Source: Spirochaetales bacterium (GTDB lineage: Bacteria > Spirochaetota > Leptospiria > Leptospirales > Leptonemataceae). From it: 64,000 nucleotides of DNA. Each line of letters begins with the position of its first letter. The first letter of the stretch is position 1. This document shows positions 1-64,000 of the stretch, piece after piece. The position numbers and the translations under genes were made by a program. The notes below the pieces were generated by a model. It worked only from the letters and a program-made list of their open reading frames with translations. It did not search any database and was not told where the DNA came from. The stretch is from positions 124,001 to 188,000 of the forward strand of contig JABTUL010000003.1 of the NCBI GenBank assembly GCA_015075425.1. Direction: 5' to 3'.

Positions 1-154
1 TTTTGCCGGTACCCGTCTGGGCGACACCAACCACGTCCTGCCCGGCAAGTACGGGGCCTATGGAATCCGCCTGGATAGGTGTGAGATCAACGAATCCTGC
101 CCGGGCCAGCGAACTTTGGAGGTCAGGATGTAAATCCAGGTCAGTAAATTTCAT
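1..154 (-). CDS. DEAD-box ATP-dependent RNA helicase, N-terminal 51 residues (runs off the window)
   Basis: Translating the minus strand from an ATG at 154 gives an open frame to the window edge. It holds the Q-motif region (FVDLTPIQ, residues 21-28, with the upstream aromatic F3) followed by motif I, AQTGTGK (45-51). This order is diagnostic of DEAD-box RNA helicases, which remodel RNA duplexes using ATP. The frame is cut by the window boundary just inside the Walker A motif, so the helicase core and any C-terminal extension are not visible and the subfamily (RhlE, CsdA or other) cannot be decided. No strong Shine-Dalgarno sequence precedes the ATG. The gene diverges from the FecR lipoprotein, leaving about 86 bases for both promoters. 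Confidence 0.9.
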   Translation of the reverse strand, partial: MKFTDLDLHPDLQSSLARAGFVDLTPIQADSIGPVLAGQDVVGVAQTGTGK

Positions 155-240
155 TCCAGAGCAAGTTTTGTAATAATGCCACCCTGTCAAGTCAGCAGAA
201 AAAGGTTGTCAGGAGTCAGGAGTATCGCCTGCTGGAGGTT

Positions 241-1005
241 ATGAAACCCATTGCAGGAATCCTGTTTGTCGCTCTGGCCCTTTCCGGGTGTAAGGATAGC
301 GGCCGCGAAGTTAAGATTGCAGAGATCCGGGGGAAAGTCGAGCTAATCCGCAACGGTGAAGCCCGGTCTCTCTCTAAAGAAGAAAAACTAAGGCCCCATG
401 ACACTCTGCGGACCGGAGAGGAGTCGGCTGTAGTAATTCTCCTGCCGGGTGGGGCTCAGGCAGAACTGCAGAGCCATGCGGAGCTGACCCTGTCAGAGCT
501 TTCATTACCCGATCGTTCCCTCACTTTGCATAAGGGCAATCACTGGCTCTCGATACCTTCCCTGCCACAGGGCCAGTCCTTTCAACTGGTTACACCCACA
601 ACGGTTGCCGCCGTGCGCGGCACCAAGTTTTACACCTTCCAAATGGGAGATATAACCGGGACCTGCCATTGTGAAGGCGCTATCGATTTTCAGGTCCGGG
701 GGACGGACTATCAAAGTCGGCATGAGAAAGATTTCATTGTGGTAACCCGGGCGGGTAAAACGGCGTTGATCACCCCGGCAGAGATACAGGCAGCGGTGGG
801 TGTGGTCCAGCACCACCATGCAGAAAGGGATGGTTCCCCTCTGGGCCCGCGAGACGATCTGACGGCAGAGCAAAGGCAGAAAATGATGGATCTCATCCGT
901 AGTAAATTGCGGGGAGATGAGCCGCCGGAGGCTGAACCAAAAGATCAAGTTGTCCCGGGGAAAGCCGAAGAAAAGACCAGAGGCGATGTTCCAGAAAATC
1001 CTTAG
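241..1005 (+). CDS. FecR-domain lipoprotein
   Basis: A 254-residue exported lipoprotein. Residues 1-16 form a short signal peptide ending in LSGC, a lipobox with Cys17. The body matches the FecR fold: an N-terminal strand region with LRPHDTLRTGEESAVVILLPGG (about 50-72, broken by variable residues) and the hallmark VTPTTVAAVRGTKF (about 118-131). FecR domains occur in sigma-regulator proteins, but spirochetes carry many stand-alone FecR lipoproteins of unknown role; no anti-sigma helix or sigma factor gene is nearby. The C-terminus is charged and Pro/Glu-rich. GGAGG lies just before the ATG. Its last 20 bases overlap the next gene, so the two are probably co-translated. Confidence 0.8.
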   Translation: MKPIAGILFVALALSGCKDSGREVKIAEIRGKVELIRNGEARSLSKEEKLRPHDTLRTGEESAVVILLPGGAQAELQSHAELTLSELSLPDRSLTLHKGNHWLSIPSLPQGQSFQLVTPTTVAAVRGTKFYTFQMGDITGTCHCEGAIDFQVRGTDYQSRHEKDFIVVTRAGKTALITPAEIQAAVGVVQHHHAERDGSPLGPRDDLTAEQRQKMMDLIRSKLRGDEPPEAEPKDQVVPGKAEEKTRGDVPENP

Positions 1006-2056
1006 GGTTCTCTTTCTTTATTTTTCTGTATCGGGTCTGGCGGTCTTTGCCCTGCCGCCACAGGAGGAGCCCGGGCTCCTGCGCGTTGTGCTCATCGTCC
1101 TTGATGGTGTGCGTACGGAAGAATTCTTTGGCGGCACGGATCCGGATCTCGCCCGGGAACATGGCGTCCTCCCGCGTACACGCGAGTCCATTTTTCCCTT
1201 CCTCTGGCAGGAGATGGCGCCGCGCAGTTCTGTGCTGTCTGGAAATATCCATGCCCGGGAGCGGGCCTGCTACGTGAGCAACAAACAGCGCATTTCTCTG
1301 CCCAGCTATGCGGACCTTCTGGCCGGGTTCCGGCAGAGCAATGTAGTTTCCAATCGGTTCCGCGGAAAAGTCAAGAATGCTACGATCATTGATCGGTTGC
1401 TTGAGGAAAGCCTTTTGCCCCATGAGGTGGCCGTATTTGCCAGCTGGAAACACATAGAACACATTACCAGCAAGTCACACAATAACTTCCATCTGGAAAC
1501 GGGCCCTCTGGCCGGAGGGAGCTCCGTTCCCTGGGCCAATGCGCGTGCTGATCGCGATTTGTTCCTCACCGTCATCAACTACGTTCGCACCCACAGTCCT
1601 CTACGATTTTTATTTATAGCTCTCAATGATGCCGATGAATGGGCCCACCTGAATCGATACGATCGTTATCTGGAAGCAATGTCGGAACAGGATGAATACA
1701 TCAGACAGATTGTTTATACTCTGGAAGGGCACCCGGCCTACCAGGGCAATACTCTGTATTTGATCACCACCGACCACGGTCGGGGCAGAGGTAAGGCGTG
1801 GATGCACCACGGTCAGTATGAGGGCAGCCAGTACATCTGGGCCCTGGTGGATGCCCCGCTTACCAGGTCTCTTGATCCGGCTCTAAGGGCATACTGGCTG
1901 GAAGAAATGGCCTCGCATTGTTCCCATGCCCGTATGGGTCAAATGGTATATTCCCTGCTGGAACAGCCTGCACCGGCGGCACTCTGGCGGCGTGAGGGTG
2001 CGCGGGTGATGCGTCAGCCGGCTCATGATTTGTTTTTCACGGATGCCATGCCCTGA
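986..2056 (+). CDS. Exported alkaline-phosphatase-superfamily hydrolase
   Basis: A 356-residue protein when started at the ATG at 986, chosen because it gives a signal peptide (hydrophobic residues 5-22) and has AGAGG just upstream; an upstream in-frame ATG at 917 would add a highly basic tail. Metal-site motifs of the alkaline phosphatase/phosphoglycerate mutase superfamily are visible: LIVLDGVRTEEFFGG near the N-terminus, a candidate nucleophile serine in the SSVLSG stretch, DADEWAHLNRYD, and TTDHGRGRG followed by MHHG. The substrate is unknown; a phosphomonoester or phosphodiester in the periplasm is an inference. It overlaps the FecR lipoprotein by 20 bases. Confidence 0.72.
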   Translation: MFQKILRVLFLYFSVSGLAVFALPPQEEPGLLRVVLIVLDGVRTEEFFGGTDPDLAREHGVLPRTRESIFPFLWQEMAPRSSVLSGNIHARERACYVSNKQRISLPSYADLLAGFRQSNVVSNRFRGKVKNATIIDRLLEESLLPHEVAVFASWKHIEHITSKSHNNFHLETGPLAGGSSVPWANARADRDLFLTVINYVRTHSPLRFLFIALNDADEWAHLNRYDRYLEAMSEQDEYIRQIVYTLEGHPAYQGNTLYLITTDHGRGRGKAWMHHGQYEGSQYIWALVDAPLTRSLDPALRAYWLEEMASHCSHARMGQMVYSLLEQPAPAALWRREGARVMRQPAHDLFFTDAMP

Positions 2057-2068
2057 TGATTCATTTGA

Positions 2069-2755
2069 TTATAGATTATACTGATAAAAGCTAAAGATAG
2101 AACCTGTCCTTTCGATGTCGCAGGCCCGGCCCCCCAAACTTCCGGCAAGGGTAGCGACCACAGGCAGGTCTGTGGTGCTGGCAATGCAGCCAGGGGAGCA
2201 GACCTGGTGTTTCTCCATGAGCAGTACTGTCAGGCTGCCCGTTACCAGGCGTGTTCTTTCCTGGCAGGTGCGAGCGGTTTCTTCCACGTAGTCCAGATGG
2301 TCTTTGACGGGAGCCAGATGGGATGCTACCAGACCGGCAGAGATCATCGCCGTCGGGAAATGAGCTTCCAGGCGTTTTTGACAGAACAGGTCCGGGCTGG
2401 AATGGCAGTAGGTGAGAAGCCCGCTCACAAAGCCCTGTTCTGCGGCAGCACCCACAAGGGTGCGAACTTCGCGGGCATTCAGCGCACCGGCCGGTTTGAG
2501 CGGAATGAAAAGGCAGGAAAGTAAGGGCAGGATCAGGATAAGCAGTGCGCCAAACAGCCGCAATTGACCCCGGGTTTCCGCCCGGTAGAGCGACAAAAGG
2601 TTTTCCACACGATATTCGCAACTGCCGCACCCGGTGGTTACTCCGGTTACTTTTGCGAGAGCACGCAAGCTTCTGTGTCCGGCAGCCATTGCCGCCAGCA
2701 GATCCTGCCTGGTCCGACCCGTGCAAAAACAGATCATTTCAGTCGATTCTTTCAC
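2069..2755 (-). CDS. BFD-like [2Fe-2S] domain fused to a cysteine-rich lipoprotein-family domain
   Basis: A 228-residue frame with two unlike parts. Residues 7-55 look like a bacterioferritin-associated-ferredoxin (Fer2_BFD) domain: C9-x-C11 and C43-x2-C46 would bind a [2Fe-2S] cluster. A hydrophobic stretch follows (about 66-81) ending in LLSC, resembling the lipoprotein signals of the three upstream paralogues. The rest matches those paralogues, with the conserved cysteines and the C-terminal RTGSIFSFYQYNL. The GTG start overlaps the TGA of the preceding gene as GTGA, supporting translational coupling. An internal TTG just before the hydrophobic segment could start a separate lipoprotein, in which case two products share one frame. 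How an N-terminal cluster domain coexists with export is unclear. Confidence 0.6.
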   Translation of the reverse strand: MKESTEMICFCTGRTRQDLLAAMAAGHRSLRALAKVTGVTTGCGSCEYRVENLLSLYRAETRGQLRLFGALLILILPLLSCLFIPLKPAGALNAREVRTLVGAAAEQGFVSGLLTYCHSSPDLFCQKRLEAHFPTAMISAGLVASHLAPVKDHLDYVEETARTCQERTRLVTGSLTVLLMEKHQVCSPGCIASTTDLPVVATLAGSLGGRACDIERTGSIFSFYQYNL

Positions 2756-3294
2756 TCAAGGAACTGCAGGAACGGAAGGTCCAGGTTGAATTGATACAGG
2801 GATATGATATTGCCCGTTTTTTCAATTTTGCAGAGCTGAGAGGCAATGATGGCATTGGTCAGCGCAGCGTTCTGAACTTCGCCTTCTGAGGCTCGCACGC
2901 AGGTGAAAAAATTGCATTGCTTCTTGCCATTGAGGTGATTTACGGTCAGAAGGTTCATCACAACATTGAACTTCTTCTGGCAATCAACGACGCTTGCCGG
3001 AATGTAGCTTCCGTCTTTATCAAGACCCAGGCGACTCTGGGCAATCAAGCGGGTGAAGACAAGGCCGGTGGCCAGGCTGCCGCTGTAACCGCTCAAACAA
3101 TCTTCTGGTGGGTCGAACTGACTGCAGAAACCAAATACTCCCAGAAGAAAACTTGTGCTGGCTGTCTGCTGTATGTCTTTGATCGCATCATCGCCCGATA
3201 CGGACCCCAGCGGTTCAATGAGCCCCGTCCGGTTGGTCAGCAGGCAGGAAGATATGTTTGTCAGAATCAGTAAAAAGATTAGCAGGTGTTTCAT
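2752..3294 (-). CDS. Cysteine-rich lipoprotein, tandem family member
   Basis: A 180-residue predicted lipoprotein. The ATG at 3294 gives a clean signal peptide with Cys17 (ISSC) and has a GAGAG-like ribosome site; the frame stays open further upstream but without a signal. It shares with its neighbours the pattern LLGVFGFC, a C about 8 residues later, mid-protein cysteines (VDC, QCNFFTC), and a terminal CxxExTGNIISLYQFN motif. The cysteines after the lipid anchor probably form disulphides in the periplasm or at the surface. No known domain is recognised; Leptospira-type organisms have several lineage-specific lipoprotein families and this appears to be one. It overlaps the downstream BFD-fusion gene by 4 bases. 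Confidence 0.65.
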   Translation of the reverse strand: MKHLLIFLLILTNISSCLLTNRTGLIEPLGSVSGDDAIKDIQQTASTSFLLGVFGFCSQFDPPEDCLSGYSGSLATGLVFTRLIAQSRLGLDKDGSYIPASVVDCQKKFNVVMNLLTVNHLNGKKQCNFFTCVRASEGEVQNAALTNAIIASQLCKIEKTGNIISLYQFNLDLPFLQFLE

Positions 3295-3302
3295 GTTTTC
3301 TC

Positions 3303-3821
3303 TCAAAGATTCAAAGGGCTCAGGCTTACAACGCGCCCCGTTGGCAATAGCTGGCAGGTAGGAATGACAAAGCGGGGCAACAGCTGTCCGGCCTCTACTA
3401 TGGCTGAACGATCCGGTCCGCATACGCTACCATTGCAGGACACTTCACGATGCAAACGTCCGTAGGTAAACAGGTGCCCGTGGTTGAATACGCTTTCCAG
3501 GCAATCATCTACCGATCTTTTCCGGTAGTAGGTTTTGCTGCGTGCCGGGTTGTAAGGCCCGGATAGTTTTCCAATATAAAAGAAACCTTCCATTAAAGCG
3601 CCCTTTGTCTCAATCATACAACCGTTAATATCATTGAAATGAGTGCAATACCCGTAAACCCCCCAGTAGTAGCCGGCAATGGCCCGGTCCTCAATGGCAA
3701 TGCGAACATGATCTCCAGCCACGCTCTCCATGGGCGGAATGTTCAATTGATCCGTGAGCAGGCAGGAGGAAAGGGAGCAGCCGAAGAGCAGAATGCAGAG
3801 TTTGAATGACTGTATGTTCAT
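3303..3821 (-). CDS. Cysteine-rich lipoprotein, tandem family member
   Basis: A 172-residue lipoprotein with a signal peptide ending in LSSC (Cys20). It keeps the family pattern seen in its neighbours: PPMESVAGD after the anchor, GVYGYC and a second cysteine, DDC, the pair CNGSVC, and a C-terminal motif PTGRVVSLSPLNL. Its ATG overlaps the TAA of the preceding paralogue by one base (TAATG), so the tandem set is probably one transcript. The function is unknown. Divergence from its neighbours is large outside the cysteines and the C-terminal motif, which points to old duplications rather than recent copies. Confidence 0.65.
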   Translation of the reverse strand: MNIQSFKLCILLFGCSLSSCLLTDQLNIPPMESVAGDHVRIAIEDRAIAGYYWGVYGYCTHFNDINGCMIETKGALMEGFFYIGKLSGPYNPARSKTYYRKRSVDDCLESVFNHGHLFTYGRLHREVSCNGSVCGPDRSAIVEAGQLLPRFVIPTCQLLPTGRVVSLSPLNL

Positions 3822-4348
3822 TAGAAGTTGATATCGTAGAAAGAGAGAATCGATCCCGTGCGCACAGGATCACAACTGCTTGAGGAGCGCAGTACCGGTA
3901 CAATCGCCGCATCAAGGAGGAGTGTTCGATCAATGCTGCAGGTATTGGTGCTTTTGTTACAGGATACCTTCCCTTTGAGGAATTGATCGGTGAGAAGGGT
4001 AGTCTCAATCGACAGAGTTCTTTCGCAGCGCTGGATGCTGCGCTCGGTGTAAAAGGCCTGTGAATCAATGCGGCGCATCTGGGGGATGAGCAGACTGGTG
4101 GCCAGAGATCCGTAGAAGGCAGAAATGCCAACGGCATCCAGACAATTGAAATCACTGTAGGAAGAGAGGTCGGTGCAAAAACCTAAAACGCCGGTCAGAA
4201 AACCGGTATGGACGCTCTGTTTGATGCGGCTGCGGGAATCTATACCGGAAACGGAATCCAGCGGAGCCAGGCCCATGTTGCTGGTAATCAGGCAGCCACA
4301 GACCAGTCCGGCCCCGAGGGCCGGGATCAGCTTCCGAGCAATGCGCAT
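3821..4348 (-). CDS. Cysteine-rich lipoprotein, first gene of the tandem set
   Basis: Started at the ATG at 4348 the product has 175 residues and a basic, hydrophobic signal ending in VCGC (Cys19). The frame stays open upstream, but that extension is rich in Lys/Arg and looks non-coding. Family features are LAPLDSVSGIDS, GVLGFC with a following cysteine, QRC, the pair CNKSTNTC, and the C-terminal CDPVRTGSILSFYDINF. It lies 40 bases downstream of the biotin carboxylase gene on the same strand, so it may be transcribed from that promoter. Role unknown. Confidence 0.62.
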   Translation of the reverse strand: MRIARKLIPALGAGLVCGCLITSNMGLAPLDSVSGIDSRSRIKQSVHTGFLTGVLGFCTDLSSYSDFNCLDAVGISAFYGSLATSLLIPQMRRIDSQAFYTERSIQRCERTLSIETTLLTDQFLKGKVSCNKSTNTCSIDRTLLLDAAIVPVLRSSSSCDPVRTGSILSFYDINF

Positions 4349-4388
4349 ACGGTAGGATGTCTGCTTTTGCTGCCGGGGCAAGCAGATT

Positions 4389-7361
4389 TTAGACTTCAAT
4401 TTGGGCCATGAATTCCGCCGTAGCTTTTCTCTGGCGTGCGGCTTTTTCCGCGTCGGTTTCAAGGACAATTTCCTCATCCGGTTCGATAGCAAAAAGCGGC
4501 TGGCCTTTGCGCACAACATGTCCCTTGTCGCCATCCACCAGCAGGTTTGTGACCGTTCCGGAAAATTCCGCGTAGACCTTATTGAACATTTTCATAACTT
4601 CCAGCACGTAGAGGGGATCACCGGCATTGAAATGCTGGCCCTTTTCCACCAGCGGAGGCCGGTCCGGACTTTCGCGCGTGTAGAACATCCCCCCGGTAAC
4701 AGCAAGTATTTCTTTGCCGGTGGGAGCGGGTGGTGGCGCCAGTGCTTTAATGAGATCCGCTGGAGAACGGGCATACAGATCCGGTACCCGTGGTTTTAAG
4801 TCGATGTCCATGGTGAATTCATGCAGACGGGCCTGGAAGCCCATGCGGATGGGGATTTCCAGTAAGGCGAGTCCAGCCTGCCAGGCCAGATGGGATTCGG
4901 CACATTTCCGGAAAAGATCTTCACGAATTCTGCTGCCCGGCTCCCCATCCAGTTGCCCCTGTCGGAGACTCGCATCCAGCTTCCGATATGCGCTTCCGCT
5001 GTTTGGGTGCGATTGATCCAGGGCCCGCCGGTATTCGCCTTCCGAATCCAGCTCAAGAGCAAATTCCAGATCGGCATAGAACCCCAGTCCTTTTTGTAGC
5101 AATTCATGGTCATGGTCCCACATGCTGCGCGAGCCGCTATCAGGACGGAATTCCAGATTCAGATAGCGGTACAGGTCGTTTAGAACGTGCAGTGGATTGC
5201 GCAGCCAGACCATACGCTCTCCTTCCATGCGAAAGGCCCGATTGTGGTTGCGGACAAACCAGCCATTGTGCTCATGCGGACGGGACAGCAGTACGGAAAT
5301 GGGCCGCAGGACGAGTGTTAACTTGCTGCCGATGGCCTGTTGCATCTCTTTGCCGTAGCGCTGGACAGTTGCCTGCACAAGAGTCGTCCAGGCAGCCTCC
5401 AGATCGAGCTCCTGGGCCACACGGGCCAGCGCACCGGAGGCAGATAGGAACATGGGCACAAACCGGGTCGAGGGCGTGAGCATCGGGTGCAGTCCCAGGC
5501 AGAAATTGAGTATTCCATAGTGGAAAGATAGATTGGTGGCCAGATCCTGGCCGCGCAGCTCCGTGCGGCGCAGTATGTCTGCCAGCCGCTCAAGCATATC
5601 CCGGCGTCCGCGGCCGTGAGTTACGATGAGAGCAATGTTGGAGTCGTAGGCCCCGGCCAGGTAGTAGTGGATGAATCCGCCCGTATCGGGATTGCGGATC
5701 CCGATTCCCTGGTCATCACGAATTTCATCGCTTACGGGCGGTGACCAGAATTCAATACGCCCGCCAGCAGCGGGCTGCAGGGCATCGTTGGTTGCATTCA
5801 GGCGGATTTCTCCACCCGCAGTATGGCGGGAGATTCGCTCCGGACGGGGCAGACGACTCTTGTGGGCGGCAACCAGGGCCATGGCTTCCACCAGAGAATC
5901 GACCACAAAACTTTCGCCGGGGTTTTCCGGGCTGGTAAATCTCAGGCTGTAGACCATTTCCGTGACGCGATGTTCTACCTGAATGCGCGTATTCATTTCC
6001 ATGAAGTAAAAACTGTTACCGGCAACTATGCATTCAAACGTCGATGCGGAATCGAGCTTTACCGCACGCCCGAACGATTCTGCCTGCGCTTCCATGCTTG
6101 CGAGCATGTCGCGCTCGCGTTTGAGTTCTTCCACCAGGTTATCATGAGAATCTGCCAGTGCTTGCTGCAGCTCATGCTCAAAGAGTTCTCTGGTGATGGA
6201 AATTTCCACCAGTTTTTGTTCGTGCATCTGCAGACTGCAATCACGTCCGCCCAGAGCGATGGACCATTCGCCATTGCCCAGCAACTGGATTTCATTGTGG
6301 CGCGTTTCTTCGATGTTGAGTTCGATCAAAAAGTTTTTATTGTCTGCCGGTCCCATCGCCTTGGATTCGGAAAGGACCTGGAAGATGGCTTCATCGGTAT
6401 CCTCAATTTTTGCAATGATGCGCTGCCCTTTGCCACCGCCACCACCGATGTATTTCAAGCGAAAGCGCTTGCCTGGATTGTCGCGGAAAAGTTCGGTAAG
6501 TTGCCGGCGTGCTTCACCCTGAAGTTCTTCCAGTGAGATCAGCGGGCGGCCCGCCTGGTAACCTGCCTGCAGGATAGCTTCGGCATAGTCTTCCGGTGAA
6601 AGTGCGCCGGCCGCCACCTGAAGTCCATTTTTTGCCGCAAAGGCCTCCAGTTCTTCGAGGGTCTTGCCGGCTTTGCGAATCAAGGTGAGGGCGGTGATAT
6701 TGTCCACACCAGGGGTAACGGAAACATTGAGTCGACGGGCCAGCTTTTTGGCTTCGTCTTTGGAACCGGCCAGGCGCTGCACATGGGATGAAGGGCCCAT
6801 AAATCCGAGTCCGCTCTGTTCTATGGCCTCGACAAAGCCCGCGTCCTCCGCCATGAAACCATAGCCGGCAAAAATATGTGTGTAGCGGTAATCTTGTGCG
6901 ATACGAATGATCTGTTCAATACGAGCTTTCCGCTCCTCACCGCTGGCTCCGGAATAATCGGGTACCCGATGAATGAGGTCCTGATTCTTGATCTGGCGCA
7001 ATTCGGGAGCCAGAGTTTGCGCATAAGTGACGGAGTCTTTTTCTGAAAGCAATATGCCGGCTTCCACGCCGACGGCGGCAAAAACATCGAGCGCTTCTTT
7101 GCGGATGGGTCCGCGGCAAACGATGAGAATTTTCAGTTTGCTCAGGTCAAAACTGCGAACCCAGGGGGAAGGGGAGGCGAGGTATTTATTTTGCACCGCA
7201 TCCAGGGGCGACTGACCTTTGGATGTGTCAACCTTAATCCCGATCCAGGCCTCCGGGTAATGCGAAGAACTTGACCGGGGGGCCACAGGCGCTTTTTGAG
7301 CCTGTGGCCTACGGGGGGAGTTCGGGTTGGTAACAGACGAGGCCGCGCTTTTCAGGCTCAA
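4389..7361 (-). CDS. Biotin carboxylase-biotinyl carrier fusion (acyl-CoA carboxylase type)
   Basis: About 990 residues. After a low-complexity N-terminus, a biotin carboxylase domain begins near residue 76 (LKILIVCRGPIRKEAL), with an ATP-grasp glycine loop YIGGGGGKGQR and the signature FMEMNTRIQVEHRVTEM. The C-terminus is a biotinyl domain with EVMKMFN; Lys924 is the expected biotin site. The region between may be a scaffold. There is no carboxyltransferase domain, so a partner is needed, perhaps part of the divergent 1837-residue enzyme or a gene elsewhere. The ATP-grasp domain carries an insertion before the glycine loop. The longest frame starts at a TTG (7361) without a Shine-Dalgarno sequence and overlaps the divergent gene; a GTG at 7286 or a later codon may be the true start. 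Confidence 0.85.
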   Translation of the reverse strand: MSLKSAASSVTNPNSPRRPQAQKAPVAPRSSSSHYPEAWIGIKVDTSKGQSPLDAVQNKYLASPSPWVRSFDLSKLKILIVCRGPIRKEALDVFAAVGVEAGILLSEKDSVTYAQTLAPELRQIKNQDLIHRVPDYSGASGEERKARIEQIIRIAQDYRYTHIFAGYGFMAEDAGFVEAIEQSGLGFMGPSSHVQRLAGSKDEAKKLARRLNVSVTPGVDNITALTLIRKAGKTLEELEAFAAKNGLQVAAGALSPEDYAEAILQAGYQAGRPLISLEELQGEARRQLTELFRDNPGKRFRLKYIGGGGGKGQRIIAKIEDTDEAIFQVLSESKAMGPADNKNFLIELNIEETRHNEIQLLGNGEWSIALGGRDCSLQMHEQKLVEISITRELFEHELQQALADSHDNLVEELKRERDMLASMEAQAESFGRAVKLDSASTFECIVAGNSFYFMEMNTRIQVEHRVTEMVYSLRFTSPENPGESFVVDSLVEAMALVAAHKSRLPRPERISRHTAGGEIRLNATNDALQPAAGGRIEFWSPPVSDEIRDDQGIGIRNPDTGGFIHYYLAGAYDSNIALIVTHGRGRRDMLERLADILRRTELRGQDLATNLSFHYGILNFCLGLHPMLTPSTRFVPMFLSASGALARVAQELDLEAAWTTLVQATVQRYGKEMQQAIGSKLTLVLRPISVLLSRPHEHNGWFVRNHNRAFRMEGERMVWLRNPLHVLNDLYRYLNLEFRPDSGSRSMWDHDHELLQKGLGFYADLEFALELDSEGEYRRALDQSHPNSGSAYRKLDASLRQGQLDGEPGSRIREDLFRKCAESHLAWQAGLALLEIPIRMGFQARLHEFTMDIDLKPRVPDLYARSPADLIKALAPPPAPTGKEILAVTGGMFYTRESPDRPPLVEKGQHFNAGDPLYVLEVMKMFNKVYAEFSGTVTNLLVDGDKGHVVRKGQPLFAIEPDEEIVLETDAEKAARQRKATAEFMAQIEV
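7281..7309. promoter_or_regulatory. Perfect 10-bp inverted repeat between two divergent carboxylase genes
   Basis: GGCCACAGGC at 7281-7290 and its exact reverse complement at 7300-7309 are separated by nine bases. The repeat sits where the 5' ends of the two biotin-enzyme genes meet. It could be an operator for a factor controlling both genes, or an RNA hairpin in the leader of either. No A/T-rich tract follows it, so it is not a typical intrinsic terminator. Its regulatory role is an inference from position and symmetry. Confidence 0.5.
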
Positions 7362-10300
7362 CCCGGGCTACAAACCCCGGTCCGCATCGCGTAACGGCAG
7401 ACTGCAAAAAGTCTTGATTGCCAATCGAGGGGAGATCGCCCGTCGCTTCTTTTTGTCTCTCCTGGAAATGGATATACCCACCGTTGCTGTGGTTACGGAT
7501 CCCGATCGAGGTCAGTCCTGGTATGAACATGCTTCCGAAGTCGTGTACATCGGTGATGCCCGTAACTATGTAAACGGGCAGGTGCTGCTGTCTGCTGTGC
7601 GGCTTTCTGGTGCCAATGCCGTCTATCCGGGCTACGGCTTTCTGGCAGAAAGCCTGACCTTTGCTCGTGCCGTAGCAGAACTCAAAGACGTGATTTTCAT
7701 GGGGCCGGCCGCACCGGTGATGGAGCGGGTGGCGGACAAGCTGAGCGCCCGGCAACTGGCCCGCTCCTGTGGTATGCGTCTCTTTCCGGCTTCCACTGCT
7801 CTGGCTGATGTGGAGGGCGCTGTGGCTGCCTTTGAGGAAATGGGCGGGCCGGCATTACTCAAGCTCAATGCTGGCGGCGGGGGCAAAGGCATGTCCGTTG
7901 TGCGCAGTCAGGCCGATGTACGCGCAGCGGTGCCGTCCATCATGCGTCTCGGGCAGAGCATTTATCATGATTCCAGTTTTTACCTGGAAAAATTAATAGA
8001 AAAACCATCGCATATAGAAGTGCAGGCCTTCAATCTGAGTGCGGTTTCTTTGCGCAAGTGTGCCGTGCAGAGGCGCAATCAGAAAATCATTGAGGAAACG
8101 GCGATTCTGCCGGAGGCCCTGGCCCGGGCAATGCTTGGCGATGCATCGCTGATCCTTGATGCCGCAGAGTACGGTCAGGCCGGCGCGGGCACGGTGGAAT
8201 TCCTGCTCGATGAAGACAGCGGTGAGTTCGGGTTTCTCGAGATGAACACCCGATTGCAGGTAGAATACGCAGTTACAGATCTTTCCTGTGGCATTGATAT
8301 CGTGCGTTGCCAGATCGAGCACTTTGATGGTCGGGAGATTCGGCTCAAAGAAATGCCATCCGTGGCCCATGCCATTGAAGTGCGATTGTACGCGGAGGAT
8401 GTGTACAACAACTATGCTCCCGCGCCGGGCTGGCTCGAAGAACTGGAGCTGCCCGGATTTTATGGAGTCCGTTCTGATAGTGGCTATCGGGCCGGGGATC
8501 GCATCCTGCCTGACTATGATCCCATGATCGCCAAGATTATTGTGCAGGGAGAGAATCGGTCCGTGGCTCTGGCGCGACTCAGACGAGCGTTGCGCGAAAT
8601 TTTTGTGCGCGGTGTGGCCACCAACGTACCCCAGCTTCTGGCCATCGCTGCACACCCGGATTTCATAAGTGGTGCTTACAATAACAATTTGCTCAAAGAC
8701 AATCCAGAGCTGGAACAGGAAATCTGTGATGAGTCTGTTGCCAGCCGACTGGCGGTCCTTTCTGTTTTATGCGAGTACAGAAATGATCAGGAAGAACGTT
8801 TGCAGGAAAGTCGCTGGCTTGAGGATCTGGAGAAAGTGTCCGCCGATCCGGCTCTGCGCGACTGGCCCAACTGCTTTGATGTTCGGCTGCCTGGGCGGAC
8901 CTGTCAGGTGCGCGTGGTTCAATATGACCGCTTCCATTTTGCTCTATGGTTGGATGGTCAGGAGGCCGGCGAAGCCGTAATCATGCATGCCCGCCCGCGT
9001 GACGGTCGCTTTCGTATCGCATTTTGTGGTCAGAGCTATTCTCTGGACCTTGACCGCAGACCCCAGAGTCATCTGGTCCGTCTGAGTGGAGCCGATGGCG
9101 GGCCTGTGTACATGCGAGTGCAGATTCGACCGGCACAAAAGGATCGACCTGAGGATGGACCAGGGCTTGTGCGCGCTCCCTTTCAGAGTGCTTTTGCCGG
9201 CTGGCCGGAAGAAAAGCCTTCCGTTGGTGATACTGTAACAGCCGGCCAGCCACTGCTCCTCATTGAAGCGATGAAAATGGAAAGCGTTATCCGGGCCCCG
9301 CTTTCCGGAACTTTGCTGCGGATGGTTGACGCCAGCCGCGAATCCGGGCGTACCTTTGCGGAAGGAGAGTTGCTCGCTGAGATCAGCGCAAACGAATCGC
9401 TTAAGCCTGGGACCACTGTTGTTTCTGTGCAACCGGACAGGTTGGCGGAGGCCCTTTTTGCCGGTTGTGGACCGGAGGAACTCGACTTACAGCTACAGAA
9501 AGACCCGGAACACCTCTCCTTTTGCTTGCGACTCTGGAAAGCCTGTTTCGCCGGATACTATTCGGAAGAGGCAATTCTCGGGCGGCTTTCTGCCTGTCTT
9601 GAGCGCAGCACGGATGCGTCAGGGTCGGTGCAGGGTCCGCTCTCCCAGGATATTCTCAGTTTTATTGAGGAAATCCTTTTTTTCTATTCCAGTGTGAAGC
9701 AGCTGTATTCACCGGGCCTGCGGGAACAGTTTTCCTTTTACTCGGAATTATCCCACCTGTATCAGAAACGTCACGACGAACGTTTCCGGCTCTCTTTTGG
9801 ACTGAAAGCCACTCTCAGTGCTTTCTTTGATAAGCTGGGTTTTGCCGATTGGGAAGCTCAGGTTGAGCAGCAGGAAGCAGCTTTCTTTCTCCTGCAACGG
9901 GCCGCCAGGGCCGCTCAGATTTACAAAGGGTCATTACTCTGGATTGTTTCGCTTTTGAAGAAGGCCCCCGAATTCTCCAGCGGCCTTTACCAGTTGATCA
10001 GTCGTCTGATTCTGATCGAACAGACAGAGCCTGAAAATGCTCTGGCTCTTGCGCTGCGTGACCTTCTGGAATCCCATCCCGCTCTGAGCCGCAATCTGGA
10101 AGCATTGCATGGACAGAGTCGTAAGTATTTTCAAGAGTATCGAACTTTCCTGCGTGATCCTTTTGCGCTGTTTGCCCCTGAACCGGCTGAACTTGTGAAG
10201 GAACGCATGCAGGCGGCCTTAACTGATGGATCTACGAATGTGCTTTCCCCTGGGCGGGAACGGGAAATAGCTCAGCGCCTGGCCGGCCGCCGGGTAGAGA

Positions 10301-12840
10301 AACATCGCCGGCTGTATGTACCGGATTCCTCAGCAGCCCTTTTTGAATTTCTTCTGGAGAATGGTCGTCGGGAGTACGCCTGTTTTGTTTTTCTCTCCGG
10401 CGATTCTATGCAATTCAAGCACTCTGCGCAGGGAAAGATCATCGCCTCAGAAAATCTGGAACAAGCAGGACTGCTGGGCATTTACCTGCTCTGGGCCTAC
10501 CGTCAGATTCAGGAAGTGGATGGGAGTTCTCTGGAACTTCTGGTAACGGGGACCCCTTTGACGACGGACTTCATTTCTGGCGACGAAACTTTATTTAATT
10601 ATACTACTTTACTTAAGATTTGCTATCCGATTTTTCGTTTTTTTGTCAGCATTGAAGTCGATCGTGTTTTTCTGGATCTTCCTTTGCAGACAGCCGGTTC
10701 CAAAGTGCGTCGTCGTCTCTTCAGTATTTACAATCGTGGCGGCCGTCTGCAACTGGACAAAGTTTTTGCCGATGATGCGCTTTCCCCCTACTGGAATGGA
10801 TCTGTGTCGCCGTCGCAGCGCCTCTACGATCGGAAAAAATGGCCACTTGAAGCGTGGCTCGAAGAACTTTTGCCGGAATTCGAAGAAATATCTTTGCCTG
10901 GTGAGTGGGGAGATCTGGCCGCCAGACTGGTTCATGGAACTCTGGACGGACGGCGGGTGTGGGTTTACCTGAAAGATTCACGGTTACGCGGCGGGGCTAC
11001 CGGAAATGGCGAAGGGCTTCTGTATGCTATGGCTGTTTACCTGGCATTGCGTTGCGGGGAGCAGTTATTTGTCATCAATGACGGTGCCGGAGCCAATATC
11101 CGTGAAGGGATGGTGGCTTTGAATCGCGCGGCGGAGGGCTTTTTTATGAATGCCCTTTTGCCGGCCATCCTCGGGGACCGCCTGGATGAATGGATTGCAC
11201 ACCATCCTGACCGGCAGTTGCGGGAACTCTTTGACCAGGCCAATGATCTGGTGGCTCTGAATAAAAACAAAAGAAATTTTATGATTCTGGCAGTGGGTGC
11301 CGGTTCCTCGACAGGGCTGGATGTGTACGGATCCGCTCAGGCCACTTTACAGATCATGATGGATCATCAAGAATCGTACCGCGTTCTTACCGGGTCTACA
11401 GTCATTCGTAGTGTAACCGGTGAAAGTTATACGAACTATGAGATAGGCGGAGGGCGAGTGATGGCCCATTGGACCGGGACAGTGGATCTTCTGGCCAGCG
11501 ATCATTTTGAACTTCTTACCCTGTTGCGCCGCCTCAGTGCCGTCATGGATGAGCGGGTCAGCGTGGCATTGCCTGTGGTAGAAGTTCCCCCATCTGCTAC
11601 GGAAGATATCTATGTGATCAATGAGCGATTCTTGCAGGAGACGCTGGCCGGTTTCATGAGCCTCAAAGCAGAATACGTGCAGGCGGGGGCTCTGGTGGGA
11701 GGGGTCGGCCGTCTGGCCGGCGAGCGAGTACTGGTCCTCGGGCCGCGCACCCATTTTGGGATTCGTTCCAGAGCCAGCGTGGAGCGAGCGCGAGATCTGC
11801 TGCGGATGGCCCGGAAAACCGCGAGCGCAACGATACTGGTCTCCGGACGCACTTGGTACAATGCCCTGGGTGAGGCGGATGATGCCCTGGATTTGCGGGA
11901 GGATTTTCTGCGCACTCTACAGGAACGCTCGGCACCGCGCTTTGTTGTGCTTACCCACGCGGATGGACTCCAGAAACTATCGCTGGCCAGTTCGGCCGAT
12001 GTTTTGATTTATACCGGTTCCGGCAATCCCTCTTTGCCCGCTTTGATCTGTCGGGATTTGAAGGAAGCCTTTGCACGGATCGGGCAAATCCTGGCCTGGG
12101 CTCGCGGACCCGCTGAAAGCAGGAGCAGTGGTTCATCTTTTGATCTGCCGCCCTCAAGTCTACAGGCCTTTGATGTGTGCCATGTCATTGATGCTCTGGT
12201 AGATCAGGAAACCTTTCTGCCGTTCTGGGAGCAGCACTGTCCGGGTTTTGTAACGGGAATTGCCAGGCTCGGTGGTCGTTCCATCGGTGTCCTTGCCGAT
12301 CAGCCCCTGATTCAGGGAGGAGCCGCTGATGCACCGGGCACCCGAAAATTCCGGAAATTCATAGAAAAAATGGAAAGATTACAGGTCCCCGTGCTCATGC
12401 TCTCTTCTTCTCCCGGATTCCTGCCCGGCCTCAAGCAGGAACGATTGCGCATCCAGCAAATTGGCGGGGAAAGCCTGGATGTCAATGTGCAAAGTCGCAT
12501 TCCGATTCTTTCGGTTACCCTGGCGCAGAACTACGGGGGGCGACAGATCCAGGCCTTCAGTAAATTTCTCAGGCCCGGCATAACTACTTTTGCCAGATCC
12601 GACTCCATCCTGGCCGTAATGGGGGCCACAGCCTCCTTTGATCTTTTTCACGGCAGGGAGTACAAAAGCTTGCAGCAGGCCGGCAAAACAGAAGAGGCCC
12701 GACAGTTACGGGAAGAGTATATAGAGGCCTACAACCGGCGCAGTGCTGCCTCAGAAGACGCCCATCGACAGAATAATATCGATTATTTTTATAAAGATCT
12801 GGCGGATCTGCGGGCATACTTAATTCGTGGTCTTGCGTAA
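7327..12840 (+). CDS. Single-chain biotin-dependent acyl-CoA carboxylase (BC-BCCP-CT)
   Basis: A 1837-residue protein with all carboxylase functions in one chain. The biotin carboxylase spans about 26-480 (LIANRGEIARRF, ATP loop NAGGGGKGMSVV, FLEMNTRLQVEYAVTD). A biotinyl domain follows with EAMKMES; Lys650 is the biotin site. Residues of about 700-1150 are a linker. The carboxyltransferase N-terminal half lies around 1200-1480 (SRLRGGATGNGEG, VINDGAGANIREG) and the C-terminal half to the end (GGAADAPGTRKFRKF). This layout resembles eukaryotic-type acetyl-CoA carboxylase and large bacterial acyl-CoA carboxylases; the acyl substrate cannot be told. The usual VEH of the carboxylase signature is VEY here. 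The TTG start at 7327 is supported by GGGGGGAG six bases upstream. Confidence 0.85.
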   Translation: MVTDEAALFRLNPGYKPRSASRNGRLQKVLIANRGEIARRFFLSLLEMDIPTVAVVTDPDRGQSWYEHASEVVYIGDARNYVNGQVLLSAVRLSGANAVYPGYGFLAESLTFARAVAELKDVIFMGPAAPVMERVADKLSARQLARSCGMRLFPASTALADVEGAVAAFEEMGGPALLKLNAGGGGKGMSVVRSQADVRAAVPSIMRLGQSIYHDSSFYLEKLIEKPSHIEVQAFNLSAVSLRKCAVQRRNQKIIEETAILPEALARAMLGDASLILDAAEYGQAGAGTVEFLLDEDSGEFGFLEMNTRLQVEYAVTDLSCGIDIVRCQIEHFDGREIRLKEMPSVAHAIEVRLYAEDVYNNYAPAPGWLEELELPGFYGVRSDSGYRAGDRILPDYDPMIAKIIVQGENRSVALARLRRALREIFVRGVATNVPQLLAIAAHPDFISGAYNNNLLKDNPELEQEICDESVASRLAVLSVLCEYRNDQEERLQESRWLEDLEKVSADPALRDWPNCFDVRLPGRTCQVRVVQYDRFHFALWLDGQEAGEAVIMHARPRDGRFRIAFCGQSYSLDLDRRPQSHLVRLSGADGGPVYMRVQIRPAQKDRPEDGPGLVRAPFQSAFAGWPEEKPSVGDTVTAGQPLLLIEAMKMESVIRAPLSGTLLRMVDASRESGRTFAEGELLAEISANESLKPGTTVVSVQPDRLAEALFAGCGPEELDLQLQKDPEHLSFCLRLWKACFAGYYSEEAILGRLSACLERSTDASGSVQGPLSQDILSFIEEILFFYSSVKQLYSPGLREQFSFYSELSHLYQKRHDERFRLSFGLKATLSAFFDKLGFADWEAQVEQQEAAFFLLQRAARAAQIYKGSLLWIVSLLKKAPEFSSGLYQLISRLILIEQTEPENALALALRDLLESHPALSRNLEALHGQSRKYFQEYRTFLRDPFALFAPEPAELVKERMQAALTDGSTNVLSPGREREIAQRLAGRRVEKHRRLYVPDSSAALFEFLLENGRREYACFVFLSGDSMQFKHSAQGKIIASENLEQAGLLGIYLLWAYRQIQEVDGSSLELLVTGTPLTTDFISGDETLFNYTTLLKICYPIFRFFVSIEVDRVFLDLPLQTAGSKVRRRLFSIYNRGGRLQLDKVFADDALSPYWNGSVSPSQRLYDRKKWPLEAWLEELLPEFEEISLPGEWGDLAARLVHGTLDGRRVWVYLKDSRLRGGATGNGEGLLYAMAVYLALRCGEQLFVINDGAGANIREGMVALNRAAEGFFMNALLPAILGDRLDEWIAHHPDRQLRELFDQANDLVALNKNKRNFMILAVGAGSSTGLDVYGSAQATLQIMMDHQESYRVLTGSTVIRSVTGESYTNYEIGGGRVMAHWTGTVDLLASDHFELLTLLRRLSAVMDERVSVALPVVEVPPSATEDIYVINERFLQETLAGFMSLKAEYVQAGALVGGVGRLAGERVLVLGPRTHFGIRSRASVERARDLLRMARKTASATILVSGRTWYNALGEADDALDLREDFLRTLQERSAPRFVVLTHADGLQKLSLASSADVLIYTGSGNPSLPALICRDLKEAFARIGQILAWARGPAESRSSGSSFDLPPSSLQAFDVCHVIDALVDQETFLPFWEQHCPGFVTGIARLGGRSIGVLADQPLIQGGAADAPGTRKFRKFIEKMERLQVPVLMLSSSPGFLPGLKQERLRIQQIGGESLDVNVQSRIPILSVTLAQNYGGRQIQAFSKFLRPGITTFARSDSILAVMGATASFDLFHGREYKSLQQAGKTEEARQLREEYIEAYNRRSAASEDAHRQNNIDYFYKDLADLRAYLIRGLA

Positions 12841-12845
12841 GGCCG

Positions 12846-14720
12846 GTGAAGAAAATCATGACCAGAAAAAGTGTGACAGGGGGGGATCTGCAGGCGAGGC
12901 ACAGTCTCTCTTTCCTCTTTTTTGTCCTGGCCAATTCTATTCTTTTCTATGCCTACTATGATTCGAATGCCAACGGCATGATCCGGATGGTTAAGAAAAC
13001 CATGATCCAGACGGACCGCGCTTTTTTTATGCTCTACGCCTTTCTATTGGCTTCGGGCCTGGCCTTTGTCCTCCTGCTCCTTTACAGCGCTCTACGTCGC
13101 AGGATCGCTGAGACTTCCCTTTTCAAGATGGCGGCTTTACTGTATGTGCTGGTCTGGTTTATCCTGATTGTGGATACCGGGGCGTTTTTACGGACCGGCA
13201 TGCACCTGCTGGATTCCTATGTGTTGCGCAGTCTGAGTAGCCCGGATTTTTACCGCAATATTCGATTGCCGGTGGATCAGTGGCTGCTGATCGCCGGTTT
13301 GCCGGTCCTTGTTTTTTTGATACAGAGTTCTCTTATCTTTGCCTCGAACCGGGCCGCACGCTTTTTCCGGCTGCCTTCGCGGATTCATTTCTGGCTGCTG
13401 ATCGGCTTTGCCCTTTTTGGACTGGCAACAGCCAGGGCCTACTATGTTTTACATAAAGATAAATTTTTAACCGTGGGTAATCCCGTCCTGAAAGCTTTGC
13501 CTGGCTATGAGTTATTTTTCAGTGGCTGGGGCCAGGCTCGCTTGCAACTCTCCGTGCCGCTGCCGCAGCATCCGCCACTCTCCCAGAAAAAAAGAAAATC
13601 GATCCTCATGATTGTGGCCGATTCTGTGCAGTACAAATCCGTGCATCCGGAAACCATGCCTTTCCTGCATCGGTTCCGCCAGAGCCGTCCCGGAATCGAA
13701 AGCCAGTACCACTATTCCACCGCCCACTATACCGAGCCCGGAATTTTTTCACTGGTCTGTGGACTGGATGGCTTTCACTACCAGCCCTTTGCCAGTAGAG
13801 AAGCCAGAGTGTTTGCACTAAAACAGCTGCAGGAAAGTGGATTTCGGTTGCATGCTTATGCATCAACTCAGATTCGCAGCTGGCATGCTGCGGAATTCTT
13901 CTTTGATCAGTTCGATGATTACCGGGAATTTGTACGGCATGGGCGTTTTGACAAAGACGATGCGGCGCTGACCCGGGCGCTGGTGGATTTTGCTGGCCAG
14001 AAGAAGGATGGTCCTTTCTTTATGCTGGCCGTTTTGAATTCCAGCCACCATAACTATCCCTATCCCCCGGAATTTGAACATTTCAAGCCGGCAGCCCCTG
14101 AAAATTTCGACATTGATCGCATTCGTGAACGTGACGAATGGGAGTTGCTGCGTAATCGCTATTACAACAGTCTCAGATATGTGGACTCTCTTTTGGAAAC
14201 TATCCTGGGAGCGTTTGCCGCACAAATTGCCTCTGGCGAGCTCATCGTTGTTTTTACATCAGACCACGGGGAAGAATTCAATGAACGTGGTCTTTGGGGA
14301 CACATTAAGATCAATCCCTACAACGAACAAATGCGCGTCCCGCTCTATTTCTACATACCAGGGGTGAGCAGTCCGCGCCATCGGCTGACATCAAGCAGTG
14401 ATATTATGCCGACTATCTTTGATGCCATGGGGCTTTCCGGCGAATCCTTACCGTTCAATGGAAGGAGTTTGCTTTCTCCCTTACCACAGGATCATCTGGT
14501 TACGGTGATGGGGCTTGGTTTTCCGCTCTGGGGAAATTTGATCACTGCTATTGATTCCAGGACCAAAATCCGCTTCTATCGCGATGATGATTTTCGCGTC
14601 TTCACCGCCGGGCTGATTACGGATCTGGACGATGAACCTTTGAGTCTGAGTCCGGAGGAAATAGCTCTGCGGGAGCGCTTTCTACGCGAACGGGTGCTCC
14701 GATTCCTCCAGCCTTATTAG
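12846..14720 (+). CDS. Inner-membrane sulfatase-fold protein (YejM/LtaS-like)
   Basis: A 624-residue protein with several N-terminal membrane segments (roughly 20-40, 60-85, 95-115, 150-170, 180-200) followed by a periplasmic sulfatase-like domain. Visible sites are SILMIVADSVQYKSV, with the first metal aspartate, a STAHYTEPGIFSL segment at the nucleophile position, and FTSDHGEEFNERGLWGH near the C-terminal metal site. The layout fits membrane alkaline-phosphatase-fold proteins such as LtaS, phosphoethanolamine transferases and YejM; the last fits best by segment order. It may act on lipids or modify envelope polymers. The start is GTG at 12846 or ATG at 12858. Its TAG stop lies inside the TTAG target duplication of the adjoining repeat element. 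Confidence 0.7.
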   Translation: MKKIMTRKSVTGGDLQARHSLSFLFFVLANSILFYAYYDSNANGMIRMVKKTMIQTDRAFFMLYAFLLASGLAFVLLLLYSALRRRIAETSLFKMAALLYVLVWFILIVDTGAFLRTGMHLLDSYVLRSLSSPDFYRNIRLPVDQWLLIAGLPVLVFLIQSSLIFASNRAARFFRLPSRIHFWLLIGFALFGLATARAYYVLHKDKFLTVGNPVLKALPGYELFFSGWGQARLQLSVPLPQHPPLSQKKRKSILMIVADSVQYKSVHPETMPFLHRFRQSRPGIESQYHYSTAHYTEPGIFSLVCGLDGFHYQPFASREARVFALKQLQESGFRLHAYASTQIRSWHAAEFFFDQFDDYREFVRHGRFDKDDAALTRALVDFAGQKKDGPFFMLAVLNSSHHNYPYPPEFEHFKPAAPENFDIDRIRERDEWELLRNRYYNSLRYVDSLLETILGAFAAQIASGELIVVFTSDHGEEFNERGLWGHIKINPYNEQMRVPLYFYIPGVSSPRHRLTSSSDIMPTIFDAMGLSGESLPFNGRSLLSPLPQDHLVTVMGLGFPLWGNLITAIDSRTKIRFYRDDDFRVFTAGLITDLDDEPLSLSPEEIALRERFLRERVLRFLQPY

Positions 14721-14824
14721 CCCGGATTATTCGTGAAAACAGTGGGGCGCCGCACGCGACCCGGTGCGGGGCGGTTTTTCTTTGAACCTGTACTTTACGC
14801 ATACGCTTTCATGAACAATCCGGG
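14721..14824 (+). mobile_element. MITE-like element, copy 1 (internally deleted, 104 bp)
   Basis: The ends are imperfect inverted repeats: CCCGGATTATTCGTGAAA on the left, and on the right a sequence whose complement matches it at 16 of 18 positions. The element is flanked by TTAG at 14717-14720 and 14825-14828, a 4-bp target duplication. Compared with the copies at 26.1 and 59.4 kb it lacks about 145 central bases, from the CGCACGCGACC segment to the GGTGCGGGGCGG segment. It sits between two convergent genes; the duplicated TTAG supplies the TAG stop of the upstream gene and, on the other strand, the TAA stop of the downstream gene. It has no coding capacity. Confidence 0.85.
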
Positions 14825-16291
14825 TTAGCGGGCGGCAACAGCGCGGCGGCGTAGAACGGGAGTCACAGCAGAAAAAGCCATGTCGTACTCGTTGCCGGCA
14901 TTCCAGAGCATCCAACCTTTGCCGCCCGCATCATCGCTGCCGCGGATCTGCTCCTGGATGTAAGCCGCGTTGTAATTGCTGACTCGCCAGCGGAAGGCTT
15001 GAAGCCAGGGCCGAACCACCTTGCCTGTCCCGGATTTTTCCAGCACCCGGGCAACTCCCTGATGGAGGAAGTGGTAAGGTTCATCAGCGGGCCGCGCTTT
15101 GCGATCAAAGCCGTTGCTGAAATGCGATGGATAGAGCATGGGTGAGATGACATCGACGTGCAAAGATAGTCTTTCGATTCGCTGTCCGGTCGCATTGATA
15201 TCCAGATCTTCACCCCAGGCAACGACTCCAAAGATGTCGATAGCCGTGCGAGTGTTTGTCAGGCTTGTCAGTGTATGAGCACCGGCCAGAAAGCGGGCGA
15301 TATTCTGGACCTTATCTTCCGGCGAGCTTACCTGGTGGTAGCTGACCTGTTTTAGATTTCCCTCAGCCGGGTAGCGGACATAGTCGAACTGGATCTCATC
15401 GACGCCCAGGAGCACAAGCTCCGTAACCAGAGCCAGATTGTAGTCCTGGACTTCCTGGTGGCCGGGATCAACCCACAAAGGCTGGCCTTTGGTGAGCAGC
15501 CTTCCCGTTGGGCTGCCTGCATCTTTTATAGCCAGATCAGGCCGCTGCTTTGCCAGGTTCTCATCCTGGAAGAGAGCCATCCGGGCGATGACATAGATGT
15601 CATTGTCATGTAAGTATTTTATCATTTTGGATATATCAAGAATCGGAGCTGGATGGCGGCGGTTTTTTTCAACGATGTCCAGCGAACTGCGATAGTTCAC
15701 AACACCTATGATATCTTTAACATCGAAAACAATACCGTTAGCCCCGGCATTTTTCAGCCGTTCCACCTCACGCTGGATGCGTCCGGGATTGGAATTGCCG
15801 CCCTGCAGGTAGATGGCATGGACAGCGGCATCCGCCGGCCAGCCCAGTGGCTCATTCTGGTGCGGCTGAAGAATCGGCTCCGGCAATACAATCTCTTCCT
15901 TATGGCAAACACGGTCTGCGAAGGCCGCCGGGTTATTCTTTTGGATGGCTTCTTCCAGCTGGCGCTGATCATAAATAAAACTATAGGAATACAGCCGACG
16001 GGCCAGAATTCCGGCGCTGAGTCGCTCTGTGCAGTGGAAACTCAGACGATCACTGTGCCGGGTGAGGCCCTCAGGAAACTTCTTTTTGTATTCTGTTATA
16101 AATGGTTTTTCCGGGGAGGTCTTATCGATAGGAAAGATCCCCCCGGGAAATTGTGTCATTGTGACCAGCGCGGCGGCAGCCACTATGGCACTGGCTGTCT
16201 TCACGGGAAACCGTGGTTCCAGCCGCCAGAGTATCCACCGGTCCAGGCCCTTCTCCAGAGTTCTGACACAGAATAGTAAAAATCGGTTCAT
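14825..16291 (-). CDS. Putative glycoside hydrolase, DUF4015 family
   Basis: A 488-residue protein with an N-terminal membrane anchor or signal (about 33-50). From about 165 it follows the DUF4015 TIM-barrel pattern: HAIYLQGG, a strand with GIVFDVKDIIGVVNY, YVIARMALFQDE, then WVDPGHQEVQDYN, LGVDEIQFDYVRYP, and VISPMLYPSHF. The aspartates and glutamate in FDVKD and DEIQFDYVRYP are candidate catalytic residues. Members are predicted to act on polysaccharide or peptidoglycan-like material outside the cytoplasm; the substrate is not known. The ATG at 16291 gives the longest frame. The stop codon overlaps the target duplication of the adjacent repeat element. Confidence 0.8.
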   Translation of the reverse strand: MNRFLLFCVRTLEKGLDRWILWRLEPRFPVKTASAIVAAAALVTMTQFPGGIFPIDKTSPEKPFITEYKKKFPEGLTRHSDRLSFHCTERLSAGILARRLYSYSFIYDQRQLEEAIQKNNPAAFADRVCHKEEIVLPEPILQPHQNEPLGWPADAAVHAIYLQGGNSNPGRIQREVERLKNAGANGIVFDVKDIIGVVNYRSSLDIVEKNRRHPAPILDISKMIKYLHDNDIYVIARMALFQDENLAKQRPDLAIKDAGSPTGRLLTKGQPLWVDPGHQEVQDYNLALVTELVLLGVDEIQFDYVRYPAEGNLKQVSYHQVSSPEDKVQNIARFLAGAHTLTSLTNTRTAIDIFGVVAWGEDLDINATGQRIERLSLHVDVISPMLYPSHFSNGFDRKARPADEPYHFLHQGVARVLEKSGTGKVVRPWLQAFRWRVSNYNAAYIQEQIRGSDDAGGKGWMLWNAGNEYDMAFSAVTPVLRRRAVAAR

Positions 16292-16432
16292 TCCATACCC
16301 TGCAGGCGCAAAACTTAGAAAATTTTAGCGCATGGGCGGCAGCATTTTTATGCAGTGCATCATGTCAAAGGATTTTTCTGGCACAGTTGTTCCCGGAGCC
16401 TTTTTTCCAGGCCCCAGGGCCATTATCTATTA

Positions 16433-17002
16433 TCAGACCGATTGGCTGCCGGTTCCCGCCACACGGGACTGGTAGGCCAGTACGCTGCGAGCCAGAAACA
16501 AGAAAGTGAGCACAAAGAAGACATCACCGGCAGCCGAACGTAGCAGGAAGGGCAGGGCCATGGTATAGCAGGAAAGGAGTCCCTCCAGACTGAAAGGATA
16601 CAGTCCTCCCCAGAGGAAGACTCCCAAGTTGGAAAGCAGATAGAAGATGATAGCAGAAGTAACGCCCGCTTTCAGGCCCGATTGGAGATAGGGTCCGCCG
16701 GCCAGCACTTTTTTTAGCGGAATGCCCAGAAAAGCCGGCAGAAAAAAGCCAAGGTTGATGAGCGCCATGGTGCCCACGTGCTCAAAAGGCAGAAACAGGT
16801 TGCTGACCAGAAGCGCTACGGCCGGGACCATAAGGGCCAGCCAGCTACGATCCAGTAAAGTGAATGCCAGAATTCCTGCTGCGGCAACCGGAGTTATGTT
16901 GGCAGGGTGCGGTAAGAGTCTCCCGGCAAGGGCAATACCTGTAAGGATCAGGGCCAGGATCCAGTCATTTCCGGGAGTATTTCGATCAGCGGACTTCAGC
17001 AT
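16433..17002 (-). CDS. Integral membrane protein, DUF6580-like
   Basis: A 189-residue hydrophobic protein with about five membrane segments. The N-terminal ILTGIALAGRLLPHPANITPVAAAGI matches the start of DUF6580 proteins (Arg-Leu-Leu-Pro-His-Pro-x-Asn-x-Thr-Pro, here with spacing residues), a family whose fold recalls the substrate-binding component of ECF vitamin transporters. No energy-coupling genes are nearby, so transport is only a suggestion. The ATG at 17002 was chosen over a TTG at 17041 because it keeps a short polar head before the first membrane segment; neither has a strong ribosome site. Confidence 0.55.
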   Translation of the reverse strand: MLKSADRNTPGNDWILALILTGIALAGRLLPHPANITPVAAAGILAFTLLDRSWLALMVPAVALLVSNLFLPFEHVGTMALINLGFFLPAFLGIPLKKVLAGGPYLQSGLKAGVTSAIIFYLLSNLGVFLWGGLYPFSLEGLLSCYTMALPFLLRSAAGDVFFVLTFLFLARSVLAYQSRVAGTGSQSV

Positions 17003-17148
17003 AAGAGCAGAAAAAAGCAGCTGTTTCTTTTGTAAATGCAAATTCGGTCACAGGCTGCAAGTATCGTTTTGTTTGCGATCAGCCGTTGGCCCCGCCTTTG
17101 ATGCAAACCAGCGGCCGGTGTGTCACAGGCAGGGTTTAGACTGCAGCC

Positions 17149-18420
17149 ATGAAAGCAACCATCAGCAACTACATTTGTGGGGCCTGCGGAGCAACGTTTC
17201 GGCGGTGGTCCGGTCGCTGTCCGCGTTGTGAAGAATGGAATTCTCTGCGGGAGCGTGAAGAGGGTCGCCTGGACAAATTTCCCGCCACTCGCCTGGTTCT
17301 TCTTTCCGAGTTGCAGACAGAGATCAGCGGCAGACGGTCCAGCGGTCTTAAGGAATTGGATCGATTGCTGGGAGGTGGATTTGTTCCCGGATCGGTCCTC
17401 CTGCTTGCCGGCGAACCGGGGGCGGGGAAATCCACTCTTCTTCTGGAAATTGCCCGGACGTTTGCCGGTAGCTGTGTTTATATTTCCGGTGAGGAAAGTT
17501 TGCAGCAGATTGCGGAGAGAGCGCGCCGCCTTGCGATCGTTAACCCACTCCTGCGACTCGGGGTTGCCTGTAGTATAGAAGAAATCCTGGCCACTGACGT
17601 GGCTGATCTGGTTTTTGTGGATTCCATCCAGACGGTTTCGAGTCGGGAAGCTCCAGCAGGAAGTCAACCGGCCATGCGACAGTCGATCGAACAGCTGACG
17701 CGGATGGCCCGCCAGAGCGGTAGCGTTGTGATTACTACAGGACACATTACCAGAGAAGGATCCATCGCCGGACCCCGCCTTCTGGAACACATGGTGGACG
17801 CGGTTTTCTTTTTTGAGAGTGACCGATCCGGTCAGCTGCGGATTCTACGCAGCATCAAGAATCGTTCCGGTCGCAGCGGTGAAAGCGCTTTTTTTGCCCA
17901 TCATCCGGCGGGACTGCGGGAAGTGGAGAGGCCGGATGCTGCGCTGTCTTTTCAGAATTCCATTCTCAGTGCAATGGTGGCGGGCAGTCGCGCCCTTCCG
18001 GTAGAGATCCAGGCTTTAGTCAGCGAAGGCTGCGGCAGACGGACCGCAGAAGGGTTGGATCAAAAACGACTGATGCTCCTTGCTGCCGTAATGGATCGGT
18101 ATCTGGGGACGGGCCTTGGCAATCGGGATATATTTGTGAACCTTGCCGGTGGCCTGTCTTCCGATGAGCCGGGTCTCGATCTGGCGCTGGTTGCAGCCAC
18201 CTATGCCTCGGCCACGCACCGCAACATGCACGGGGCCTTTGTGGGCGAAGTAGGCCTTGGAGGTGAGATACGGCCGGTGCAGCAACTGGATTTGCGCTGT
18301 GAGTCTCTGCGGGCGACAGGCGTGGAGCAGATATTCTGCCCACGCTCACAGGCCGATCGAGCCGGATTGCGCGGAATTCTGCACGTGGGAGAGTTGCCGG
18401 AAATTCTGACCGGTCTTTAG
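17149..18420 (+). CDS. radA: DNA repair protein RadA (Sms)
   Basis: A 423-residue protein of the standard RadA length. It has an N-terminal zinc finger (C10-x2-C13, C24-x2-C27 in ICGACG and CPRCEEWN), a RecA-like ATPase with Walker A GEPGAGKST (88-96) and Walker B LVFVDSI (about 154-160), and a Lon-like C-terminal domain (about 260-420, with DEPGLDLALVAA). RadA drives branch migration during recombination. The RadA-specific KNRFG motif reads KNRSG at 237-241: the phenylalanine is serine, a possible functional change. The ATG at 17149 is followed by the expected K/Y/C finger start. The gene converges on the aldehyde dehydrogenase gene. Confidence 0.93.
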   Translation: MKATISNYICGACGATFRRWSGRCPRCEEWNSLREREEGRLDKFPATRLVLLSELQTEISGRRSSGLKELDRLLGGGFVPGSVLLLAGEPGAGKSTLLLEIARTFAGSCVYISGEESLQQIAERARRLAIVNPLLRLGVACSIEEILATDVADLVFVDSIQTVSSREAPAGSQPAMRQSIEQLTRMARQSGSVVITTGHITREGSIAGPRLLEHMVDAVFFFESDRSGQLRILRSIKNRSGRSGESAFFAHHPAGLREVERPDAALSFQNSILSAMVAGSRALPVEIQALVSEGCGRRTAEGLDQKRLMLLAAVMDRYLGTGLGNRDIFVNLAGGLSSDEPGLDLALVAATYASATHRNMHGAFVGEVGLGGEIRPVQQLDLRCESLRATGVEQIFCPRSQADRAGLRGILHVGELPEILTGL

Positions 18421-18424
18421 TATG

Positions 18425-18442
18425 GATTTTTATAGAAAAATC
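18425..18442. terminator. A/T-rich hairpin between convergent genes
   Basis: GATTTTT at 18425-18431 and AAAAATC at 18436-18442 form a seven-base-pair stem around ATAG, immediately after the radA stop and before the stop of the convergent gene. The stem is A/T-rich with no G/C core, so as an intrinsic terminator it would be weak; its position between two convergent stops suggests a bidirectional role. Confidence 0.3.
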
Positions 18443-18456
18443 AGGGTACGCCCAAT

Positions 18457-19854
18457 TCAGCCCATAAATTTTTTGAGCAGCTGGAATTTTGGTCCGTTAA
18501 AGGGCGGGTAACGCAGAGGAATATCGATCCAGCGCGATTTGCGCAGAACGCTGCGTTTGTAGGAAAATGCTTCAAAACCCATGCGGCCGTGGTAAGCGCC
18601 CATTCCGCTATCGCCCACACCGCCAAAAGGAAGATCGGGCACACTTAAATGAACCATGGTATCATTAACACAGCCACCTCCAAAAGTGGTGCGCTTGAGC
18701 ACTTCGCGCTCGAATTTCCGATTGGCCGTGAAAAGGTACAGGGCCAGTGGACGGGGTCTTGAGTTGATGAAATCAATGGCTTCTTGTTCCGTGCCGTATT
18801 CCATGACCGGAAGAATAGGCCCAAAGATTTCTTCCTGCATCACCGGCGAATCGGATTTTACGTCAGTCAGGACAGTCGGAGCAATGTAGCGCTCTTTAAC
18901 GCTAATCTGTCCACCGGTGAAGACTTTTCCGTTTTTAAGATATTTTTTTAAACGATCAAAATGCCTCTGGTTGACAATTCGTCCATAGTCTTTACTTTGA
19001 GCGGGATCGCTGCCGTAGAACTGCTCAATGCTGGCTTTGATTTCCGGTAGCAGGCGATCTTTCACCGAGCGTTCCACAAGCAGGTAATCGGGGGCCACAC
19101 AGGTCTGTCCTGCATTCCAGAAGCGCCCCCAGGCGATGCGCCGGGCCGCCGTCTTTAGATTTACGCTGCCATCGACAATGCACGGACTTTTTCCACCCAG
19201 TTCAAGAACTACGGGCGTGAGATACTTTGCGGCCGCCTGCATAACAATTTTTCCTACCGCTGTGCCACCGGTGAAGAAGATCATATCGAAGCGCTGCTTC
19301 AAAAGGGCGGTATTGGTAGGCCTTCCGCCTTCCACGACAGCAATGTAGTTTTCCGGGAACGTTTGTCCGATCAGATCACGAATCACAAGAGATGTATGCG
19401 GAACCAGTTCCGATGGTTTGATGATAGCTGTGTTGCCCGCTGCAATGGCGGCGACGAGCGGCGCGATTGCCAGGTGGAAAGGATAATTGTAGGGGGCGAT
19501 GATGAGGACGTTCCCAAAGGGTTCGGGAGTGATGGAAGCATAAGCCGGAAATTGCGAGAGCGGTACGGGAACTGCGCGTTCCGCCATCCAGCGCGGCAGC
19601 CACTTCAAGGCATGTTTGATCTCTTCCAGGATAATTCCTGTTTCTGAGGCATAGCCCTCAAAGGCCGATTTTCCCAGGTCCTTCTGCAAGGCCTCAAGAA
19701 TTATGTTCTCCCGCGCTTCAATGGCCAGCTTCAATCGTTTTAGCTGTGACTTGCGAAAGTCCAGCTCCCGGGTTTCTCCCTTGAGGAAGTATTCTTTCTG
19801 GGCCCCGATCAAACCAAGTATTTTCCGGGATGGCGTTTCAGCGGGTGGTTTCAT
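18457..19854 (-). CDS. NAD(P)-dependent aldehyde dehydrogenase (ALDH3-like)
   Basis: A 465-residue enzyme from the ATG at 19854 (a longer frame exists). It has the aldehyde dehydrogenase core: IIAPYNYPFHLAIAPL for the cofactor site, FTGGTAVGKIV, LELGGKSPCIVD with the general-base glutamate, and NAGQTCVAPDY with the catalytic cysteine. The short length and the C-terminal hydrophobic region fit the class 3 fatty aldehyde group, which oxidises medium- and long-chain aldehydes to acids. A C-terminal FSYKRSVLRKSRWIDIPLRYPP stretch (with the usual basic tail) may touch the membrane. It stands alone between convergent radA and the DUF1554 gene. Confidence 0.88.
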   Translation of the reverse strand: MKPPAETPSRKILGLIGAQKEYFLKGETRELDFRKSQLKRLKLAIEARENIILEALQKDLGKSAFEGYASETGIILEEIKHALKWLPRWMAERAVPVPLSQFPAYASITPEPFGNVLIIAPYNYPFHLAIAPLVAAIAAGNTAIIKPSELVPHTSLVIRDLIGQTFPENYIAVVEGGRPTNTALLKQRFDMIFFTGGTAVGKIVMQAAAKYLTPVVLELGGKSPCIVDGSVNLKTAARRIAWGRFWNAGQTCVAPDYLLVERSVKDRLLPEIKASIEQFYGSDPAQSKDYGRIVNQRHFDRLKKYLKNGKVFTGGQISVKERYIAPTVLTDVKSDSPVMQEEIFGPILPVMEYGTEQEAIDFINSRPRPLALYLFTANRKFEREVLKRTTFGGGCVNDTMVHLSVPDLPFGGVGDSGMGAYHGRMGFEAFSYKRSVLRKSRWIDIPLRYPPFNGPKFQLLKKFMG

Positions 19855-20037
19855 AGGTTGCGTCCGGTGTGATTTGCTTTGTGTGCCGGAACAAGTCTTT
19901 TTTTCCTGCCGGAATTGCCCCGAAAGCACTCTGACTCGCGTCCTTCGTGGGAATCCTTCCCCGTCAATTCTGACGGTGCTATTCGGGCTGGCTGAAATCC
20001 TTCCGGAAAAGCAGAAGCTCCAGAAGCCGGATTTTTA

Positions 20038-20071
20038 TTGACACCAGCGAATCTAAGAGTAGTTCTATATT
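20038..20071 (+). promoter_or_regulatory. Possible promoter of the DUF1554 lipoprotein gene
   Basis: TTGACA at 20038-20043 matches a -35 hexamer exactly and TATATT at 20066-20071 resembles a -10 hexamer, but the 22-base spacer is longer than the usual 16-18, so the pair may not be used as such. A good ribosome site, AGGAGA, lies seven bases before the ATG at 20097. Confidence 0.25.
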
Positions 20072-20096
20072 AAGAAAAATAATAGGAGAAATTCAA

Positions 20097-20732
20097 ATGC
20101 AAAAAAATCATCTCTGGCTGTCCATCTTCATTCTGCTGGGCTCCTGTACAGTGGTGGAACAGTTTACGGGTGCAGAAGAAAAACAGAATCCGGCGACACT
20201 CCTGGCGGTTCTCCTGGCTACCCAGGGTTCCAGTAGCACGAGTGCATTCGTTGGTCATGTTTATGTAACAAATTCCGCTTACAATGGCAATCTGGGTGGT
20301 GTTTCCGGGGCCGATGCCAAATGCAATTCGGCCGACGCCAATAAGCCAGGCAGCGGCACGTACAAGGCCATGATTGTCCAGGGAACAACTCGGCGTGCCT
20401 GCAGCACAGCGAATTGCACTTCCTCTTCAGAGAACATTGATTGGGTATTCAAACCCGGTGCACAATACTATCGCAGTAACCGCACTACGCTAATTGGAAC
20501 AGCCAGTAGTGCAGGGATCTTTGCATCAGCAGTCTGGGACACAGGGGAAACACGTTTCTGGACCGGGCTTGGATCGGACTGGACCAACAGTGCAAACCAT
20601 TGCTTGAGCTGGACCTCCGGCGATAATGGTCAGGCAGGCAGTTACGGATTGACTGACGGAACTACGAGTGCCATGGATTGCACCGGAAGTGGAGGATGGG
20701 GTAATTCTTACCTTCTGTGCGTGTTGCAATAA
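20097..20732 (+). CDS. DUF1554 domain lipoprotein
   Basis: A 211-residue lipoprotein with signal peptide ending LLGSC (Cys17). The domain starts near residue 52 (FVGHVYVTNSAYNGNLGG), continues with GADAKCNSADANKPGSGTYKAM, and ends with WTSGDNGQAGSYGL and GWGNSYLLCVLQ. This is the DUF1554 pattern, expanded in Leptospira and related genera and found on surface or secreted proteins with a C-type-lectin-like outline. Four or more cysteines are spaced for disulphides. It stands alone with its own AGGAGA ribosome site. The ligand is unknown. Confidence 0.85.
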   Translation: MQKNHLWLSIFILLGSCTVVEQFTGAEEKQNPATLLAVLLATQGSSSTSAFVGHVYVTNSAYNGNLGGVSGADAKCNSADANKPGSGTYKAMIVQGTTRRACSTANCTSSSENIDWVFKPGAQYYRSNRTTLIGTASSAGIFASAVWDTGETRFWTGLGSDWTNSANHCLSWTSGDNGQAGSYGLTDGTTSAMDCTGSGGWGNSYLLCVLQ

Positions 20733-20800
20733 GGTCCTTTCTTTGAGGCCGGATCGGTGACTGCGGAGCCTTGAGGTATCCCATAGATTCGTGACCGAGT

Positions 20801-21661
20801 CTACCTTTGACGGTTTACTGGCAAAGAAAAATCCTCTCTGTCCGCTGAAGGAAGGCGGTGCAGAGGTATGCGAGCCTTGAGGCTTTTGCGGCCGATAAAG
20901 CGCTCAGCTTGAGGTTGCATTCTATAGAACTGATTTGCCTGAGCGCTGTACCGTTCAGCCCGATGCAGAAGGTGCGGATGACTTTGCAGATATTCTATCA
21001 GGGGGCCGCGCGTCGCCTGTTGCGACATGGCTTTATCCATTCGCCTGAAAAAAAGACCGAGTGCCGCGGGATCATAGGGCGATTGTCGCAAGTAGGTCCA
21101 GGCAAAATCATCAGCCTCACCCTCCTGGGATTTGTTGTAGCTGTGACGCAGGACAAGGCTCATGGCAAAATCAGCTATCTGCCCCAGCGTGGCTGCGCGA
21201 ATTTTCCGACCCAGGAGTTCCATGCGGACCAGAGTCAGGCAGTGGGTTAGTTCCACATGGCCCACTTCATGGGCCAGAATTGCCATGAGTTCGGCTTCTG
21301 ACTCGACAAAATCCAGTATTCCGGCCGTGATCAGAATAACGCCTCCAGGCAGTGCAAAAGCATTGATCGATGGGCTATCAATAATAAATACTTCATATTT
21401 AAAATCTTTCGTGCGTTTGACCGGTATTTGTTCCACAAGTTGCTGGACATACTCCCTGTCTTTCTGGTGAGCATTTGTAGATTCGCCGTACCGCCTGGCG
21501 ATGGCGGCACCGTATTCTTTTTCATCAAGTTCATCAATGGCTATAACCCGGGTTAGAGCCCGGTCCATGCGCATCACCGGCTTGCCGAGCATTTGAAAAG
21601 CGGGTGCAAAAGTCAGCTCAAGCTTACTTCCGTCAGTTGAGCGTCGCAGTAGAAAGATCAA
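20801..21661 (-). CDS. M48-family zinc metalloprotease
   Basis: A 286-residue protein. The TTG at 21661 is proposed as the start: it overlaps the TGA of the upstream gene as TTGA and is preceded by GGTGGAAG at good spacing. The zinc motif HEVGH is in ILAHEVGHVELTH, with a downstream glutamate in EGEADDFAW as third ligand. The region before it (NAFALPGGVILITAGILDFV) is typical of M48 peptidases such as BepA and LoiP, which clear misassembled envelope proteins. No clear signal peptide follows the TTG start, so whether it is exported is unresolved. The C-terminal SHPHLLHRAERYSA is the usual family end. Confidence 0.8.
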   Translation of the reverse strand: MIFLLRRSTDGSKLELTFAPAFQMLGKPVMRMDRALTRVIAIDELDEKEYGAAIARRYGESTNAHQKDREYVQQLVEQIPVKRTKDFKYEVFIIDSPSINAFALPGGVILITAGILDFVESEAELMAILAHEVGHVELTHCLTLVRMELLGRKIRAATLGQIADFAMSLVLRHSYNKSQEGEADDFAWTYLRQSPYDPAALGLFFRRMDKAMSQQATRGPLIEYLQSHPHLLHRAERYSAQANQFYRMQPQAERFIGRKSLKARIPLHRLPSADREDFSLPVNRQR

Positions 21662-23421
21662 TATACTTCCACCAACGTAAGGCACAGGGCCAGAGCGATA
21701 AGAGAAATCTGGCGGAAGTGGTTCTCCCGTAAAAAAATGCTCATAGAAAAGACGATGGTTAAAAGGGCCACCCAGAGAAGGGTTAACAAAGCCTGATCGA
21801 ACGACCAGTATAGAAAAAAAGCGGCAGCGAGAAACAGGGGATCTAAAATCCACAGATGCACGCGCCGATCAATTTTTTCCCGGAAGTTCATGATGCCCTG
21901 GAAAGGACCCATGTCGACTTTTGCAAAGCGAATCTGCCGCAGTGGAAAAATGGCAGCAAGTAGTAAGCATAGCGTAACGAGCCCGGCAATCCAGTTCTGA
22001 TCGGCCAGATGGATGGCGGGCATTTCTCCTGTGCTGGAAAGAAAGGCCAGGTAAAAAGCGGAACCCCAGAAAAAGCAAAGGGCATAAACCTTCAGGCGAT
22101 CCATAGTCCGCCACCGGGAAAGCAGCAAGAGCGGAAAAGGGAGCAAAGCATAAACGGTGCTCATCCAGCGTTCAGGAATTTCGCGCTCCAGAATTATCCA
22201 GCTCAGGATCATCGCGAATTCGAGAAAGAAGGGCTGGACCCGACTGGAAAAAGGGGCTCCGGCTCCCGGGATGCTAAACCAGTAGATGATCGCGGCCAGG
22301 CCAAAGAGCTGGATAGCAAGTCTTGCCGAAATACCTCCCAGAGGTAGTTCGCTCTGTAGTTCTACCAGCAAATGCCTCACAAGAAAAGCAACCACGAGGA
22401 CGGTTCCGGTGTAATAGATGTGCTGTAGCGTCTCTATAGCTGCCGCATCTCTAACCCTTTTCTGTAGTGCCCTGGCCAGTTCCGCGGCCAGCAGGGAAAG
22501 CAGGAGCCAGGAGAGCCCCAGAAGCAGCGGAAACTCTGGCCTGGTTAGCCGTACGCACCACAGGCCCAGCTGTAAAGCAACAAGGCAGACTGCAGCATTG
22601 CGCAGCAGCGGAAAAGGCGATATCAGTTTTATCGCAACGGTTGCTGAGACAGCAATGAAAGGTAGCCAGGCAAGGATAGCGTAAATCAAATCAGGAATGT
22701 TGGACCGGGTAAATTGCACTTTCCAGAACCAGAGATGCGCAAAAAGCAAGAAAACCCAGATTCCACAGCGAAAATACCAGCTGCGGTCAGCCGGAATGGT
22801 TTTATGTGCTGGTAGAAAAAACAGAGCAAAGGCAATCGCACTCGCAATAGCCGACGCATACGGGCTTCCTTTCAGGGAACCGTAAATTAATAAAAGTAGT
22901 AAACCTTCAAGGATACTGCCGCTGATCTTCCAGCCCGGCAGCGTATCTTCCCGGGGTAACAACCGTCTCTGGCTGAAGGTGAGCAGGGTGACCAGTACGA
23001 TAGTCGCACCTGCCTGATAAAAATTTTCCCCTGTCCGGCTTTCATTCAGGACCAGTGCGGCATACCAGCCACCGGACATCAAATAAAGGAGACGGCCGAT
23101 TTCTTCCAGCAGCCGGTCTCCCAGGCGTTGCGTCAGAATAGTGAACGTCAGCGTCTGAACCAGAATCAATCCGGCAATCAGCACCCAGTCCAGCTCCCAG
23201 CGCGAAAGCAAAATGAAGCCGCATATAACAAAGCTTTGAGCGATTAAAGTATCTGTCCGATGCAGCCAGAGGATCCCCTTGCTGCGGGCCTGGTGGGCAA
23301 CGATAAAGACTGCGAGAGCCCCTGAAAGAAAGAGCAGGCCGGAAAAACGTGTCTCTGGCAGATAAATCAAAACGGTTCCCAGCAAAGATGTCCAGTGCAG
23401 TAAATGGGCGATCAGGGGCAT
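21658..23421 (-). CDS. DUF2339-like membrane protein, C-terminal part
   Basis: A 587-residue polytopic protein with about 16 or more membrane segments and little soluble sequence. It lies in the same reading frame as the gene starting at 24474, and the frame between them is open except for one TGA at 23527-23529. The 35 codons after that TGA also encode a membrane segment and basic residues that join onto this protein. It is therefore best read as the C-terminal part of a single DUF2339-type protein of about 938 residues, either split by a nonsense change or made from an internal start. The function of DUF2339 proteins is unknown. The M48 protease start overlaps its stop. Confidence 0.6.
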   Translation of the reverse strand: MPLIAHLLHWTSLLGTVLIYLPETRFSGLLFLSGALAVFIVAHQARSKGILWLHRTDTLIAQSFVICGFILLSRWELDWVLIAGLILVQTLTFTILTQRLGDRLLEEIGRLLYLMSGGWYAALVLNESRTGENFYQAGATIVLVTLLTFSQRRLLPREDTLPGWKISGSILEGLLLLLIYGSLKGSPYASAIASAIAFALFFLPAHKTIPADRSWYFRCGIWVFLLFAHLWFWKVQFTRSNIPDLIYAILAWLPFIAVSATVAIKLISPFPLLRNAAVCLVALQLGLWCVRLTRPEFPLLLGLSWLLLSLLAAELARALQKRVRDAAAIETLQHIYYTGTVLVVAFLVRHLLVELQSELPLGGISARLAIQLFGLAAIIYWFSIPGAGAPFSSRVQPFFLEFAMILSWIILEREIPERWMSTVYALLPFPLLLLSRWRTMDRLKVYALCFFWGSAFYLAFLSSTGEMPAIHLADQNWIAGLVTLCLLLAAIFPLRQIRFAKVDMGPFQGIMNFREKIDRRVHLWILDPLFLAAAFFLYWSFDQALLTLLWVALLTIVFSMSIFLRENHFRQISLIALALCLTLVEVY

Positions 23422-23526
23422 GCTTTCAAGTTTATCGCTGCGAAAAGTCGAACGGTAGTGTAGTCCGATGGCAGTTCCAGCTACCAGAAGTCCACCAGCG
23501 AGGCCCGCGATGCGGAGTAGGCTGAG

Positions 23527-24474
23527 TCAGGAATTTGTTTGGTCGGTTACCGGGAGTCCAGCGGTCCCTCCCAGTGAAGTTAAGAAAATAATGTTGTAAA
23601 TTAAGTAGCTACTCGTGCACAAAAGACTCTGATGCTCCCATCGGCTGCGTGCGGCCATGAGAACTCCTGCTGATGAAGTGAGGGCTGCAAGAAGGAGCAC
23701 GGGGAGCCTGGCTGGCAGAATGGCCAGAACGATCAAAGACAGAACCAGGTGCAGTGAGGCGAACGACTGTTCGGAGGCCCGGTAAGTAAAAACCAAATTG
23801 ATCGCCACGGCCAGGGCAACCAGGCCCAGGCCACTCATTTCACTTTCAATCCAGCGAATCCCGGGTATGGCCACAGCAGCAAAGCATGCTACGAGCACCG
23901 TGGCACCAGAAACGGCGTAAAGAATGGAAGAGAATCGGGCCCAGTTTTCCTTGCCTTCTGTTCGGCGGCCGACCGCGGCAACGAGGGCTGCGACCGTTAC
24001 GATCATTAGAAAGCGGAAAACAGGCGCCAGAGCAAGGGCCGTGTAGACGGCCAGGAAGCCCATGCCCATGGTAAGTATCACTCCGCCCAGAATTCCGGTC
24101 CAGTTGGCCAGAATTACCCGCTGCAGGTTGATCTGCCATTCCGGTGCTGACCGAATCGCCGGGGAAGACCAGGCCCTGGGTTCGCTAAGGTTTAGCCGGG
24201 GCTCTACCCGAGTCTCTTCGCCCACAGGATCCGGCACTGCTGCCGGGGTTAATGGCATGCTGGGACTCTGTGCAGCTACGGATGCAGCGATTTTTCCTGC
24301 TTCGCTGCCGGGCGTTCGGTTTTGCGGCGGCAGGGAAGGCTTCGGGACCTGCTTTTTCATCAGTTCTATCTGTTCCTGCAGCAACGTGATGCGGCCACTT
24401 AGAGTACGTACATACACTGCCAGAACCACAAACGCGATGAGATAGACAGCCTGTTCAAGGTTCAAAATGTTCAA
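23527..24474 (-). CDS. DUF2339-like membrane protein, N-terminal part
   Basis: A 315-residue product with an N-terminal membrane segment, a coiled coil (about 25-45), a Pro/Ala-rich linker, and then membrane segments starting with NWTGILGGVILTMGMGF, the pattern that opens the DUF2339 membrane domain. The TTG at 24474 is the likely start, with GGCGGAG about five bases upstream. It ends at a TGA at 23529-23527; the same frame then continues into the 587-residue frame downstream. DUF2339 proteins are normally 800-1000 residues, so this product is truncated unless the TGA is read through or is a sequence error. Confidence 0.6.
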   Translation of the reverse strand: MNILNLEQAVYLIAFVVLAVYVRTLSGRITLLQEQIELMKKQVPKPSLPPQNRTPGSEAGKIAASVAAQSPSMPLTPAAVPDPVGEETRVEPRLNLSEPRAWSSPAIRSAPEWQINLQRVILANWTGILGGVILTMGMGFLAVYTALALAPVFRFLMIVTVAALVAAVGRRTEGKENWARFSSILYAVSGATVLVACFAAVAIPGIRWIESEMSGLGLVALAVAINLVFTYRASEQSFASLHLVLSLIVLAILPARLPVLLLAALTSSAGVLMAARSRWEHQSLLCTSSYLIYNIIFLTSLGGTAGLPVTDQTNS

Positions 24475-24635
24475 TGGCTCCGCCCATGCTGGTCAGCAAG
24501 GGTGTCCTGTATGACAATCGTTTTCATGTTACCATACAACTATTACCTTATGATATGGCAATAGTTTTCGGGCCATGCCCATCCACCAGGTGTTGGCCTC
24601 CGATATTCTATGCTTTTACCCGGGCTGCGTTAGAT
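24475..24635. other. Non-coding stretch upstream of the DUF2339 gene
   Basis: This stretch must hold the promoter of the minus-strand membrane protein. I see A/T-rich patches near 24525-24560 but no convincing hexamer pair, no repeat and no coding frame. Confidence 0.3.
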
Positions 24636-24848
24636 TCAATTCATCCATCTGGTAGATTTGACTTTTTTATAAAATCCTTTGGCTTCCAGATCACCGGATG
24701 CCGTTAGCGGAAAATCAGATTTCACCAGAGCCCAGGTGGCATGAGAGATAAGGATCCCCCCTGGCTTTGCCTGTGCCTGAATCCGACTGGCCAGGTTAAC
24801 ATTGGAGCCAATGATGGTGTAATCCATGCGTTCCGGCCGCCTGCAGCA
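24636..24848 (-). pseudogene. Remnant of a class III adenylate/guanylate cyclase (C-terminal end)
   Basis: Translation on the minus strand gives RPERMDYTIIGSNVNLASRI followed by QAQAKPGGILISHATW and a tail of about 25 residues. MDYTIIGxxVNLASRIQ is the conserved end of the class III cyclase catalytic domain, holding the transition-state Asn and Arg. Upstream the matching frame has stops (TAA, TGA) and the rest of the catalytic domain, including both metal-binding aspartates, is absent. It is a truncated fossil, not a gene. An intact class III cyclase lies at 36.1-38.5 kb; whether the fragment derives from a similar gene cannot be judged from this short piece. Confidence 0.7.
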
Positions 24849-25037
24849 GGATCAAATAGTTGGTTATGGCATCTGGGCGGCCTTTTCCGATAGCATGTTT
24901 GGATTGTAGTGGAAGGGGAAGAGTTGTCAAGGAGAGAAGGACCGTGCCGGGTATGCAGCCTCTTGGCGATTTCATGTCCCCAAAAATGGGTTGCTGCGGC
25001 GGGGCTGGACTCATAGCTCCGAATGGAGGCTGGCTAA
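24849..25037. other. Intergenic region between cyclase remnant and SGNH hydrolase gene
   Basis: No coding frame can be supported here. GGAGGC lies about 10 bases before the ATG at 25038 and probably serves as its ribosome site. A promoter for the hydrolase should lie here but no clear hexamers are visible. Confidence 0.3.
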
Positions 25038-26138
25038 ATGCAGAAAAACCTACTGCTGGCGCTTTTCAGCACCATCGTCATGATTTTAATAGCGGAGGCC
25101 GTCCTGCGCTTCGCCCGGAAGCGCTTTGTTGAGTATGCGGACCAGCAGGTCAGGATATCGCCTGCTTTTGGAGAAAAGATTCATGATCACTTCTTCTATG
25201 ATGAAAGTGGTCTCTTTCTCATTCGACCAGGCTCATCCGGTATGCATGTTGGATTCAATCGCCCGGCAGTGAAAATAACTGTGAATCAAGCCGGTTTCCG
25301 CGGCCAGGAATTGAAGCCTGAATCAAAGAAAATCTTTATTACAGGCGATAGCATCATTTTTGACGGCGGCAATCTTGAGGAGAATACAATCGCCGCCCAC
25401 CTTGAGCGGTCACTGGATCAAAAATATCAAGTGGTCAACGCCGGTACTACTGATGTCGGAGTGGATCAGTATTTGATTCAGGCTAAGACCGGGCACCTCG
25501 CGCGCTATAAGCCCGATATGGTTGTGATTGGTTTATATTTGAATGATGCAAGGCCGCCACAGGGTTTTATTGGCGAAAACAATAGCGCCGTTATCAATTT
25601 CCTTAAATTGCCCATCCTGCGCTCCTCGGCTCTTTCGGAGTTTGTCCAGATTGGCTATTATGCGCTGGTTCTGGGCAGGGAGTCTTATGAGAATCCTAAC
25701 GCAAGACGGTTTGCCTGGACCGGGCCGTGGAATGACCGCAAGTGGAGGGTAGCTCCCCAGGCTTATAAAGAACTTATTGACGAGGCTCGCTATGATTGGG
25801 GTGCCGCCTGGGTTCCGGCGGAGCAGGAGAAAGTTTTACAGGCTATTTATGAAATCCATGAACAATACCGGGCGAAAGGAATCAAGCTGGCGGTCATTCA
25901 GTTCCCGGCGAATGTTCAGGTTTATGCTGAGTTCAATGATGAAATTGTTGCCCGGCCTCAGAGGGGAATTTCAAAAGCGTTACGGCTAAAAGGTATTCCC
26001 GAGCTCGATTTGCTGCCAATTTTCCGTGAAAATAGGCAGGGCATAATCTTTGCCGACCAGTGCCATCTCACCGCAGACGGCAATAGAATTGCAATGAAGG
26101 CCATTGAACCATTTGTGAAGGGGTTGCTCTCTCTATAA
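25038..26138 (+). CDS. SGNH/GDSL-like hydrolase, membrane anchored
   Basis: A 366-residue protein with an N-terminal hydrophobic anchor (about 5-24). The SGNH elements are IFITGDSIIF around residue 100, with the nucleophile serine in GDS, VVIGLYLNDARPP in the place of the Asn block, and DQCHLTADGNRIAM near the end, with the catalytic Asp and His. Such enzymes hydrolyse or transfer acyl or acetyl esters on sugars, lipids or cell-wall polymers; the substrate is not indicated. It is a lone gene; a repeat element lies eight bases after its stop and may provide its terminator. Confidence 0.75.
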   Translation: MQKNLLLALFSTIVMILIAEAVLRFARKRFVEYADQQVRISPAFGEKIHDHFFYDESGLFLIRPGSSGMHVGFNRPAVKITVNQAGFRGQELKPESKKIFITGDSIIFDGGNLEENTIAAHLERSLDQKYQVVNAGTTDVGVDQYLIQAKTGHLARYKPDMVVIGLYLNDARPPQGFIGENNSAVINFLKLPILRSSALSEFVQIGYYALVLGRESYENPNARRFAWTGPWNDRKWRVAPQAYKELIDEARYDWGAAWVPAEQEKVLQAIYEIHEQYRAKGIKLAVIQFPANVQVYAEFNDEIVARPQRGISKALRLKGIPELDLLPIFRENRQGIIFADQCHLTADGNRIAMKAIEPFVKGLLSL

Positions 26139-26146
26139 TTCTCTAA

Positions 26147-26391
26147 CCCGCATTATTCGTGAAAACAGTGGGTCTCCGCACGCGACCTTACCCCTGGCCC
26201 CGCATACGGACGTCCTTGCCCGAATGCGGGGCGCTGCGCCCTCCGTGGCTCCGCGACAGGGGCAAGGCCGCGCGCGACACACTGTTCTTACAAACAAGCT
26301 CCGGGTTTTCGTGGAAATGATGAAAAACCGCCCGGTGCGGGTTTTTCTTTGAACCTGTACTTTACGCATACACTTTCATGAATAATCCGGG
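26147..26391 (+). mobile_element. MITE-like element, copy 2 (245 bp)
   Basis: The ends are CCCGCATTATTCGTGAAA and the complement-matching TTTCATGAATAATCCGGG (one extra mismatch in the left end compared with the other copies). It is flanked by CTAA at 26143-26146 and 26392-26395, a 4-bp duplication that is the reverse complement of the TTAG found at the other two copies. The interior is nearly identical to copy 3, including nested palindromes (CCCCGCAT with ATGCGGGG; CCCCTG with CAGGGG). The terminator-like hairpin near the right end is slightly decayed here. There is no transposase gene. Confidence 0.88.
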
Positions 26392-26404
26392 CTAATGGTG
26401 CATT

Positions 26405-26710
26405 TTATTCGAATAGTTCTGCGGATTCTACAATGGCATCTGCAAAGGTGATCGAGCAACTCTGGTTAGAGAGAGAACTATACGACCAGGCCCATCGCCC
26501 TTTTTTGGAATTATCTGCCTCTGTCGTCGCATGCGGATGCCCCGCAATCGCGACGACCTGAGCTTCTGCCATACCTGGTTTGATTTTTGCACAGTCATTG
26601 CGATCAAATACCTTTGTCTGCGGCGCTACATAAGGATTTTTTTGATCGCATTGCTGGCCGGATAAGATTGCTAACACGAGGAGGGTGTATATCAGTTCCG
26701 AATTGTTCAT
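26405..26710 (-). CDS. Small exported protein with BamE/SmpA-like outline
   Basis: A 101-residue protein with an N-terminal hydrophobic segment ending in LSGQQC, a possible lipobox (Cys21). The mature part contains CAKIKPGMAEAQVVAIAGHP, like the KxGMtxxxVxxxxGxP motif of BamE/SmpA-type lipoproteins, then WAWSYSSLSNQSCSITFAD, matching the W-x-Y and C-x-hydrophobic-x-F strands of that fold. True BamE is part of the outer-membrane assembly machine, but this fold is also widespread in unrelated small envelope proteins, so function is not assigned. Two further cysteines could form a disulphide. Confidence 0.55.
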   Translation of the reverse strand: MNNSELIYTLLVLAILSGQQCDQKNPYVAPQTKVFDRNDCAKIKPGMAEAQVVAIAGHPHATTEADNSKKGRWAWSYSSLSNQSCSITFADAIVESAELFE

Positions 26711-26777
26711 TTTTTTTACCTTTGAAAGAGGAGGTACGCCCCAATCGATATGGGTTCTTTACCGCTAAACCTTTCCT

Positions 26778-27290
26778 TTAAGGGCGACCGCCCAGAAATT
26801 CTCCATAGACCCAGCCCCGGCGTGGCTCACAACCCCCGGCATACCAATCATCCTCGGGGATAACATAGTACCAGTAATTCAGCCAGCCCTGAACCGGAGC
26901 TTTCTCTACTGTCCGGGCCAGTACTTTGACTTCCTTGCCGACAGGTATGTGGTCATACTCCTGCGGGTTTATGTCTCCATAGGTGCACTTATATTCGGAT
27001 GCCAGCGAGTCCGGAGCGGAGCGAAATTTTACCGCTGTCGTTGTGCCCCACCTTGCAAACCCCATCGTGACCACAGGCAGGCCATCGATATATGCGCGAA
27101 AATCCATGTAATAGCCAAAACCGAAATCTTCCGGTCCCCAACGGGCTGCAGTCAGTTCGCGTACGGAAAGGGGTAAACCGGGTTCGGTCGGCTGCGGACC
27201 AGCCCCGGTAGCCGGAGTGGAAGGAGCCTTCTTACAGGAACAAAGCCATACAAGAATCAGAAATACGGTTGAGGGCAGGAGGAGGCGCAT
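26778..27290 (-). CDS. Lipoprotein with SH3-like C-terminal domain
   Basis: From the ATG at 27290 the product is 170 residues, with a signal peptide ending LCSC followed by KK; the alternative ATG at 27308 adds six residues. A Pro/Thr linker follows. The C-terminal 50 residues (GKEVKVLARTVEKAP, WLNYWYYVIPEDDWYAGGCE, RRGWVYGEFL) follow a bacterial SH3 pattern, where such domains often bind cell-wall peptides. No Shine-Dalgarno sequence is evident for either start. It is not clearly in an operon with its neighbours. Confidence 0.5.
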   Translation of the reverse strand: MRLLLPSTVFLILVWLCSCKKAPSTPATGAGPQPTEPGLPLSVRELTAARWGPEDFGFGYYMDFRAYIDGLPVVTMGFARWGTTTAVKFRSAPDSLASEYKCTYGDINPQEYDHIPVGKEVKVLARTVEKAPVQGWLNYWYYVIPEDDWYAGGCEPRRGWVYGEFLGGRP

Positions 27291-27506
27291 AGAGTCAGAG
27301 AGCGACATAGATATTGCGAGTCAATGGAATTCGGCGGCTATATTGCGACGCTTCCGGAAAATGGTTTGCCGACTTTCCAATGCCCGGATAATGAGACCTG
27401 CGAAGTCCATTTGATTTGCCTTTTTCCGGAAGGGCTGGCGGAGTGTATGGAGTCCATTTCCGACCTGGCGTAGAGAATTTTGAGCGCTGTTTTGGAGCCC
27501 CCATAG

Positions 27507-28352
27507 ATGAAAATATTGATCGTTGGTGCAACTGGTGTTGTTGGCAGGCACGTTATTCCCCGGCTCCTCGAACGAGGACATGAAGTGAGGGCATTGGTTC
27601 GGACACGCGACCAGGCTACTCAACTTCAGCGCCTGGATGTGCAAGTATATTCAGGTGACATTCTTGTCAGCGATACTCTTTCGCCAGCAGTATCGGGAGC
27701 TGAATGTGTTATCCACCTTGCCACCGCAATTCCCAGAAATCTCGATCGCGGCGATTGGACAATGAATGACCGTATCCGCCGCGAGGGGACACGAAATCTC
27801 CTGGTGTGCGCAGCGGAGAGCAGCACTCGTCGATACATTCAGCAAAGTATCATCATGCTCTACGGAGACTATGGAAACACCATAGTGGACGAGTCAGCAT
27901 CACTGCAACCCTCGCCGTACATTAGATCCGCTTTCGATATGGAACAACAAGTGCGTGAAAGCAACATCGAATGGTGCATACTGCGCGGCGGCTATTTCTA
28001 CGGTCCTTCCACGGGAGCTGAAGATGCCTGGAGGGAATTAGCCCGCTCAGCGAAGTTGCAAATTCCTGCCAACTCCGGTGCATTTGTCTCTCTCGTTCAT
28101 GTGATCGACATGTCCCGTGCTGTGGTAGCTGCAGCAGAGGAAGCAAAGCCGGGCAGCATTTACAATGTCGTTGATGACCGGCCGGTTAGCTATGGAGAGC
28201 TTTACAATTTTCTGGCCCGCCAGATCGGAGCGCCTGACCCGGAGGTGAATCAAATAGAAGCACCTTCCCTTGGTTGCAGCAATAATCGAATCAAGGCCGA
28301 TCTCGGTTGGCATCCGTTGTTCCCCAGTTTTCGTTCCGGTCTGGTCTGGTAG
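27507..28352 (+). CDS. NAD(P)-dependent epimerase/dehydratase-like SDR protein
   Basis: A 281-residue extended/atypical short-chain dehydrogenase. The N-terminus has the Rossmann motif ILIVGATGVVGRHV. CVIHLATAIPRNLD follows the nucleotide-binding half, and FVSLVHVIDMSRAVV with GSIYNVVDDRPVSYGELY is the typical C-terminal half of NAD-dependent epimerases. The usual YxxxK active site is not obvious (SIIMLYGDYG is at about the expected place), so it may bind cofactor without classic catalysis, as in NmrA-like or complex-I-type members. It stands alone upstream of the V-ATPase operon. Confidence 0.72.
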   Translation: MKILIVGATGVVGRHVIPRLLERGHEVRALVRTRDQATQLQRLDVQVYSGDILVSDTLSPAVSGAECVIHLATAIPRNLDRGDWTMNDRIRREGTRNLLVCAAESSTRRYIQQSIIMLYGDYGNTIVDESASLQPSPYIRSAFDMEQQVRESNIEWCILRGGYFYGPSTGAEDAWRELARSAKLQIPANSGAFVSLVHVIDMSRAVVAAAEEAKPGSIYNVVDDRPVSYGELYNFLARQIGAPDPEVNQIEAPSLGCSNNRIKADLGWHPLFPSFRSGLVW

Positions 28353-28458
28353 GGCGTGCTCCTGACATGCAATGATACAGGCACAGATCATATAAGTTTG
28401 CGGTTCCATAACTCTTGACCGGGAACGACCCCAAAAATCGCTGGGCAGGGAGCCGCTC

Positions 28459-29043
28459 ATGGAACGAAAACTCGACCAGCTGGTCAACCAGATCTACGAA
28501 GAGGGCATCGAAAAAGCAAAAAAAGAAAAAGAGAGCATTCTCGAACAGGCGCGGGCGGAAGCAGAATCCATTGTGAATCGCGCGCGGGCGGAGGCCAGGG
28601 CTTTAAAGTCCGCTGCAGAAGAAGAGAGCCGGTTGCTCGCGGAAGGGGCTCGCACAGAGGTCCGCCTGGCGGTGGACCGGGCGCAGGCCGAACTCAAACG
28701 GCAGCTGGAAACGATCCTGGAACAAAAGATTTTACCGGAAGGGTCGCTCAAACTTGATGGACCCTTCCTTCAGGCTCTGCTTCTTGAGGCTGTGCGCGGT
28801 TTCAAGGCAGGAAGCCAGGTTACTCTTTCTGACACGATGGAGGAGGAATGGCGCTCGCGTATTAAAGCTTCGATACAATCAGCACTTCCGGTGGACGTGG
28901 AATTTTCTCCGGGCCAGAAAAGCGGATTTTCCATCAAGCAGGCCGGTGAGAATTACAGGCTGGATTTTTCTGCGGAGGCGCTGGAGAATTTCCTGCGCTC
29001 TTTTCTTAAAGCGACCACTCGCAGTCTGCTTTTCTCGCGCTGA
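28459..29043 (+). CDS. atpE: V-type ATP synthase subunit E
   Basis: A 194-residue, highly charged protein. Residues 1-95 are a long helix rich in Glu, Lys and Ala (EKESILEQARAEAE and so on), as in the E peripheral stalk subunit; the C-terminal half is globular (EEWRSRIKASIQSALPVDVEF). It is the first gene of the V-ATPase operon, and GCAGGGAG precedes the ATG. The short interval upstream must contain the operon promoter, but I could not settle on hexamers. No subunit G partner is seen in the window. Confidence 0.85.
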   Translation: MERKLDQLVNQIYEEGIEKAKKEKESILEQARAEAESIVNRARAEARALKSAAEEESRLLAEGARTEVRLAVDRAQAELKRQLETILEQKILPEGSLKLDGPFLQALLLEAVRGFKAGSQVTLSDTMEEEWRSRIKASIQSALPVDVEFSPGQKSGFSIKQAGENYRLDFSAEALENFLRSFLKATTRSLLFSR

Positions 29044-29045
29044 AC

Positions 29046-29891
29046 ATGCAATACTATTACTTGATGTCTTCTCTGCCGGATCTTTCCCCTGAGGAGCCCG
29101 TCCTGTTTGAAATCGGGAAGCTGGTCCGGCAAATCGAAGAGAACCTTGTCCCCCTTGACTTGAAGTATTTTCGCTATCTATTGTACAGGAATGATAATAA
29201 AAATATTATGCATCATTTACGGTTGACTCAAGGGCTGCGCGATGCATCGCACTTGATTTTTTACGAACCAGCAGCCTATGCTTTTGAAGAGCTGGAAGAC
29301 CACCTCAAGGAAGGAGAAAAGCTCCCCGCTTATATGCAGGACTTCTTGGCTGCATTCCACCGCGATGAGCTGCCCACGGACTGGAGACTGCGCGAGAACA
29401 TCCTGAAAGAAAAATACTACCAGGAAGCGCTCAGTCTGGGGGAGCCATTCCTCAAAGCATACTTCACTTTCAAGCGCAATCTCAAGAATATCCTTTCGGC
29501 CTTGAATGCCAGGCAGTACGGATTCCCGCTTGCTGATGTACTCATTGGAGAGGATGATCTCACCGTTCAACTGCAGAGCGCCACCCAGAGCGATTTTGGA
29601 CTCGGTCGGGAATTTCCTTTTATAGACGATTTACGGCAATATATTGAAGAAAAAGCGTTTGTAAAACTCGAACAGACGGTTGATCGACTGCTCCTCGTGG
29701 CGGTGCAGGACCTGGCGCACGATCGATTCAGCCGCGCTGCGGTGTTTGCCTATTTTATAGAGGCATCCCTCATGCAACGCTGGGTGCATCTGGAAGAAAA
29801 AGCAGGATTGCAGGAGCTGGAGAACATGATTCATCGGATTGTAACAGAAGCAAGCTGGCCGGAGCACTGGCATCAGGAGGGGGCGGCATGA
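29046..29891 (+). CDS. V-type ATPase-associated DUF2764 protein (probable C/d-like subunit)
   Basis: A 281-residue protein starting MQYYYLMSSLPDLS, the characteristic DUF2764 opening (YYYLxASLPxL). DUF2764 genes sit in V-ATPase operons of spirochetes, chlamydiae and Bacteroidetes in the position of subunit C, so it probably links the central rotor to the K ring; this is inferred from gene order. The protein is largely helical (KAYFTFKRNLKNILSALNARQYG, split by variable residues). It overlaps the A subunit start by 4 bases (ATGA). Confidence 0.75.
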   Translation: MQYYYLMSSLPDLSPEEPVLFEIGKLVRQIEENLVPLDLKYFRYLLYRNDNKNIMHHLRLTQGLRDASHLIFYEPAAYAFEELEDHLKEGEKLPAYMQDFLAAFHRDELPTDWRLRENILKEKYYQEALSLGEPFLKAYFTFKRNLKNILSALNARQYGFPLADVLIGEDDLTVQLQSATQSDFGLGREFPFIDDLRQYIEEKAFVKLEQTVDRLLLVAVQDLAHDRFSRAAVFAYFIEASLMQRWVHLEEKAGLQELENMIHRIVTEASWPEHWHQEGAA

Positions 29892-31672
29892 CGCAGGGCA
29901 AAGTCAGTGGAGTGGTGGCGAACCTGGTTTCCGTTGAGGTGGATGGCCCGGTTGCTCAAAATGAGATCTGCCACATAGAAGTTCAGGATGTGCATCTCAT
30001 GGCAGAGGTCATCCGCATTCATGGAAACACCGCTCACGTGCAGGTCTTTGAATCCACGCGCGGCCTGCGGGTCGGTGCATCGGTGAAGTTCAGTGGCCAT
30101 ATGCTGGAAATCGATCTGGGTCCAGGAATCCTGTCGCGCAAATACGACGGTTTACAGAACGATCTGGAAAAGATGAGCGGTATTTTTCTCTCTCGCGGAA
30201 CTCAGGTAGATGCTCTGGATCCCGAGCGTCGTTTTGATTTTACGCCCATTGCTAAGGTCGGCGACAGTGTGCGTTCTGCGGACTGGTTGGGCCAGGTGAA
30301 AGAAAACTGGATGGATCATAAGATTATGGTCCCTTTCGCTCTTGAGGGCAGCTGGACAGTGGCTGATATCCAGACGGGTAGTTTCCGGGTTGATGACACC
30401 GTCGCCACGCTTAAGAATTCACGTGGTGAGACGAGAGCTGTAACCATGCGCCAGAAGTGGCCGATCAAAAAGGCCATCCAGGCTTTCGACGAACGGCCGC
30501 GTCCCTATCGATTGATGGAAACAGGCATCCGGGTCATCGATACCTTAAATCCCCTGGTGGAAGGTGGCACAGGATTTATTCCTGGACCATTTGGCTGTGG
30601 CAAGACGGTCCTCCAGCATGCGATGAGTAAAAATGCGCATGCAGATCTGATCATCATCACGGCCTGCGGAGAAAGAGCAAACGAAGTCGTTGAGATTTTT
30701 AAAGAGTTCCCGCATCTGGACGATCCGCGTACCGGCCGCAAGCTCATGGAAAGAACCACGATCATCTGTAATACTTCCAATATGCCAGTGGCCGCCCGCG
30801 AAGCTTCTGTGTACACCGGAATGACCATTGCTGAATACTACCGGTCAATGGGGCTCCGGGTTTTGCTCCTTGCCGACTCGACCAGCCGCTGGGCCCAGGC
30901 ATTGCGCGAGATGTCCAATCGTCTGGAGGAGTTGCCCGGCCCGGATGCTTTTCCCATGGACTTATCCGCCATCATCTCCAATTTCTATGCACGGGCAGGG
31001 TATGTGCGCTTGCGGAACGGGCAGACGGGATCGGTCACCTTTGTGGGTACTGTTTCACCGGCCGGTGGCAACCTCAAAGAACCGGTGACGGAAAGCACGC
31101 GAAAGGCCGCTCGAGCCTTCTATGCACTTTCGCAGGGCCGGGCTGATGCCCGTCGCTATCCGGCCATTGATCCGCTTGATTCTTATTCCAAGTATCTGGA
31201 GTATCCGGAGTTTGTGGAGTACATGGGCAAAGAGCTGCGGCCGGACTGGACATCCATGGTAACCCAGGCCCGCGATATTTTGCGCCAGGGTCAGGAAGCT
31301 CAGGCTCAGATCAATATTCTGGGCGATGATTCCGTTCCCCTGGAATACCACGAAGTCTACTGGAAGGGTGAAATGATCGATTTTGTTATCTTGCAGCAGG
31401 ACGCTTTTGATGCCGTGGATGCCAGTACGCCTCTGGCCCGGCAGCAGTTCATGCTGGAGCTCCTTCTGGGTATTACTCGCTTGAGCTTTAGCTGGGCGGG
31501 CTTTGAGGCTGTGGGGAATTACTACAAACAGCTCATCAATATACTCAAGCAAATGAACTACGCAGTGATGGACAGCCCGGAATTTTCCACCTATCTGGAT
31601 CGTTTGCGGCAGATGTTGCGTGAGCAGAGCGGTCAGGATCTGGCCGCTGACTGGACAGGAGCAAGCGTATGA
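29888..31672 (+). CDS. atpA: V-type ATP synthase catalytic subunit A
   Basis: A 594-residue protein, the normal length for subunit A. Walker A is GPFGCGKTVL, and the A-specific non-homologous region lies between residues 115 and 200. RVLLLADSTSRWAQALREMS holds the Walker B segment and arginines of the active site. It hydrolyses or makes ATP at the A/B interface. It overlaps both neighbouring genes by 4 bases, so translation is coupled through the operon. Confidence 0.95.
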   Translation: MTQGKVSGVVANLVSVEVDGPVAQNEICHIEVQDVHLMAEVIRIHGNTAHVQVFESTRGLRVGASVKFSGHMLEIDLGPGILSRKYDGLQNDLEKMSGIFLSRGTQVDALDPERRFDFTPIAKVGDSVRSADWLGQVKENWMDHKIMVPFALEGSWTVADIQTGSFRVDDTVATLKNSRGETRAVTMRQKWPIKKAIQAFDERPRPYRLMETGIRVIDTLNPLVEGGTGFIPGPFGCGKTVLQHAMSKNAHADLIIITACGERANEVVEIFKEFPHLDDPRTGRKLMERTTIICNTSNMPVAAREASVYTGMTIAEYYRSMGLRVLLLADSTSRWAQALREMSNRLEELPGPDAFPMDLSAIISNFYARAGYVRLRNGQTGSVTFVGTVSPAGGNLKEPVTESTRKAARAFYALSQGRADARRYPAIDPLDSYSKYLEYPEFVEYMGKELRPDWTSMVTQARDILRQGQEAQAQINILGDDSVPLEYHEVYWKGEMIDFVILQQDAFDAVDASTPLARQQFMLELLLGITRLSFSWAGFEAVGNYYKQLINILKQMNYAVMDSPEFSTYLDRLRQMLREQSGQDLAADWTGASV

Positions 31673-33003
31673 TGCAGGTGCAGGCTTTTCAAAAAATCTA
31701 TGCCGAGCTTTCCAAAATCACCAGAGCAACCGTAACCCTGCGCGCCCAGGGCGTTGGCAATGAAGAGCTGGCCTATGTGCACGGCCGGCCGGCGCAGGTG
31801 GTCAGCATTCATGGTCCGGAAGTGACCCTGCAGGTCTATTCGGGTACAGAAGGAATCCCCACCAACGCTCAGGTAGTTTTCATGGGTCATCCGCCACAGC
31901 TACGCGTTGGGCCAGGCCTTGCCGGGCGTTACTTTAACGCTTACGGTGAACCCATTGACGGCGGCCCTCCTGTGGAGGGCGAGCTTGTGGAAATCAACGG
32001 CCCGACGGTGAATCCCGTCCAAAGACAGATGCCATCAGAAACGATAGAGACAGGAATTGCTGGCATTGATCTGAACAATACCCTGGTAACCGGTCAGAAA
32101 ATCCCTTTCTTTGCCGATCCCGATCAACCCTACAATCAAGTAATGGCTGACGTGGCCCTGCGTGCGCGGGCCGATAAAATCATCCTGGGTGGTATGGGTC
32201 TTTCCAATGATGACTACCTGTACTATAAATCGGTCTTTGCCAATGCTGGAGTGGAGCATAAGATTATATCATTCATAAATACAACCAATGATCCTCCCGT
32301 TGAGCGATTGCTCATTCCGGATATGGCCCTGGCTGTCGCCGAATTCTTTGCTGGCGGGCACAAAGAGAAGGTTCTGGTTCTTTTAACGGATATGACGCTT
32401 TTTGCCGACGCCCTGGCAATTGTTTCCAATAAGATGGATCAGATTCCCAGCAAAGATAGCATGCCCGGATCTCTTTACAGCGATCTGGCGCGTATCTATG
32501 AAAAGGCCGTGCAATTTCCCGATGGTGGATCCATCACCATTGTGGCGGTGACCACCCTGAATGAAGGGGACATCACCCATGCCATTCCAGACAATACCGG
32601 TTATATAACAGAAGGTCAACTTTTTTTGCGGCGGGATACAACTGTGGGCAAGGTCATCGTGGATCCCTTCCGCAGCCTTTCCCGACTCAAGCAACTGGTC
32701 ATTGGCAAGCAAACCCGGGAGGATCATCCGCAGATCATGAACACACTGGTCCGCCTCTATTCCGATGCGGCCAACGCGCGCACCAAGAAGGAGAACGGTT
32801 TTGATTTAACCGATTACGATTTGCGGACCCTTGACTTTGCCTCTGAATATTCCAGACATCTACTGGCCATCGATGTCAATGTGAGTGTGGAAGCCATGCT
32901 TGACCGGGGCTGGGAGCTTCTGGCCCGCTATTTCAAGAAAAGTGAAACCGGCATCAAAGATTCTCTGACCCAGAAATACTGGCCGGCCGGAAGCGTTCAT
33001 TGA
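31669..33003 (+). CDS. atpB: V-type ATP synthase subunit B
   Basis: A 444-residue non-catalytic nucleotide-site subunit. It has the B-type sequence NTLVTGQKIPFFADPDQPYN in place of a P-loop, as expected, and LVLLTDMTLFADALAIVSNKMDQIP, PGSLYSDLARIYEKA and the arginine region near the A interface. The start overlaps the stop of the A gene and its stop overlaps the D gene start. Confidence 0.95.
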   Translation: MMQVQAFQKIYAELSKITRATVTLRAQGVGNEELAYVHGRPAQVVSIHGPEVTLQVYSGTEGIPTNAQVVFMGHPPQLRVGPGLAGRYFNAYGEPIDGGPPVEGELVEINGPTVNPVQRQMPSETIETGIAGIDLNNTLVTGQKIPFFADPDQPYNQVMADVALRARADKIILGGMGLSNDDYLYYKSVFANAGVEHKIISFINTTNDPPVERLLIPDMALAVAEFFAGGHKEKVLVLLTDMTLFADALAIVSNKMDQIPSKDSMPGSLYSDLARIYEKAVQFPDGGSITIVAVTTLNEGDITHAIPDNTGYITEGQLFLRRDTTVGKVIVDPFRSLSRLKQLVIGKQTREDHPQIMNTLVRLYSDAANARTKKENGFDLTDYDLRTLDFASEYSRHLLAIDVNVSVEAMLDRGWELLARYFKKSETGIKDSLTQKYWPAGSVH

Positions 33004-33584
33004 AATTTCAATTCAATAAAACTGCTTTACAAAAGCTCAAACGCGAGCTTCTGGTCCGCCAGAAGGCGCTGCCCACACTTAAAGCTAAAGAGACTGCTCT
33101 GCGGCTGGAAGTGCGTAAATCAGCTGAACTTTTGCAGAGGGCCAACCAGGAGCTTGAACAGCTGATGAGGGATCGAGCCCCCCAGGCAAGACTCTGGCTG
33201 GAGTTTCCAGCTGTTCTGGCCATAAGGCAAATTGAGCTGAGGACACGCAACGTTGCCGGTGTCAGGGTTCAAGAACTGGAAACGATCCATTTCGATATTC
33301 GCAATTACAGTCTGTATGCCAATCGCGCCTGGGTGCCTGGTGGAACCGATCTCCTGAAAGACTACTGCTCACGCCAGATTCAGATTCGTTTGCTGGATTT
33401 GAGCACCCGGCTTCTGGAGCGCGCCCGCAAGAAAACGACACAGAAGGTCAATTTGTATGAAAAGGTTCAGATACCGGAATACCAGTCGGCTATACTCAAG
33501 ATAAAACGGTTTCTTGAAGATAAAGAAAATCTGTCTATTGCCGCTTCCAAAATCGTAAAGGAAAAGCAAAAACAGGCGTCATGA
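33000..33584 (+). CDS. atpD: V-type ATP synthase subunit D
   Basis: A 194-residue protein of two long helices, as expected for the central rotor shaft: an N-terminal helix (FNKTALQKLKRELLVRQ, then ALPTLKAKETAL) and a C-terminal helix (LSTRLLERARKKTTQKVNLYEK, then IPEYQSAILKIKRFLED). NLYEKxxIPEYxxxIxxIxxFLED is a conserved signature of subunit D. It overlaps the genes on either side by 4 bases. Confidence 0.93.
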   Translation: MKFQFNKTALQKLKRELLVRQKALPTLKAKETALRLEVRKSAELLQRANQELEQLMRDRAPQARLWLEFPAVLAIRQIELRTRNVAGVRVQELETIHFDIRNYSLYANRAWVPGGTDLLKDYCSRQIQIRLLDLSTRLLERARKKTTQKVNLYEKVQIPEYQSAILKIKRFLEDKENLSIAASKIVKEKQKQAS

Positions 33585-35503
33585 TTGAGCGGATGCGTAA
33601 AGTGACTTTCTTCCTGCATCATCGGGCGCGTTACGATGCCCTGCTGCGCCTTCAAGAGCTGGGGCTTGTTCATCTCGACCTTGAAGAGGGGACAGCGGAG
33701 AAAATCAAGAAACTCAAATCACTCATTGCCCGGCATGAGAAGGTGATTGCGGGGATTGAAAAACTCCATGAAGAATCAGATGGAGAAGGGATGGAATCCA
33801 GCTGGCCCCGTCATGTGCACAGCCCGGATGATCGTCTTAAATACCTGGAAGACCTGTTTGAAATCAAGGAGAGTTTTGAGAAGGCCCTCCTGGAACTCGA
33901 AGCAGAAGAGCGGCTCCTCTCTCCCTGGGGTGATTTTGATGTGCTGCGTGTATCCAGACTGGCCAACCATGGACTGCGGCTACGTTTTTTCATTGGCACG
34001 GCTTCTCATTTCCAGTCACATGAATTTGGAAATCAAGTGATTGAAGTGATTCATCGCGATGGAGCACGCCTGTATTTTGTGCTTCTGGAATATGGACCGC
34101 AACAATCTGAGGTCGTCCTTCCTTTTCAGGAAGTGATTCTGCCATCGAACTCGCTTCATGAAATTCGCGAGGTGATCGCCACGGTGCGGCAGCACATAGC
34201 CGACGATGAACGTCAGCTGGCCTCATGGAAGAGTATGACGGGCGGCCTGATCGAGCAGGTAGCGGATCTGCGCACGCAGTTGCAGTACGAAGAGGCGCGA
34301 CTATGCCTCAAGGCGGCAGCCGGTGACACGATCTACTACATAACCGGTTGGGTTCCGGAAGCCGGCGTGCAGCAGCTGAAGCGCATGCTGGAAGAACAGC
34401 GGATCGCCTATCAACTGGAGAAGCCCGGGCCCAGCGATGCACCTCCGGTGAAGCTGCGGAACAATCGCTTCTCGCGTCTTTTTGAACCCATCACGCGTAT
34501 CTTTTCTTTACCCGATTATTTTGAACTGGATCCAACGCTTTTTTTTGCGCCTTTCTTTACCCTGTTCTTTGGGCTCTGCCTGGGTGACGTGGGCTACGGG
34601 TTGATCTTGACGGCAATCTCATTGATCTGCCTGAAGATTGTCCCGCCCGCATACCGCATGATTGCCTGGCTCGGCATCATACTTTCCTTATCGACGACCG
34701 TTGCCGGAGTACTGCTCAACAGTGTGTTCGGTGCACCATTGCTGGCCGGTAGCCCTGCTATGGACCTGGCCGTCTTTTCTCCTTATACATCAGCCGGTAA
34801 AACGGCTTACCCGGCCATGTCGCTCTCCCTGGCACTGGGATTTGTTCAGCTAACGACCGGTATCATTTTGAGTGCCGTCAATGCCTGGCGGCGGCATGGC
34901 TGGCTGTATGCCCTGAAATCCAGCGGTAGCCTGGGAATGCTGCTCGGTGGACTCATTGTCGCGGCCCATGCCGATCCCATGGGTCTTGGACTTAATGCGG
35001 CCCTGCAAATTGGTCCCCTTCCGGTGGGTGCTCTCCTGACTGCTGCCCCGGAGAATGCCGGTCTTGTGCTTCTTGGCGCCGGTGCCTTTCTGTTCTTCTT
35101 TTTCAACAGTCCCGAACTTTCCATCTTTTTGCGTCCTCTAAGCGGACTCTGGGCCTTCTACCAGTTTGCCACCGGCCTTCTGGGTGATTTCCTTTCCTAC
35201 ATAAGACTCTTTGCTCTGGGTCTGGCCAGCGGTCTACTGGGCAATGCTTTCAATCAGATTGCTTTTATGATCCTGCCCCGCGGCCCCACCGGCCCCGAAT
35301 TCCAGAGTCCCTGGATAGTCCTTGCCGTTTTGATTTTGATTCTGGGCCACACTTTGAACCTGGGCCTGGCGGTGCTTGGAGCCTTTGTGCATCCGCTGCG
35401 TCTCACTTTTGTGGAATTTTATAAAAATATGGAGTATGCGGGCGGGGGTCGGGCCTATACTCCCTTTGCGGTGCAACGCTCCCTGAAACAGGAATCAGTT
35501 TAA
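33581..35503 (+). CDS. atpI: V-type ATP synthase subunit I
   Basis: A 640-residue protein with a cytoplasmic N-terminal half (to about 310) containing coiled coils, and a C-terminal membrane half with about seven or eight segments. The membrane half opens with PDYFELDPTLFFAPFFTLFFG, then LCLGDVGYGL, both conserved in V-type I subunits. LGDFLSYIRLFALGLASG contains the arginine needed for ion transfer through the stator channel. It directs sodium or proton flow past the K ring. Confidence 0.93.
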   Translation: MIERMRKVTFFLHHRARYDALLRLQELGLVHLDLEEGTAEKIKKLKSLIARHEKVIAGIEKLHEESDGEGMESSWPRHVHSPDDRLKYLEDLFEIKESFEKALLELEAEERLLSPWGDFDVLRVSRLANHGLRLRFFIGTASHFQSHEFGNQVIEVIHRDGARLYFVLLEYGPQQSEVVLPFQEVILPSNSLHEIREVIATVRQHIADDERQLASWKSMTGGLIEQVADLRTQLQYEEARLCLKAAAGDTIYYITGWVPEAGVQQLKRMLEEQRIAYQLEKPGPSDAPPVKLRNNRFSRLFEPITRIFSLPDYFELDPTLFFAPFFTLFFGLCLGDVGYGLILTAISLICLKIVPPAYRMIAWLGIILSLSTTVAGVLLNSVFGAPLLAGSPAMDLAVFSPYTSAGKTAYPAMSLSLALGFVQLTTGIILSAVNAWRRHGWLYALKSSGSLGMLLGGLIVAAHADPMGLGLNAALQIGPLPVGALLTAAPENAGLVLLGAGAFLFFFFNSPELSIFLRPLSGLWAFYQFATGLLGDFLSYIRLFALGLASGLLGNAFNQIAFMILPRGPTGPEFQSPWIVLAVLILILGHTLNLGLAVLGAFVHPLRLTFVEFYKNMEYAGGGRAYTPFAVQRSLKQESV

Positions 35504-35523
35504 TTTTTATTAAAGGAGTTTTT

Positions 35524-35970
35524 ATGGAACAAATTCTCTCAGGACTCGGTCTGGCTTTAATGCTCGGTCTGGCAGGCTCGGGATCAGCGATCGGTCTGGC
35601 TATCGGCGGATCTGCGGTCATCGGCATGGTACAGAAACGGCCGGAAGCGTTTGGCAACGGTCTGGTGCTTGCCGGGCTCCCGGCCACGCAGGGGCTTTAC
35701 GGCTTCGTCGCCTTCATCCTCTACTCAGGCTCGGTGACCCGGGACATCAGTATGTTTGGTGCATCCATCGTCTTTGCGGCCGGCGTGGCAGTGGGGCTTG
35801 CGGCTTTTATTTCCGCAATTCAGCAGGGCAAAGTCTGTGCTCATGGTATTCAGGCGATGGGCAGTGGACACGACACGTTTGGCAAGACGATGATTCTCGC
35901 AGCCTTTCCAGAATTTTACGCAATTCTGGCTCTGGTAGGTGCGATTCTCATGCAGGGACTGATGGCCTGA
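35524..35970 (+). CDS. atpK: V-type ATP synthase subunit K (rotor ring, sodium-type site)
   Basis: A 148-residue protein of four membrane helices, two repeated hairpins. The second hairpin carries the ion-binding glutamate (AAFPEFYAIL, Glu130); at the equivalent place in the first is GLPATQGLYG with Gln56. Leu52, Thr55, Gln56, Tyr59, Gln101 and Glu130 keep the exact spacing of the sodium-site residues I recall for the Enterococcus hirae NtpK ring (L61, T64, Q65, Y68, Q110, E139). This favours sodium over proton coupling. A good AAAGGAG ribosome site precedes the ATG. It is the last gene of the operon; no C, F or G gene is visible. Confidence 0.92.
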   Translation: MEQILSGLGLALMLGLAGSGSAIGLAIGGSAVIGMVQKRPEAFGNGLVLAGLPATQGLYGFVAFILYSGSVTRDISMFGASIVFAAGVAVGLAAFISAIQQGKVCAHGIQAMGSGHDTFGKTMILAAFPEFYAILALVGAILMQGLMA

Positions 35971-36087
35971 TTTTTTCCAGGAAGGCCGGGCAACCGGCAG
36001 AGCGAAAATTCATGGTGTCGTAATGCAACTGTAACACGATTCACGTCGATTGGTTTGCCTCGTCTGCTATCTCTGGCAGGAGAGGCT

Positions 36088-38502
36088 ATGGACCCGGCTT
36101 TCCTTCCGCTCTATCCGCTGCCTCGCCTTTCCGCTGAGGTCAGTGGCTGGAGCTACTTCTGGCTCAAATTCCCTTATGCGATGCCTTCCTTTCTTACATT
36201 TCTTATCGGTCTTTTCTTGATTACCTTCTCCTCCTCCTCCGGTCTTTCGAGTATGACACGTCGCCGCGATGTCTGGACTGTGGCCCTGACTTTTTTGAGT
36301 TATTCAGCACTTGCCTGTCTGACGGCGCTGCGCAGTGTCGTTGCTGATACGGAGCAACTTCTGTGGCTGCACAGATGGATCTATCCGGTGGTGCTCCTTC
36401 TGGCCCCCCTCAGTTTCTATTTGATTCACCTTGCACTGGGACAGCCGGGTCGGCTGCTTTTGTATTTTGGTCATGTTTGCTGGATTCCCGTAGTTGCGGC
36501 CTTTGTCTCTCTTCTGGAGGGAGTTGCTTTTACCGGGCGCTGGTATCACTACTCTTTTGGCAGTTTTCCGGAAGCGAACTGGCCCATTAAAGTCTGGGGC
36601 GTTTTTCCGGGTATCGGTCTGGCTCTGGTTGGTTTACCGGCTTTTTTATGGGATTGGCAATTGCGCCGCTCTCCCCCGGCTTTACTTATTGGCCTGTTTC
36701 TACTATTCAGTCTGACTCTGCTCAACTTGCCGGTTCTTGCTGGCTTCCCCATCTATCCTGGCAGCAATCTGCATTTTGTTCCTATGCTTTTGATAATCAT
36801 CGGTCTGCACCAGAAATCGGGCCGCACCTGGCTTGACCTCCTTTTTGCAGAGCGCGGGCTATTCTATTTTCTCAATGCGATTCTCGCTGCGGCCCTTATC
36901 ATCCTATCCCTTTCTTTTTTTGGTGGTCTGCGTGTGCTCGAAATTCAGGCGCGGCAGTGGTTTCCGGCTGTACCGATCACTTTGATAGGAATGGTTGTTG
37001 TTTTTGCCTCAGGCATATTCATCGGAGGGCTGGAAGCAACAAACCGGATTAACCAGTACCTCACGTTTATCCTGGCAATTCTGGGCTTCTATTTACTACT
37101 GAAAACAGTGGAAGCGCTTTATCTGGATCCAATCATAGAGTACCGGGTCAGGCAGCTGCTGTTCATTCCGCTTGCCTTCCTGCCAGCATTGCTCTATCGC
37201 CTTGTAGATACGGTTCATCCCGGGGAGAGCCGCTGGGCCGGTCGTTTACTCACTGTGTGCGGGGCAGCCCTGGCTTTTTTTCCTTTTTCCGATTTAATGT
37301 TTTCAGGATACTACAATCATGCTTACGGAAGAATTCCGGCACCCGGTGCACTTTTCTGGGCATTCCCTCTGCTGTTTCTTTTGTTCACAGCAATCACTGC
37401 GATGAAAACAGGATTCTCTGTAAAGGATTCCCTGGCTGTGCGGCTGATTCTTTTCTGCCATGGTGTCAGTTTGCTGATTCTTCTGGATTTGTTTCGTTCG
37501 AGCGGCCTTTATCTATTTCCGTATGCCTGGCTTTTGCCTGTACCGGGAATTTTACTTTTGCCCGCAATTCATGCGCGCAGTGCGGTTACGGGGATCGCTC
37601 ATGCTCTTCGCATAACGGTCCGTCTTTCTCTTTCCAGTATTGCGGTGGTCCTGATCTTTCTATCCATTATTTTCCTTGCCGTATTAAATGAGGGTTCGCT
37701 GGAAAATCGCCTTTTCTATTTGATCCTGGGCGGAAGCCCACTCTTGCTGCTGACTTTTCTACTATCCTTTTTGTTCGCTGGCCCTATTGCGGAACAGCTG
37801 GACCTTCTTTACAGAAATTTAATTGAGGAGCGTGAGAAATCCGATCGCTTGCTGGACAATATTCTGCCTCCCGCTGTGGCATTTGATTTGAAACGGGGGG
37901 TGCGCGTTGAACCCAGATTGTACGATGATGTTACAGTGCTGTTTGCCGATTTTGCCGCCTTCAGTTCTTACGCGACGACCATCGAACCTTCCGATCTGGT
38001 TCGAAGGTTAGACAGCACTTTTCAGGCTTTCGATGAACTGTGTCACAGATATGGAGTAGAAAAATTAAAAACGATTGGTGATGCTTATATGTGCGTTGCC
38101 GGTTTGACATCCACTCCCGAGCAGGAGGATCACGCCGTCCGTGCATGCCGGCTTGCTCAGGCTATGATGGAATTGCAGTCTAAATCCATGGAAAGGCTTC
38201 CGCTTCCGCTACGTATCGGCATCCACAGTGGTCCGGTAGTCGGCGGGGTGACCGGAAGCCTGAAGCTTTCCTTTGATATCTGGGGCCACACGGTGAATGT
38301 TGCCGCCCGGTTGGAAGCCAGTTCTTTGCCTGGCCGCATTCACATCTCTGAGGTAACCTACGGAAAACTGGGTGCAGAGTTTCCCTGCGAGGAGCGCGGG
38401 CTCCTCAGGTTGAAGAATATCCCGGAGGTACGCACATACTTTCTGGACTTAACAGCCCGGCCCTTTAAGTCCCGGCAATCGCCGTCATACCTTGAAGAGT
38501 AG
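36088..38502 (+). CDS. Membrane-bound class III adenylate cyclase
   Basis: An 804-residue protein from the ATG at 36088, which has AGGAGAGG just upstream. The N-terminal 590 residues hold many membrane segments, the first ones resembling the N-terminal sensor region of some histidine kinases. A short linker with [22 protein letters not shown] joins to the catalytic domain (about 610-800). Metal sites are VLFADF and [15 protein letters not shown] supplies the adenine-selective lysine and FDIWG the aspartate, so the product should be cAMP; NVAARLE has the transition-state Asn and Arg. Two cyclic-nucleotide-binding domains occur in the patatin protein at 55.6 kb, a possible target. Confidence 0.88.
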
Positions 38503-40578
38503 CTCCCGGTAGGTAGGAAAAGGCCAGCTGCTGGCATCCACACTCATCTCCAGTTGATCTCCGGTCTGTCTGAGGGTGTTCATGGCGGTGAAGACCTGAT
38601 CACGGAAGGCGCGGGCGTGCTCTTTGATGTCATGCTGCCCATCTGCCGCCTGGACGGCTTTTTCCAGGGCATCGGTTTCTTCAATAAATCTTTCCAATCT
38701 TTCCGTGAGCGCTTCCAGGTTTTTGCGGATGCGGCTGAGCCGATCGGTTCCCAGCGCTTCTGTAATGGTCCGGATGCTCTTGGCCATTTCGCGGCCCGCC
38801 TTGAGCACTGCGGGGGTGATTTGTCGCCGGGCCATGTCAATCATGGTCAGAGCCTCTATGCGAATGGTTTTGATGTAGTTTTCCAGGTATATGTCATGGC
38901 GGGCTTCCAGTTCCGGCCTGGTAAAAACTTTATGGCGCTCAAAGAGTTCGATATTTCTGGAAGAAAGCATGGCCTCTGCCGCATCTACGGCGTTGGAAAC
39001 ATTGGGCAGGCCGCGCCGCGCTGCTTCATCCACCCATTCCTGGGCATAGTTATTACCATTGAAGACCACACGCGAATGCTTCTGTATGATCTCACGCACC
39101 AGGCTATTGATGGAGGCATGCAAATCACCCTGGCCTTCCAGTCTGTCGGCTATGGTGCGCAGCGCTTCTGCCACAATCGTGTTGAGCGTGAAATTGGGTC
39201 CGGCTATGGAAATCGAAGACGGGACCATGCGGAATTCAAACTTATTTCCGGTGAAGGCAAAGGGAGAAGTGCGATTGCGGTCACTGGTGTCCCGGGGCAG
39301 ATGCGGCAGGGTTGAAGTACCGATGTCCAGAAATCGTGGACCACTGGCCTGGCGGGCCTGACCGGTCTGGATTTCCTCAAGAACTCCCTGCAATTCCTCG
39401 CCTAAAAAAATCGAAATGATGGCCGGTGGCGCTTCATTGGCGCCCAGGCGATGATCGTTTCCGGGATTGGAAGCCGCCAGCCGCATGAGATCGGCATACT
39501 CATCGACAGCTTTGATGACCGCAGCCAGAAATACCAGAAACTGAGCGTTCTCTGCCGGTGTACTGCCCGGATCGAGTAAATTCTGACCGGTATCTGTTTG
39601 CAAAGACCAGTTGTTATGCTTCCCGGATCCATTCACTCCCGCAAAAGGTTTTTCATGAAGCAGGCAAACCAGTCCGTGTCTGTTGGCCACTTTCTTCATG
39701 ATCTCCATGGTCAGTTGATTGTGGTCGGTGGCGATATTGGTGGTGTGAAAAACAGGGGCCAGTTCATGCTGGGCCGGAGCAACTTCATTGTGCTTGGTTT
39801 TGGCAGACACACCCAGTTTCCAGAGTTCCAGATCCAGATCGCGCATGAAGGCAGCAATCCGTTCCTTGATACTGCCAAAGTAATGGTCTTCCATCTCCTG
39901 GCCTTTGGGAGGCCGCCCGCCGAATAGAGTGCGCCCGGTGAAAATGAGATCATTACGTTGTTCAAAGTATTTACGATCAATCAGGAAGTATTCCTGCTCA
40001 GCGCCCACGGTGGCAATGACCCGCTCCACTTCTTTTTGACCCAGAGCATGCAGGACCCGAACCGCTTGCAGGGAGAGTGCTTCCATAGAACGCAGGAGCG
40101 GAGTCTTTTTATCGAGGGCCTCACCGGTATAGCTACAAAAAGCCGTCGGGATGCAGAGGGTATGTCCACCATCATCTTCTTTCAGGAAAACAGGGGAGCT
40201 TACGTCCCAGGCGGTGTAGCCACGGGCTTCAAAAGTGGCGCGCAGACCTCCCGATGGGAAGGAAGAGGCATCCGGTTCACCCTTGATCAACTCCTTGCCG
40301 GAGAAATTAGCCATGGCCCGGCCATCGGCCTGCGGACTTAAGAACGATTCGTGCTTTTCCGCTGTAAAACCGGTCATGGGCTGGAACCAGTGGGTAAAGT
40401 GGGTAGCTCCTTTTTCTATGGCCCAGTCCTTCATCGCCGCGGCGATCTCGTCTGCCAGAGCGGGGTCCAGGCGCTGGCCTTTTTCAATTGAGCGACGCAG
40501 GGCGCGGCGCGTTTCCTTTTTGAGTCTTTCCCGCATGACGGCTTCATTGAAGACATTGGATCCAAAGGATTGTAACAT
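38485..40578 (-). CDS. glnN: Glutamine synthetase, type III
   Basis: About 697 residues, the large size of type III enzymes (about 700, against 470 for type I). The N-terminus [19 protein letters not shown] and later [25 protein letters not shown] (metal-binding glutamates), [12 protein letters not shown] and [15 protein letters not shown] are family signatures. It condenses ammonia and glutamate using ATP. The ATG at 40578 has AAGGG seven bases upstream; in-frame ATGs at 40599 and 40611 would add up to 11 residues. Its 3' end overlaps the end of the convergent cyclase gene by 18 bases. Expression is often nitrogen-controlled in other bacteria, but I see no operator. Confidence 0.93.
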
Positions 40579-40649
40579 GGCATTGCCCTTATGATTCATG
40601 GCGCCATGCATGGCAGGCTAGGTCTGCCGGCAAGCGAAAGGCGACCGCC

Positions 40650-41126
40650 TTAGAAATTCATCCGGTCAAAGCTTACGATGGGGCCGGCTGCTTCCAGCGC
40701 GCAAAAGGAATGAAGCACACTGGCCGGCCCCAGGGAGTCCTTGAAAATCCTGTCGATAACATCGCGCGAAAAGCCCCCCTGCTTCGTAACCTGGTATTCA
40801 GTGAGAATCAAAAGCCATCCGGCCGTCAGCTCGCGATACACAGGCATGCACCGCCGGACGCTTTCGCTGGAGAAGTGGGTTGCCCCTCCGAACTGCACCA
40901 GAGCCACGGCCATCTTACTGCCGACCAAAGCCTTCTCCATGGCCGGGCCTTGAAGGTCTCCGGGCAGTCCACGGGATGTGAGGGCAAGCAGAAAGCTGCC
41001 AACAAACATTTGTTCCAACCGGGCTTCAATGGCCGGCCGCGGAACAGAATCGGAAGGCAACTCCAGTCTATCCCAGAGCAGGCAGCCGGAAAAAAGAGTC
41101 AGGAGCAGGGGGAGGTAGCGTTTCAT
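40650..41126 (-). CDS. Small lipoprotein, distant member of the tandem family at 2-4.3 kb
   Basis: A 158-residue lipoprotein with the signal ending FSGC (Cys15). It shares with the 2-4.3 kb cluster the sequence LLWDRLELPSDSV after the anchor (compare LLTDQLNIPPMESV), a mid-protein SVRRC, and the C-terminal CALEAAGPIVSFDRMNF, matching the TGxIxSxxxxN end of the others. It lacks some of the cysteines of the cluster members. The function is unknown. It lies upstream of the glutamine synthetase on the same strand, separated by 38 bases. Confidence 0.6.
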   Translation of the reverse strand: MKRYLPLLLTLFSGCLLWDRLELPSDSVPRPAIEARLEQMFVGSFLLALTSRGLPGDLQGPAMEKALVGSKMAVALVQFGGATHFSSESVRRCMPVYRELTAGWLLILTEYQVTKQGGFSRDVIDRIFKDSLGPASVLHSFCALEAAGPIVSFDRMNF

Positions 41127-41239
41127 AATGAATCAGTGGATACAGCCGGCGGTCGCTGTCCAGCATTTGTCGACACGGACTGAAAAGGTCTGTGTGGAAA
41201 AAGCCCTTGCCTCTTTCCAGGCATGAGTAGTTTAGACTT

Positions 41240-42235
41240 ATGGCTGAAACGATCGCTCTGGCCGCCGGGCCTGGTCTTCTTGTCTTGTGGACATTTATCC
41301 TTTTTGTGCGGCCGCTGTTTCGTATTTTCAAGGGATACTTTACCTTCCGGGCTACAGTTGCGGGGGGCCGCGAAGTCAGCGGCCGGGTAATTTCCTCAAG
41401 TTATCTGCGCGAAGTCAAAGGTAATGGCACGGTGCCCATAACCATGAAAGTAGAGTTTGAAAATTTTTCCGGTGCGGCGGTGCAGACATCGTTCCATACC
41501 AGTGATACCCGCCCGGCAGAAAGGCGTTTTGACAGCGGCAGAACGGTGCGAATCCAACTGAATCCGGGCGCCCCCCCTGGCAGACAGATCATGATTGTCG
41601 GTAGCCAGGCAACGCTTAACCCGAAGGTGCTGCTGCCGTTTCTTCTGGTTTTTCTTGCCTGGCTGGCCGGCCTTGCCTGGGTTTTTGATATTATCTGGAG
41701 AGGGGCCGGGGGAAACCTTGATGCACTCCTATCTCACCTGCCTGAGTCCGGCGAATGGCAGGGAAGTGGACTCATCTTTCTGGCCACTCTGATTTTCGTC
41801 GGAGCCCTTTTTAAGATTCTGGGAGCATCTTTTTCCCGGAAGAACGATACCCGGCTACGATTCTATGGTCGCCAGGCACCGGCCCGCATTACCGGCGTGG
41901 AAAGGACAGGCGTTAAGGTAAACAATCAGCCCCAGGTCATGTTTCACTACGAATTCACCACCCATGACGGACGTAAGGTCAGCGGATCAGAAAGAAATAT
42001 TATCGATATTCTGGATATCGGGAAGGTTCATGACATTAAAGAGAAAGAGATTCTGTATCTGCCGGATGATCCATCCGTGTCTGCCTGGCTTGAGAATGTC
42101 AATCAGGATCCTTCATCCGGCGTGACCGGCATTCTGAAAGGTGTATTTTATTTAATGTTTTTTATTTTCACCTGTATCTACCTGGGCCAGCTCTTATACT
42201 TTCTGTGGCCCGGGCAGCCGGTCAGCGGAATTTGA
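41240..42235 (+). CDS. Membrane protein with DUF3592-like repeats
   Basis: A 331-residue protein with four membrane segments (about 8-28, 131-150, 175-195 and the C-terminus 300-325). Between them lie two soluble beta-strand domains (about 35-118 and 205-285) of the DUF3592 type, each containing a strand set around VPITMKVEFENFSG or PQVMFHYEFTTHDGRKVSG and ending in a line like VRIQLNPGAPPGRQIM or ILYLPDDPSVSAWLEN. DUF3592 proteins are of unknown function. It overlaps the end of the convergent lipoprotein gene by 14 bases. Confidence 0.6.
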   Translation: MAETIALAAGPGLLVLWTFILFVRPLFRIFKGYFTFRATVAGGREVSGRVISSSYLREVKGNGTVPITMKVEFENFSGAAVQTSFHTSDTRPAERRFDSGRTVRIQLNPGAPPGRQIMIVGSQATLNPKVLLPFLLVFLAWLAGLAWVFDIIWRGAGGNLDALLSHLPESGEWQGSGLIFLATLIFVGALFKILGASFSRKNDTRLRFYGRQAPARITGVERTGVKVNNQPQVMFHYEFTTHDGRKVSGSERNIIDILDIGKVHDIKEKEILYLPDDPSVSAWLENVNQDPSSGVTGILKGVFYLMFFIFTCIYLGQLLYFLWPGQPVSGI

Positions 42236-42968
42236 CTTCTGCGGTTTCCATGTCCGATAGGCGTTCAAAAAAAACCAGTCCCTCTACGGTTCCACCGGGC
42301 GGAATGGTACTCTCTGCCGGGAGCAGGCGGTCGTAGGAGAGCTCTGTGCGGTGGGTGATACTGCTAAAAATCGCCTCCGATTTGCTGGCAGCCGCAGCTA
42401 CGCGACCGGTATCATTTACGAAGCCCTCTACTACATCGAAGCCGTCACAATGGTTTTCCTGAATGCAATAGATGGTGGCGGCAATCACAGCGATTGTAGC
42501 CAGAGTGATCATGCTGGCATTGTAAACATTCTTAACTGCTCCTTTCCAGTTGGTCCGCTCAAACAGGCCGGGCAGGGCCTCCGGTGCCACGCTTTCTTTC
42601 GATTCTTTTAAATTTTCCAGGATCAGCATGTTGGTGCGAAAGATTGCTGGCTGCGAGGATGGGTTATGGATGTGGACATAAGCAGCAGAGAGGTTGTCAT
42701 TGAAATGTTCAAAGGCGGAACTTTCGCTGTCCACGGCAAAGCTTTCCAGAAAGCGCTGCAGCATGCCGAGTTTACGGGGCAGGTAAAGCGTGGCTTCCAC
42801 CTGTAGCCCCGGACCCATGGCCCGGTGTCTGTAGCCCACGCTGCTGTTTTGCGCAATGGTATCGCGGGAGACCTGAACTTGACGGAAAGGACGGTCGGCA
42901 GAAACGCAGTGGCAGAGGAGAACCCCGGCAAGTAATAGACTCAAAGCGGCTTTCAGAAAGGGTTTCAT
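42222..42968 (-). CDS. Lipoprotein of unknown function
   Basis: A 248-residue protein with a signal peptide ending in LCHC (Cys22). The mature part has a beta-rich N-terminal region (YRHRAMGPGLQVEATLYLPRKL), a hydrophobic segment near 150-168 (ASMITLATIAVIAATIYCI) and a C-terminal strand region with IPPGGTVEGLVFFERL. The internal hydrophobic segment could span a membrane or be buried. I do not recognise a family. The start overlaps the stop of the beta-helix gene by 4 bases (ATGA), so the two are likely made together. Confidence 0.5.
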   Translation of the reverse strand: MKPFLKAALSLLLAGVLLCHCVSADRPFRQVQVSRDTIAQNSSVGYRHRAMGPGLQVEATLYLPRKLGMLQRFLESFAVDSESSAFEHFNDNLSAAYVHIHNPSSQPAIFRTNMLILENLKESKESVAPEALPGLFERTNWKGAVKNVYNASMITLATIAVIAATIYCIQENHCDGFDVVEGFVNDTGRVAAAASKSEAIFSSITHRTELSYDRLLPAESTIPPGGTVEGLVFFERLSDMETAEVKFR

Positions 42969-43810
42969 GGTTTCTTACGAAAGTCGTTTGACTCAATTGT
43001 GTTGTTTATGTTGTGAAAGCGACTGCTGTCCTTTTCTTCAATGAGCATACTGGCGCGATTGTTTTCAATTCGGGAATTCTTGATGGTCAGTTCCGATGAT
43101 TCCAGGAAAATCAAGGCATCGTCGGCGACGTTGCTTTTGATTTCTATTTGATCCAGAATCACTCCCTGGCTTTTGCGCAGATTGATCTGGCTGAACTCAC
43201 GGTTGCGCGTGAAAACGGAACGGGCAAAGAGAATATCCCGCGATCCTTCCACGGTCATGGTGTGGTAGGTGCAATCCTCAATGGAGCCGGACTCAAAACG
43301 AAAGTTACGAACATTGAGAAGTTCGAGGCCCTGGGTGCCCGAGCCAAAGAGTCGAGTCCCTTCAAGATCAATAGCGGTCGAATTCTCGAATACAAAAACG
43401 CCGCCCACACAGGATCCACTTTCTTCTGTATGACCGGCTGTCAGGTTACGGATGGTAATGCCACTGGCATTTTGAAAGCGCAGAACATTGGCATAGCGCG
43501 GCCGGACAAGAAGTTCCACACTGGCCTTCCCCGCTCCCTCTATGGTCAAATTTTTCACGTCCACCACGGCATATTCATAGCCATCGAAGACATTCTGGCG
43601 GCGCAGGTAGCGGCTTTCGTGCAAAAAGTCATTCAGGATGTATTTTCCCGCTTTAAGACGGATCACCCGGTCCGGCCCCAGACTGCGCAGGAACTCTTCC
43701 GTGCTTGATACGGTGATCACCGGCAGCCCGGAGGAGGAGGGGGGGCGTGATGGGGACTGGCATTGCCAGAGGATCAGGCTAAGAAACAGGATGTTCTTCA
43801 AAATAGGCAT
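42965..43810 (-). CDS. Right-handed beta-helix repeat lipoprotein
   Basis: From the ATG at 43810 the product is 281 residues with a signal ending in LWQC; a frame open to 43855 includes an earlier ATG at 43822. The body is a parallel beta-helix: repeated turns such as VKNLTIEGAGKASVELL, ASGITIRNLTAGH, STAIDLEGTRLFGS, VRNFRFESGSIEDC and SELTIKNSRIENN. Such folds are found in polysaccharide lyases and adhesins; no catalytic pattern was identified. The signal region overlaps the 3' end of the thioesterase gene by about 30 bases. Confidence 0.7.
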   Translation of the reverse strand: MPILKNILFLSLILWQCQSPSRPPSSSGLPVITVSSTEEFLRSLGPDRVIRLKAGKYILNDFLHESRYLRRQNVFDGYEYAVVDVKNLTIEGAGKASVELLVRPRYANVLRFQNASGITIRNLTAGHTEESGSCVGGVFVFENSTAIDLEGTRLFGSGTQGLELLNVRNFRFESGSIEDCTYHTMTVEGSRDILFARSVFTRNREFSQINLRKSQGVILDQIEIKSNVADDALIFLESSELTIKNSRIENNRASMLIEEKDSSRFHNINNTIESNDFRKKP

Positions 43811-44171
43811 AGGGTTTTCCATCCCGCAAACACACAAAAGTGATGCGGCATTCAATGATTTCTCTTTGTTCCATTTTCATGGAATCGTTCACCAGGGCGC
43901 GCGTTCTCACGGTAATGGACGAGCGACCCACAGAATCGGTTCTACAAAAAATAATGATGGCATCTCCGCGCCGGGCCGGTGCCTTGAACTGCACATCATT
44001 GAGGCTAACGGTCACAAAATTGGTGTAGTTGATTTTCTCCATCACATAAAGGGCGGAGCCTTCATCCAGCCAGGAAAGCATGGTCCCGCCAAAAAGGTTC
44101 CCGAAGGCGTTCAGATCCTTCTCCATGACCAGGTGCCTCGTGACCGGAACAAAGCTGCTCTGATCGGACAT
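43779..44171 (-). CDS. Hotdog-fold acyl-CoA thioesterase (YciA/BACH-like)
   Basis: A 130-residue hotdog protein. NAFGNLFGGTMLSWLDEGSAL is the long helix region of the acyl-CoA hydrolase group with the catalytic Asp in WLDE; VSLNDVQFKAPARRGDAI follows. It most likely hydrolyses acyl-CoA in the cytoplasm. It lies first in a three-gene minus-strand set with the beta-helix protein and the lipoprotein; that grouping does not suggest a pathway. The ATG at 44171 has a reasonable lead. Confidence 0.85.
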   Translation of the reverse strand: MSDQSSFVPVTRHLVMEKDLNAFGNLFGGTMLSWLDEGSALYVMEKINYTNFVTVSLNDVQFKAPARRGDAIIIFCRTDSVGRSSITVRTRALVNDSMKMEQREIIECRITFVCLRDGKPYAYFEEHPVS

Positions 44172-44278
44172 AATGCATCTTCCTGATCGCAGTCACTCTG
44201 GCAAGCCTTTCCGCTATCATTCGATTTACAGGAAATGCTTGCCGATTTAGTATAGAGCGATCCTCCTTAATTAAAGCT

Positions 44279-47212
44279 ATGCCTGCTCGTTTCTACACCC
44301 ACCGCTGCAATAGCTGCCATTTGACCTACCGTGTCCTGCTTTTTGTGGAGAAGCGTGTGCTCTACCGCATTCGTTGCCCGGATTGTCGCACACGCTATTT
44401 TTTTGACAATAGAGACGGAGGTCTGGAGGAACTGCCCCGTCGCAATGTTTTGCTAAAAGCTCTGACAGAAGAAGAGCTGCGACCCGGAGAAGTGACCGAC
44501 GTTGCCGAGGAGCCTCTGCGCCGCGACGGGCTTCTGGCCAGTTCCATAGAAAACCTGCTGCGCCGTCAGGTAACGGCGGCCCGCCGCCCCGATCCGCAGC
44601 CTGCCCTGCACACGGATCAAGAACCCGTCCTTGAAATTCTGCCTCCGGAAGCGCTGCTCCCTGAAGTAGAACTTCCGGTGTTGTCTGACCGCCCTGAGGA
44701 TCCGCCCCCGCGGCGCTGGCGTTTCCCCTCTGTCCGCCTTTTGCGTCTTCCGGATCTGGAAAGGTCAGGCAACCTGCTTCCCGCACCTTCAACCGCGCGG
44801 GGTTTCTATGCTGCCATTCTGGTCAGTGTTTTTCTGGGTGCTTCCGCTGTTTTTGCGATTTTTCCTGGCCTCTTTGTCCTCGACAGTGCCACGACAGTCG
44901 AGCGCAGACTCCTGCCTGTTGAGCCCAATCGCATCATAGACCGCGATGGACGTTTGCTTGCTGAATTGTATTCCCGTCGGACCAGCAATTTGCCACTCCG
45001 GGAATATCCTCTGACGTTGCGTCGCATGCTTGTCTTTGTGGAAGACCGGGAGTTTTACAATCACAATGGTCTGCGATTGCCAGCAATTCTGCGGGCCATG
45101 TTTGAGAATACGCGAGCCCTGCGTTACATTCAGGGTGGTTCGACCATAACCCAGCAACTGGCCCGGATCGTTCTGGGGGACAGAGATCGCAATTTGTGGC
45201 GGAAAGTTCGAGAGCTGGCTCTGGCTCTGTACCTGGAGCGTCGCTACAACAAGGACATTATTCTCGCAGCCTATATGAACACGATTTATATGGGACATGG
45301 TGCCTACGGCGTGGAAATGGCATCGCGCTTCTATCTGGGCCGTGAAGTCAGCGAACTCAATTTTGCCGAAGAACTGTTACTGGTTACTTTGCTACCTGCT
45401 CCGGAGAACTATTCGCCGCTGCGCAATCCAGGGCGCCTGGCCCAGCGGATGGATCGCATTTTTGAAAGGATGCAGAAGGAGCGCTACCCTGGCCGGGTGG
45501 CCCGTCCTATCTATGAACACCAGAAAAAAGCTCTCTTTACTCGTTTCCACCGCAGTCCCAATGAAAATATCTTTGCCCGTCGCTTCGATAGCGCGCCTTA
45601 TGTTACAGAACATGTACGCCTCACCCTGCGTCGCATACTGGGGCAGGAATACGAATACGATGAAAACCTGGTCATCCACACCACCCTGTCGCGGGCCTTG
45701 CAGAAGGCAGCGACTGACACGACCGTTCAGTATATTGAGGAAAAGAGTGCTTCCTTTCCCATGCGACGCGGAATTAGCGCGGACTCCCGCTGGAAACAAC
45801 GCATCAAACAGGAATTTGCAAGCACCGATCTTCTGGGATTCTTGCACGGGCTGCCGGTGGAAAGCCCGCCGGTGGAGCAGTTGCAGGCGGCCCTGATTGG
45901 TGTTGCACCGGAAACCGGTGAGATTCTTTTTATGCAGGGGGGGGCGACGTTCTCGCCCACCAACCAGTTCAACCGTGCCGTTGACATGCGCCGTCAAACG
46001 GGCAGTGCCATCAAGCCCTTTGTGTACGCTGCGGCCATCGAGCAGGGCAAGTTGACGCCGTCCTCTGCCATTGCGGACGCGCCGCTGAAGCTGGGTCGGA
46101 ATTCCTGGGAGCCACGCAATTTCTCCGGATCCTATAAGGGCAGTGTGTCTGTGAGGCAGGCCCTGCGCGAAAGCCTGAACAATCCAGCCGTGCGCGTGGG
46201 TATGCTTGTTGGTCTGGAACAGATGGGACAGCAGTTCAGACGTTTTTTTTTCCATAGCGATCAGGAGTTTGCCCGGCGCTTTCGCGCCGATTATACCATC
46301 GCCATCGGTTCGCTGGAGATGAGCCCCCTGGAAATGGCGGTGGCCTATGCTGCCTTTGCCAATAACGGCGTAATGGTCCGCCCTTATTTAATTCGCCGCA
46401 TCACGGATGCCGATCGTCGGGTACTGTATGTGCATGATCAGAAAGACGAGTTTGGTCTGGGTCTTCCACCGTCCCGTCGAGTCATGCCGGCCGATGTTGC
46501 CCATATCATGAGCTCCCTCTTGCTTGAGTCCGGCAAAATGGGTGGGGTGGCAGCCGGGGGCTTTGACTCCGACCGGCCACTGATGGGTAAAACCGGAACG
46601 AGCAACGATCATCGTGATGCCTGGTTTGTCGGTGTGATGCCCGGAATTTCCGCCGCCGTCTGGGTGGGCTATGATGACAGTCGGTTTTCCATGAGTGGAG
46701 CCACCGGTTCCTCCCTGGCCGGGCCGCTCTTTGGTCGGGTGCTAAAGAGTGGGCTTTCCAGGTCCACCCAGGTGTGGCCGGAGAATTTTCACTTTGATCC
46801 CGAAGCGCCACTGGTTGCTCTGTGTCCGCGGACAGGTCTTCTTGCCGGCCCCGATTGCCCGCGTCACACGGAGCGCTTAACTCTGGCTCATCTGCCCACC
46901 CGTCGCTGCCCGGGTCACCGTGAACGCGGCAAAATCAATCCGACTGACGGGGTTCGGCGTCTGCTGGAAAAATCGACCTCCCCGGAACCCCCGGTGGAAA
47001 AACCTCCGACTGTGGACCTGGTCCCGGAGCCGACCCGGCCCGATGCAACACCGGCGTCTCCAGCACCGGCGTTGCCAGGTCCCGCTCCTGTTGTGCCCCC
47101 GGCGGAAAAGGCCCCGGTAAGTCTGCCGCCACCCAGGGAAAAACCCGTAGAGCCAGCGGAGCCGGTCCGGCCATCGGTTCCGCCGCCGTTGCCCGGGCCT
47201 TCAGTCCCGTAA
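44279..47212 (+). CDS. Class A penicillin-binding protein (PBP1A-like) with an N-terminal zinc ribbon
   Basis: A 977-residue bifunctional peptidoglycan synthase. The N-terminal 40 residues contain C10-x2-C13 and C33-x2-C36, an MJ0042-like zinc ribbon in the cytoplasm, followed by an acidic Pro-rich linker and one membrane segment (about 178-200). The GT51 transglycosylase has VEDREFYNHNG and IQGGSTITQQLAR. The transpeptidase has SxxK in TGSAIKPF (Ser near 572), RESLNNPAVRVG as the SxN block, and KTGTSND near 770. The last 70 residues are Pro/Glu/Pro-Ala repeats. The zinc ribbon is not usual in PBP1A. Its 3' end overlaps the convergent gene by 12 bases. Confidence 0.9.
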   Translation: MPARFYTHRCNSCHLTYRVLLFVEKRVLYRIRCPDCRTRYFFDNRDGGLEELPRRNVLLKALTEEELRPGEVTDVAEEPLRRDGLLASSIENLLRRQVTAARRPDPQPALHTDQEPVLEILPPEALLPEVELPVLSDRPEDPPPRRWRFPSVRLLRLPDLERSGNLLPAPSTARGFYAAILVSVFLGASAVFAIFPGLFVLDSATTVERRLLPVEPNRIIDRDGRLLAELYSRRTSNLPLREYPLTLRRMLVFVEDREFYNHNGLRLPAILRAMFENTRALRYIQGGSTITQQLARIVLGDRDRNLWRKVRELALALYLERRYNKDIILAAYMNTIYMGHGAYGVEMASRFYLGREVSELNFAEELLLVTLLPAPENYSPLRNPGRLAQRMDRIFERMQKERYPGRVARPIYEHQKKALFTRFHRSPNENIFARRFDSAPYVTEHVRLTLRRILGQEYEYDENLVIHTTLSRALQKAATDTTVQYIEEKSASFPMRRGISADSRWKQRIKQEFASTDLLGFLHGLPVESPPVEQLQAALIGVAPETGEILFMQGGATFSPTNQFNRAVDMRRQTGSAIKPFVYAAAIEQGKLTPSSAIADAPLKLGRNSWEPRNFSGSYKGSVSVRQALRESLNNPAVRVGMLVGLEQMGQQFRRFFFHSDQEFARRFRADYTIAIGSLEMSPLEMAVAYAAFANNGVMVRPYLIRRITDADRRVLYVHDQKDEFGLGLPPSRRVMPADVAHIMSSLLLESGKMGGVAAGGFDSDRPLMGKTGTSNDHRDAWFVGVMPGISAAVWVGYDDSRFSMSGATGSSLAGPLFGRVLKSGLSRSTQVWPENFHFDPEAPLVALCPRTGLLAGPDCPRHTERLTLAHLPTRRCPGHRERGKINPTDGVRRLLEKSTSPEPPVEKPPTVDLVPEPTRPDATPASPAPALPGPAPVVPPAEKAPVSLPPPREKPVEPAEPVRPSVPPPLPGPSVP

Positions 47213-49018
47213 AATCCGTTTCCAGAGTTCCTGGTCTCCCTGTTCTTCTATTTTTCTATACAGTGCCGTGTGCGGATGGGTATAAGGCTTTTGAATCAAA
47301 AGATAGTCGGCTTTTTGGAAAGCTTCAGTATCATTCTGCGGACACAGAAAGAAAGGCCTGTTTTTGAGGCCGTCCCCTCTGAGGGCAGCCACAGCATTCA
47401 ATCCGATGACCCCAATGGTTACATTTTGTTCGGAGTTCAATCGCCTGTAAAAATAGGTCCGCTCATCGCTATAAAAACTAAACGATTGCAAATAGAAAGC
47501 CAGACAGGAGCTGCCCAGGGTGCACAGAACAAAGATGCGTGGACCGCTGAGACGTTGCAGCAGGATCAAAAGCAAGAAGAGGCCGCCAAAGGTCAGAACA
47601 ACCGGCGCATCGCGATACAGAAGCTTGAAAGTACTGCGGGAAAATTCCGTGAGATTGATACCGGGTGCATCCAGGGGACCATACAGTTCGGCAAGGCGCA
47701 GGATTGCCAGAACAAGCTGTAAAGCAAGGAGGAGAGTCATGAATCGATAGAGCCAGACCGACTTCTGACTGGCGACGATGGTCAGAAAGTACAGGGCGAC
47801 CGTGAGAGGCATAAGCTGACGCAGTTGTCGCAGTGGTATAATATAATAAAATACAGTAAATACAATAGTAATGAGCAGCAGACCTGGAAGAAGGGAGGGC
47901 AGGGCTCTCTTTTTGAGCAGATGGTAGCAGACAACAATCAGGCAGAGTAGCAGGAGCGGTGCGTAGTGGGGGTCGGTAAGAAAGTCGTAGAACCGGAATT
48001 CATGGAATTCATGGGACTTATAAAAATCTCTGTCGTACAGGCCCGTCCAGCCCGCCAGGGGAAGGTGAGCCGGGTAGAGGGGATTCCCCGTCCAGAAAAA
48101 ATTGCGCACATAAAAGAAGGAACCGGTTGCAAGCCCCGGCAAAAGAGGAAGTGGTTTAAAGCGCAGGCGTAATACAGTGAAGGCCCAGAGGATGAGGGAA
48201 GCAGCATACAAAGAGCCGCTGTATTTACAGGCAGCCATAAGTCCGGCGGCAAGGCCGGCGTGCAGTAAATGGTAGGAATGCTCCGTTTTTTGGTAGAGCA
48301 GAAAATTCCACAGGCAGAAGGCAAAAAGAACCGTTAGCAAAAGATCCGCTTCCGCTACCAGGATCCCCGAGAAGCATAAAGGGGAGAGTGCAAAAATCAG
48401 AACTGAGAGATCTGTGCTTTTTTTTAGACACAGTGCGATGCCCCGCAAAGACCAGAAAAGTAAAAACCAGAGAAACACAGGCAGGCTGTCGGCAAATCGG
48501 AAGGAGCCGCCCATGAGAGCGCCGCCATAAAAGAGCTGGGGCAGGGCCGGATAGAAAGGCGGCGAGAGGTCTCCAAAGGCGGTCTGGTTCTGGATCTGCC
48601 CCTGCAGCCATTGCCCGGGCCATTCCAGATGGTAGGTCAGGGCGTCCCAGCCTGACGGAGGGGTCAGGGCGTTGAAGAAAAAGCCCAGAGCAAGCGCAAC
48701 GGCCGTCCCCGAGGTAACCCATCCTGCCAGGCCACCCTGGCTTTGAGGGAAAATCGGCGCTAAGAACCGGAGCCTGAGCCTGAGTCGGTGCCGCTTTCTG
48801 AGCCGGTTCTGAGCCAGAAGGAGGAGGGTCAGTCCCAGGATCACGCGAAGGAGAAGCAGGGAAATGAGTTCGTAGCTTGCCCGGAGTACAAGTAAATAGT
48901 CCAGGCAGACCAGGGTCAGATACCACAGCGGCCAGCTGCTCATTCTGCCGCGCAGGAGTAAAATCAGCGGAACGATGATGAGGAGCTGCGCGATCAGGAA
49001 CAGGGCGAAGGCAGCCAT
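47201..49018 (-). CDS. Polytopic membrane protein, probable GT-C type glycosyltransferase
   Basis: A 605-residue protein with about 12-13 membrane segments. After the first segments there is a loop with PPSGWDALTYHLEWPGQWLQ; an acidic residue in a first large periplasmic loop followed by YH is the pattern of dolichyl-phosphate-mannose and ArnT-type GT-C transferases. Similar proteins move sugars from polyprenyl-phosphate carriers onto lipids or proteins. No sugar can be named. Its ATG overlaps the stop of the acyltransferase gene by one base, so they are co-translated. Confidence 0.6.
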   Translation of the reverse strand: MAAFALFLIAQLLIIVPLILLLRGRMSSWPLWYLTLVCLDYLLVLRASYELISLLLLRVILGLTLLLLAQNRLRKRHRLRLRLRFLAPIFPQSQGGLAGWVTSGTAVALALGFFFNALTPPSGWDALTYHLEWPGQWLQGQIQNQTAFGDLSPPFYPALPQLFYGGALMGGSFRFADSLPVFLWFLLFWSLRGIALCLKKSTDLSVLIFALSPLCFSGILVAEADLLLTVLFAFCLWNFLLYQKTEHSYHLLHAGLAAGLMAACKYSGSLYAASLILWAFTVLRLRFKPLPLLPGLATGSFFYVRNFFWTGNPLYPAHLPLAGWTGLYDRDFYKSHEFHEFRFYDFLTDPHYAPLLLLCLIVVCYHLLKKRALPSLLPGLLLITIVFTVFYYIIPLRQLRQLMPLTVALYFLTIVASQKSVWLYRFMTLLLALQLVLAILRLAELYGPLDAPGINLTEFSRSTFKLLYRDAPVVLTFGGLFLLLILLQRLSGPRIFVLCTLGSSCLAFYLQSFSFYSDERTYFYRRLNSEQNVTIGVIGLNAVAALRGDGLKNRPFFLCPQNDTEAFQKADYLLIQKPYTHPHTALYRKIEEQGDQELWKRILRD

Positions 49019-50562
49019 CAGGGACTGCAGTCAATGAGCAAGCGATCGATGCTATCAATCAGTTGATAACGAAGCTGGCGCAAAGTTCCGATTCGTTTAC
49101 GCAGGAAGAGTTCACTCAGACCGTCTTTGATAAAATGAAAAACCCGACGCCACTGGTTTCCAGCATAAAGGGAAGTGCGCCACAGTCTCCCCATGAGGTA
49201 CAGGCAGAGGGCGGCCACACCGAACGCCGGCCACAGTGGCAGATAGAGGTGAGTCAGGTAAAAGAGAAGAGCGGTCTGCAGCGGGTAACAGATGAGGACG
49301 GCGGCAAAAGCAGCAACGATCGCCTTCTCATCGCCGTCCACTTTAGCCTGCTTGCGTACCTCAATCGTATAAAAACGCATCAACCGGCCGGCCTGGCGCG
49401 GAAGAAAATTGGTCAGGTAGCCGTACAGCGCCACAGGAAGCAGCGCCAGGCCACGCAGAAGGCAGAGCAGATGATACCCCCAGGCCGATGCACTGTTCTC
49501 GCGGCGGATCAGCGCATCCGGCAATCGGGATTTTTTGAGGTCCTGCCGGTATCGACTTAACATGGCCTGCAGGGCGCTTAAACGCTCCTGACCGTCTCTG
49601 GTGCGATTGGCCACAAGAATCGCGTCTGCGATCTGTTTACTAATGACATATTTTTCTTTTATATTGCCGTAAGGTCCCATGTACTTAACGGGCGAAAGCG
49701 CATAAAGGGAAACGCAGTCATCAATCAGATCAATTCTTGAGGGTTCAGGTATGGAGATGATCGTTTCTTCAATGGATTTCTGTACATGTTCTTTGCCGGC
49801 TGCCAGCAGTTTTTTCTCCAATCCGGCCCATTCCTCAGCCGGGAGCGCAAGCGCATTGGTGGGTTTTTCCAGCAGCTGTTTGAGCAAAACCGGGCGGTGA
49901 AAGATCAGGCAGACAGAGGATTGAAATTTATTGATGCGATCATAGTAAAAACCATAGGGTACAATTTTTAGATTCAGATTGAAATTGAATTCTTTCTCTG
50001 CAGCGATTGCGATGGCCATGAAGCCCAGTTTGATCTTTTGTAGCTTGCGGCTGTCCGTTGATTTTCCCTCGCCAAAGATATTGAAAATACGCCCGCGAGC
50101 TAACATTTCTAACGCTTCGCGCAGTGATTCCTGATTTGCCTTGACCCGCTCCGCTTCCGGCAGGCCGCTTAAATCCTGATCCTGCTTGCGCGATAGCGGC
50201 ACCATCAATGCGTAGTTTCGCAATATGGGGCCGATCACGGGCAGACCGGTAATCGTATCTTTGGCCGCAGTAGCTACGGGATGACGGATAACGGTGAGGA
50301 GATTGAAGAAATCCAGCAAGGAATTGGGATGATTGCCCACAAGGATCACCGGTCCATCGGCTGGAATGTTTTCCAGACCAATTGCTGTGATTTCTGCATG
50401 CTGTGTGCGGGCAATGGCCCGGAAAAGGGCACGCAACAGGAAAAAGGGGACGGGAGCTTTGCGGCGGATAGAATGGATACCGCGGTAGATTCGACCGGCC
50501 TGTTCATCCTCCGGCAGCAACCAGTGGCCGATGATGGGAATTTTTTTGATTTTTTCAAACAT
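49018..50562 (-). CDS. PlsC-like glycerolipid acyltransferase
   Basis: A 514-residue protein. The acyltransferase domain spans about 50-240: VILVGNHPNSLLDFF is block I, with His and Asp five residues apart as in the NHPN-type group, and FNIFGEGKSTDSR is the block III region. The C-terminal part has two membrane segments (about 380-400 and 420-450). It may add acyl chains to glycerol-3-phosphate or lysophosphatidate; which one is uncertain. The stop overlaps the start of the downstream membrane gene (TGATG). Confidence 0.8.
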   Translation of the reverse strand: MFEKIKKIPIIGHWLLPEDEQAGRIYRGIHSIRRKAPVPFFLLRALFRAIARTQHAEITAIGLENIPADGPVILVGNHPNSLLDFFNLLTVIRHPVATAAKDTITGLPVIGPILRNYALMVPLSRKQDQDLSGLPEAERVKANQESLREALEMLARGRIFNIFGEGKSTDSRKLQKIKLGFMAIAIAAEKEFNFNLNLKIVPYGFYYDRINKFQSSVCLIFHRPVLLKQLLEKPTNALALPAEEWAGLEKKLLAAGKEHVQKSIEETIISIPEPSRIDLIDDCVSLYALSPVKYMGPYGNIKEKYVISKQIADAILVANRTRDGQERLSALQAMLSRYRQDLKKSRLPDALIRRENSASAWGYHLLCLLRGLALLPVALYGYLTNFLPRQAGRLMRFYTIEVRKQAKVDGDEKAIVAAFAAVLICYPLQTALLFYLTHLYLPLWPAFGVAALCLYLMGRLWRTSLYAGNQWRRVFHFIKDGLSELFLRKRIGTLRQLRYQLIDSIDRLLIDCSP

Positions 50563-50579
50563 GCAAAACCTCGGATTTT

Positions 50580-52244
50580 TTAGAAAACCTGCCGGACGGA
50601 AAAAGAGGCCTCCGCCATGTAGCTTCCGTATTCGACATCTCGCAGAGTGCGGTAGCCATCGCCAGCACGGAAATAGCCAACTTGACCTTCAAGGGTCAAA
50701 CCGCCCAGAATCCGGTAAACGGCAGAAAGATTGATTTCGTCTCCCACCAAATTCGAATCCTTGCGGATTCCGGGATGATTGAAAAAATAGAATTGTTCCT
50801 CTCTTTTTAAGAAAGGTGTCCCCGTTGCATCCAGTTCCCAGCGTAAAAGGAAAGGAAAGCGAGTGTGAAAGCGGTTGTATTCCATTGTGGGCGTGCGGTA
50901 AAGTTCAATGTAGTAGTAACCCAGGCGCAGTTGCAAACCGTTTTCAAATCGGTAACGTAACAGCATCCCTTTTTCTACAAGCCCGGTCAGTTGACCGCCC
51001 CGGAAAAGGGTGTAACCTCCGGAGGAATCAATGGCCAGGCGGGAGATCTGCACAGAAGAAATCGCGGAACGGAACTGGTCACTGCGGACAAAGGAGGGAC
51101 GGTTATCCCCTTCCACTCCCAATCGACCGCTGGCACCCGCAGCTTGCAGGCTGAGCTCCAGGCTGTCTGTCAGATTGTAGCCCAGTTCCATTTGACCTGC
51201 ACCGGCATTGACCCGGTACTCTTTGCGCGGTATTTCCTGGTAGTAGCTCTGGCCGGCATGAATGGGCGCCAGATAGCGGCCCTCCGGATCCTGGATGTAA
51301 CCGGATCGGTTCAGCTGATCCTTCACTACCAGGCGGGCCGGTTCTCCAATCGACTCGAGCCGTTCCGGTCTTTCAAAACGACCCCAGTTGCCAATGGCAT
51401 GGAACAAAAAAGTGAAGGAGCCGACCTGGCCGCGGACATAAAGCCCTGACCAGTACAGTCTCACGGTTTCGAAACCATCCCCCGCTCCGCCGGCATTGCG
51501 GTCGTCGCGGAAGACGCCGTAAAGTACAGAATCCGTGCGTGGAAAGTTAATGTTCCAGCGCAGAATGCCCTGCGTAACATCATTGAAATTGCTGTCGGCG
51601 AAGCCATTGTTATCCTGGTCCAGGTTTGAATTGTCCTCAGAGCGGATCAGGAAGCTTTCAAAAGATGATTTGATGGCCGGAAATTCTGCAAAGCCGCGAA
51701 AGCCGGCGCCGCTTCCGGCCAGTACCATGCCGTTGGGGGTGGAGAAAGTAAGGATGCCTGTATCCATGACCAGACTGCGTGGGGCATTGTGGAGCCGTAA
51801 AAATAGTTCTCGGGTTTCCAGGTTGGTACGTCCAGAGCCTTTTCCTCCGGAACCGGGTCCGCTTGTTCCTGGTTCACGCCCAAAAATCAAATTTCCCACT
51901 TCCAGTCCAAAATGCACAGCCGCAATGGGCGAGGGGCGGATGGCAAAATCGACCCGGAAGCGAATAAAAGTAAAATCCACTTCTTCGCGGCAGGCGGAAT
52001 TTGTGCTGTTGGAAAGTCCGGCCGGTCGCGGGTTGGGTGGAGGGCAGACCGGCTCGTATTTTTGGGCTTCAGGTCGCGCCAATTCTTCCGGCCGCCCCAG
52101 AGGCAAATCACGATTGAGAAAAAAGCTCTGCACGAACATATCGCCTCCCCAATCAAAACTGCGATTGCGCTGGTTTTCCGATTGGGCCAGAAGGGGCAGC
52201 GCCAGAAGAAGCAATGCAGGGCAGGTGGATTTTAAGGAATCCAG
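50580..52244 (-). CDS. Outer-membrane beta-barrel porin-like protein
   Basis: About 554 residues if started at a CTG at 52244, giving MDSLKSTCPALLLLALPLLAQ, a normal signal peptide with a lysine; that CTG is preceded by AGGAGG at seven bases. The only other start, TTG at 52214, leaves an 11-residue uncharged leader. The mature protein has alternating amphipathic strands and ends SVRQVF, the aromatic C-terminus used for barrel insertion. Asp- and Asn-rich loops (NLDQDNNGFADSNFND) may bind calcium. The outline resembles alginate-export-type barrels. The start lies inside the upstream binding-protein gene. Confidence 0.6.
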   Translation of the reverse strand: MDSLKSTCPALLLLALPLLAQSENQRNRSFDWGGDMFVQSFFLNRDLPLGRPEELARPEAQKYEPVCPPPNPRPAGLSNSTNSACREEVDFTFIRFRVDFAIRPSPIAAVHFGLEVGNLIFGREPGTSGPGSGGKGSGRTNLETRELFLRLHNAPRSLVMDTGILTFSTPNGMVLAGSGAGFRGFAEFPAIKSSFESFLIRSEDNSNLDQDNNGFADSNFNDVTQGILRWNINFPRTDSVLYGVFRDDRNAGGAGDGFETVRLYWSGLYVRGQVGSFTFLFHAIGNWGRFERPERLESIGEPARLVVKDQLNRSGYIQDPEGRYLAPIHAGQSYYQEIPRKEYRVNAGAGQMELGYNLTDSLELSLQAAGASGRLGVEGDNRPSFVRSDQFRSAISSVQISRLAIDSSGGYTLFRGGQLTGLVEKGMLLRYRFENGLQLRLGYYYIELYRTPTMEYNRFHTRFPFLLRWELDATGTPFLKREEQFYFFNHPGIRKDSNLVGDEINLSAVYRILGGLTLEGQVGYFRAGDGYRTLRDVEYGSYMAEASFSVRQVF

Positions 52245-53041
52245 GAGCCATCCTCCTGGTAGCGTCGGCGGATTTCCTCCAGTCGGCCGGTGCGGCGCAG
52301 TTCTTTCAGGAAGAAATTGATCCGGATAAGCAGTTCCAGTTGATCCAGATGGACAGCCATAGATAAGTGTTCTTCATTTTTTCGTGAACGAAGATAGACA
52401 AAGGAACTGAGCAATTCTTTATCACGTAAAAGAAGAGTGCGGATGAAGGTGTTATCTCCGGCCAGTATGGCAATCCTCTGTGCTTTGAGATCCTCAATCA
52501 TGGTCGGTCGGTGTGAGTAGGGGCGAATGGTATGAGATTGGTATTCAGAGCCGTTCCGGAGGGCCAGATGGTTAGTGGAATCTTTCATGACGCCGATGGA
52601 AAGTCCGCTGAAATGCTGCAGGTCTTCCAGGCGGCTGAATTCGCGACCGGGAAAGGTGTTGTTATCTGGCTCTGGCGGCAGACGCCGGCGGTTCAAAAGG
52701 GCAGCGTGGGAATCTATCAAGTAAGGATCACTGAAGAGAACCCGCCGCCCCCGCTCAAGGTTGGAACTGATGCCTCCCAGAGCGATGTCGATTTTTTGGC
52801 TTTGAACCGCAGTCAGAAGTTCTTTGACAGAGAAAAATTTGAACTGTGCTTCTTTTTCCAGAAAATTTGCCAGCAACCGGGCAATTTCAACATCAATTCC
52901 CGGATAGCCTTCCCTGGGGTTGCTGATGTGAAAGGGCTGGTAATTGATCTGCAGTCCAAATCGCAGCGCCGATTTGGGCTCCTCTCCAGCCAGCAGTAGG
53001 GAAGTGTAAAAAAGGAAGATACACAGAAATGCGCGCATCAT
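52232..53041 (-). CDS. Extracellular solute-binding protein, family 3-like
   Basis: A 269-residue protein with a signal peptide ending about LLLAG. It follows the amino-acid-binding SBP family 3 pattern: ALRFGLQINYQPFHI, GYPGIDVEIARLLANFL, IDIALGGISSNLERGRRVLFSDPYLI, and a second lobe with LSIGVMKDSTNHLAL. No transporter permease or ATPase gene is nearby, so it may be a sensor or an orphan receptor. The ATGATG start lies in a 15-bp hairpin. Its last codons contain the AGGAGG used for the porin, so the two are coupled. Confidence 0.78.
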   Translation of the reverse strand: MMRAFLCIFLFYTSLLLAGEEPKSALRFGLQINYQPFHISNPREGYPGIDVEIARLLANFLEKEAQFKFFSVKELLTAVQSQKIDIALGGISSNLERGRRVLFSDPYLIDSHAALLNRRRLPPEPDNNTFPGREFSRLEDLQHFSGLSIGVMKDSTNHLALRNGSEYQSHTIRPYSHRPTMIEDLKAQRIAILAGDNTFIRTLLLRDKELLSSFVYLRSRKNEEHLSMAVHLDQLELLIRINFFLKELRRTGRLEEIRRRYQEDGSWIP

Positions 53042-53067
53042 GACTCTTTAACAGAGTCATGATGCGC
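53033..53067 (-). promoter_or_regulatory. 15-bp perfect hairpin enclosing the start codon of the solute-binding protein gene
   Basis: GCGCATCATGACTCT at 53033-53047 is exactly complementary to 53053-53067, with a five-base loop. On the coding (minus) strand the second arm contains AGAG, the ribosome-site candidate, and the ATGATG start. In RNA the stem would hide both. It is not followed by a U-tract, so it is not a normal terminator. It may control translation (for example by temperature or a binding factor) or be a protein-binding palindrome in DNA. Confidence 0.6.
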
Positions 53068-53092
53068 TGCAGGATTGCAAGTGAAAATGGTT

Positions 53093-53533
53093 TTATTCTT
53101 GCGGCAGTTCGATGCGCCGCAGCTTTTTGCGGATCTTTTCGTTGATCTCGGATTTCTGGGCGTCATCCAGAATACTATAGAATTCTGAATAGTAGTCGGG
53201 AAGCTTCAGGAATGCGGATTGCCTTTCCTGCATGGCCCGCTTGATGCCGGCGGTCTGTGCTGCCACATCGGGATTTTCTTTTTCAAATTCCTGCTTGAGT
53301 TCGCGCAGGACTCCGTTGCGTGCTGCCTGGTGCGCTTCAATGTCCACTTTCAGACGACTGCGAATGCTCTGGTAGCGTTCATTTTGCTCGGGCGATAGGT
53401 TTAAGCTCTTGACCCGCCGGTCCAGTTTGCAGAGAATTCGTTCTGCCCCCTGCTGAGGTCTGTAGCTGCGACAATTGGCAGCGGTGAAAAGTAGCAAAAG
53501 CGCAATGGCGCCTGTGCTGATTTTTTGAATCAT
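53093..53533 (-). CDS. CpxP/Spy-like lipoprotein
   Basis: A 146-residue protein with a signal peptide ending TAANC (Cys21). The mature part is helical: ERILCKLDRRVKSLNLSPEQNERY has the LTxxQ-like motif (NLSPEQ) of Spy/CpxP-type periplasmic chaperones, and the second LPDYYSEFYSILDDAQKSEI ends with a D-AQK version of the second motif. These proteins bind unfolded protein and restrain a sensor kinase under low stress. It lies divergent from an OmpR-type response regulator and histidine kinase, as CpxP does from CpxRA, which supports the assignment. AAGGAGAT precedes the ATG. Confidence 0.7.
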   Translation of the reverse strand: MIQKISTGAIALLLLFTAANCRSYRPQQGAERILCKLDRRVKSLNLSPEQNERYQSIRSRLKVDIEAHQAARNGVLRELKQEFEKENPDVAAQTAGIKRAMQERQSAFLKLPDYYSEFYSILDDAQKSEINEKIRKKLRRIELPQE

Positions 53534-53602
53534 AAGGATCTCCTTTTGTATTTAAAGACGGCGTAGTGGCGGCAATCGGTGTAAACCGGGGGTGAATTAG
53601 AC

Positions 53603-53617
53603 TTTACAAACCCTTAC
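53603..53617. promoter_or_regulatory. CpxR-box-like site, upstream copy
   Basis: TTTAC at 53603-53607 and CTTAC at 53613-53617 are ten bases apart, one helical turn. On the other strand they read GTAAG-N5-GTAAA, one base from the CpxR consensus GTAAA-N5-GTAAA. It lies between the CpxP-like gene and the response regulator and could serve both promoters. Confidence 0.5.
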
Positions 53618-53632
53618 AAAGGGCCCGCAAAT

Positions 53633-53647
53633 GTAAAATTTTGTAAA
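53633..53647. promoter_or_regulatory. CpxR-box-like site, consensus copy
   Basis: GTAAA at 53633-53637 and GTAAA at 53643-53647 exactly match the enteric CpxR consensus GTAAA-N5-GTAAA. The site lies about 65 bases before the response-regulator ATG and supports autoregulation. Actual binding is inferred from the sequence, not shown. Confidence 0.6.
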
Positions 53648-53713
53648 AGAATCAAGCGGGCACGGTTTTTTTCCTTGCCCGGCGCACATTCTTCTGGCTA
53701 TTCTCAAAAATAG

Positions 53714-54409
53714 ATGGATCGGATTCTCATCGTTGACGACGATAAAAAACTGCAATCATTACTGGTTGACTATTTGCGTGATGCGGGCTATGAGCCGGCC
53801 GGCTGCTATGATGGTAGCGCAGCTCTGATCTGGCTGCGGGAACACTCCTGTGATCTGATCATCCTGGATATTATGATGCCCGGCATGGATGGTCTGGCTG
53901 TTCTGCGCGAATTGCGCAAGGCTTCCGATGTGCCGGTGATCATGCTTACGGCGCGGGGAGATGATATGGATCGCATTGTTGGGCTGGAGCTGGGCGCTGA
54001 TGATTACCTGCCCAAGCCCTTCAATCCGCGGGAGCTTCTGGCGCGTATCAAAGCCGTTCGTCGCCGGGAAAAGCGGCAGACGCTGATCTCTTCTGCGAAC
54101 CAGATTACTATCGGAGATTTACGCTACCACCGCAATCAACATCGGTTGGATCGCGGGCCGGAAGTCTGTCAGCTATCGCAGGCAGAAGGAAGGTTGCTTG
54201 AGGTATTGATGGAACATGCAGATGAGGTGGTGAGTCGCGAAGCAATCATGCAGGCCACTCAGGGGCGGGAATTCATGGGTTTTGAGCGCTCCATTGATGT
54301 TCATGTTAGCAAGTTGCGCCTGAAGCTTGAGACGCTGGGCGCGGGAAGGAATCGTATCCAGACGATCCGCGGCTCAGGGTATCGTTTTCTTTCCGGGGCG
54401 GACGCATGA
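53714..54409 (+). CDS. OmpR-family response regulator (CpxR-like)
   Basis: A 231-residue protein. The receiver domain has the acidic pair VDDD (8-10), phospho-acceptor Asp52 in ILDIMMPGMDG, a threonine in MLTARGDD and LPKPF with the lysine. The DNA-binding domain is winged-helix (QLSQAEGRLLEVLMEH, REAIMQATQG, VHVSKLRLKLE, IQTIRGSGYRFL). It probably activates the divergent CpxP-like gene and its own operon through the GTAAA boxes. It overlaps the kinase gene by 4 bases. Confidence 0.92.
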   Translation: MDRILIVDDDKKLQSLLVDYLRDAGYEPAGCYDGSAALIWLREHSCDLIILDIMMPGMDGLAVLRELRKASDVPVIMLTARGDDMDRIVGLELGADDYLPKPFNPRELLARIKAVRRREKRQTLISSANQITIGDLRYHRNQHRLDRGPEVCQLSQAEGRLLEVLMEHADEVVSREAIMQATQGREFMGFERSIDVHVSKLRLKLETLGAGRNRIQTIRGSGYRFLSGADA

Positions 54410-55644
54410 AAGTCGGTACCAAACTCTTTCTTTCCTTTCTGGCAGCGTCGCTCCTCGCTGCGGCTTTAAGTGCCGGCCTTGCTTTCCAGTTCCGTTCCGG
54501 GGAGATCCGCTACCAGGAGTATTTTGCGCGGGCCGCAGACGCACTGGGGAGTCTTTCTCTGGAACTCATGGCCGGATACAGCGGCAGGAGAGAGGAAAAA
54601 AAGGATCAACTGGCCCGGCGCTACGCCGGGCTCTGCCATTGCGAGGTCTTCTGGCAGACGCCCGTTGCGGTGTCTGATGCGCTGCTACTTGCGCCCGGGG
54701 CCCGGCTGGAGAAAAACTTCAGGCATTTTCAACTGCACCTGCAACCGGACCCACAGATTGCCGAGGAACTGGTTTTTATCTGGCGCACGCCCGATCATCG
54801 CGGCGAACACAAATGGTTTTTTGTCGCCCTGGGCCTTGGTTTTGCTCTCGTGATCATGCTCTACCCTGTGTCGCGACTTCTCAGTCAGCCTTTGCGGGAG
54901 ATGAAGGATACGGTGCAGGCGCTGGCGGACGGCGATTTGAGTCGGCGGGTCAGGAGCGTACGTCAGGATGAACTCGGTGAACTGGGGCATGCGGTAAATA
55001 AAATGGCGGACCGAATTAAAGAACTTCTGGATTCTGCTGTGGAACTGAATGCTCACGTCTCCCATGAGTTGCGCTCACCGCTGGCCCGTATGCGACTGGC
55101 TCTCGAGCTTCTGGAGCAAAAAGACGGCACGTCCCCTTACTATGGAACGCTTAAGAGTGAAATAGAACATCTGGATGCGCTCATCGGTCGCATACTGCTT
55201 TTATCGCGCCTGGAAACAAAGCCGCTAATGCATGCCGGGCGCGTTGCCCTGCATGACTTGATCCGCGAAGAAGCGGATCGCTTGCCGGCCGGAGGATTGG
55301 ACCTGCGCTTACAGGAGGTCTGGATTGCTGCAGATTCGGTACTGGTGCGTTCTTTGGTTCGCAATCTGCTGGAAAACGCCAGCCGATTTCGTCAGGGGCA
55401 AAGTCCGGTAACCGTCGTACTTGAGAGCCAGGAAGTTGCACTGGAAGTGCGCAATGTTGCCGCCCAGGCTGGCCCCGGGCTTGAGCGGCCCTTTGTGCGC
55501 GGTGACAATGCCACGGATGAGGGCAGCGGGCTGGGTCTTGCTCTGGTTGAGCGCATCGCGCGACTGCATGGCTGGCGCTGGCGCTATGGTGAGGAAAGTG
55601 GATTTTTCACGGTCAGAGTATGGTTTTCTCCGCTTCCGCCTTGA
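54406..55644 (+). CDS. Sensor histidine kinase with HAMP domain (CpxA-like)
   Basis: A 412-residue kinase with membrane segments at about 5-27 and 136-155 and a small periplasmic domain between them. HAMP follows (about 157-208), then the dimerisation helix with His220 in NAHVSHELRSPLARM, the N box NLLENASRF, and GSGLGLALVERIARL. The usual DxGxG (G1) box is replaced by NVAAQAGPG, without the aspartate, which may weaken ATP binding. It probably phosphorylates the adjacent regulator. Its 3' end overlaps the convergent patatin gene by 32 bases. Confidence 0.9.
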   Translation: MKVGTKLFLSFLAASLLAAALSAGLAFQFRSGEIRYQEYFARAADALGSLSLELMAGYSGRREEKKDQLARRYAGLCHCEVFWQTPVAVSDALLLAPGARLEKNFRHFQLHLQPDPQIAEELVFIWRTPDHRGEHKWFFVALGLGFALVIMLYPVSRLLSQPLREMKDTVQALADGDLSRRVRSVRQDELGELGHAVNKMADRIKELLDSAVELNAHVSHELRSPLARMRLALELLEQKDGTSPYYGTLKSEIEHLDALIGRILLLSRLETKPLMHAGRVALHDLIREEADRLPAGGLDLRLQEVWIAADSVLVRSLVRNLLENASRFRQGQSPVTVVLESQEVALEVRNVAAQAGPGLERPFVRGDNATDEGSGLGLALVERIARLHGWRWRYGEESGFFTVRVWFSPLPP

Positions 55645-57946
55645 TTTTTTCCTGCCAGATGGGGGCGTTTTCGCAACCAAAAGCATAGCCCAGAGCGAAA
55701 AGTTCCTCAAAGGCTTCCCAGTCCAGCAGGCTGAAGCGGTCCACCGGTAACCGGGCGTAAATGGTGGCCAGTTCGCGGGCCCGTTCCACCTTGCCAGCAC
55801 TGCCGACAATTGTGGAGCGCAGGAGCACTCCGGGAAGTGCGGGGATGGCAATTCTGTCTTTTTTGGGCTGTAACTTATTCTTAATGATTTGCCACAGCGG
55901 GGGACTTTCCTCGAAACAATCCTGGCCCACAAATTTCCCGTAGTCAGCATCGCGATACGCTCGTGTACCGGAAACGTCGGCGGCGATGATGCAGCCCGCA
56001 CCTTTTGCCTGCATTATGTCCACCGGAACGTTATTCAACAGACCGCCATCAACAAAGAGCTGCCCGCGATCGAAAAAGGGGGGTACAATGCCCGGCAGGG
56101 AAGTGCTCGCGCGAACGGCCTTCCAGATGGGTCCCTGATCAAAGATTTCTTCCCGCGAATGGGTCAGATTGGTGGCCACCGAGTAGAATGGGATGAATAA
56201 ATCTTCTATACTATGTGTTCCATATCCTTTATGAATGGCATAGCTGTAGCGTCTTCCGCGTGAAAGGGAAACCAGCGGCAAAACATAATCTCCCAGTGGA
56301 TCCTGATCTACCATCAGGGTTCTGACAATTTCGCGCGAATTCTTTGCTCCGTACAGAGCGTAGGCACTGCCCATGATCGAACCGGCGCTGGTGCCGCCTA
56401 CCAGATCAATCGGAATGCCCGCTTCTTCCAGAGCGGTGATCAGTCCCAGATGGGCAACGCCACGGGCCCCACCCCCGCCCAGAACCAGTCCGATCGAATT
56501 GCCCAGAACGCGCCGCACCAGTCGGTCTGTATCTGTTTTTCCCGGGCGAACATGGTGGTGCGCGTCGATATGGCGGTTTTCGAGAAAACTACGACTGACG
56601 TTTCCGGGTGCTGCGCTGCTATCCGGGTGCAGGAGGACGAGTTGCCGATTTCCGCTTATTTCTGCCTTTCCCAGGCGCAAAAGTTCAAAAGGAGAAAGGC
56701 CAGGCTTTTCTGTGGCGCTGGCCACCAGCAACACCATGTCCGCATGTTTGAGAACTCTCTGATTCCAGAGCGTATCCTGTCCGTCGCCCAGAAGGAGAAT
56801 CGCCCGCATCTTCTTTTCCAGGTTTGCAAACCATTTGAGGATTCCGGCGTTCTGACCGTCAGCCAGCCACAATTGATTGGGATCAACTCCAAACTCTCTT
56901 TGCACGTCCTCCGGGCCGATAAACACGGCGCGGCATTGCCGCTGGAATGCAGCCAGCAGGTTGTCGGCAAAGAACCTGTAAGGGGAACGCTCTTCGCCGG
57001 CGCTCTGGATGAGATCCGGGGTGACCGGAAAAAGGGCAATGGTGCGAACCCTCCCGGTTGTCCGGGTGGAATGCGCAGCCAGGCGTTCGGCCAGCACCTG
57101 AGAAATGGAGAATAGGAGCCGGGGAGATTTTTCCAGCAGACGCCGGGCTGCACTGCTTGAGAGCTGAATGATTTCGCTATCGCGCAGGGCCTGCACAGAA
57201 GCCGATCGGGCCTTTCCCGTAAGCAAAGCCACTTCACCAATGACGTCACCCCATCCGAGTTCGCCACTCAGAACATTGCCTTCTTGTTTTCTTATGTAAC
57301 GCAAGCGACCGCTGATGACCAGGTAAATATCGTCTGCCGGCTCTCCCTCACGCAGAAGGTAAGAACCGGCGGGTAAGAAAAACCAGCGCAATTCTCTTTC
57401 CAGAGTACGAACTTCCAATTCTGTGAAGGTAGAGAAAAGTGGAAGTTCTTTCAATAAACGAATAATATCATCTGTAAGTGGGCGGTAGTGACGGCCTGCC
57501 GTGCTTTCGTTGCGAGCGGTGATCAACTTCGCCAGCCTTTTCATCTGGTCGGGAAATCTATCGAGGACTTTTTGGAGCGCGTCGCGACCCACAGCAAGCA
57601 GGGTTGCATCGCTCTGAACATCAAGGTGAGCCCGTCGGGCATCGCCGGTAAGCAGCGCCGTTTCACCGGCAATATCGCCACGGGTCAGTTCACCGAGGAC
57701 AATCAATTTGCCGCCCTCTTCCCGGCTGGCCTGCAGGCGACCGTTCAGCAGGAGATAAAGTTCATTACCGGGGCTACCCTGTGAGGCAAGGCGCTCACCG
57801 GCCGGGAGACGAACCAGCCGGGCGTTGCGCAGAAGAATGCGTGTTGCTTCCCAGCCGATTTCGCGCAATAGCTCATTGCTGCGGCTAACGGTGACAATGG
57901 AGATGCCCTCCTTTTTTAGAGAGCGAAGATCATCTGGACTGAGCAC
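55613..57946 (-). CDS. Patatin-like phospholipase with two cyclic-nucleotide-binding domains
   Basis: A 777-residue protein. Two cNMP-binding domains occupy about 25-145 and 180-300 (GNELYLLLNGRLQ, GDIAGETALLTGDARRA, and GELGWGDVIGEVALLTGKAR). A middle region is less clear. The patatin domain starts near 485: GGGGARGVAHLG (oxyanion hole), GTSAGSIMG with the catalytic serine, and DGGLLNNVP with the catalytic aspartate. This is the neuropathy-target-esterase layout, active on membrane lysophospholipids. The cNMP domains lack a clear PRxAA, so they may not bind cAMP. The GTG start overlaps the TAG of the upstream gene (TAGTG), so the two genes are coupled. Confidence 0.85.
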   Translation of the reverse strand: MLSPDDLRSLKKEGISIVTVSRSNELLREIGWEATRILLRNARLVRLPAGERLASQGSPGNELYLLLNGRLQASREEGGKLIVLGELTRGDIAGETALLTGDARRAHLDVQSDATLLAVGRDALQKVLDRFPDQMKRLAKLITARNESTAGRHYRPLTDDIIRLLKELPLFSTFTELEVRTLERELRWFFLPAGSYLLREGEPADDIYLVISGRLRYIRKQEGNVLSGELGWGDVIGEVALLTGKARSASVQALRDSEIIQLSSSAARRLLEKSPRLLFSISQVLAERLAAHSTRTTGRVRTIALFPVTPDLIQSAGEERSPYRFFADNLLAAFQRQCRAVFIGPEDVQREFGVDPNQLWLADGQNAGILKWFANLEKKMRAILLLGDGQDTLWNQRVLKHADMVLLVASATEKPGLSPFELLRLGKAEISGNRQLVLLHPDSSAAPGNVSRSFLENRHIDAHHHVRPGKTDTDRLVRRVLGNSIGLVLGGGGARGVAHLGLITALEEAGIPIDLVGGTSAGSIMGSAYALYGAKNSREIVRTLMVDQDPLGDYVLPLVSLSRGRRYSYAIHKGYGTHSIEDLFIPFYSVATNLTHSREEIFDQGPIWKAVRASTSLPGIVPPFFDRGQLFVDGGLLNNVPVDIMQAKGAGCIIAADVSGTRAYRDADYGKFVGQDCFEESPPLWQIIKNKLQPKKDRIAIPALPGVLLRSTIVGSAGKVERARELATIYARLPVDRFSLLDWEAFEELFALGYAFGCENAPIWQEKIKAEAEKTIL

Positions 57947-59169
57947 TAACCGCGTTCGGCCCTGTACGCACAGGCCTCCGCTGCCAGCCGGGCCCCCAGA
58001 AATCTCCAGGCCGGCATGACGTCGATGGCTGTGGCCGCTCCGCCGGAGATCGAATCCGCGGCATTCATCACAGAAGGTATGAATTCTTTTACGCGTTCGG
58101 TGAGAGGATCGGCATAGACTTTTACCTGCTCAAGCATGGCGGCCAGTTGACCGGACAGTGTGGACAGCAGAGCCGCTGCATCGTTCAGAGGCGTGCCCCC
58201 GGCAAAACTTTTGAAACGCTTTTCTACCTCATCATGATTGGCCGTCATGATTTTCTTCACGAGTTCTCCGCCTCCCTCCATCAAGTTATCGGTGAAGGGC
58301 AGGGCAACTTCGGCTGACACATAAAACAGAAGAATTTCCCGCCCGGCTTTGAGTTCCATAAAAGCTTTAAGTTTATCCGTCACGCCGTAATCGGGAAAAA
58401 TCCGATGGATCATATAGGCAAGGCCCAGGGCTTTGACGGAAGCATCGATGGCCTGTTGCTGGTCGGCTTCAAAAGTGCGTTTGTTTTGCTTTTTAATATG
58501 ATCATATACATTTTTTACGCCTGTATAGATACCAAGTCCTTTATCAATGGAATCCATGGCGCTGGTGATTTTTAGTGCGCTGGATATATCATCACTGCCA
58601 GCCAGTTTGCGGGCGCGTTCAATGACATCTGCGCCGGCATTGGGGTTGTGACGGCGAACAGCGCCCTCTAAATTGAAGTAGTACTGAAAATCCGGCGCAA
58701 AAGGCAGGGCTCCAAAAAGCAGCCGACAGAGTTTTACGGTGTAATCGTTTTCGTTGAACTCCACGAGCATTTTATCCACGCGATGTTCTTCGAGGCCATA
58801 ATTGGCGGCGATTTTTGTCTTGAGTTTCTCTGTTGCCTGCACGGCCAGATCAGACCGGGCATCCACGATGAGCAAAAACTCTTTGCGAACGATCAGCGCG
58901 TGGATAACGCTGGCAACCCAGCCCACAAACCACGCGAGGATAGGTGTATTTTCCGATTGTACACCTTCCGGTAGATTCAGGACATGATGGAAAAAGTAGA
59001 TGGTGGGAGCGGTGTAGACGATAGCGAAGATGAACCAGATCGTTTTGCGCCCACGTGTTGCCAGATAAAGAAAAGCCGGTCCTCCACCCAGACCAAAGCC
59101 TGCCGCACAGAGGATGATATACCAGGATTGCAGGAGTTCCCAGGGGGTGCCCCGTTTTGTTAAAGCCAT
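57946..59169 (-). CDS. Membrane-anchored protein of unknown function
   Basis: A 407-residue protein with three predicted membrane segments in the first 100 residues (about 15-35, 42-62 and 78-95), followed by a mostly helical cytoplasmic domain. A long central helix region contains FAPDFQYYFNLEGAVRRHN. Toward the end AMLEQVKVYADPLTERV and repeated Ala/Leu helices suggest oligomerisation. I do not recognise a family. Its stop overlaps the patatin start by one base, so it is probably made with that enzyme and may anchor or regulate it. Confidence 0.5.
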   Translation of the reverse strand: MALTKRGTPWELLQSWYIILCAAGFGLGGGPAFLYLATRGRKTIWFIFAIVYTAPTIYFFHHVLNLPEGVQSENTPILAWFVGWVASVIHALIVRKEFLLIVDARSDLAVQATEKLKTKIAANYGLEEHRVDKMLVEFNENDYTVKLCRLLFGALPFAPDFQYYFNLEGAVRRHNPNAGADVIERARKLAGSDDISSALKITSAMDSIDKGLGIYTGVKNVYDHIKKQNKRTFEADQQQAIDASVKALGLAYMIHRIFPDYGVTDKLKAFMELKAGREILLFYVSAEVALPFTDNLMEGGGELVKKIMTANHDEVEKRFKSFAGGTPLNDAAALLSTLSGQLAAMLEQVKVYADPLTERVKEFIPSVMNAADSISGGAATAIDVMPAWRFLGARLAAEACAYRAERG

Positions 59170-59446
59170 GGACTCAGATGGGGAATGGCCCGGGCCCTAT
59201 CAAGTTTTTTTTATATGGCCGAGGACTTGGCAGAGGGGTTAGACTTATGCACAGATGCGGCAATTCCGTTGATGCTTTCCGTTGTCTCCCGTTCGCCCTG
59301 CCATGTGCGATTTTCCCTCTGCATCTGCGCTGGATTTAACTGCGGCTTTTCAGTATATTCGTACTCATCTGGCATAATAAATTTATTAAAATTCAAATAA
59401 ATAAGCGCTCCCCAGTGAAAACATCAGGCAGAAAAAAGGGTTTTAG

Positions 59447-59695
59447 CCCGGATTATTCGTGAAAACAGTGGGGCGCCGCACGCGACCTTACCCCTGGCCC
59501 CGCATACTGACGTCCTTGCCCGAATGCGGGGCGCTGCGCCCTCCGTGGCTCCGCGACAGGGGCAAGGCCGCGCGCGACAAACTATTCTTACAAACAAGCT
59601 CCGGGTTTTCGTGGAAATGGTGAAAAACCGCCCAGTGCGGGGCGGTTTTTCTTTGAACCTGTACTTTACGCATACACTTTCATGAATAATCCGGG
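59447..59695 (+). mobile_element. MITE-like element, copy 3 (249 bp, most intact)
   Basis: The left end is CCCGGATTATTCGTGAAA and the right end TTTCATGAATAATCCGGG, which match as inverted repeats at 17 of 18 positions. TTAG flanks both sides (59443-59446 and 59696-59699). The interior has nested palindromes (CCCCGCAT with ATGCGGGG; CCCCTG with CAGGGG) and a terminator hairpin near the right end. It has no transposase gene. The size, ends and target duplications fit a miniature element moved by a transposase encoded elsewhere, perhaps an IS5-type, which also favours TTAG or CTAA-like sites. Confidence 0.9.
59623..59650. terminator. Bidirectional terminator hairpin inside MITE copy 3
   Basis: AAAAACCGCCC at 59623-59633 is exactly complementary to GGGCGGTTTTT at 59640-59650, with a six-base loop. 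The GC core followed by T-runs on either strand is the classic bidirectional intrinsic terminator. Copies 1 and 2 keep parts of it. Confidence 0.7.
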
Positions 59696-59718
59696 TTAGC
59701 CAGCGCTGCCCCGGTTGT

Positions 59719-60075
59719 CTACGCGGGTCTGCCAATTCCATTGTGCATCAGCTCATCCGTGGTCAGGTCCGTGATCTTCGCGATGAGCCGGAGCTCCATT
59801 CCCTCTTCCTCCATGCGCCGCGCGGCCTCAAGCCTGCCTTCAAGCCTGCCTTCAGCCTTGCCCTCTTGTTTCAACTGTTCTGCTGCCGTCATGATGGCCT
59901 CCCGGAGTTCCATCGCCCCAGACCTTTCCAGGGGTGCTTTGAGCTCTCCAAAATCTTCTTTGCGTGAATAGGACAAGTATATATCAAGAGTCCTTGCCGA
60001 TTCAACTCTTTTCTGCCTCCGGAACACGGAGCAACAGGTCCACGACTGTGGGGTCTGTATAAAGAACTTCATCAT
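59719..60075 (-). pseudogene. C-terminal remnant of an Rpn/PD-(D/E)XK nuclease family (putative transposase) protein
   Basis: The frame from 60075 down reads MMKFFIQ followed by a frame-shifted start, then TLDIYLSYSRKEDFGELKA, MTAAEQLKQEGKAEGRLEG, and ARRMEEEGMELRLIAKITDL. The helical EG-repeat tail (KQEGKAEGRLEGRLEAARR) is typical of the C-terminus of Rpn recombination-promoting nucleases. The N-terminal catalytic domain is absent. The start is coupled to the stop of the upstream small membrane protein (ATGATGA). It looks like debris of a mobile gene in the decayed region. Confidence 0.5.
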
Positions 60076-60298
60076 CGGCGGCTCCTCAGGATTTTGAGCA
60101 CATCCCAGATGTCGTCTTTGATCTCTCGCACGTCTTGCTCCGTGCGGGCCGCTGGTTTCGAGGATCACCAGTCGGCGCTCCACCGGCCCGGTAGGCGGTA
60201 AAATAGACCAGCATGGAGACGAGGAGGACTCCATAGCTGATGATGTCTTTCAAAACAAAACGATGATGCTCACGTTCCAGACAGCCCTCCACTCCCAA
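60072..60298 (-). pseudogene. Small membrane protein with a frameshift
   Basis: From 60298 the frame gives EHHRFVLKDIISYGVL and a membrane segment (GVLLVSMLVYFTAYRAG). Near 60140-60160 a single-base change of frame is needed to continue into ARTEQDVREIKDDIWDVLKI, a charged helix ending in RSRR, then TGA. The pattern is that of a small phage-type membrane protein with a cytoplasmic helix. The frameshift is inferred from coding character in both frames; a sequence error cannot be excluded. Confidence 0.35.
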
Positions 60299-60456
60299 AA
60301 AATCACTGCGGCCCGGGGCCGGCGCAAACAGGGTTCCATCACACTTTCCCGGATCTACCGGAATCGTTTCAGGAATGTAGCAGACTTTCGGGAATGATGC
60401 AACAGGCAGTTGCGGGCAGTTCTATCAAAACCGCAACTTCTGAAAAAGCCGCAATT

Positions 60457-60675
60457 TCAATCCAAAAGTTTCAGAGCGGCTGGAGCAAGCTGTGGCATGG
60501 GCCACAATGTCCTCTTTGCAATAAAGAATGGTGCGCCGGGACAGGATGCGAAAGCGGCCCGATACTTGCCAAGCTTGCGATAGTTGTGGACCGTCTCCGC
60601 GCTGATGCCGCCGAGTATGCGAGCAGCTTCCTGCGCCGTTATGGGATCATCAAAGTAGTTGGGGTGTTGCCGCAT
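60457..60675 (-). CDS. Excisionase-type helix-turn-helix protein
   Basis: A 72-residue protein. PITAQEAARILGGISAETVH followed by NYRKLGKY is the winged-helix pattern of excisionases and MerR-like regulators (helix, turn, ILG, then VHNYRKxGK). It would bind DNA. In mobile islands such genes direct excision or control transcription. No integrase gene is seen in the window. Confidence 0.6.
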   Translation of the reverse strand: MRQHPNYFDDPITAQEAARILGGISAETVHNYRKLGKYRAAFASCPGAPFFIAKRTLWPMPQLAPAALKLLD

Positions 60676-61093
60676 ACTTTGCGAGAAGCAAAGGTTTGCA
60701 GAAAGTCAAGGAAAAAGACTCAGGCGGCGGCGAGCGCTTCAAGACTTTCTTGGCGCTTCTTCAATTCTGAATATGCAGGATCATGCTTTTGAAATATCTC
60801 TGTAGATGTTCCAGAACAAATTCTGCGATAGGCCGGAGCACACGGATTTATTTACATAATCCAGAACCCGAACCGTGACGCGCAGTGGCATTATATAGTT
60901 TACCATCATCTGAGCCAATCCGAAGGCGCAACGCGTTACATGCTTTTTCTACCTGAGTAATACGCCTTTGTTTTCCTCTGGGACGCCATCTCTTCCTGCA
61001 TGACCATTGCTACATTGTGAGCTATCAGAGCATATTGATCGGACGGCGCATGATTACTGTATGTATTTGATAGAGGACCCGGAAAGGCCAGAA
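60676..61093. other. Decayed stretch with short coding-like fragments
   Basis: No intact gene can be supported. On the minus strand two short frames have coding character: one ending ITQVEKACNALRLRIGSDDG with an Arg-rich head, and one ending HDPAYSELKKRQESLEALAA at 60720, about 42 codons. Neither has a credible start with a ribosome site. They are probably pieces of broken genes. Confidence 0.3.
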
Positions 61094-61210
61094 TCAGGGC
61101 TGCACCTTTCCATTGAATACGTCTGCTATCAGCTGCTTGCGCAGCTCTGCGAATTCAGAACGCATCTTCTCTGCTCGCACCTGTTCCCTGAGCCCGATGA
61201 GCTCGGACAT
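61094..61210 (-). CDS. 38-residue amphipathic helical protein, nested gene
   Basis: MSELIGLREQVRAEKMRSEF followed by AELRKQLIADVF ends at a TGA at 61094-61096. The sequence is a single amphipathic charged helix. It begins inside, and in another frame from, the 45-residue membrane protein below. No good ribosome site is seen, so it may depend on translation of that gene. Such nested helix proteins occur in phage lysis cassettes, but no family match is claimed. Confidence 0.35.
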   Translation of the reverse strand: MSELIGLREQVRAEKMRSEFAELRKQLIADVFNGKVQP

Positions 61211-61292
61211 AGTTGTAGCCAATCTGGATTAGTTCAGCTATAGCAAACAACCCAGCGCAGATCAATAGCAAGCCGCCACCGTAATCCATCAT
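61155..61292 (-). CDS. 45-residue small membrane protein
   Basis: MMDYGGGLLLICAGLFAIAE continues with a polar tail ending SREDAF. It has one membrane segment (about 5-25). The ATGATG start has GGGAG seven bases upstream, a strong ribosome site, so I think this is a real gene. It may be a holin-type or small phage membrane protein. The 38-residue helix gene overlaps its 3' half. Confidence 0.5.
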   Translation of the reverse strand: MMDYGGGLLLICAGLFAIAELIQIGYNYVRAHRAQGTGASREDAF

Positions 61293-61395
61293 TTATCGTC
61301 TCCCAGAAATTTGCGGGATTCAGCGCCGTCGTTGAACTCGCCTTTAAAATGCACTGTTGATCTGGTCATCTGTCCAGTGATATTTTCTTTAATCA

Positions 61396-61614
61396 TCAAT
61401 ATCCGGTATTCCCGTTTTCATTCGCAAGGCGCTGGATGGCGCGTTCTTTCCTGCAAAGCGGCTGAACGGTCCCGGTCTTTTGTCGATCGGACCGGATTCT
61501 CCAGTAGACCAGAAACCCTGTGCAGCCGACCAGAATGGCAACCGCGCCCCATGGTCCAAATGCACCTACCAGAGCGTTGAAGAGCCCAGTAGTGGCGTTG
61601 ATTATGTCAGCCAT
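61396..61614 (-). CDS. 72-residue holin-like membrane protein
   Basis: MADIINATTGLFNALVGAFG leads into a membrane segment (about 15-40) and a charged tail (RIRSDRQKTG, then KERAIQRLANENGNTGY). The charge pattern, with a positive C-terminal tail, resembles small phage holins. The start ATG overlaps the stop of the upstream frame (GCATGGCTGA). No lysin gene is recognised nearby. Confidence 0.45.
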   Translation of the reverse strand: MADIINATTGLFNALVGAFGPWGAVAILVGCTGFLVYWRIRSDRQKTGTVQPLCRKERAIQRLANENGNTGY

Positions 61615-61631
61615 GCCCCATTATCGGCAAA

Positions 61632-61826
61632 TCAATGGCAGTGGCGGATGCCGGTCTTCTTGTCCACATGACAGCCGTTCTTGTCGGTCCGGCCCCGATG
61701 GGCATCAGAGCGGCGGGGCCAAGCACCGGCCAGAAGAAAAAGGCTTTTTGCATCATGGAGAAAGCTTGCCGACCCGGCGGATTTGGCCAGCCTTTTTTCA
61801 TTCTTCTGGGAAGAGAAGGTTAACAT
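61632..61826 (-). CDS. Small secreted metal-binding-type protein (HxGRTDxxGCH), possibly frameshifted
   Basis: The frame ends SDAHRGRTDKNGCHVDKKTG followed by IRHCH. The pattern H-x-G-R-T-D-x-x-G-C-H and a final H-C-H occurs in small exported proteins, probably as a zinc-binding fold. A proper signal peptide (MMQKAFFFWPVLGPAAL) lies in a neighbouring frame (61607-61801), so one frameshift may separate the signal from the domain. The function is not known. Confidence 0.4.
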   Translation of the reverse strand: MLTFSSQKNEKRLAKSAGSASFLHDAKSLFLLAGAWPRRSDAHRGRTDKNGCHVDKKTGIRHCH

Positions 61827-61829
61827 TCA

Positions 61830-62320
61830 GAGGAGGAACGAAGAAACGGGAAGACCTCCGTGGAGCAGCATTTCGTGGAAGGTTTGCCGCAAATAGGGAA
61901 AAAGTATGGCAGGAGCATTTTGGTGGAGAACTGGTCAAGATCCATGTTTTGCATTTCTGGATGAATGCGGAACATGCCTACGTATTCCGCCACCAAGACC
62001 GCTACAATTTTCCTGGCATCCCTTTAATAAATTTTCCTTTAGAAAACGATGCGGCGGTCTGGATGCTCGTCTCCTGCCCCAACCCGCAACTGAAAAGCGT
62101 ATCATCAGCAGCTGCGTCCGTGACAACTGGCTTACGACGGAAGGAACTGCGCGAAAGTAGTATTCCTCGCAAACAATACGGATGTTTTGAGGCGTCCAAC
62201 TTAGCGGCGACCGACTGCTCTGCGTAGTCTACTTCGCGTAGTCTGGACCAAGGCTGCGACACTTGAGAAAATCAGATGATAATTGAATGCGCGCCGACAT
62301 TTTGAAAAAGAATGAGTCAG
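61830..62320. other. Unresolved stretch in the decayed region
   Basis: Open frames occur on both strands here (for example a plus-strand frame through 62227 whose later part reads VKIHVLHFWMNAEHAYVF, and a minus-strand frame 62262-62002), but none has a ribosome site plus a recognisable family, and the plus frame runs over small genes on the other strand. I cannot choose a gene. Confidence 0.25.
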
Positions 62321-62322
62321 TT

Positions 62323-62490
62323 TTAGCTGATGCTCATATTGCAGAGCAAGCCCGCAACGGGCGGTCCTCCCTTTGCCAGCTCTTCCCTGATTTTCCATTT
62401 GAGAACCTCACTGGACAAAGTGATTTTCTCTGCAGAACAGCGAGGCTCAAACCCATCCATGGAAAGCATGACAGTTGGAATACTTTCCAT
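62323..62490 (-). CDS. 55-residue protein of unknown function
   Basis: MESIPTVMLSMDGFEPRCSA continues with EKITLSSEVLKWKIREELAK and a short tail. It has one cysteine in the N-terminal half and a mixed helix. GGTGA lies four bases before the ATG. Function unknown; it could be a small phage-encoded regulator. Confidence 0.35.
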   Translation of the reverse strand: MESIPTVMLSMDGFEPRCSAEKITLSSEVLKWKIREELAKGGPPVAGLLCNMSIS

Positions 62491-62619
62491 GAAATCACCG
62501 GCTGCCCTGTATAGAGTTCAATCCTATGGGATGCAGCATCAAAGCCAGCACAGCTCCTGCAATGCCGCGAAATTGTAGGGATGAGATAGCAGTCCACGGA
62601 GTCGTAACCTTGTTCGAAT

Positions 62620-62891
62620 TCACAATCTGGAAGAACCCCCTACCATACTTCCGGTAGTTCTCTGAGGTATGACAATTCTGCGGTCACGAACCCCGGAGCA
62701 GCGAGCCCGCCGTTCCCGCACCATTTCCGCAGCAAATTTGTCGAATTCTTCTCGCCAGAAAAGATCGCGATCCGTTATCGCGATCATCCACTCATCATCA
62801 AAGGTTGGTATAGAGGGTATGCTCTGACATTAAAGCGTTGCTCGATTTCATTCATCACTTTTAGCATCAGATCTTTATCGGGCTTTTTCAT
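62620..62891 (-). pseudogene. Frameshifted small gene, about 90 codons
   Basis: From 62891 the frame reads MKKPDKDLMLKVMNEIEQRF and then, after a change of frame near 62815, PTFDDEWMIAITDRDLFWRE, KFAAEMVRERRARCSG, ending at 62620. Both halves have clear coding character (charged helices, few rare residues). A single-base change would join them. It could be a phage or plasmid protein; no family match. Confidence 0.35.
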
Positions 62892-62902
62892 TCCGTAGCA
62901 CC

Positions 62903-63061
62903 CTATGCGACAGTTATTGCACACTTGCGCACTGCGTCATCGCTTTGATCGATGGATCGAGCGGTGTAGTCCGCCTTCACTCTGCGATTCACGGCCTCAT
63001 TGAAACCTTTCCGGAAGCGTTCCTGAACCGGAACAGCCAGCAATCTGTAAAGAGATTCCAT
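62903..63061 (-). CDS. 52-residue helical protein
   Basis: MESLYRLLAVPVQERFRKGF continues NEAVNRRVKADYTARSIDQS and ends ITVA. The sequence is basic and helical. In the same frame the upstream codons (QAGGYGSHKSA) are open for a short way, and a fragment in another frame (FYYGMFQMMLSKLPEDERR) ends next to it, so this may be the tail of a broken longer gene. Confidence 0.35.
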   Translation of the reverse strand: MESLYRLLAVPVQERFRKGFNEAVNRRVKADYTARSIDQSDDAVRKCAITVA

Positions 63062-63517
63062 GGCTGACTTATGACTTCCATAGCCACCTGCCTGCTTCTC
63101 CGCTCATCCTCCGGAAGCTTGCTGAGCATCATCTGGAACATACCATAATAGAATCGGTTCACAGGGCCGTAAAGAATCCTTCTTTTTCAAGTTGCTCAGC
63201 AACCGTTATGTTTTCTTCTGATTTTACTACGAGGCTCAATCCTCCCCATCCTCCCTTTTTTCCACCGTATCCTCCAGCACATCCTCCCGCCCAAAAGCAG
63301 GTAATCTGGATGGTGCAGCGAATCCAGGAGGACTTGTTCAGCGACAATTAGATTTCCCTGTTGACGACAATTACAATTCCCTGTATCTTCAAGTCAATTG
63401 TTTGCGTCTTTTTGACGCTCTCCCTCAGGCCAGGGGGCGCACCCGCCAATCGTAGGAAAAAGTGCTGGTACCGGCGGCCGTCTGGCCCAAGCTTCCCTGT
63501 AATTGCAGGGGGTGCTG
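63062..63517. other. Decayed stretch upstream of the transposase remnant
   Basis: No intact gene is supported. A minus-strand frame (63347-63159) ends KSEENITVAEQLEKEGFFTA and is Gly-rich in the middle; another reads ILYGPVNRFYYGMFQMMLSK. The motif TTCCCTGT occurs near 63353, 63376 and 63494, and CCCTG-TAATTG-CAGGG forms a small inverted repeat near 63495-63510; these may mark an insertion-element end. Confidence 0.3.
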
Positions 63518-64000
63518 ATGTTTTTCACAGATGCGGAAATCGAGGAGTTGGGAGAGCGTTTCAGGAAAGTCTCCGGAAGGGGGAGGAACACCCGGACCGG
63601 ACGGCTCCAAACCTGGCGGAAATTCAGGATTGGATGATCCGTCACCATGTAGACCATCCTGAAGTTCTGCTGAAGATTCTGGGAAAAATAGGACCGGCCC
63701 TGAGGCCGGCGAAAAATGTCCTGAATGCGGAAGCCCGCAGAAATTCCAGGGAACTCGAGGCGCAAACTAAATCTGGGCCGAACTGGTGTTATTGGAATTC
63801 ATCGTGCATATTATACGTGCACTAACAAATCCTGCCGCTGCACAGAATTCCCACTGGAAAAAATCCTCGGACTGACACCTCATTCGGCGTCAGGAAAATT
63901 TGCTGAGCTATTGTGCTGGTTGGGCGCAGCCGTCCCCTTTGATCAGGCGCGTCATTATCTCGGACGCTTTGAAAAGTCGATATCACAGAGACTATGCTGC
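63518..64000 (+). pseudogene. ISKra4-like transposase, frameshifted, runs off the window
   Basis: The ATG at 63518 has AGGGGGTG upstream and starts MFFTDAEIEELGERFRKV. The reading then moves through other frames: AEIQDWMIRHHVDHPEVLLK, then EKCPECGSPQKFQGTR (a zinc ribbon), then LGRTGVIGIHRAYYTCTNKS, followed by EFPLEKILGL and a helix to the window edge. The order zinc ribbon, LGxxxxxxRAYYxC, PLxxxLGL is that of the N-terminal half of ISKra4-family transposases. At least three changes of frame are needed, so this copy is dead, unless sequence errors are present. Confidence 0.5.

Follow-up and report, generated by a model that had tools for sequence, protein, structure and literature searches.

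Lipoproteins assigned to the leptospiral TIGR04452 family in tandem and dispersed copies, most likely small disulfide-locked outer-membrane proteins

What are the small genes that follow one another at 2069-4348 in the 64,000-nt stretch of DNA analysed here (the window), and does the C-terminal ending that they share serve as a recognition signal? An earlier note on this DNA had described four tandem genes, and a fifth at 40650-41126, as lipoproteins with a lipobox, spaced cysteines and a strict C-terminal motif, and could match them to no known domain with confidence. All five open reading frames (ORFs) were present at these positions (Table 1).

The five genes and their relationship

The tandem set is transcribed in the order gene 4, gene 3, gene 2, gene 1. 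Genes 4 and 3 overlap by one base (3821), genes 3 and 2 are separated by 8 bp (3294/3303), and genes 2 and 1 overlap by four bases (2752-2755). These measured spacings bear out the operon-like arrangement proposed in the earlier note, and the four genes are probably co-transcribed. A 990-aa biotin-carboxylase-like gene (4389-7361, -) ends 40 bp upstream of gene 4 on the same strand. No terminator-like site was found between the two, and the operon may therefore begin at the 990-aa gene. This gene itself adjoins a divergent one (7327-12840, +) encoding 1837 aa; both products resemble biotin-dependent carboxylases, their starts overlap and their lengths are unusual (the 1837-aa protein was judged by eye).

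Table 1. Positions of the lipoprotein genes and their parts in the window.
Feature	Position	Strand	Length	Lipid Cys	Further Cys	C-terminal end	Remarks
Lipoprotein gene 4	3821..4348	-	175 aa	Cys19	6	TGSILSFYDINF	first of tandem set
Lipoprotein gene 3	3303..3821	-	172 aa	Cys20	6	TGRVVSLSPLNL	
Lipoprotein gene 2	2752..3294	-	180 aa	Cys17	6	motif TGNIISLYQFNL + 10 extra residues	
Gene 1, whole open frame	2069..2755	-		residue 81			
Gene 1, lipoprotein part	2069..2563	-			6	TGSIFSFYQYNL	signal peptide MRLFGALLILILPLLSC; possible internal TTG start at 2563
Gene 1, BFD-like [2Fe-2S] domain	2564..2755	-					residues 1-64 of gene 1 frame; Pfam match 2594-2737
Dispersed paralogue (40650 gene)	40650..41126	-	158 aa	Cys15	2	AGPIVSFDRMNF	

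Each protein has a lipobox (LLSC in gene 1, ISSC in gene 2, LSSC in gene 3, VCGC in gene 4 and FSGC in the 40650 gene). Leave-one-out profile HMMs were run against the 516 window ORFs of at least 60 codons, and in every run the omitted gene ranked directly behind the training set, with E-values of 2e-11 for gene 1, 8e-27 for gene 2, 3e-19 for gene 3 and 2e-25 for gene 4. The 40650 gene was recovered only weakly from the tandem four alone (E = 0.0016). When paralogues from elsewhere were included in the profile, the values were 1.3e-9 for the 40650 gene and 1.3e-19 for gene 1. Furthermore, when all window sequences were left out of the profile, it picked up these five window ORFs and no others, at 2e-24 to 3e-6 (3e-6 for the 40650 gene); the next window ORF stood at E = 1.1. 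On these profile comparisons, the five genes are true homologues, beyond chance, and profiles and lipoboxes agree on the tandem lipoprotein family that had been proposed.

Assignment to TIGR04452 and its distribution

The family proved to have a known match after all. The NCBIfam model TIGR04452 (Lepto_Lipo_YY_C, "TIGR04452 family lipoprotein"), with a curated cut-off of 28 bits, scored gene 4 at 39.1 bits and gene 2 at 28.3 bits, both over the cut-off, and gene 3 at 27.0 bits, 1 bit under it. The lipoprotein part of gene 1 and the 40650 gene gave no direct match to this model, and two of the five window members thus lie below its detection. Searches of Pfam, PDB sequences and PHROGs with the lipoprotein part returned nothing useful, with no match in Pfam. 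These missing matches would suit a separate new family that resembles TIGR04452 only in its signal peptide and composition. This we regard as barely plausible: three of the five proteins reach or come close to the curated cut-off, and the likeness persisted when signal peptides were removed. The mature sequences of the five window proteins aligned in hhalign with members from other genera at E = 3e-8, and a profile of the genome's own members (19 rows) aligned with 19 members from other genera at 97.8% and E = 8e-13; probabilities over the two comparisons were 95-98%.

In the latter alignment the lipid Cys falls on the lipid Cys, and Y-x4-SV-x2-C falls on YY-x4-DV-x2-C. The lipid Cys and the Cys of the Y...C motif are invariant in the 19 rows, and the later Cys is present in 18 of the 18 complete rows; the 40650 gene has F in place of the motif tyrosine. 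The alignment with other genera ends after the Y...C motif, and the C-terminal half is therefore linked to them by the order of cysteines alone. Window and TIGR04452 members have in common the lipobox, a G-x-[ED]-[AV] region, the (Y)Y-x4-[SD]V-x2-C motif, a second Cys shortly before the C-terminus and, in the genomes searched, restriction to the leptospira order. They differ in length (mature parts of 144-164 residues in the window versus about 96-130), in the two additional Cys pairs of the tandem four and in the window tail, TGxIxSx4N(L/F). We conclude from their sequences that the five previously unassigned genes belong, gene 1 and the 40650 gene by profile, to TIGR04452, as an ordinary lineage-expanded set within a catalogued and functionally uncharacterised family. 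The earlier note had named an already characterised family as grounds for giving up its proposal; the family turned out to be catalogued, but its function is uncharacterised, and these grounds apply in part.

Across the whole genome, the TIGR04452 model marked eight places, five of them over the cut-off, whereas a profile built from eight members (A2) found 16 loci at E < 1e-8. The family thus extends well past the reach of its current model. About 11 of the roughly 16 paralogues lie outside the five window genes, and most stand as single genes among neighbours that by eye look unrelated. The paralogue tree was mostly unresolved and did not group the tandem genes as one clade. TIGR04452 was present in 14 of 30 genomes of the leptospira order; among 296 genomes of the phylum, these 14 were the only carriers, and none was found in 14 controls. 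A scan of the genome collection with gene 4 as query found no relative, and the same scan with the closest outside orthologues showed close relatives in two Leptospiraceae metagenome-assembled genomes. What is new here is the presence of about 16 copies in one bacterium, the pairing of their cysteines, and a tail motif that is local and not family-wide.

Leptospiral lipoproteins are of interest as surface antigens. A TIGR04452 gene of L. interrogans Hardjo was lowered in an in-host chamber (log2 -1.69; PMC13066512), in a study that names TIGR04452 and records no function for the family. A table in the same paper lists an LA_0364 family Cys-rich lipoprotein of Leptospira, which resembles the window proteins, by name alone, in being Cys-rich and leptospiral; the NCBIfam scan of the window genes did not report the LA_0364 family.

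Three variants of the family were also seen. One paralogue (L080:3984-4862, G000:C2) is apparently enlarged: its mature part measures 276 aa and contains eight cysteines beyond the lipidated one. Another member (L078:3963-4442, G000:C4) has a good C-terminal half and no convincing signal peptide, and is possibly a decayed or frameshifted copy. In other genera of the order (L026 and L023), the TIGR04452 domain is followed by long in-frame regions that by eye look repeat-like, an architecture variant.

Cysteine pairs, predicted fold and the ferredoxin-like domain of gene 1

We counted the cysteines after the lipid Cys in 43 complete members, comprising 18 rows of the 19-protein mature alignment, 24 members from other genomes and the 276-aa paralogue. 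The number was even in all 43, a result that is in part trivial, as the invariant pair is all that most members possess. The complete rows of the 19-protein alignment have two, four or six such cysteines, and the only row with an odd count is a sequence ended by the contig end; all 24 of the further members have two or four. The invariant pair occupies alignment columns 95 and 155. Optional cysteines at columns 42/53 and 121/129-131 are either both present or both absent, and in one paralogue a pair has moved to 37/56. This gain and loss of cysteines in pairs points to disulfides. In the genome, VKOR and DsbA domains lie together in one 428-aa frame (G000:C1:1927367-1928476), a fused disulfide-forming enzyme, and a further DsbA is encoded as well.

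An AlphaFold2 model of gene 4, built with 19 sequences (residues in mature numbering), was confident, with a pLDDT of 86.1 and a pTM of 0.81. It describes a four-helix bundle (helices 17-43, 51-73, 84-109 and 124-140) with two short strands, 14-16 and 81-83. The turn that connects helices 1 and 2 has Cys40 on one side and Cys51 on the other, Cys112 and Cys119 are carried by strands 111-113 and 118-120, Cys90 lies within helix 3, and Cys141 directly follows helix 4. Confidence in the tail is low (54-78), so that the part played by the tail in the fold is uncertain. The model of a short member from another genus (pLDDT 76.5, pTM 0.70) has the same order of elements, strand-helix-helix-strand-helix-helix-Cys-tail. 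Foldseek searches of the models against the PDB and viral models gave nothing under E = 0.001. The family thereby gains a structural reading, that of a helical bundle whose presumed disulfides are gained and lost as whole pairs of cysteines.

The reading that we favour, with a probability of roughly 0.8, is that these genes are about 16 diverged copies of leptospiral TIGR04452 lipoproteins, which are lipidated and form small disulfide-held helical bundles at the outer membrane. A Sec-type lipoprotein signal peptide would direct export, followed by cleavage and lipidation at the lipobox Cys. Lol transport to the outer membrane would then be expected, because no Asp follows the lipid Cys in these lipoproteins and the genome encodes LolA; this presumed address rests on signal peptide, lipobox and LolA under E. 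coli rules. With about 125-170 residues here, the mature part would fold as a small helical bundle, held near the membrane by a short linker. The invariant disulfide would connect the beginning of the C-terminal tail with the helix that lies behind the (Y)Y-x4-[SD]V-x2-C motif, while the optional second and third disulfides would staple the helix 1-2 hairpin and the beta hairpin before helix 4. The proteins are thus most likely small disulfide-locked outer-membrane lipoproteins, with a biochemical function that we can only infer: presumably they are diversified cell-envelope or surface lipoproteins with a binding or structural role.

Could the cysteines instead be ligands for metal, haem or a cofactor, so that the lipoproteins would act in redox reactions or carry metal? 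The six Cys of the tandem four would allow it, and a redox role would suit the BFD ferredoxin domain in the open frame of gene 1. We consider such a role very doubtful, since the cysteines come and go two by two at fixed spacing, most members have a single pair, CxxC or CxxCH is not conserved, and BFD domains are part of cytosolic modules, on the opposite side of the membrane.

The BFD domain itself was clear. The first 64 residues of gene 1 matched the bacterioferritin-associated ferredoxin-like [2Fe-2S] domain (PF04324) at E = 3.7e-11 and 43.6 bits, against a cut-off of 26, with all four ligand cysteines (C9, C11, C43 and C46) intact and with 40% identity to a BFD found elsewhere in this genome. 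The segment has a typical BFD length and stops exactly where the lipoprotein signal peptide starts at TTG. The frames that hold other BFD matches in the order are either short (about 64-150 aa) or larger; unlike gene 1, none of those shown is known ahead of a lipobox. The combined frame may be a fusion; alternatively, translation may begin internally at the TTG at 2563, or the frame may stem from a misassembly. Seen alongside the ten residues by which gene 2 overruns the motif, the arrangement resembles the insertion of a BFD segment between two lipoprotein genes. If gene 1 were made as a single polypeptide, with a cytosolic BFD ferredoxin as the pre-region of the lipoprotein, signal peptidase II would release an outer-membrane lipoprotein and leave the ferredoxin anchored in the membrane, so that one chain would yield two proteins. 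We think this quite improbable.

The C-terminal motif

The five proteins share TGxIxSx4N(L/F), the T being replaced by A in the 40650 gene, and among the 516 window ORFs the pattern [TA]Gx[ILV]xSx4N[LF] was present in exactly these five. The motif is terminal in four of them; gene 2 runs ten residues past it (NL-DLPFLQFLE). The shared motif described in the earlier note therefore held for all five, its strictly terminal position for only four. In the genome's other paralogues, the motif G is mostly kept, and S and N are mostly lost (CKLDETGKVVHITPALSL, CKVEETGNVFETGEFGW, CSLQESGKLISAGGQNI). Members from other genera have different hydrophobic endings, for example IDWPIPLF and EPFPKL.

These observations bear on the proposal that the motif is a recognition tag for a dedicated export, surface-display or assembly factor. 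Its limitation to the five family ORFs in the window would fit a tag, as would the poorly ordered tail of the model, since a docking peptide might look the same; moreover, the last residue is L, F, I, W or Y in most members. A sorting tag would be expected to be the same family-wide and to have a partner gene, and we found neither: one of the five overshoots the motif, its S and N are gone from most own-genome paralogues, other genera end differently, and no recurrent partner gene was seen near 13 dispersed paralogue loci, where ORFs were inspected by eye. Such a tag therefore seems unlikely, and the partner recognition suggested earlier was not borne out. Judged by its distribution, the motif has the look of a local trait, not of a sorting tag used throughout the family. 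Given its decay in paralogues, and with no recurrent neighbour seen on inspection, we interpret the tail as part of the structure, fixed in place by the last disulfide. In this subgroup, TGxIxS...N(L/F) would be a short strand past that disulfide, forming part of the fold.

Two other sets of C-terminal endings were encountered in the same genome. A lipoprotein-like ORF beside a paralogue (L079:4565-5536, G000:C1) ends in a hydrophobic stretch and RIRS (AFALLALAGLYGYSRIRS), resembling a C-terminal sorting tail. At L081:5393-6053 (G000:C1), two tandem small lipoproteins of 106 and 116 aa share another C-terminal ending, YCTVVYGE in the one and DCIVVWGE in the other.
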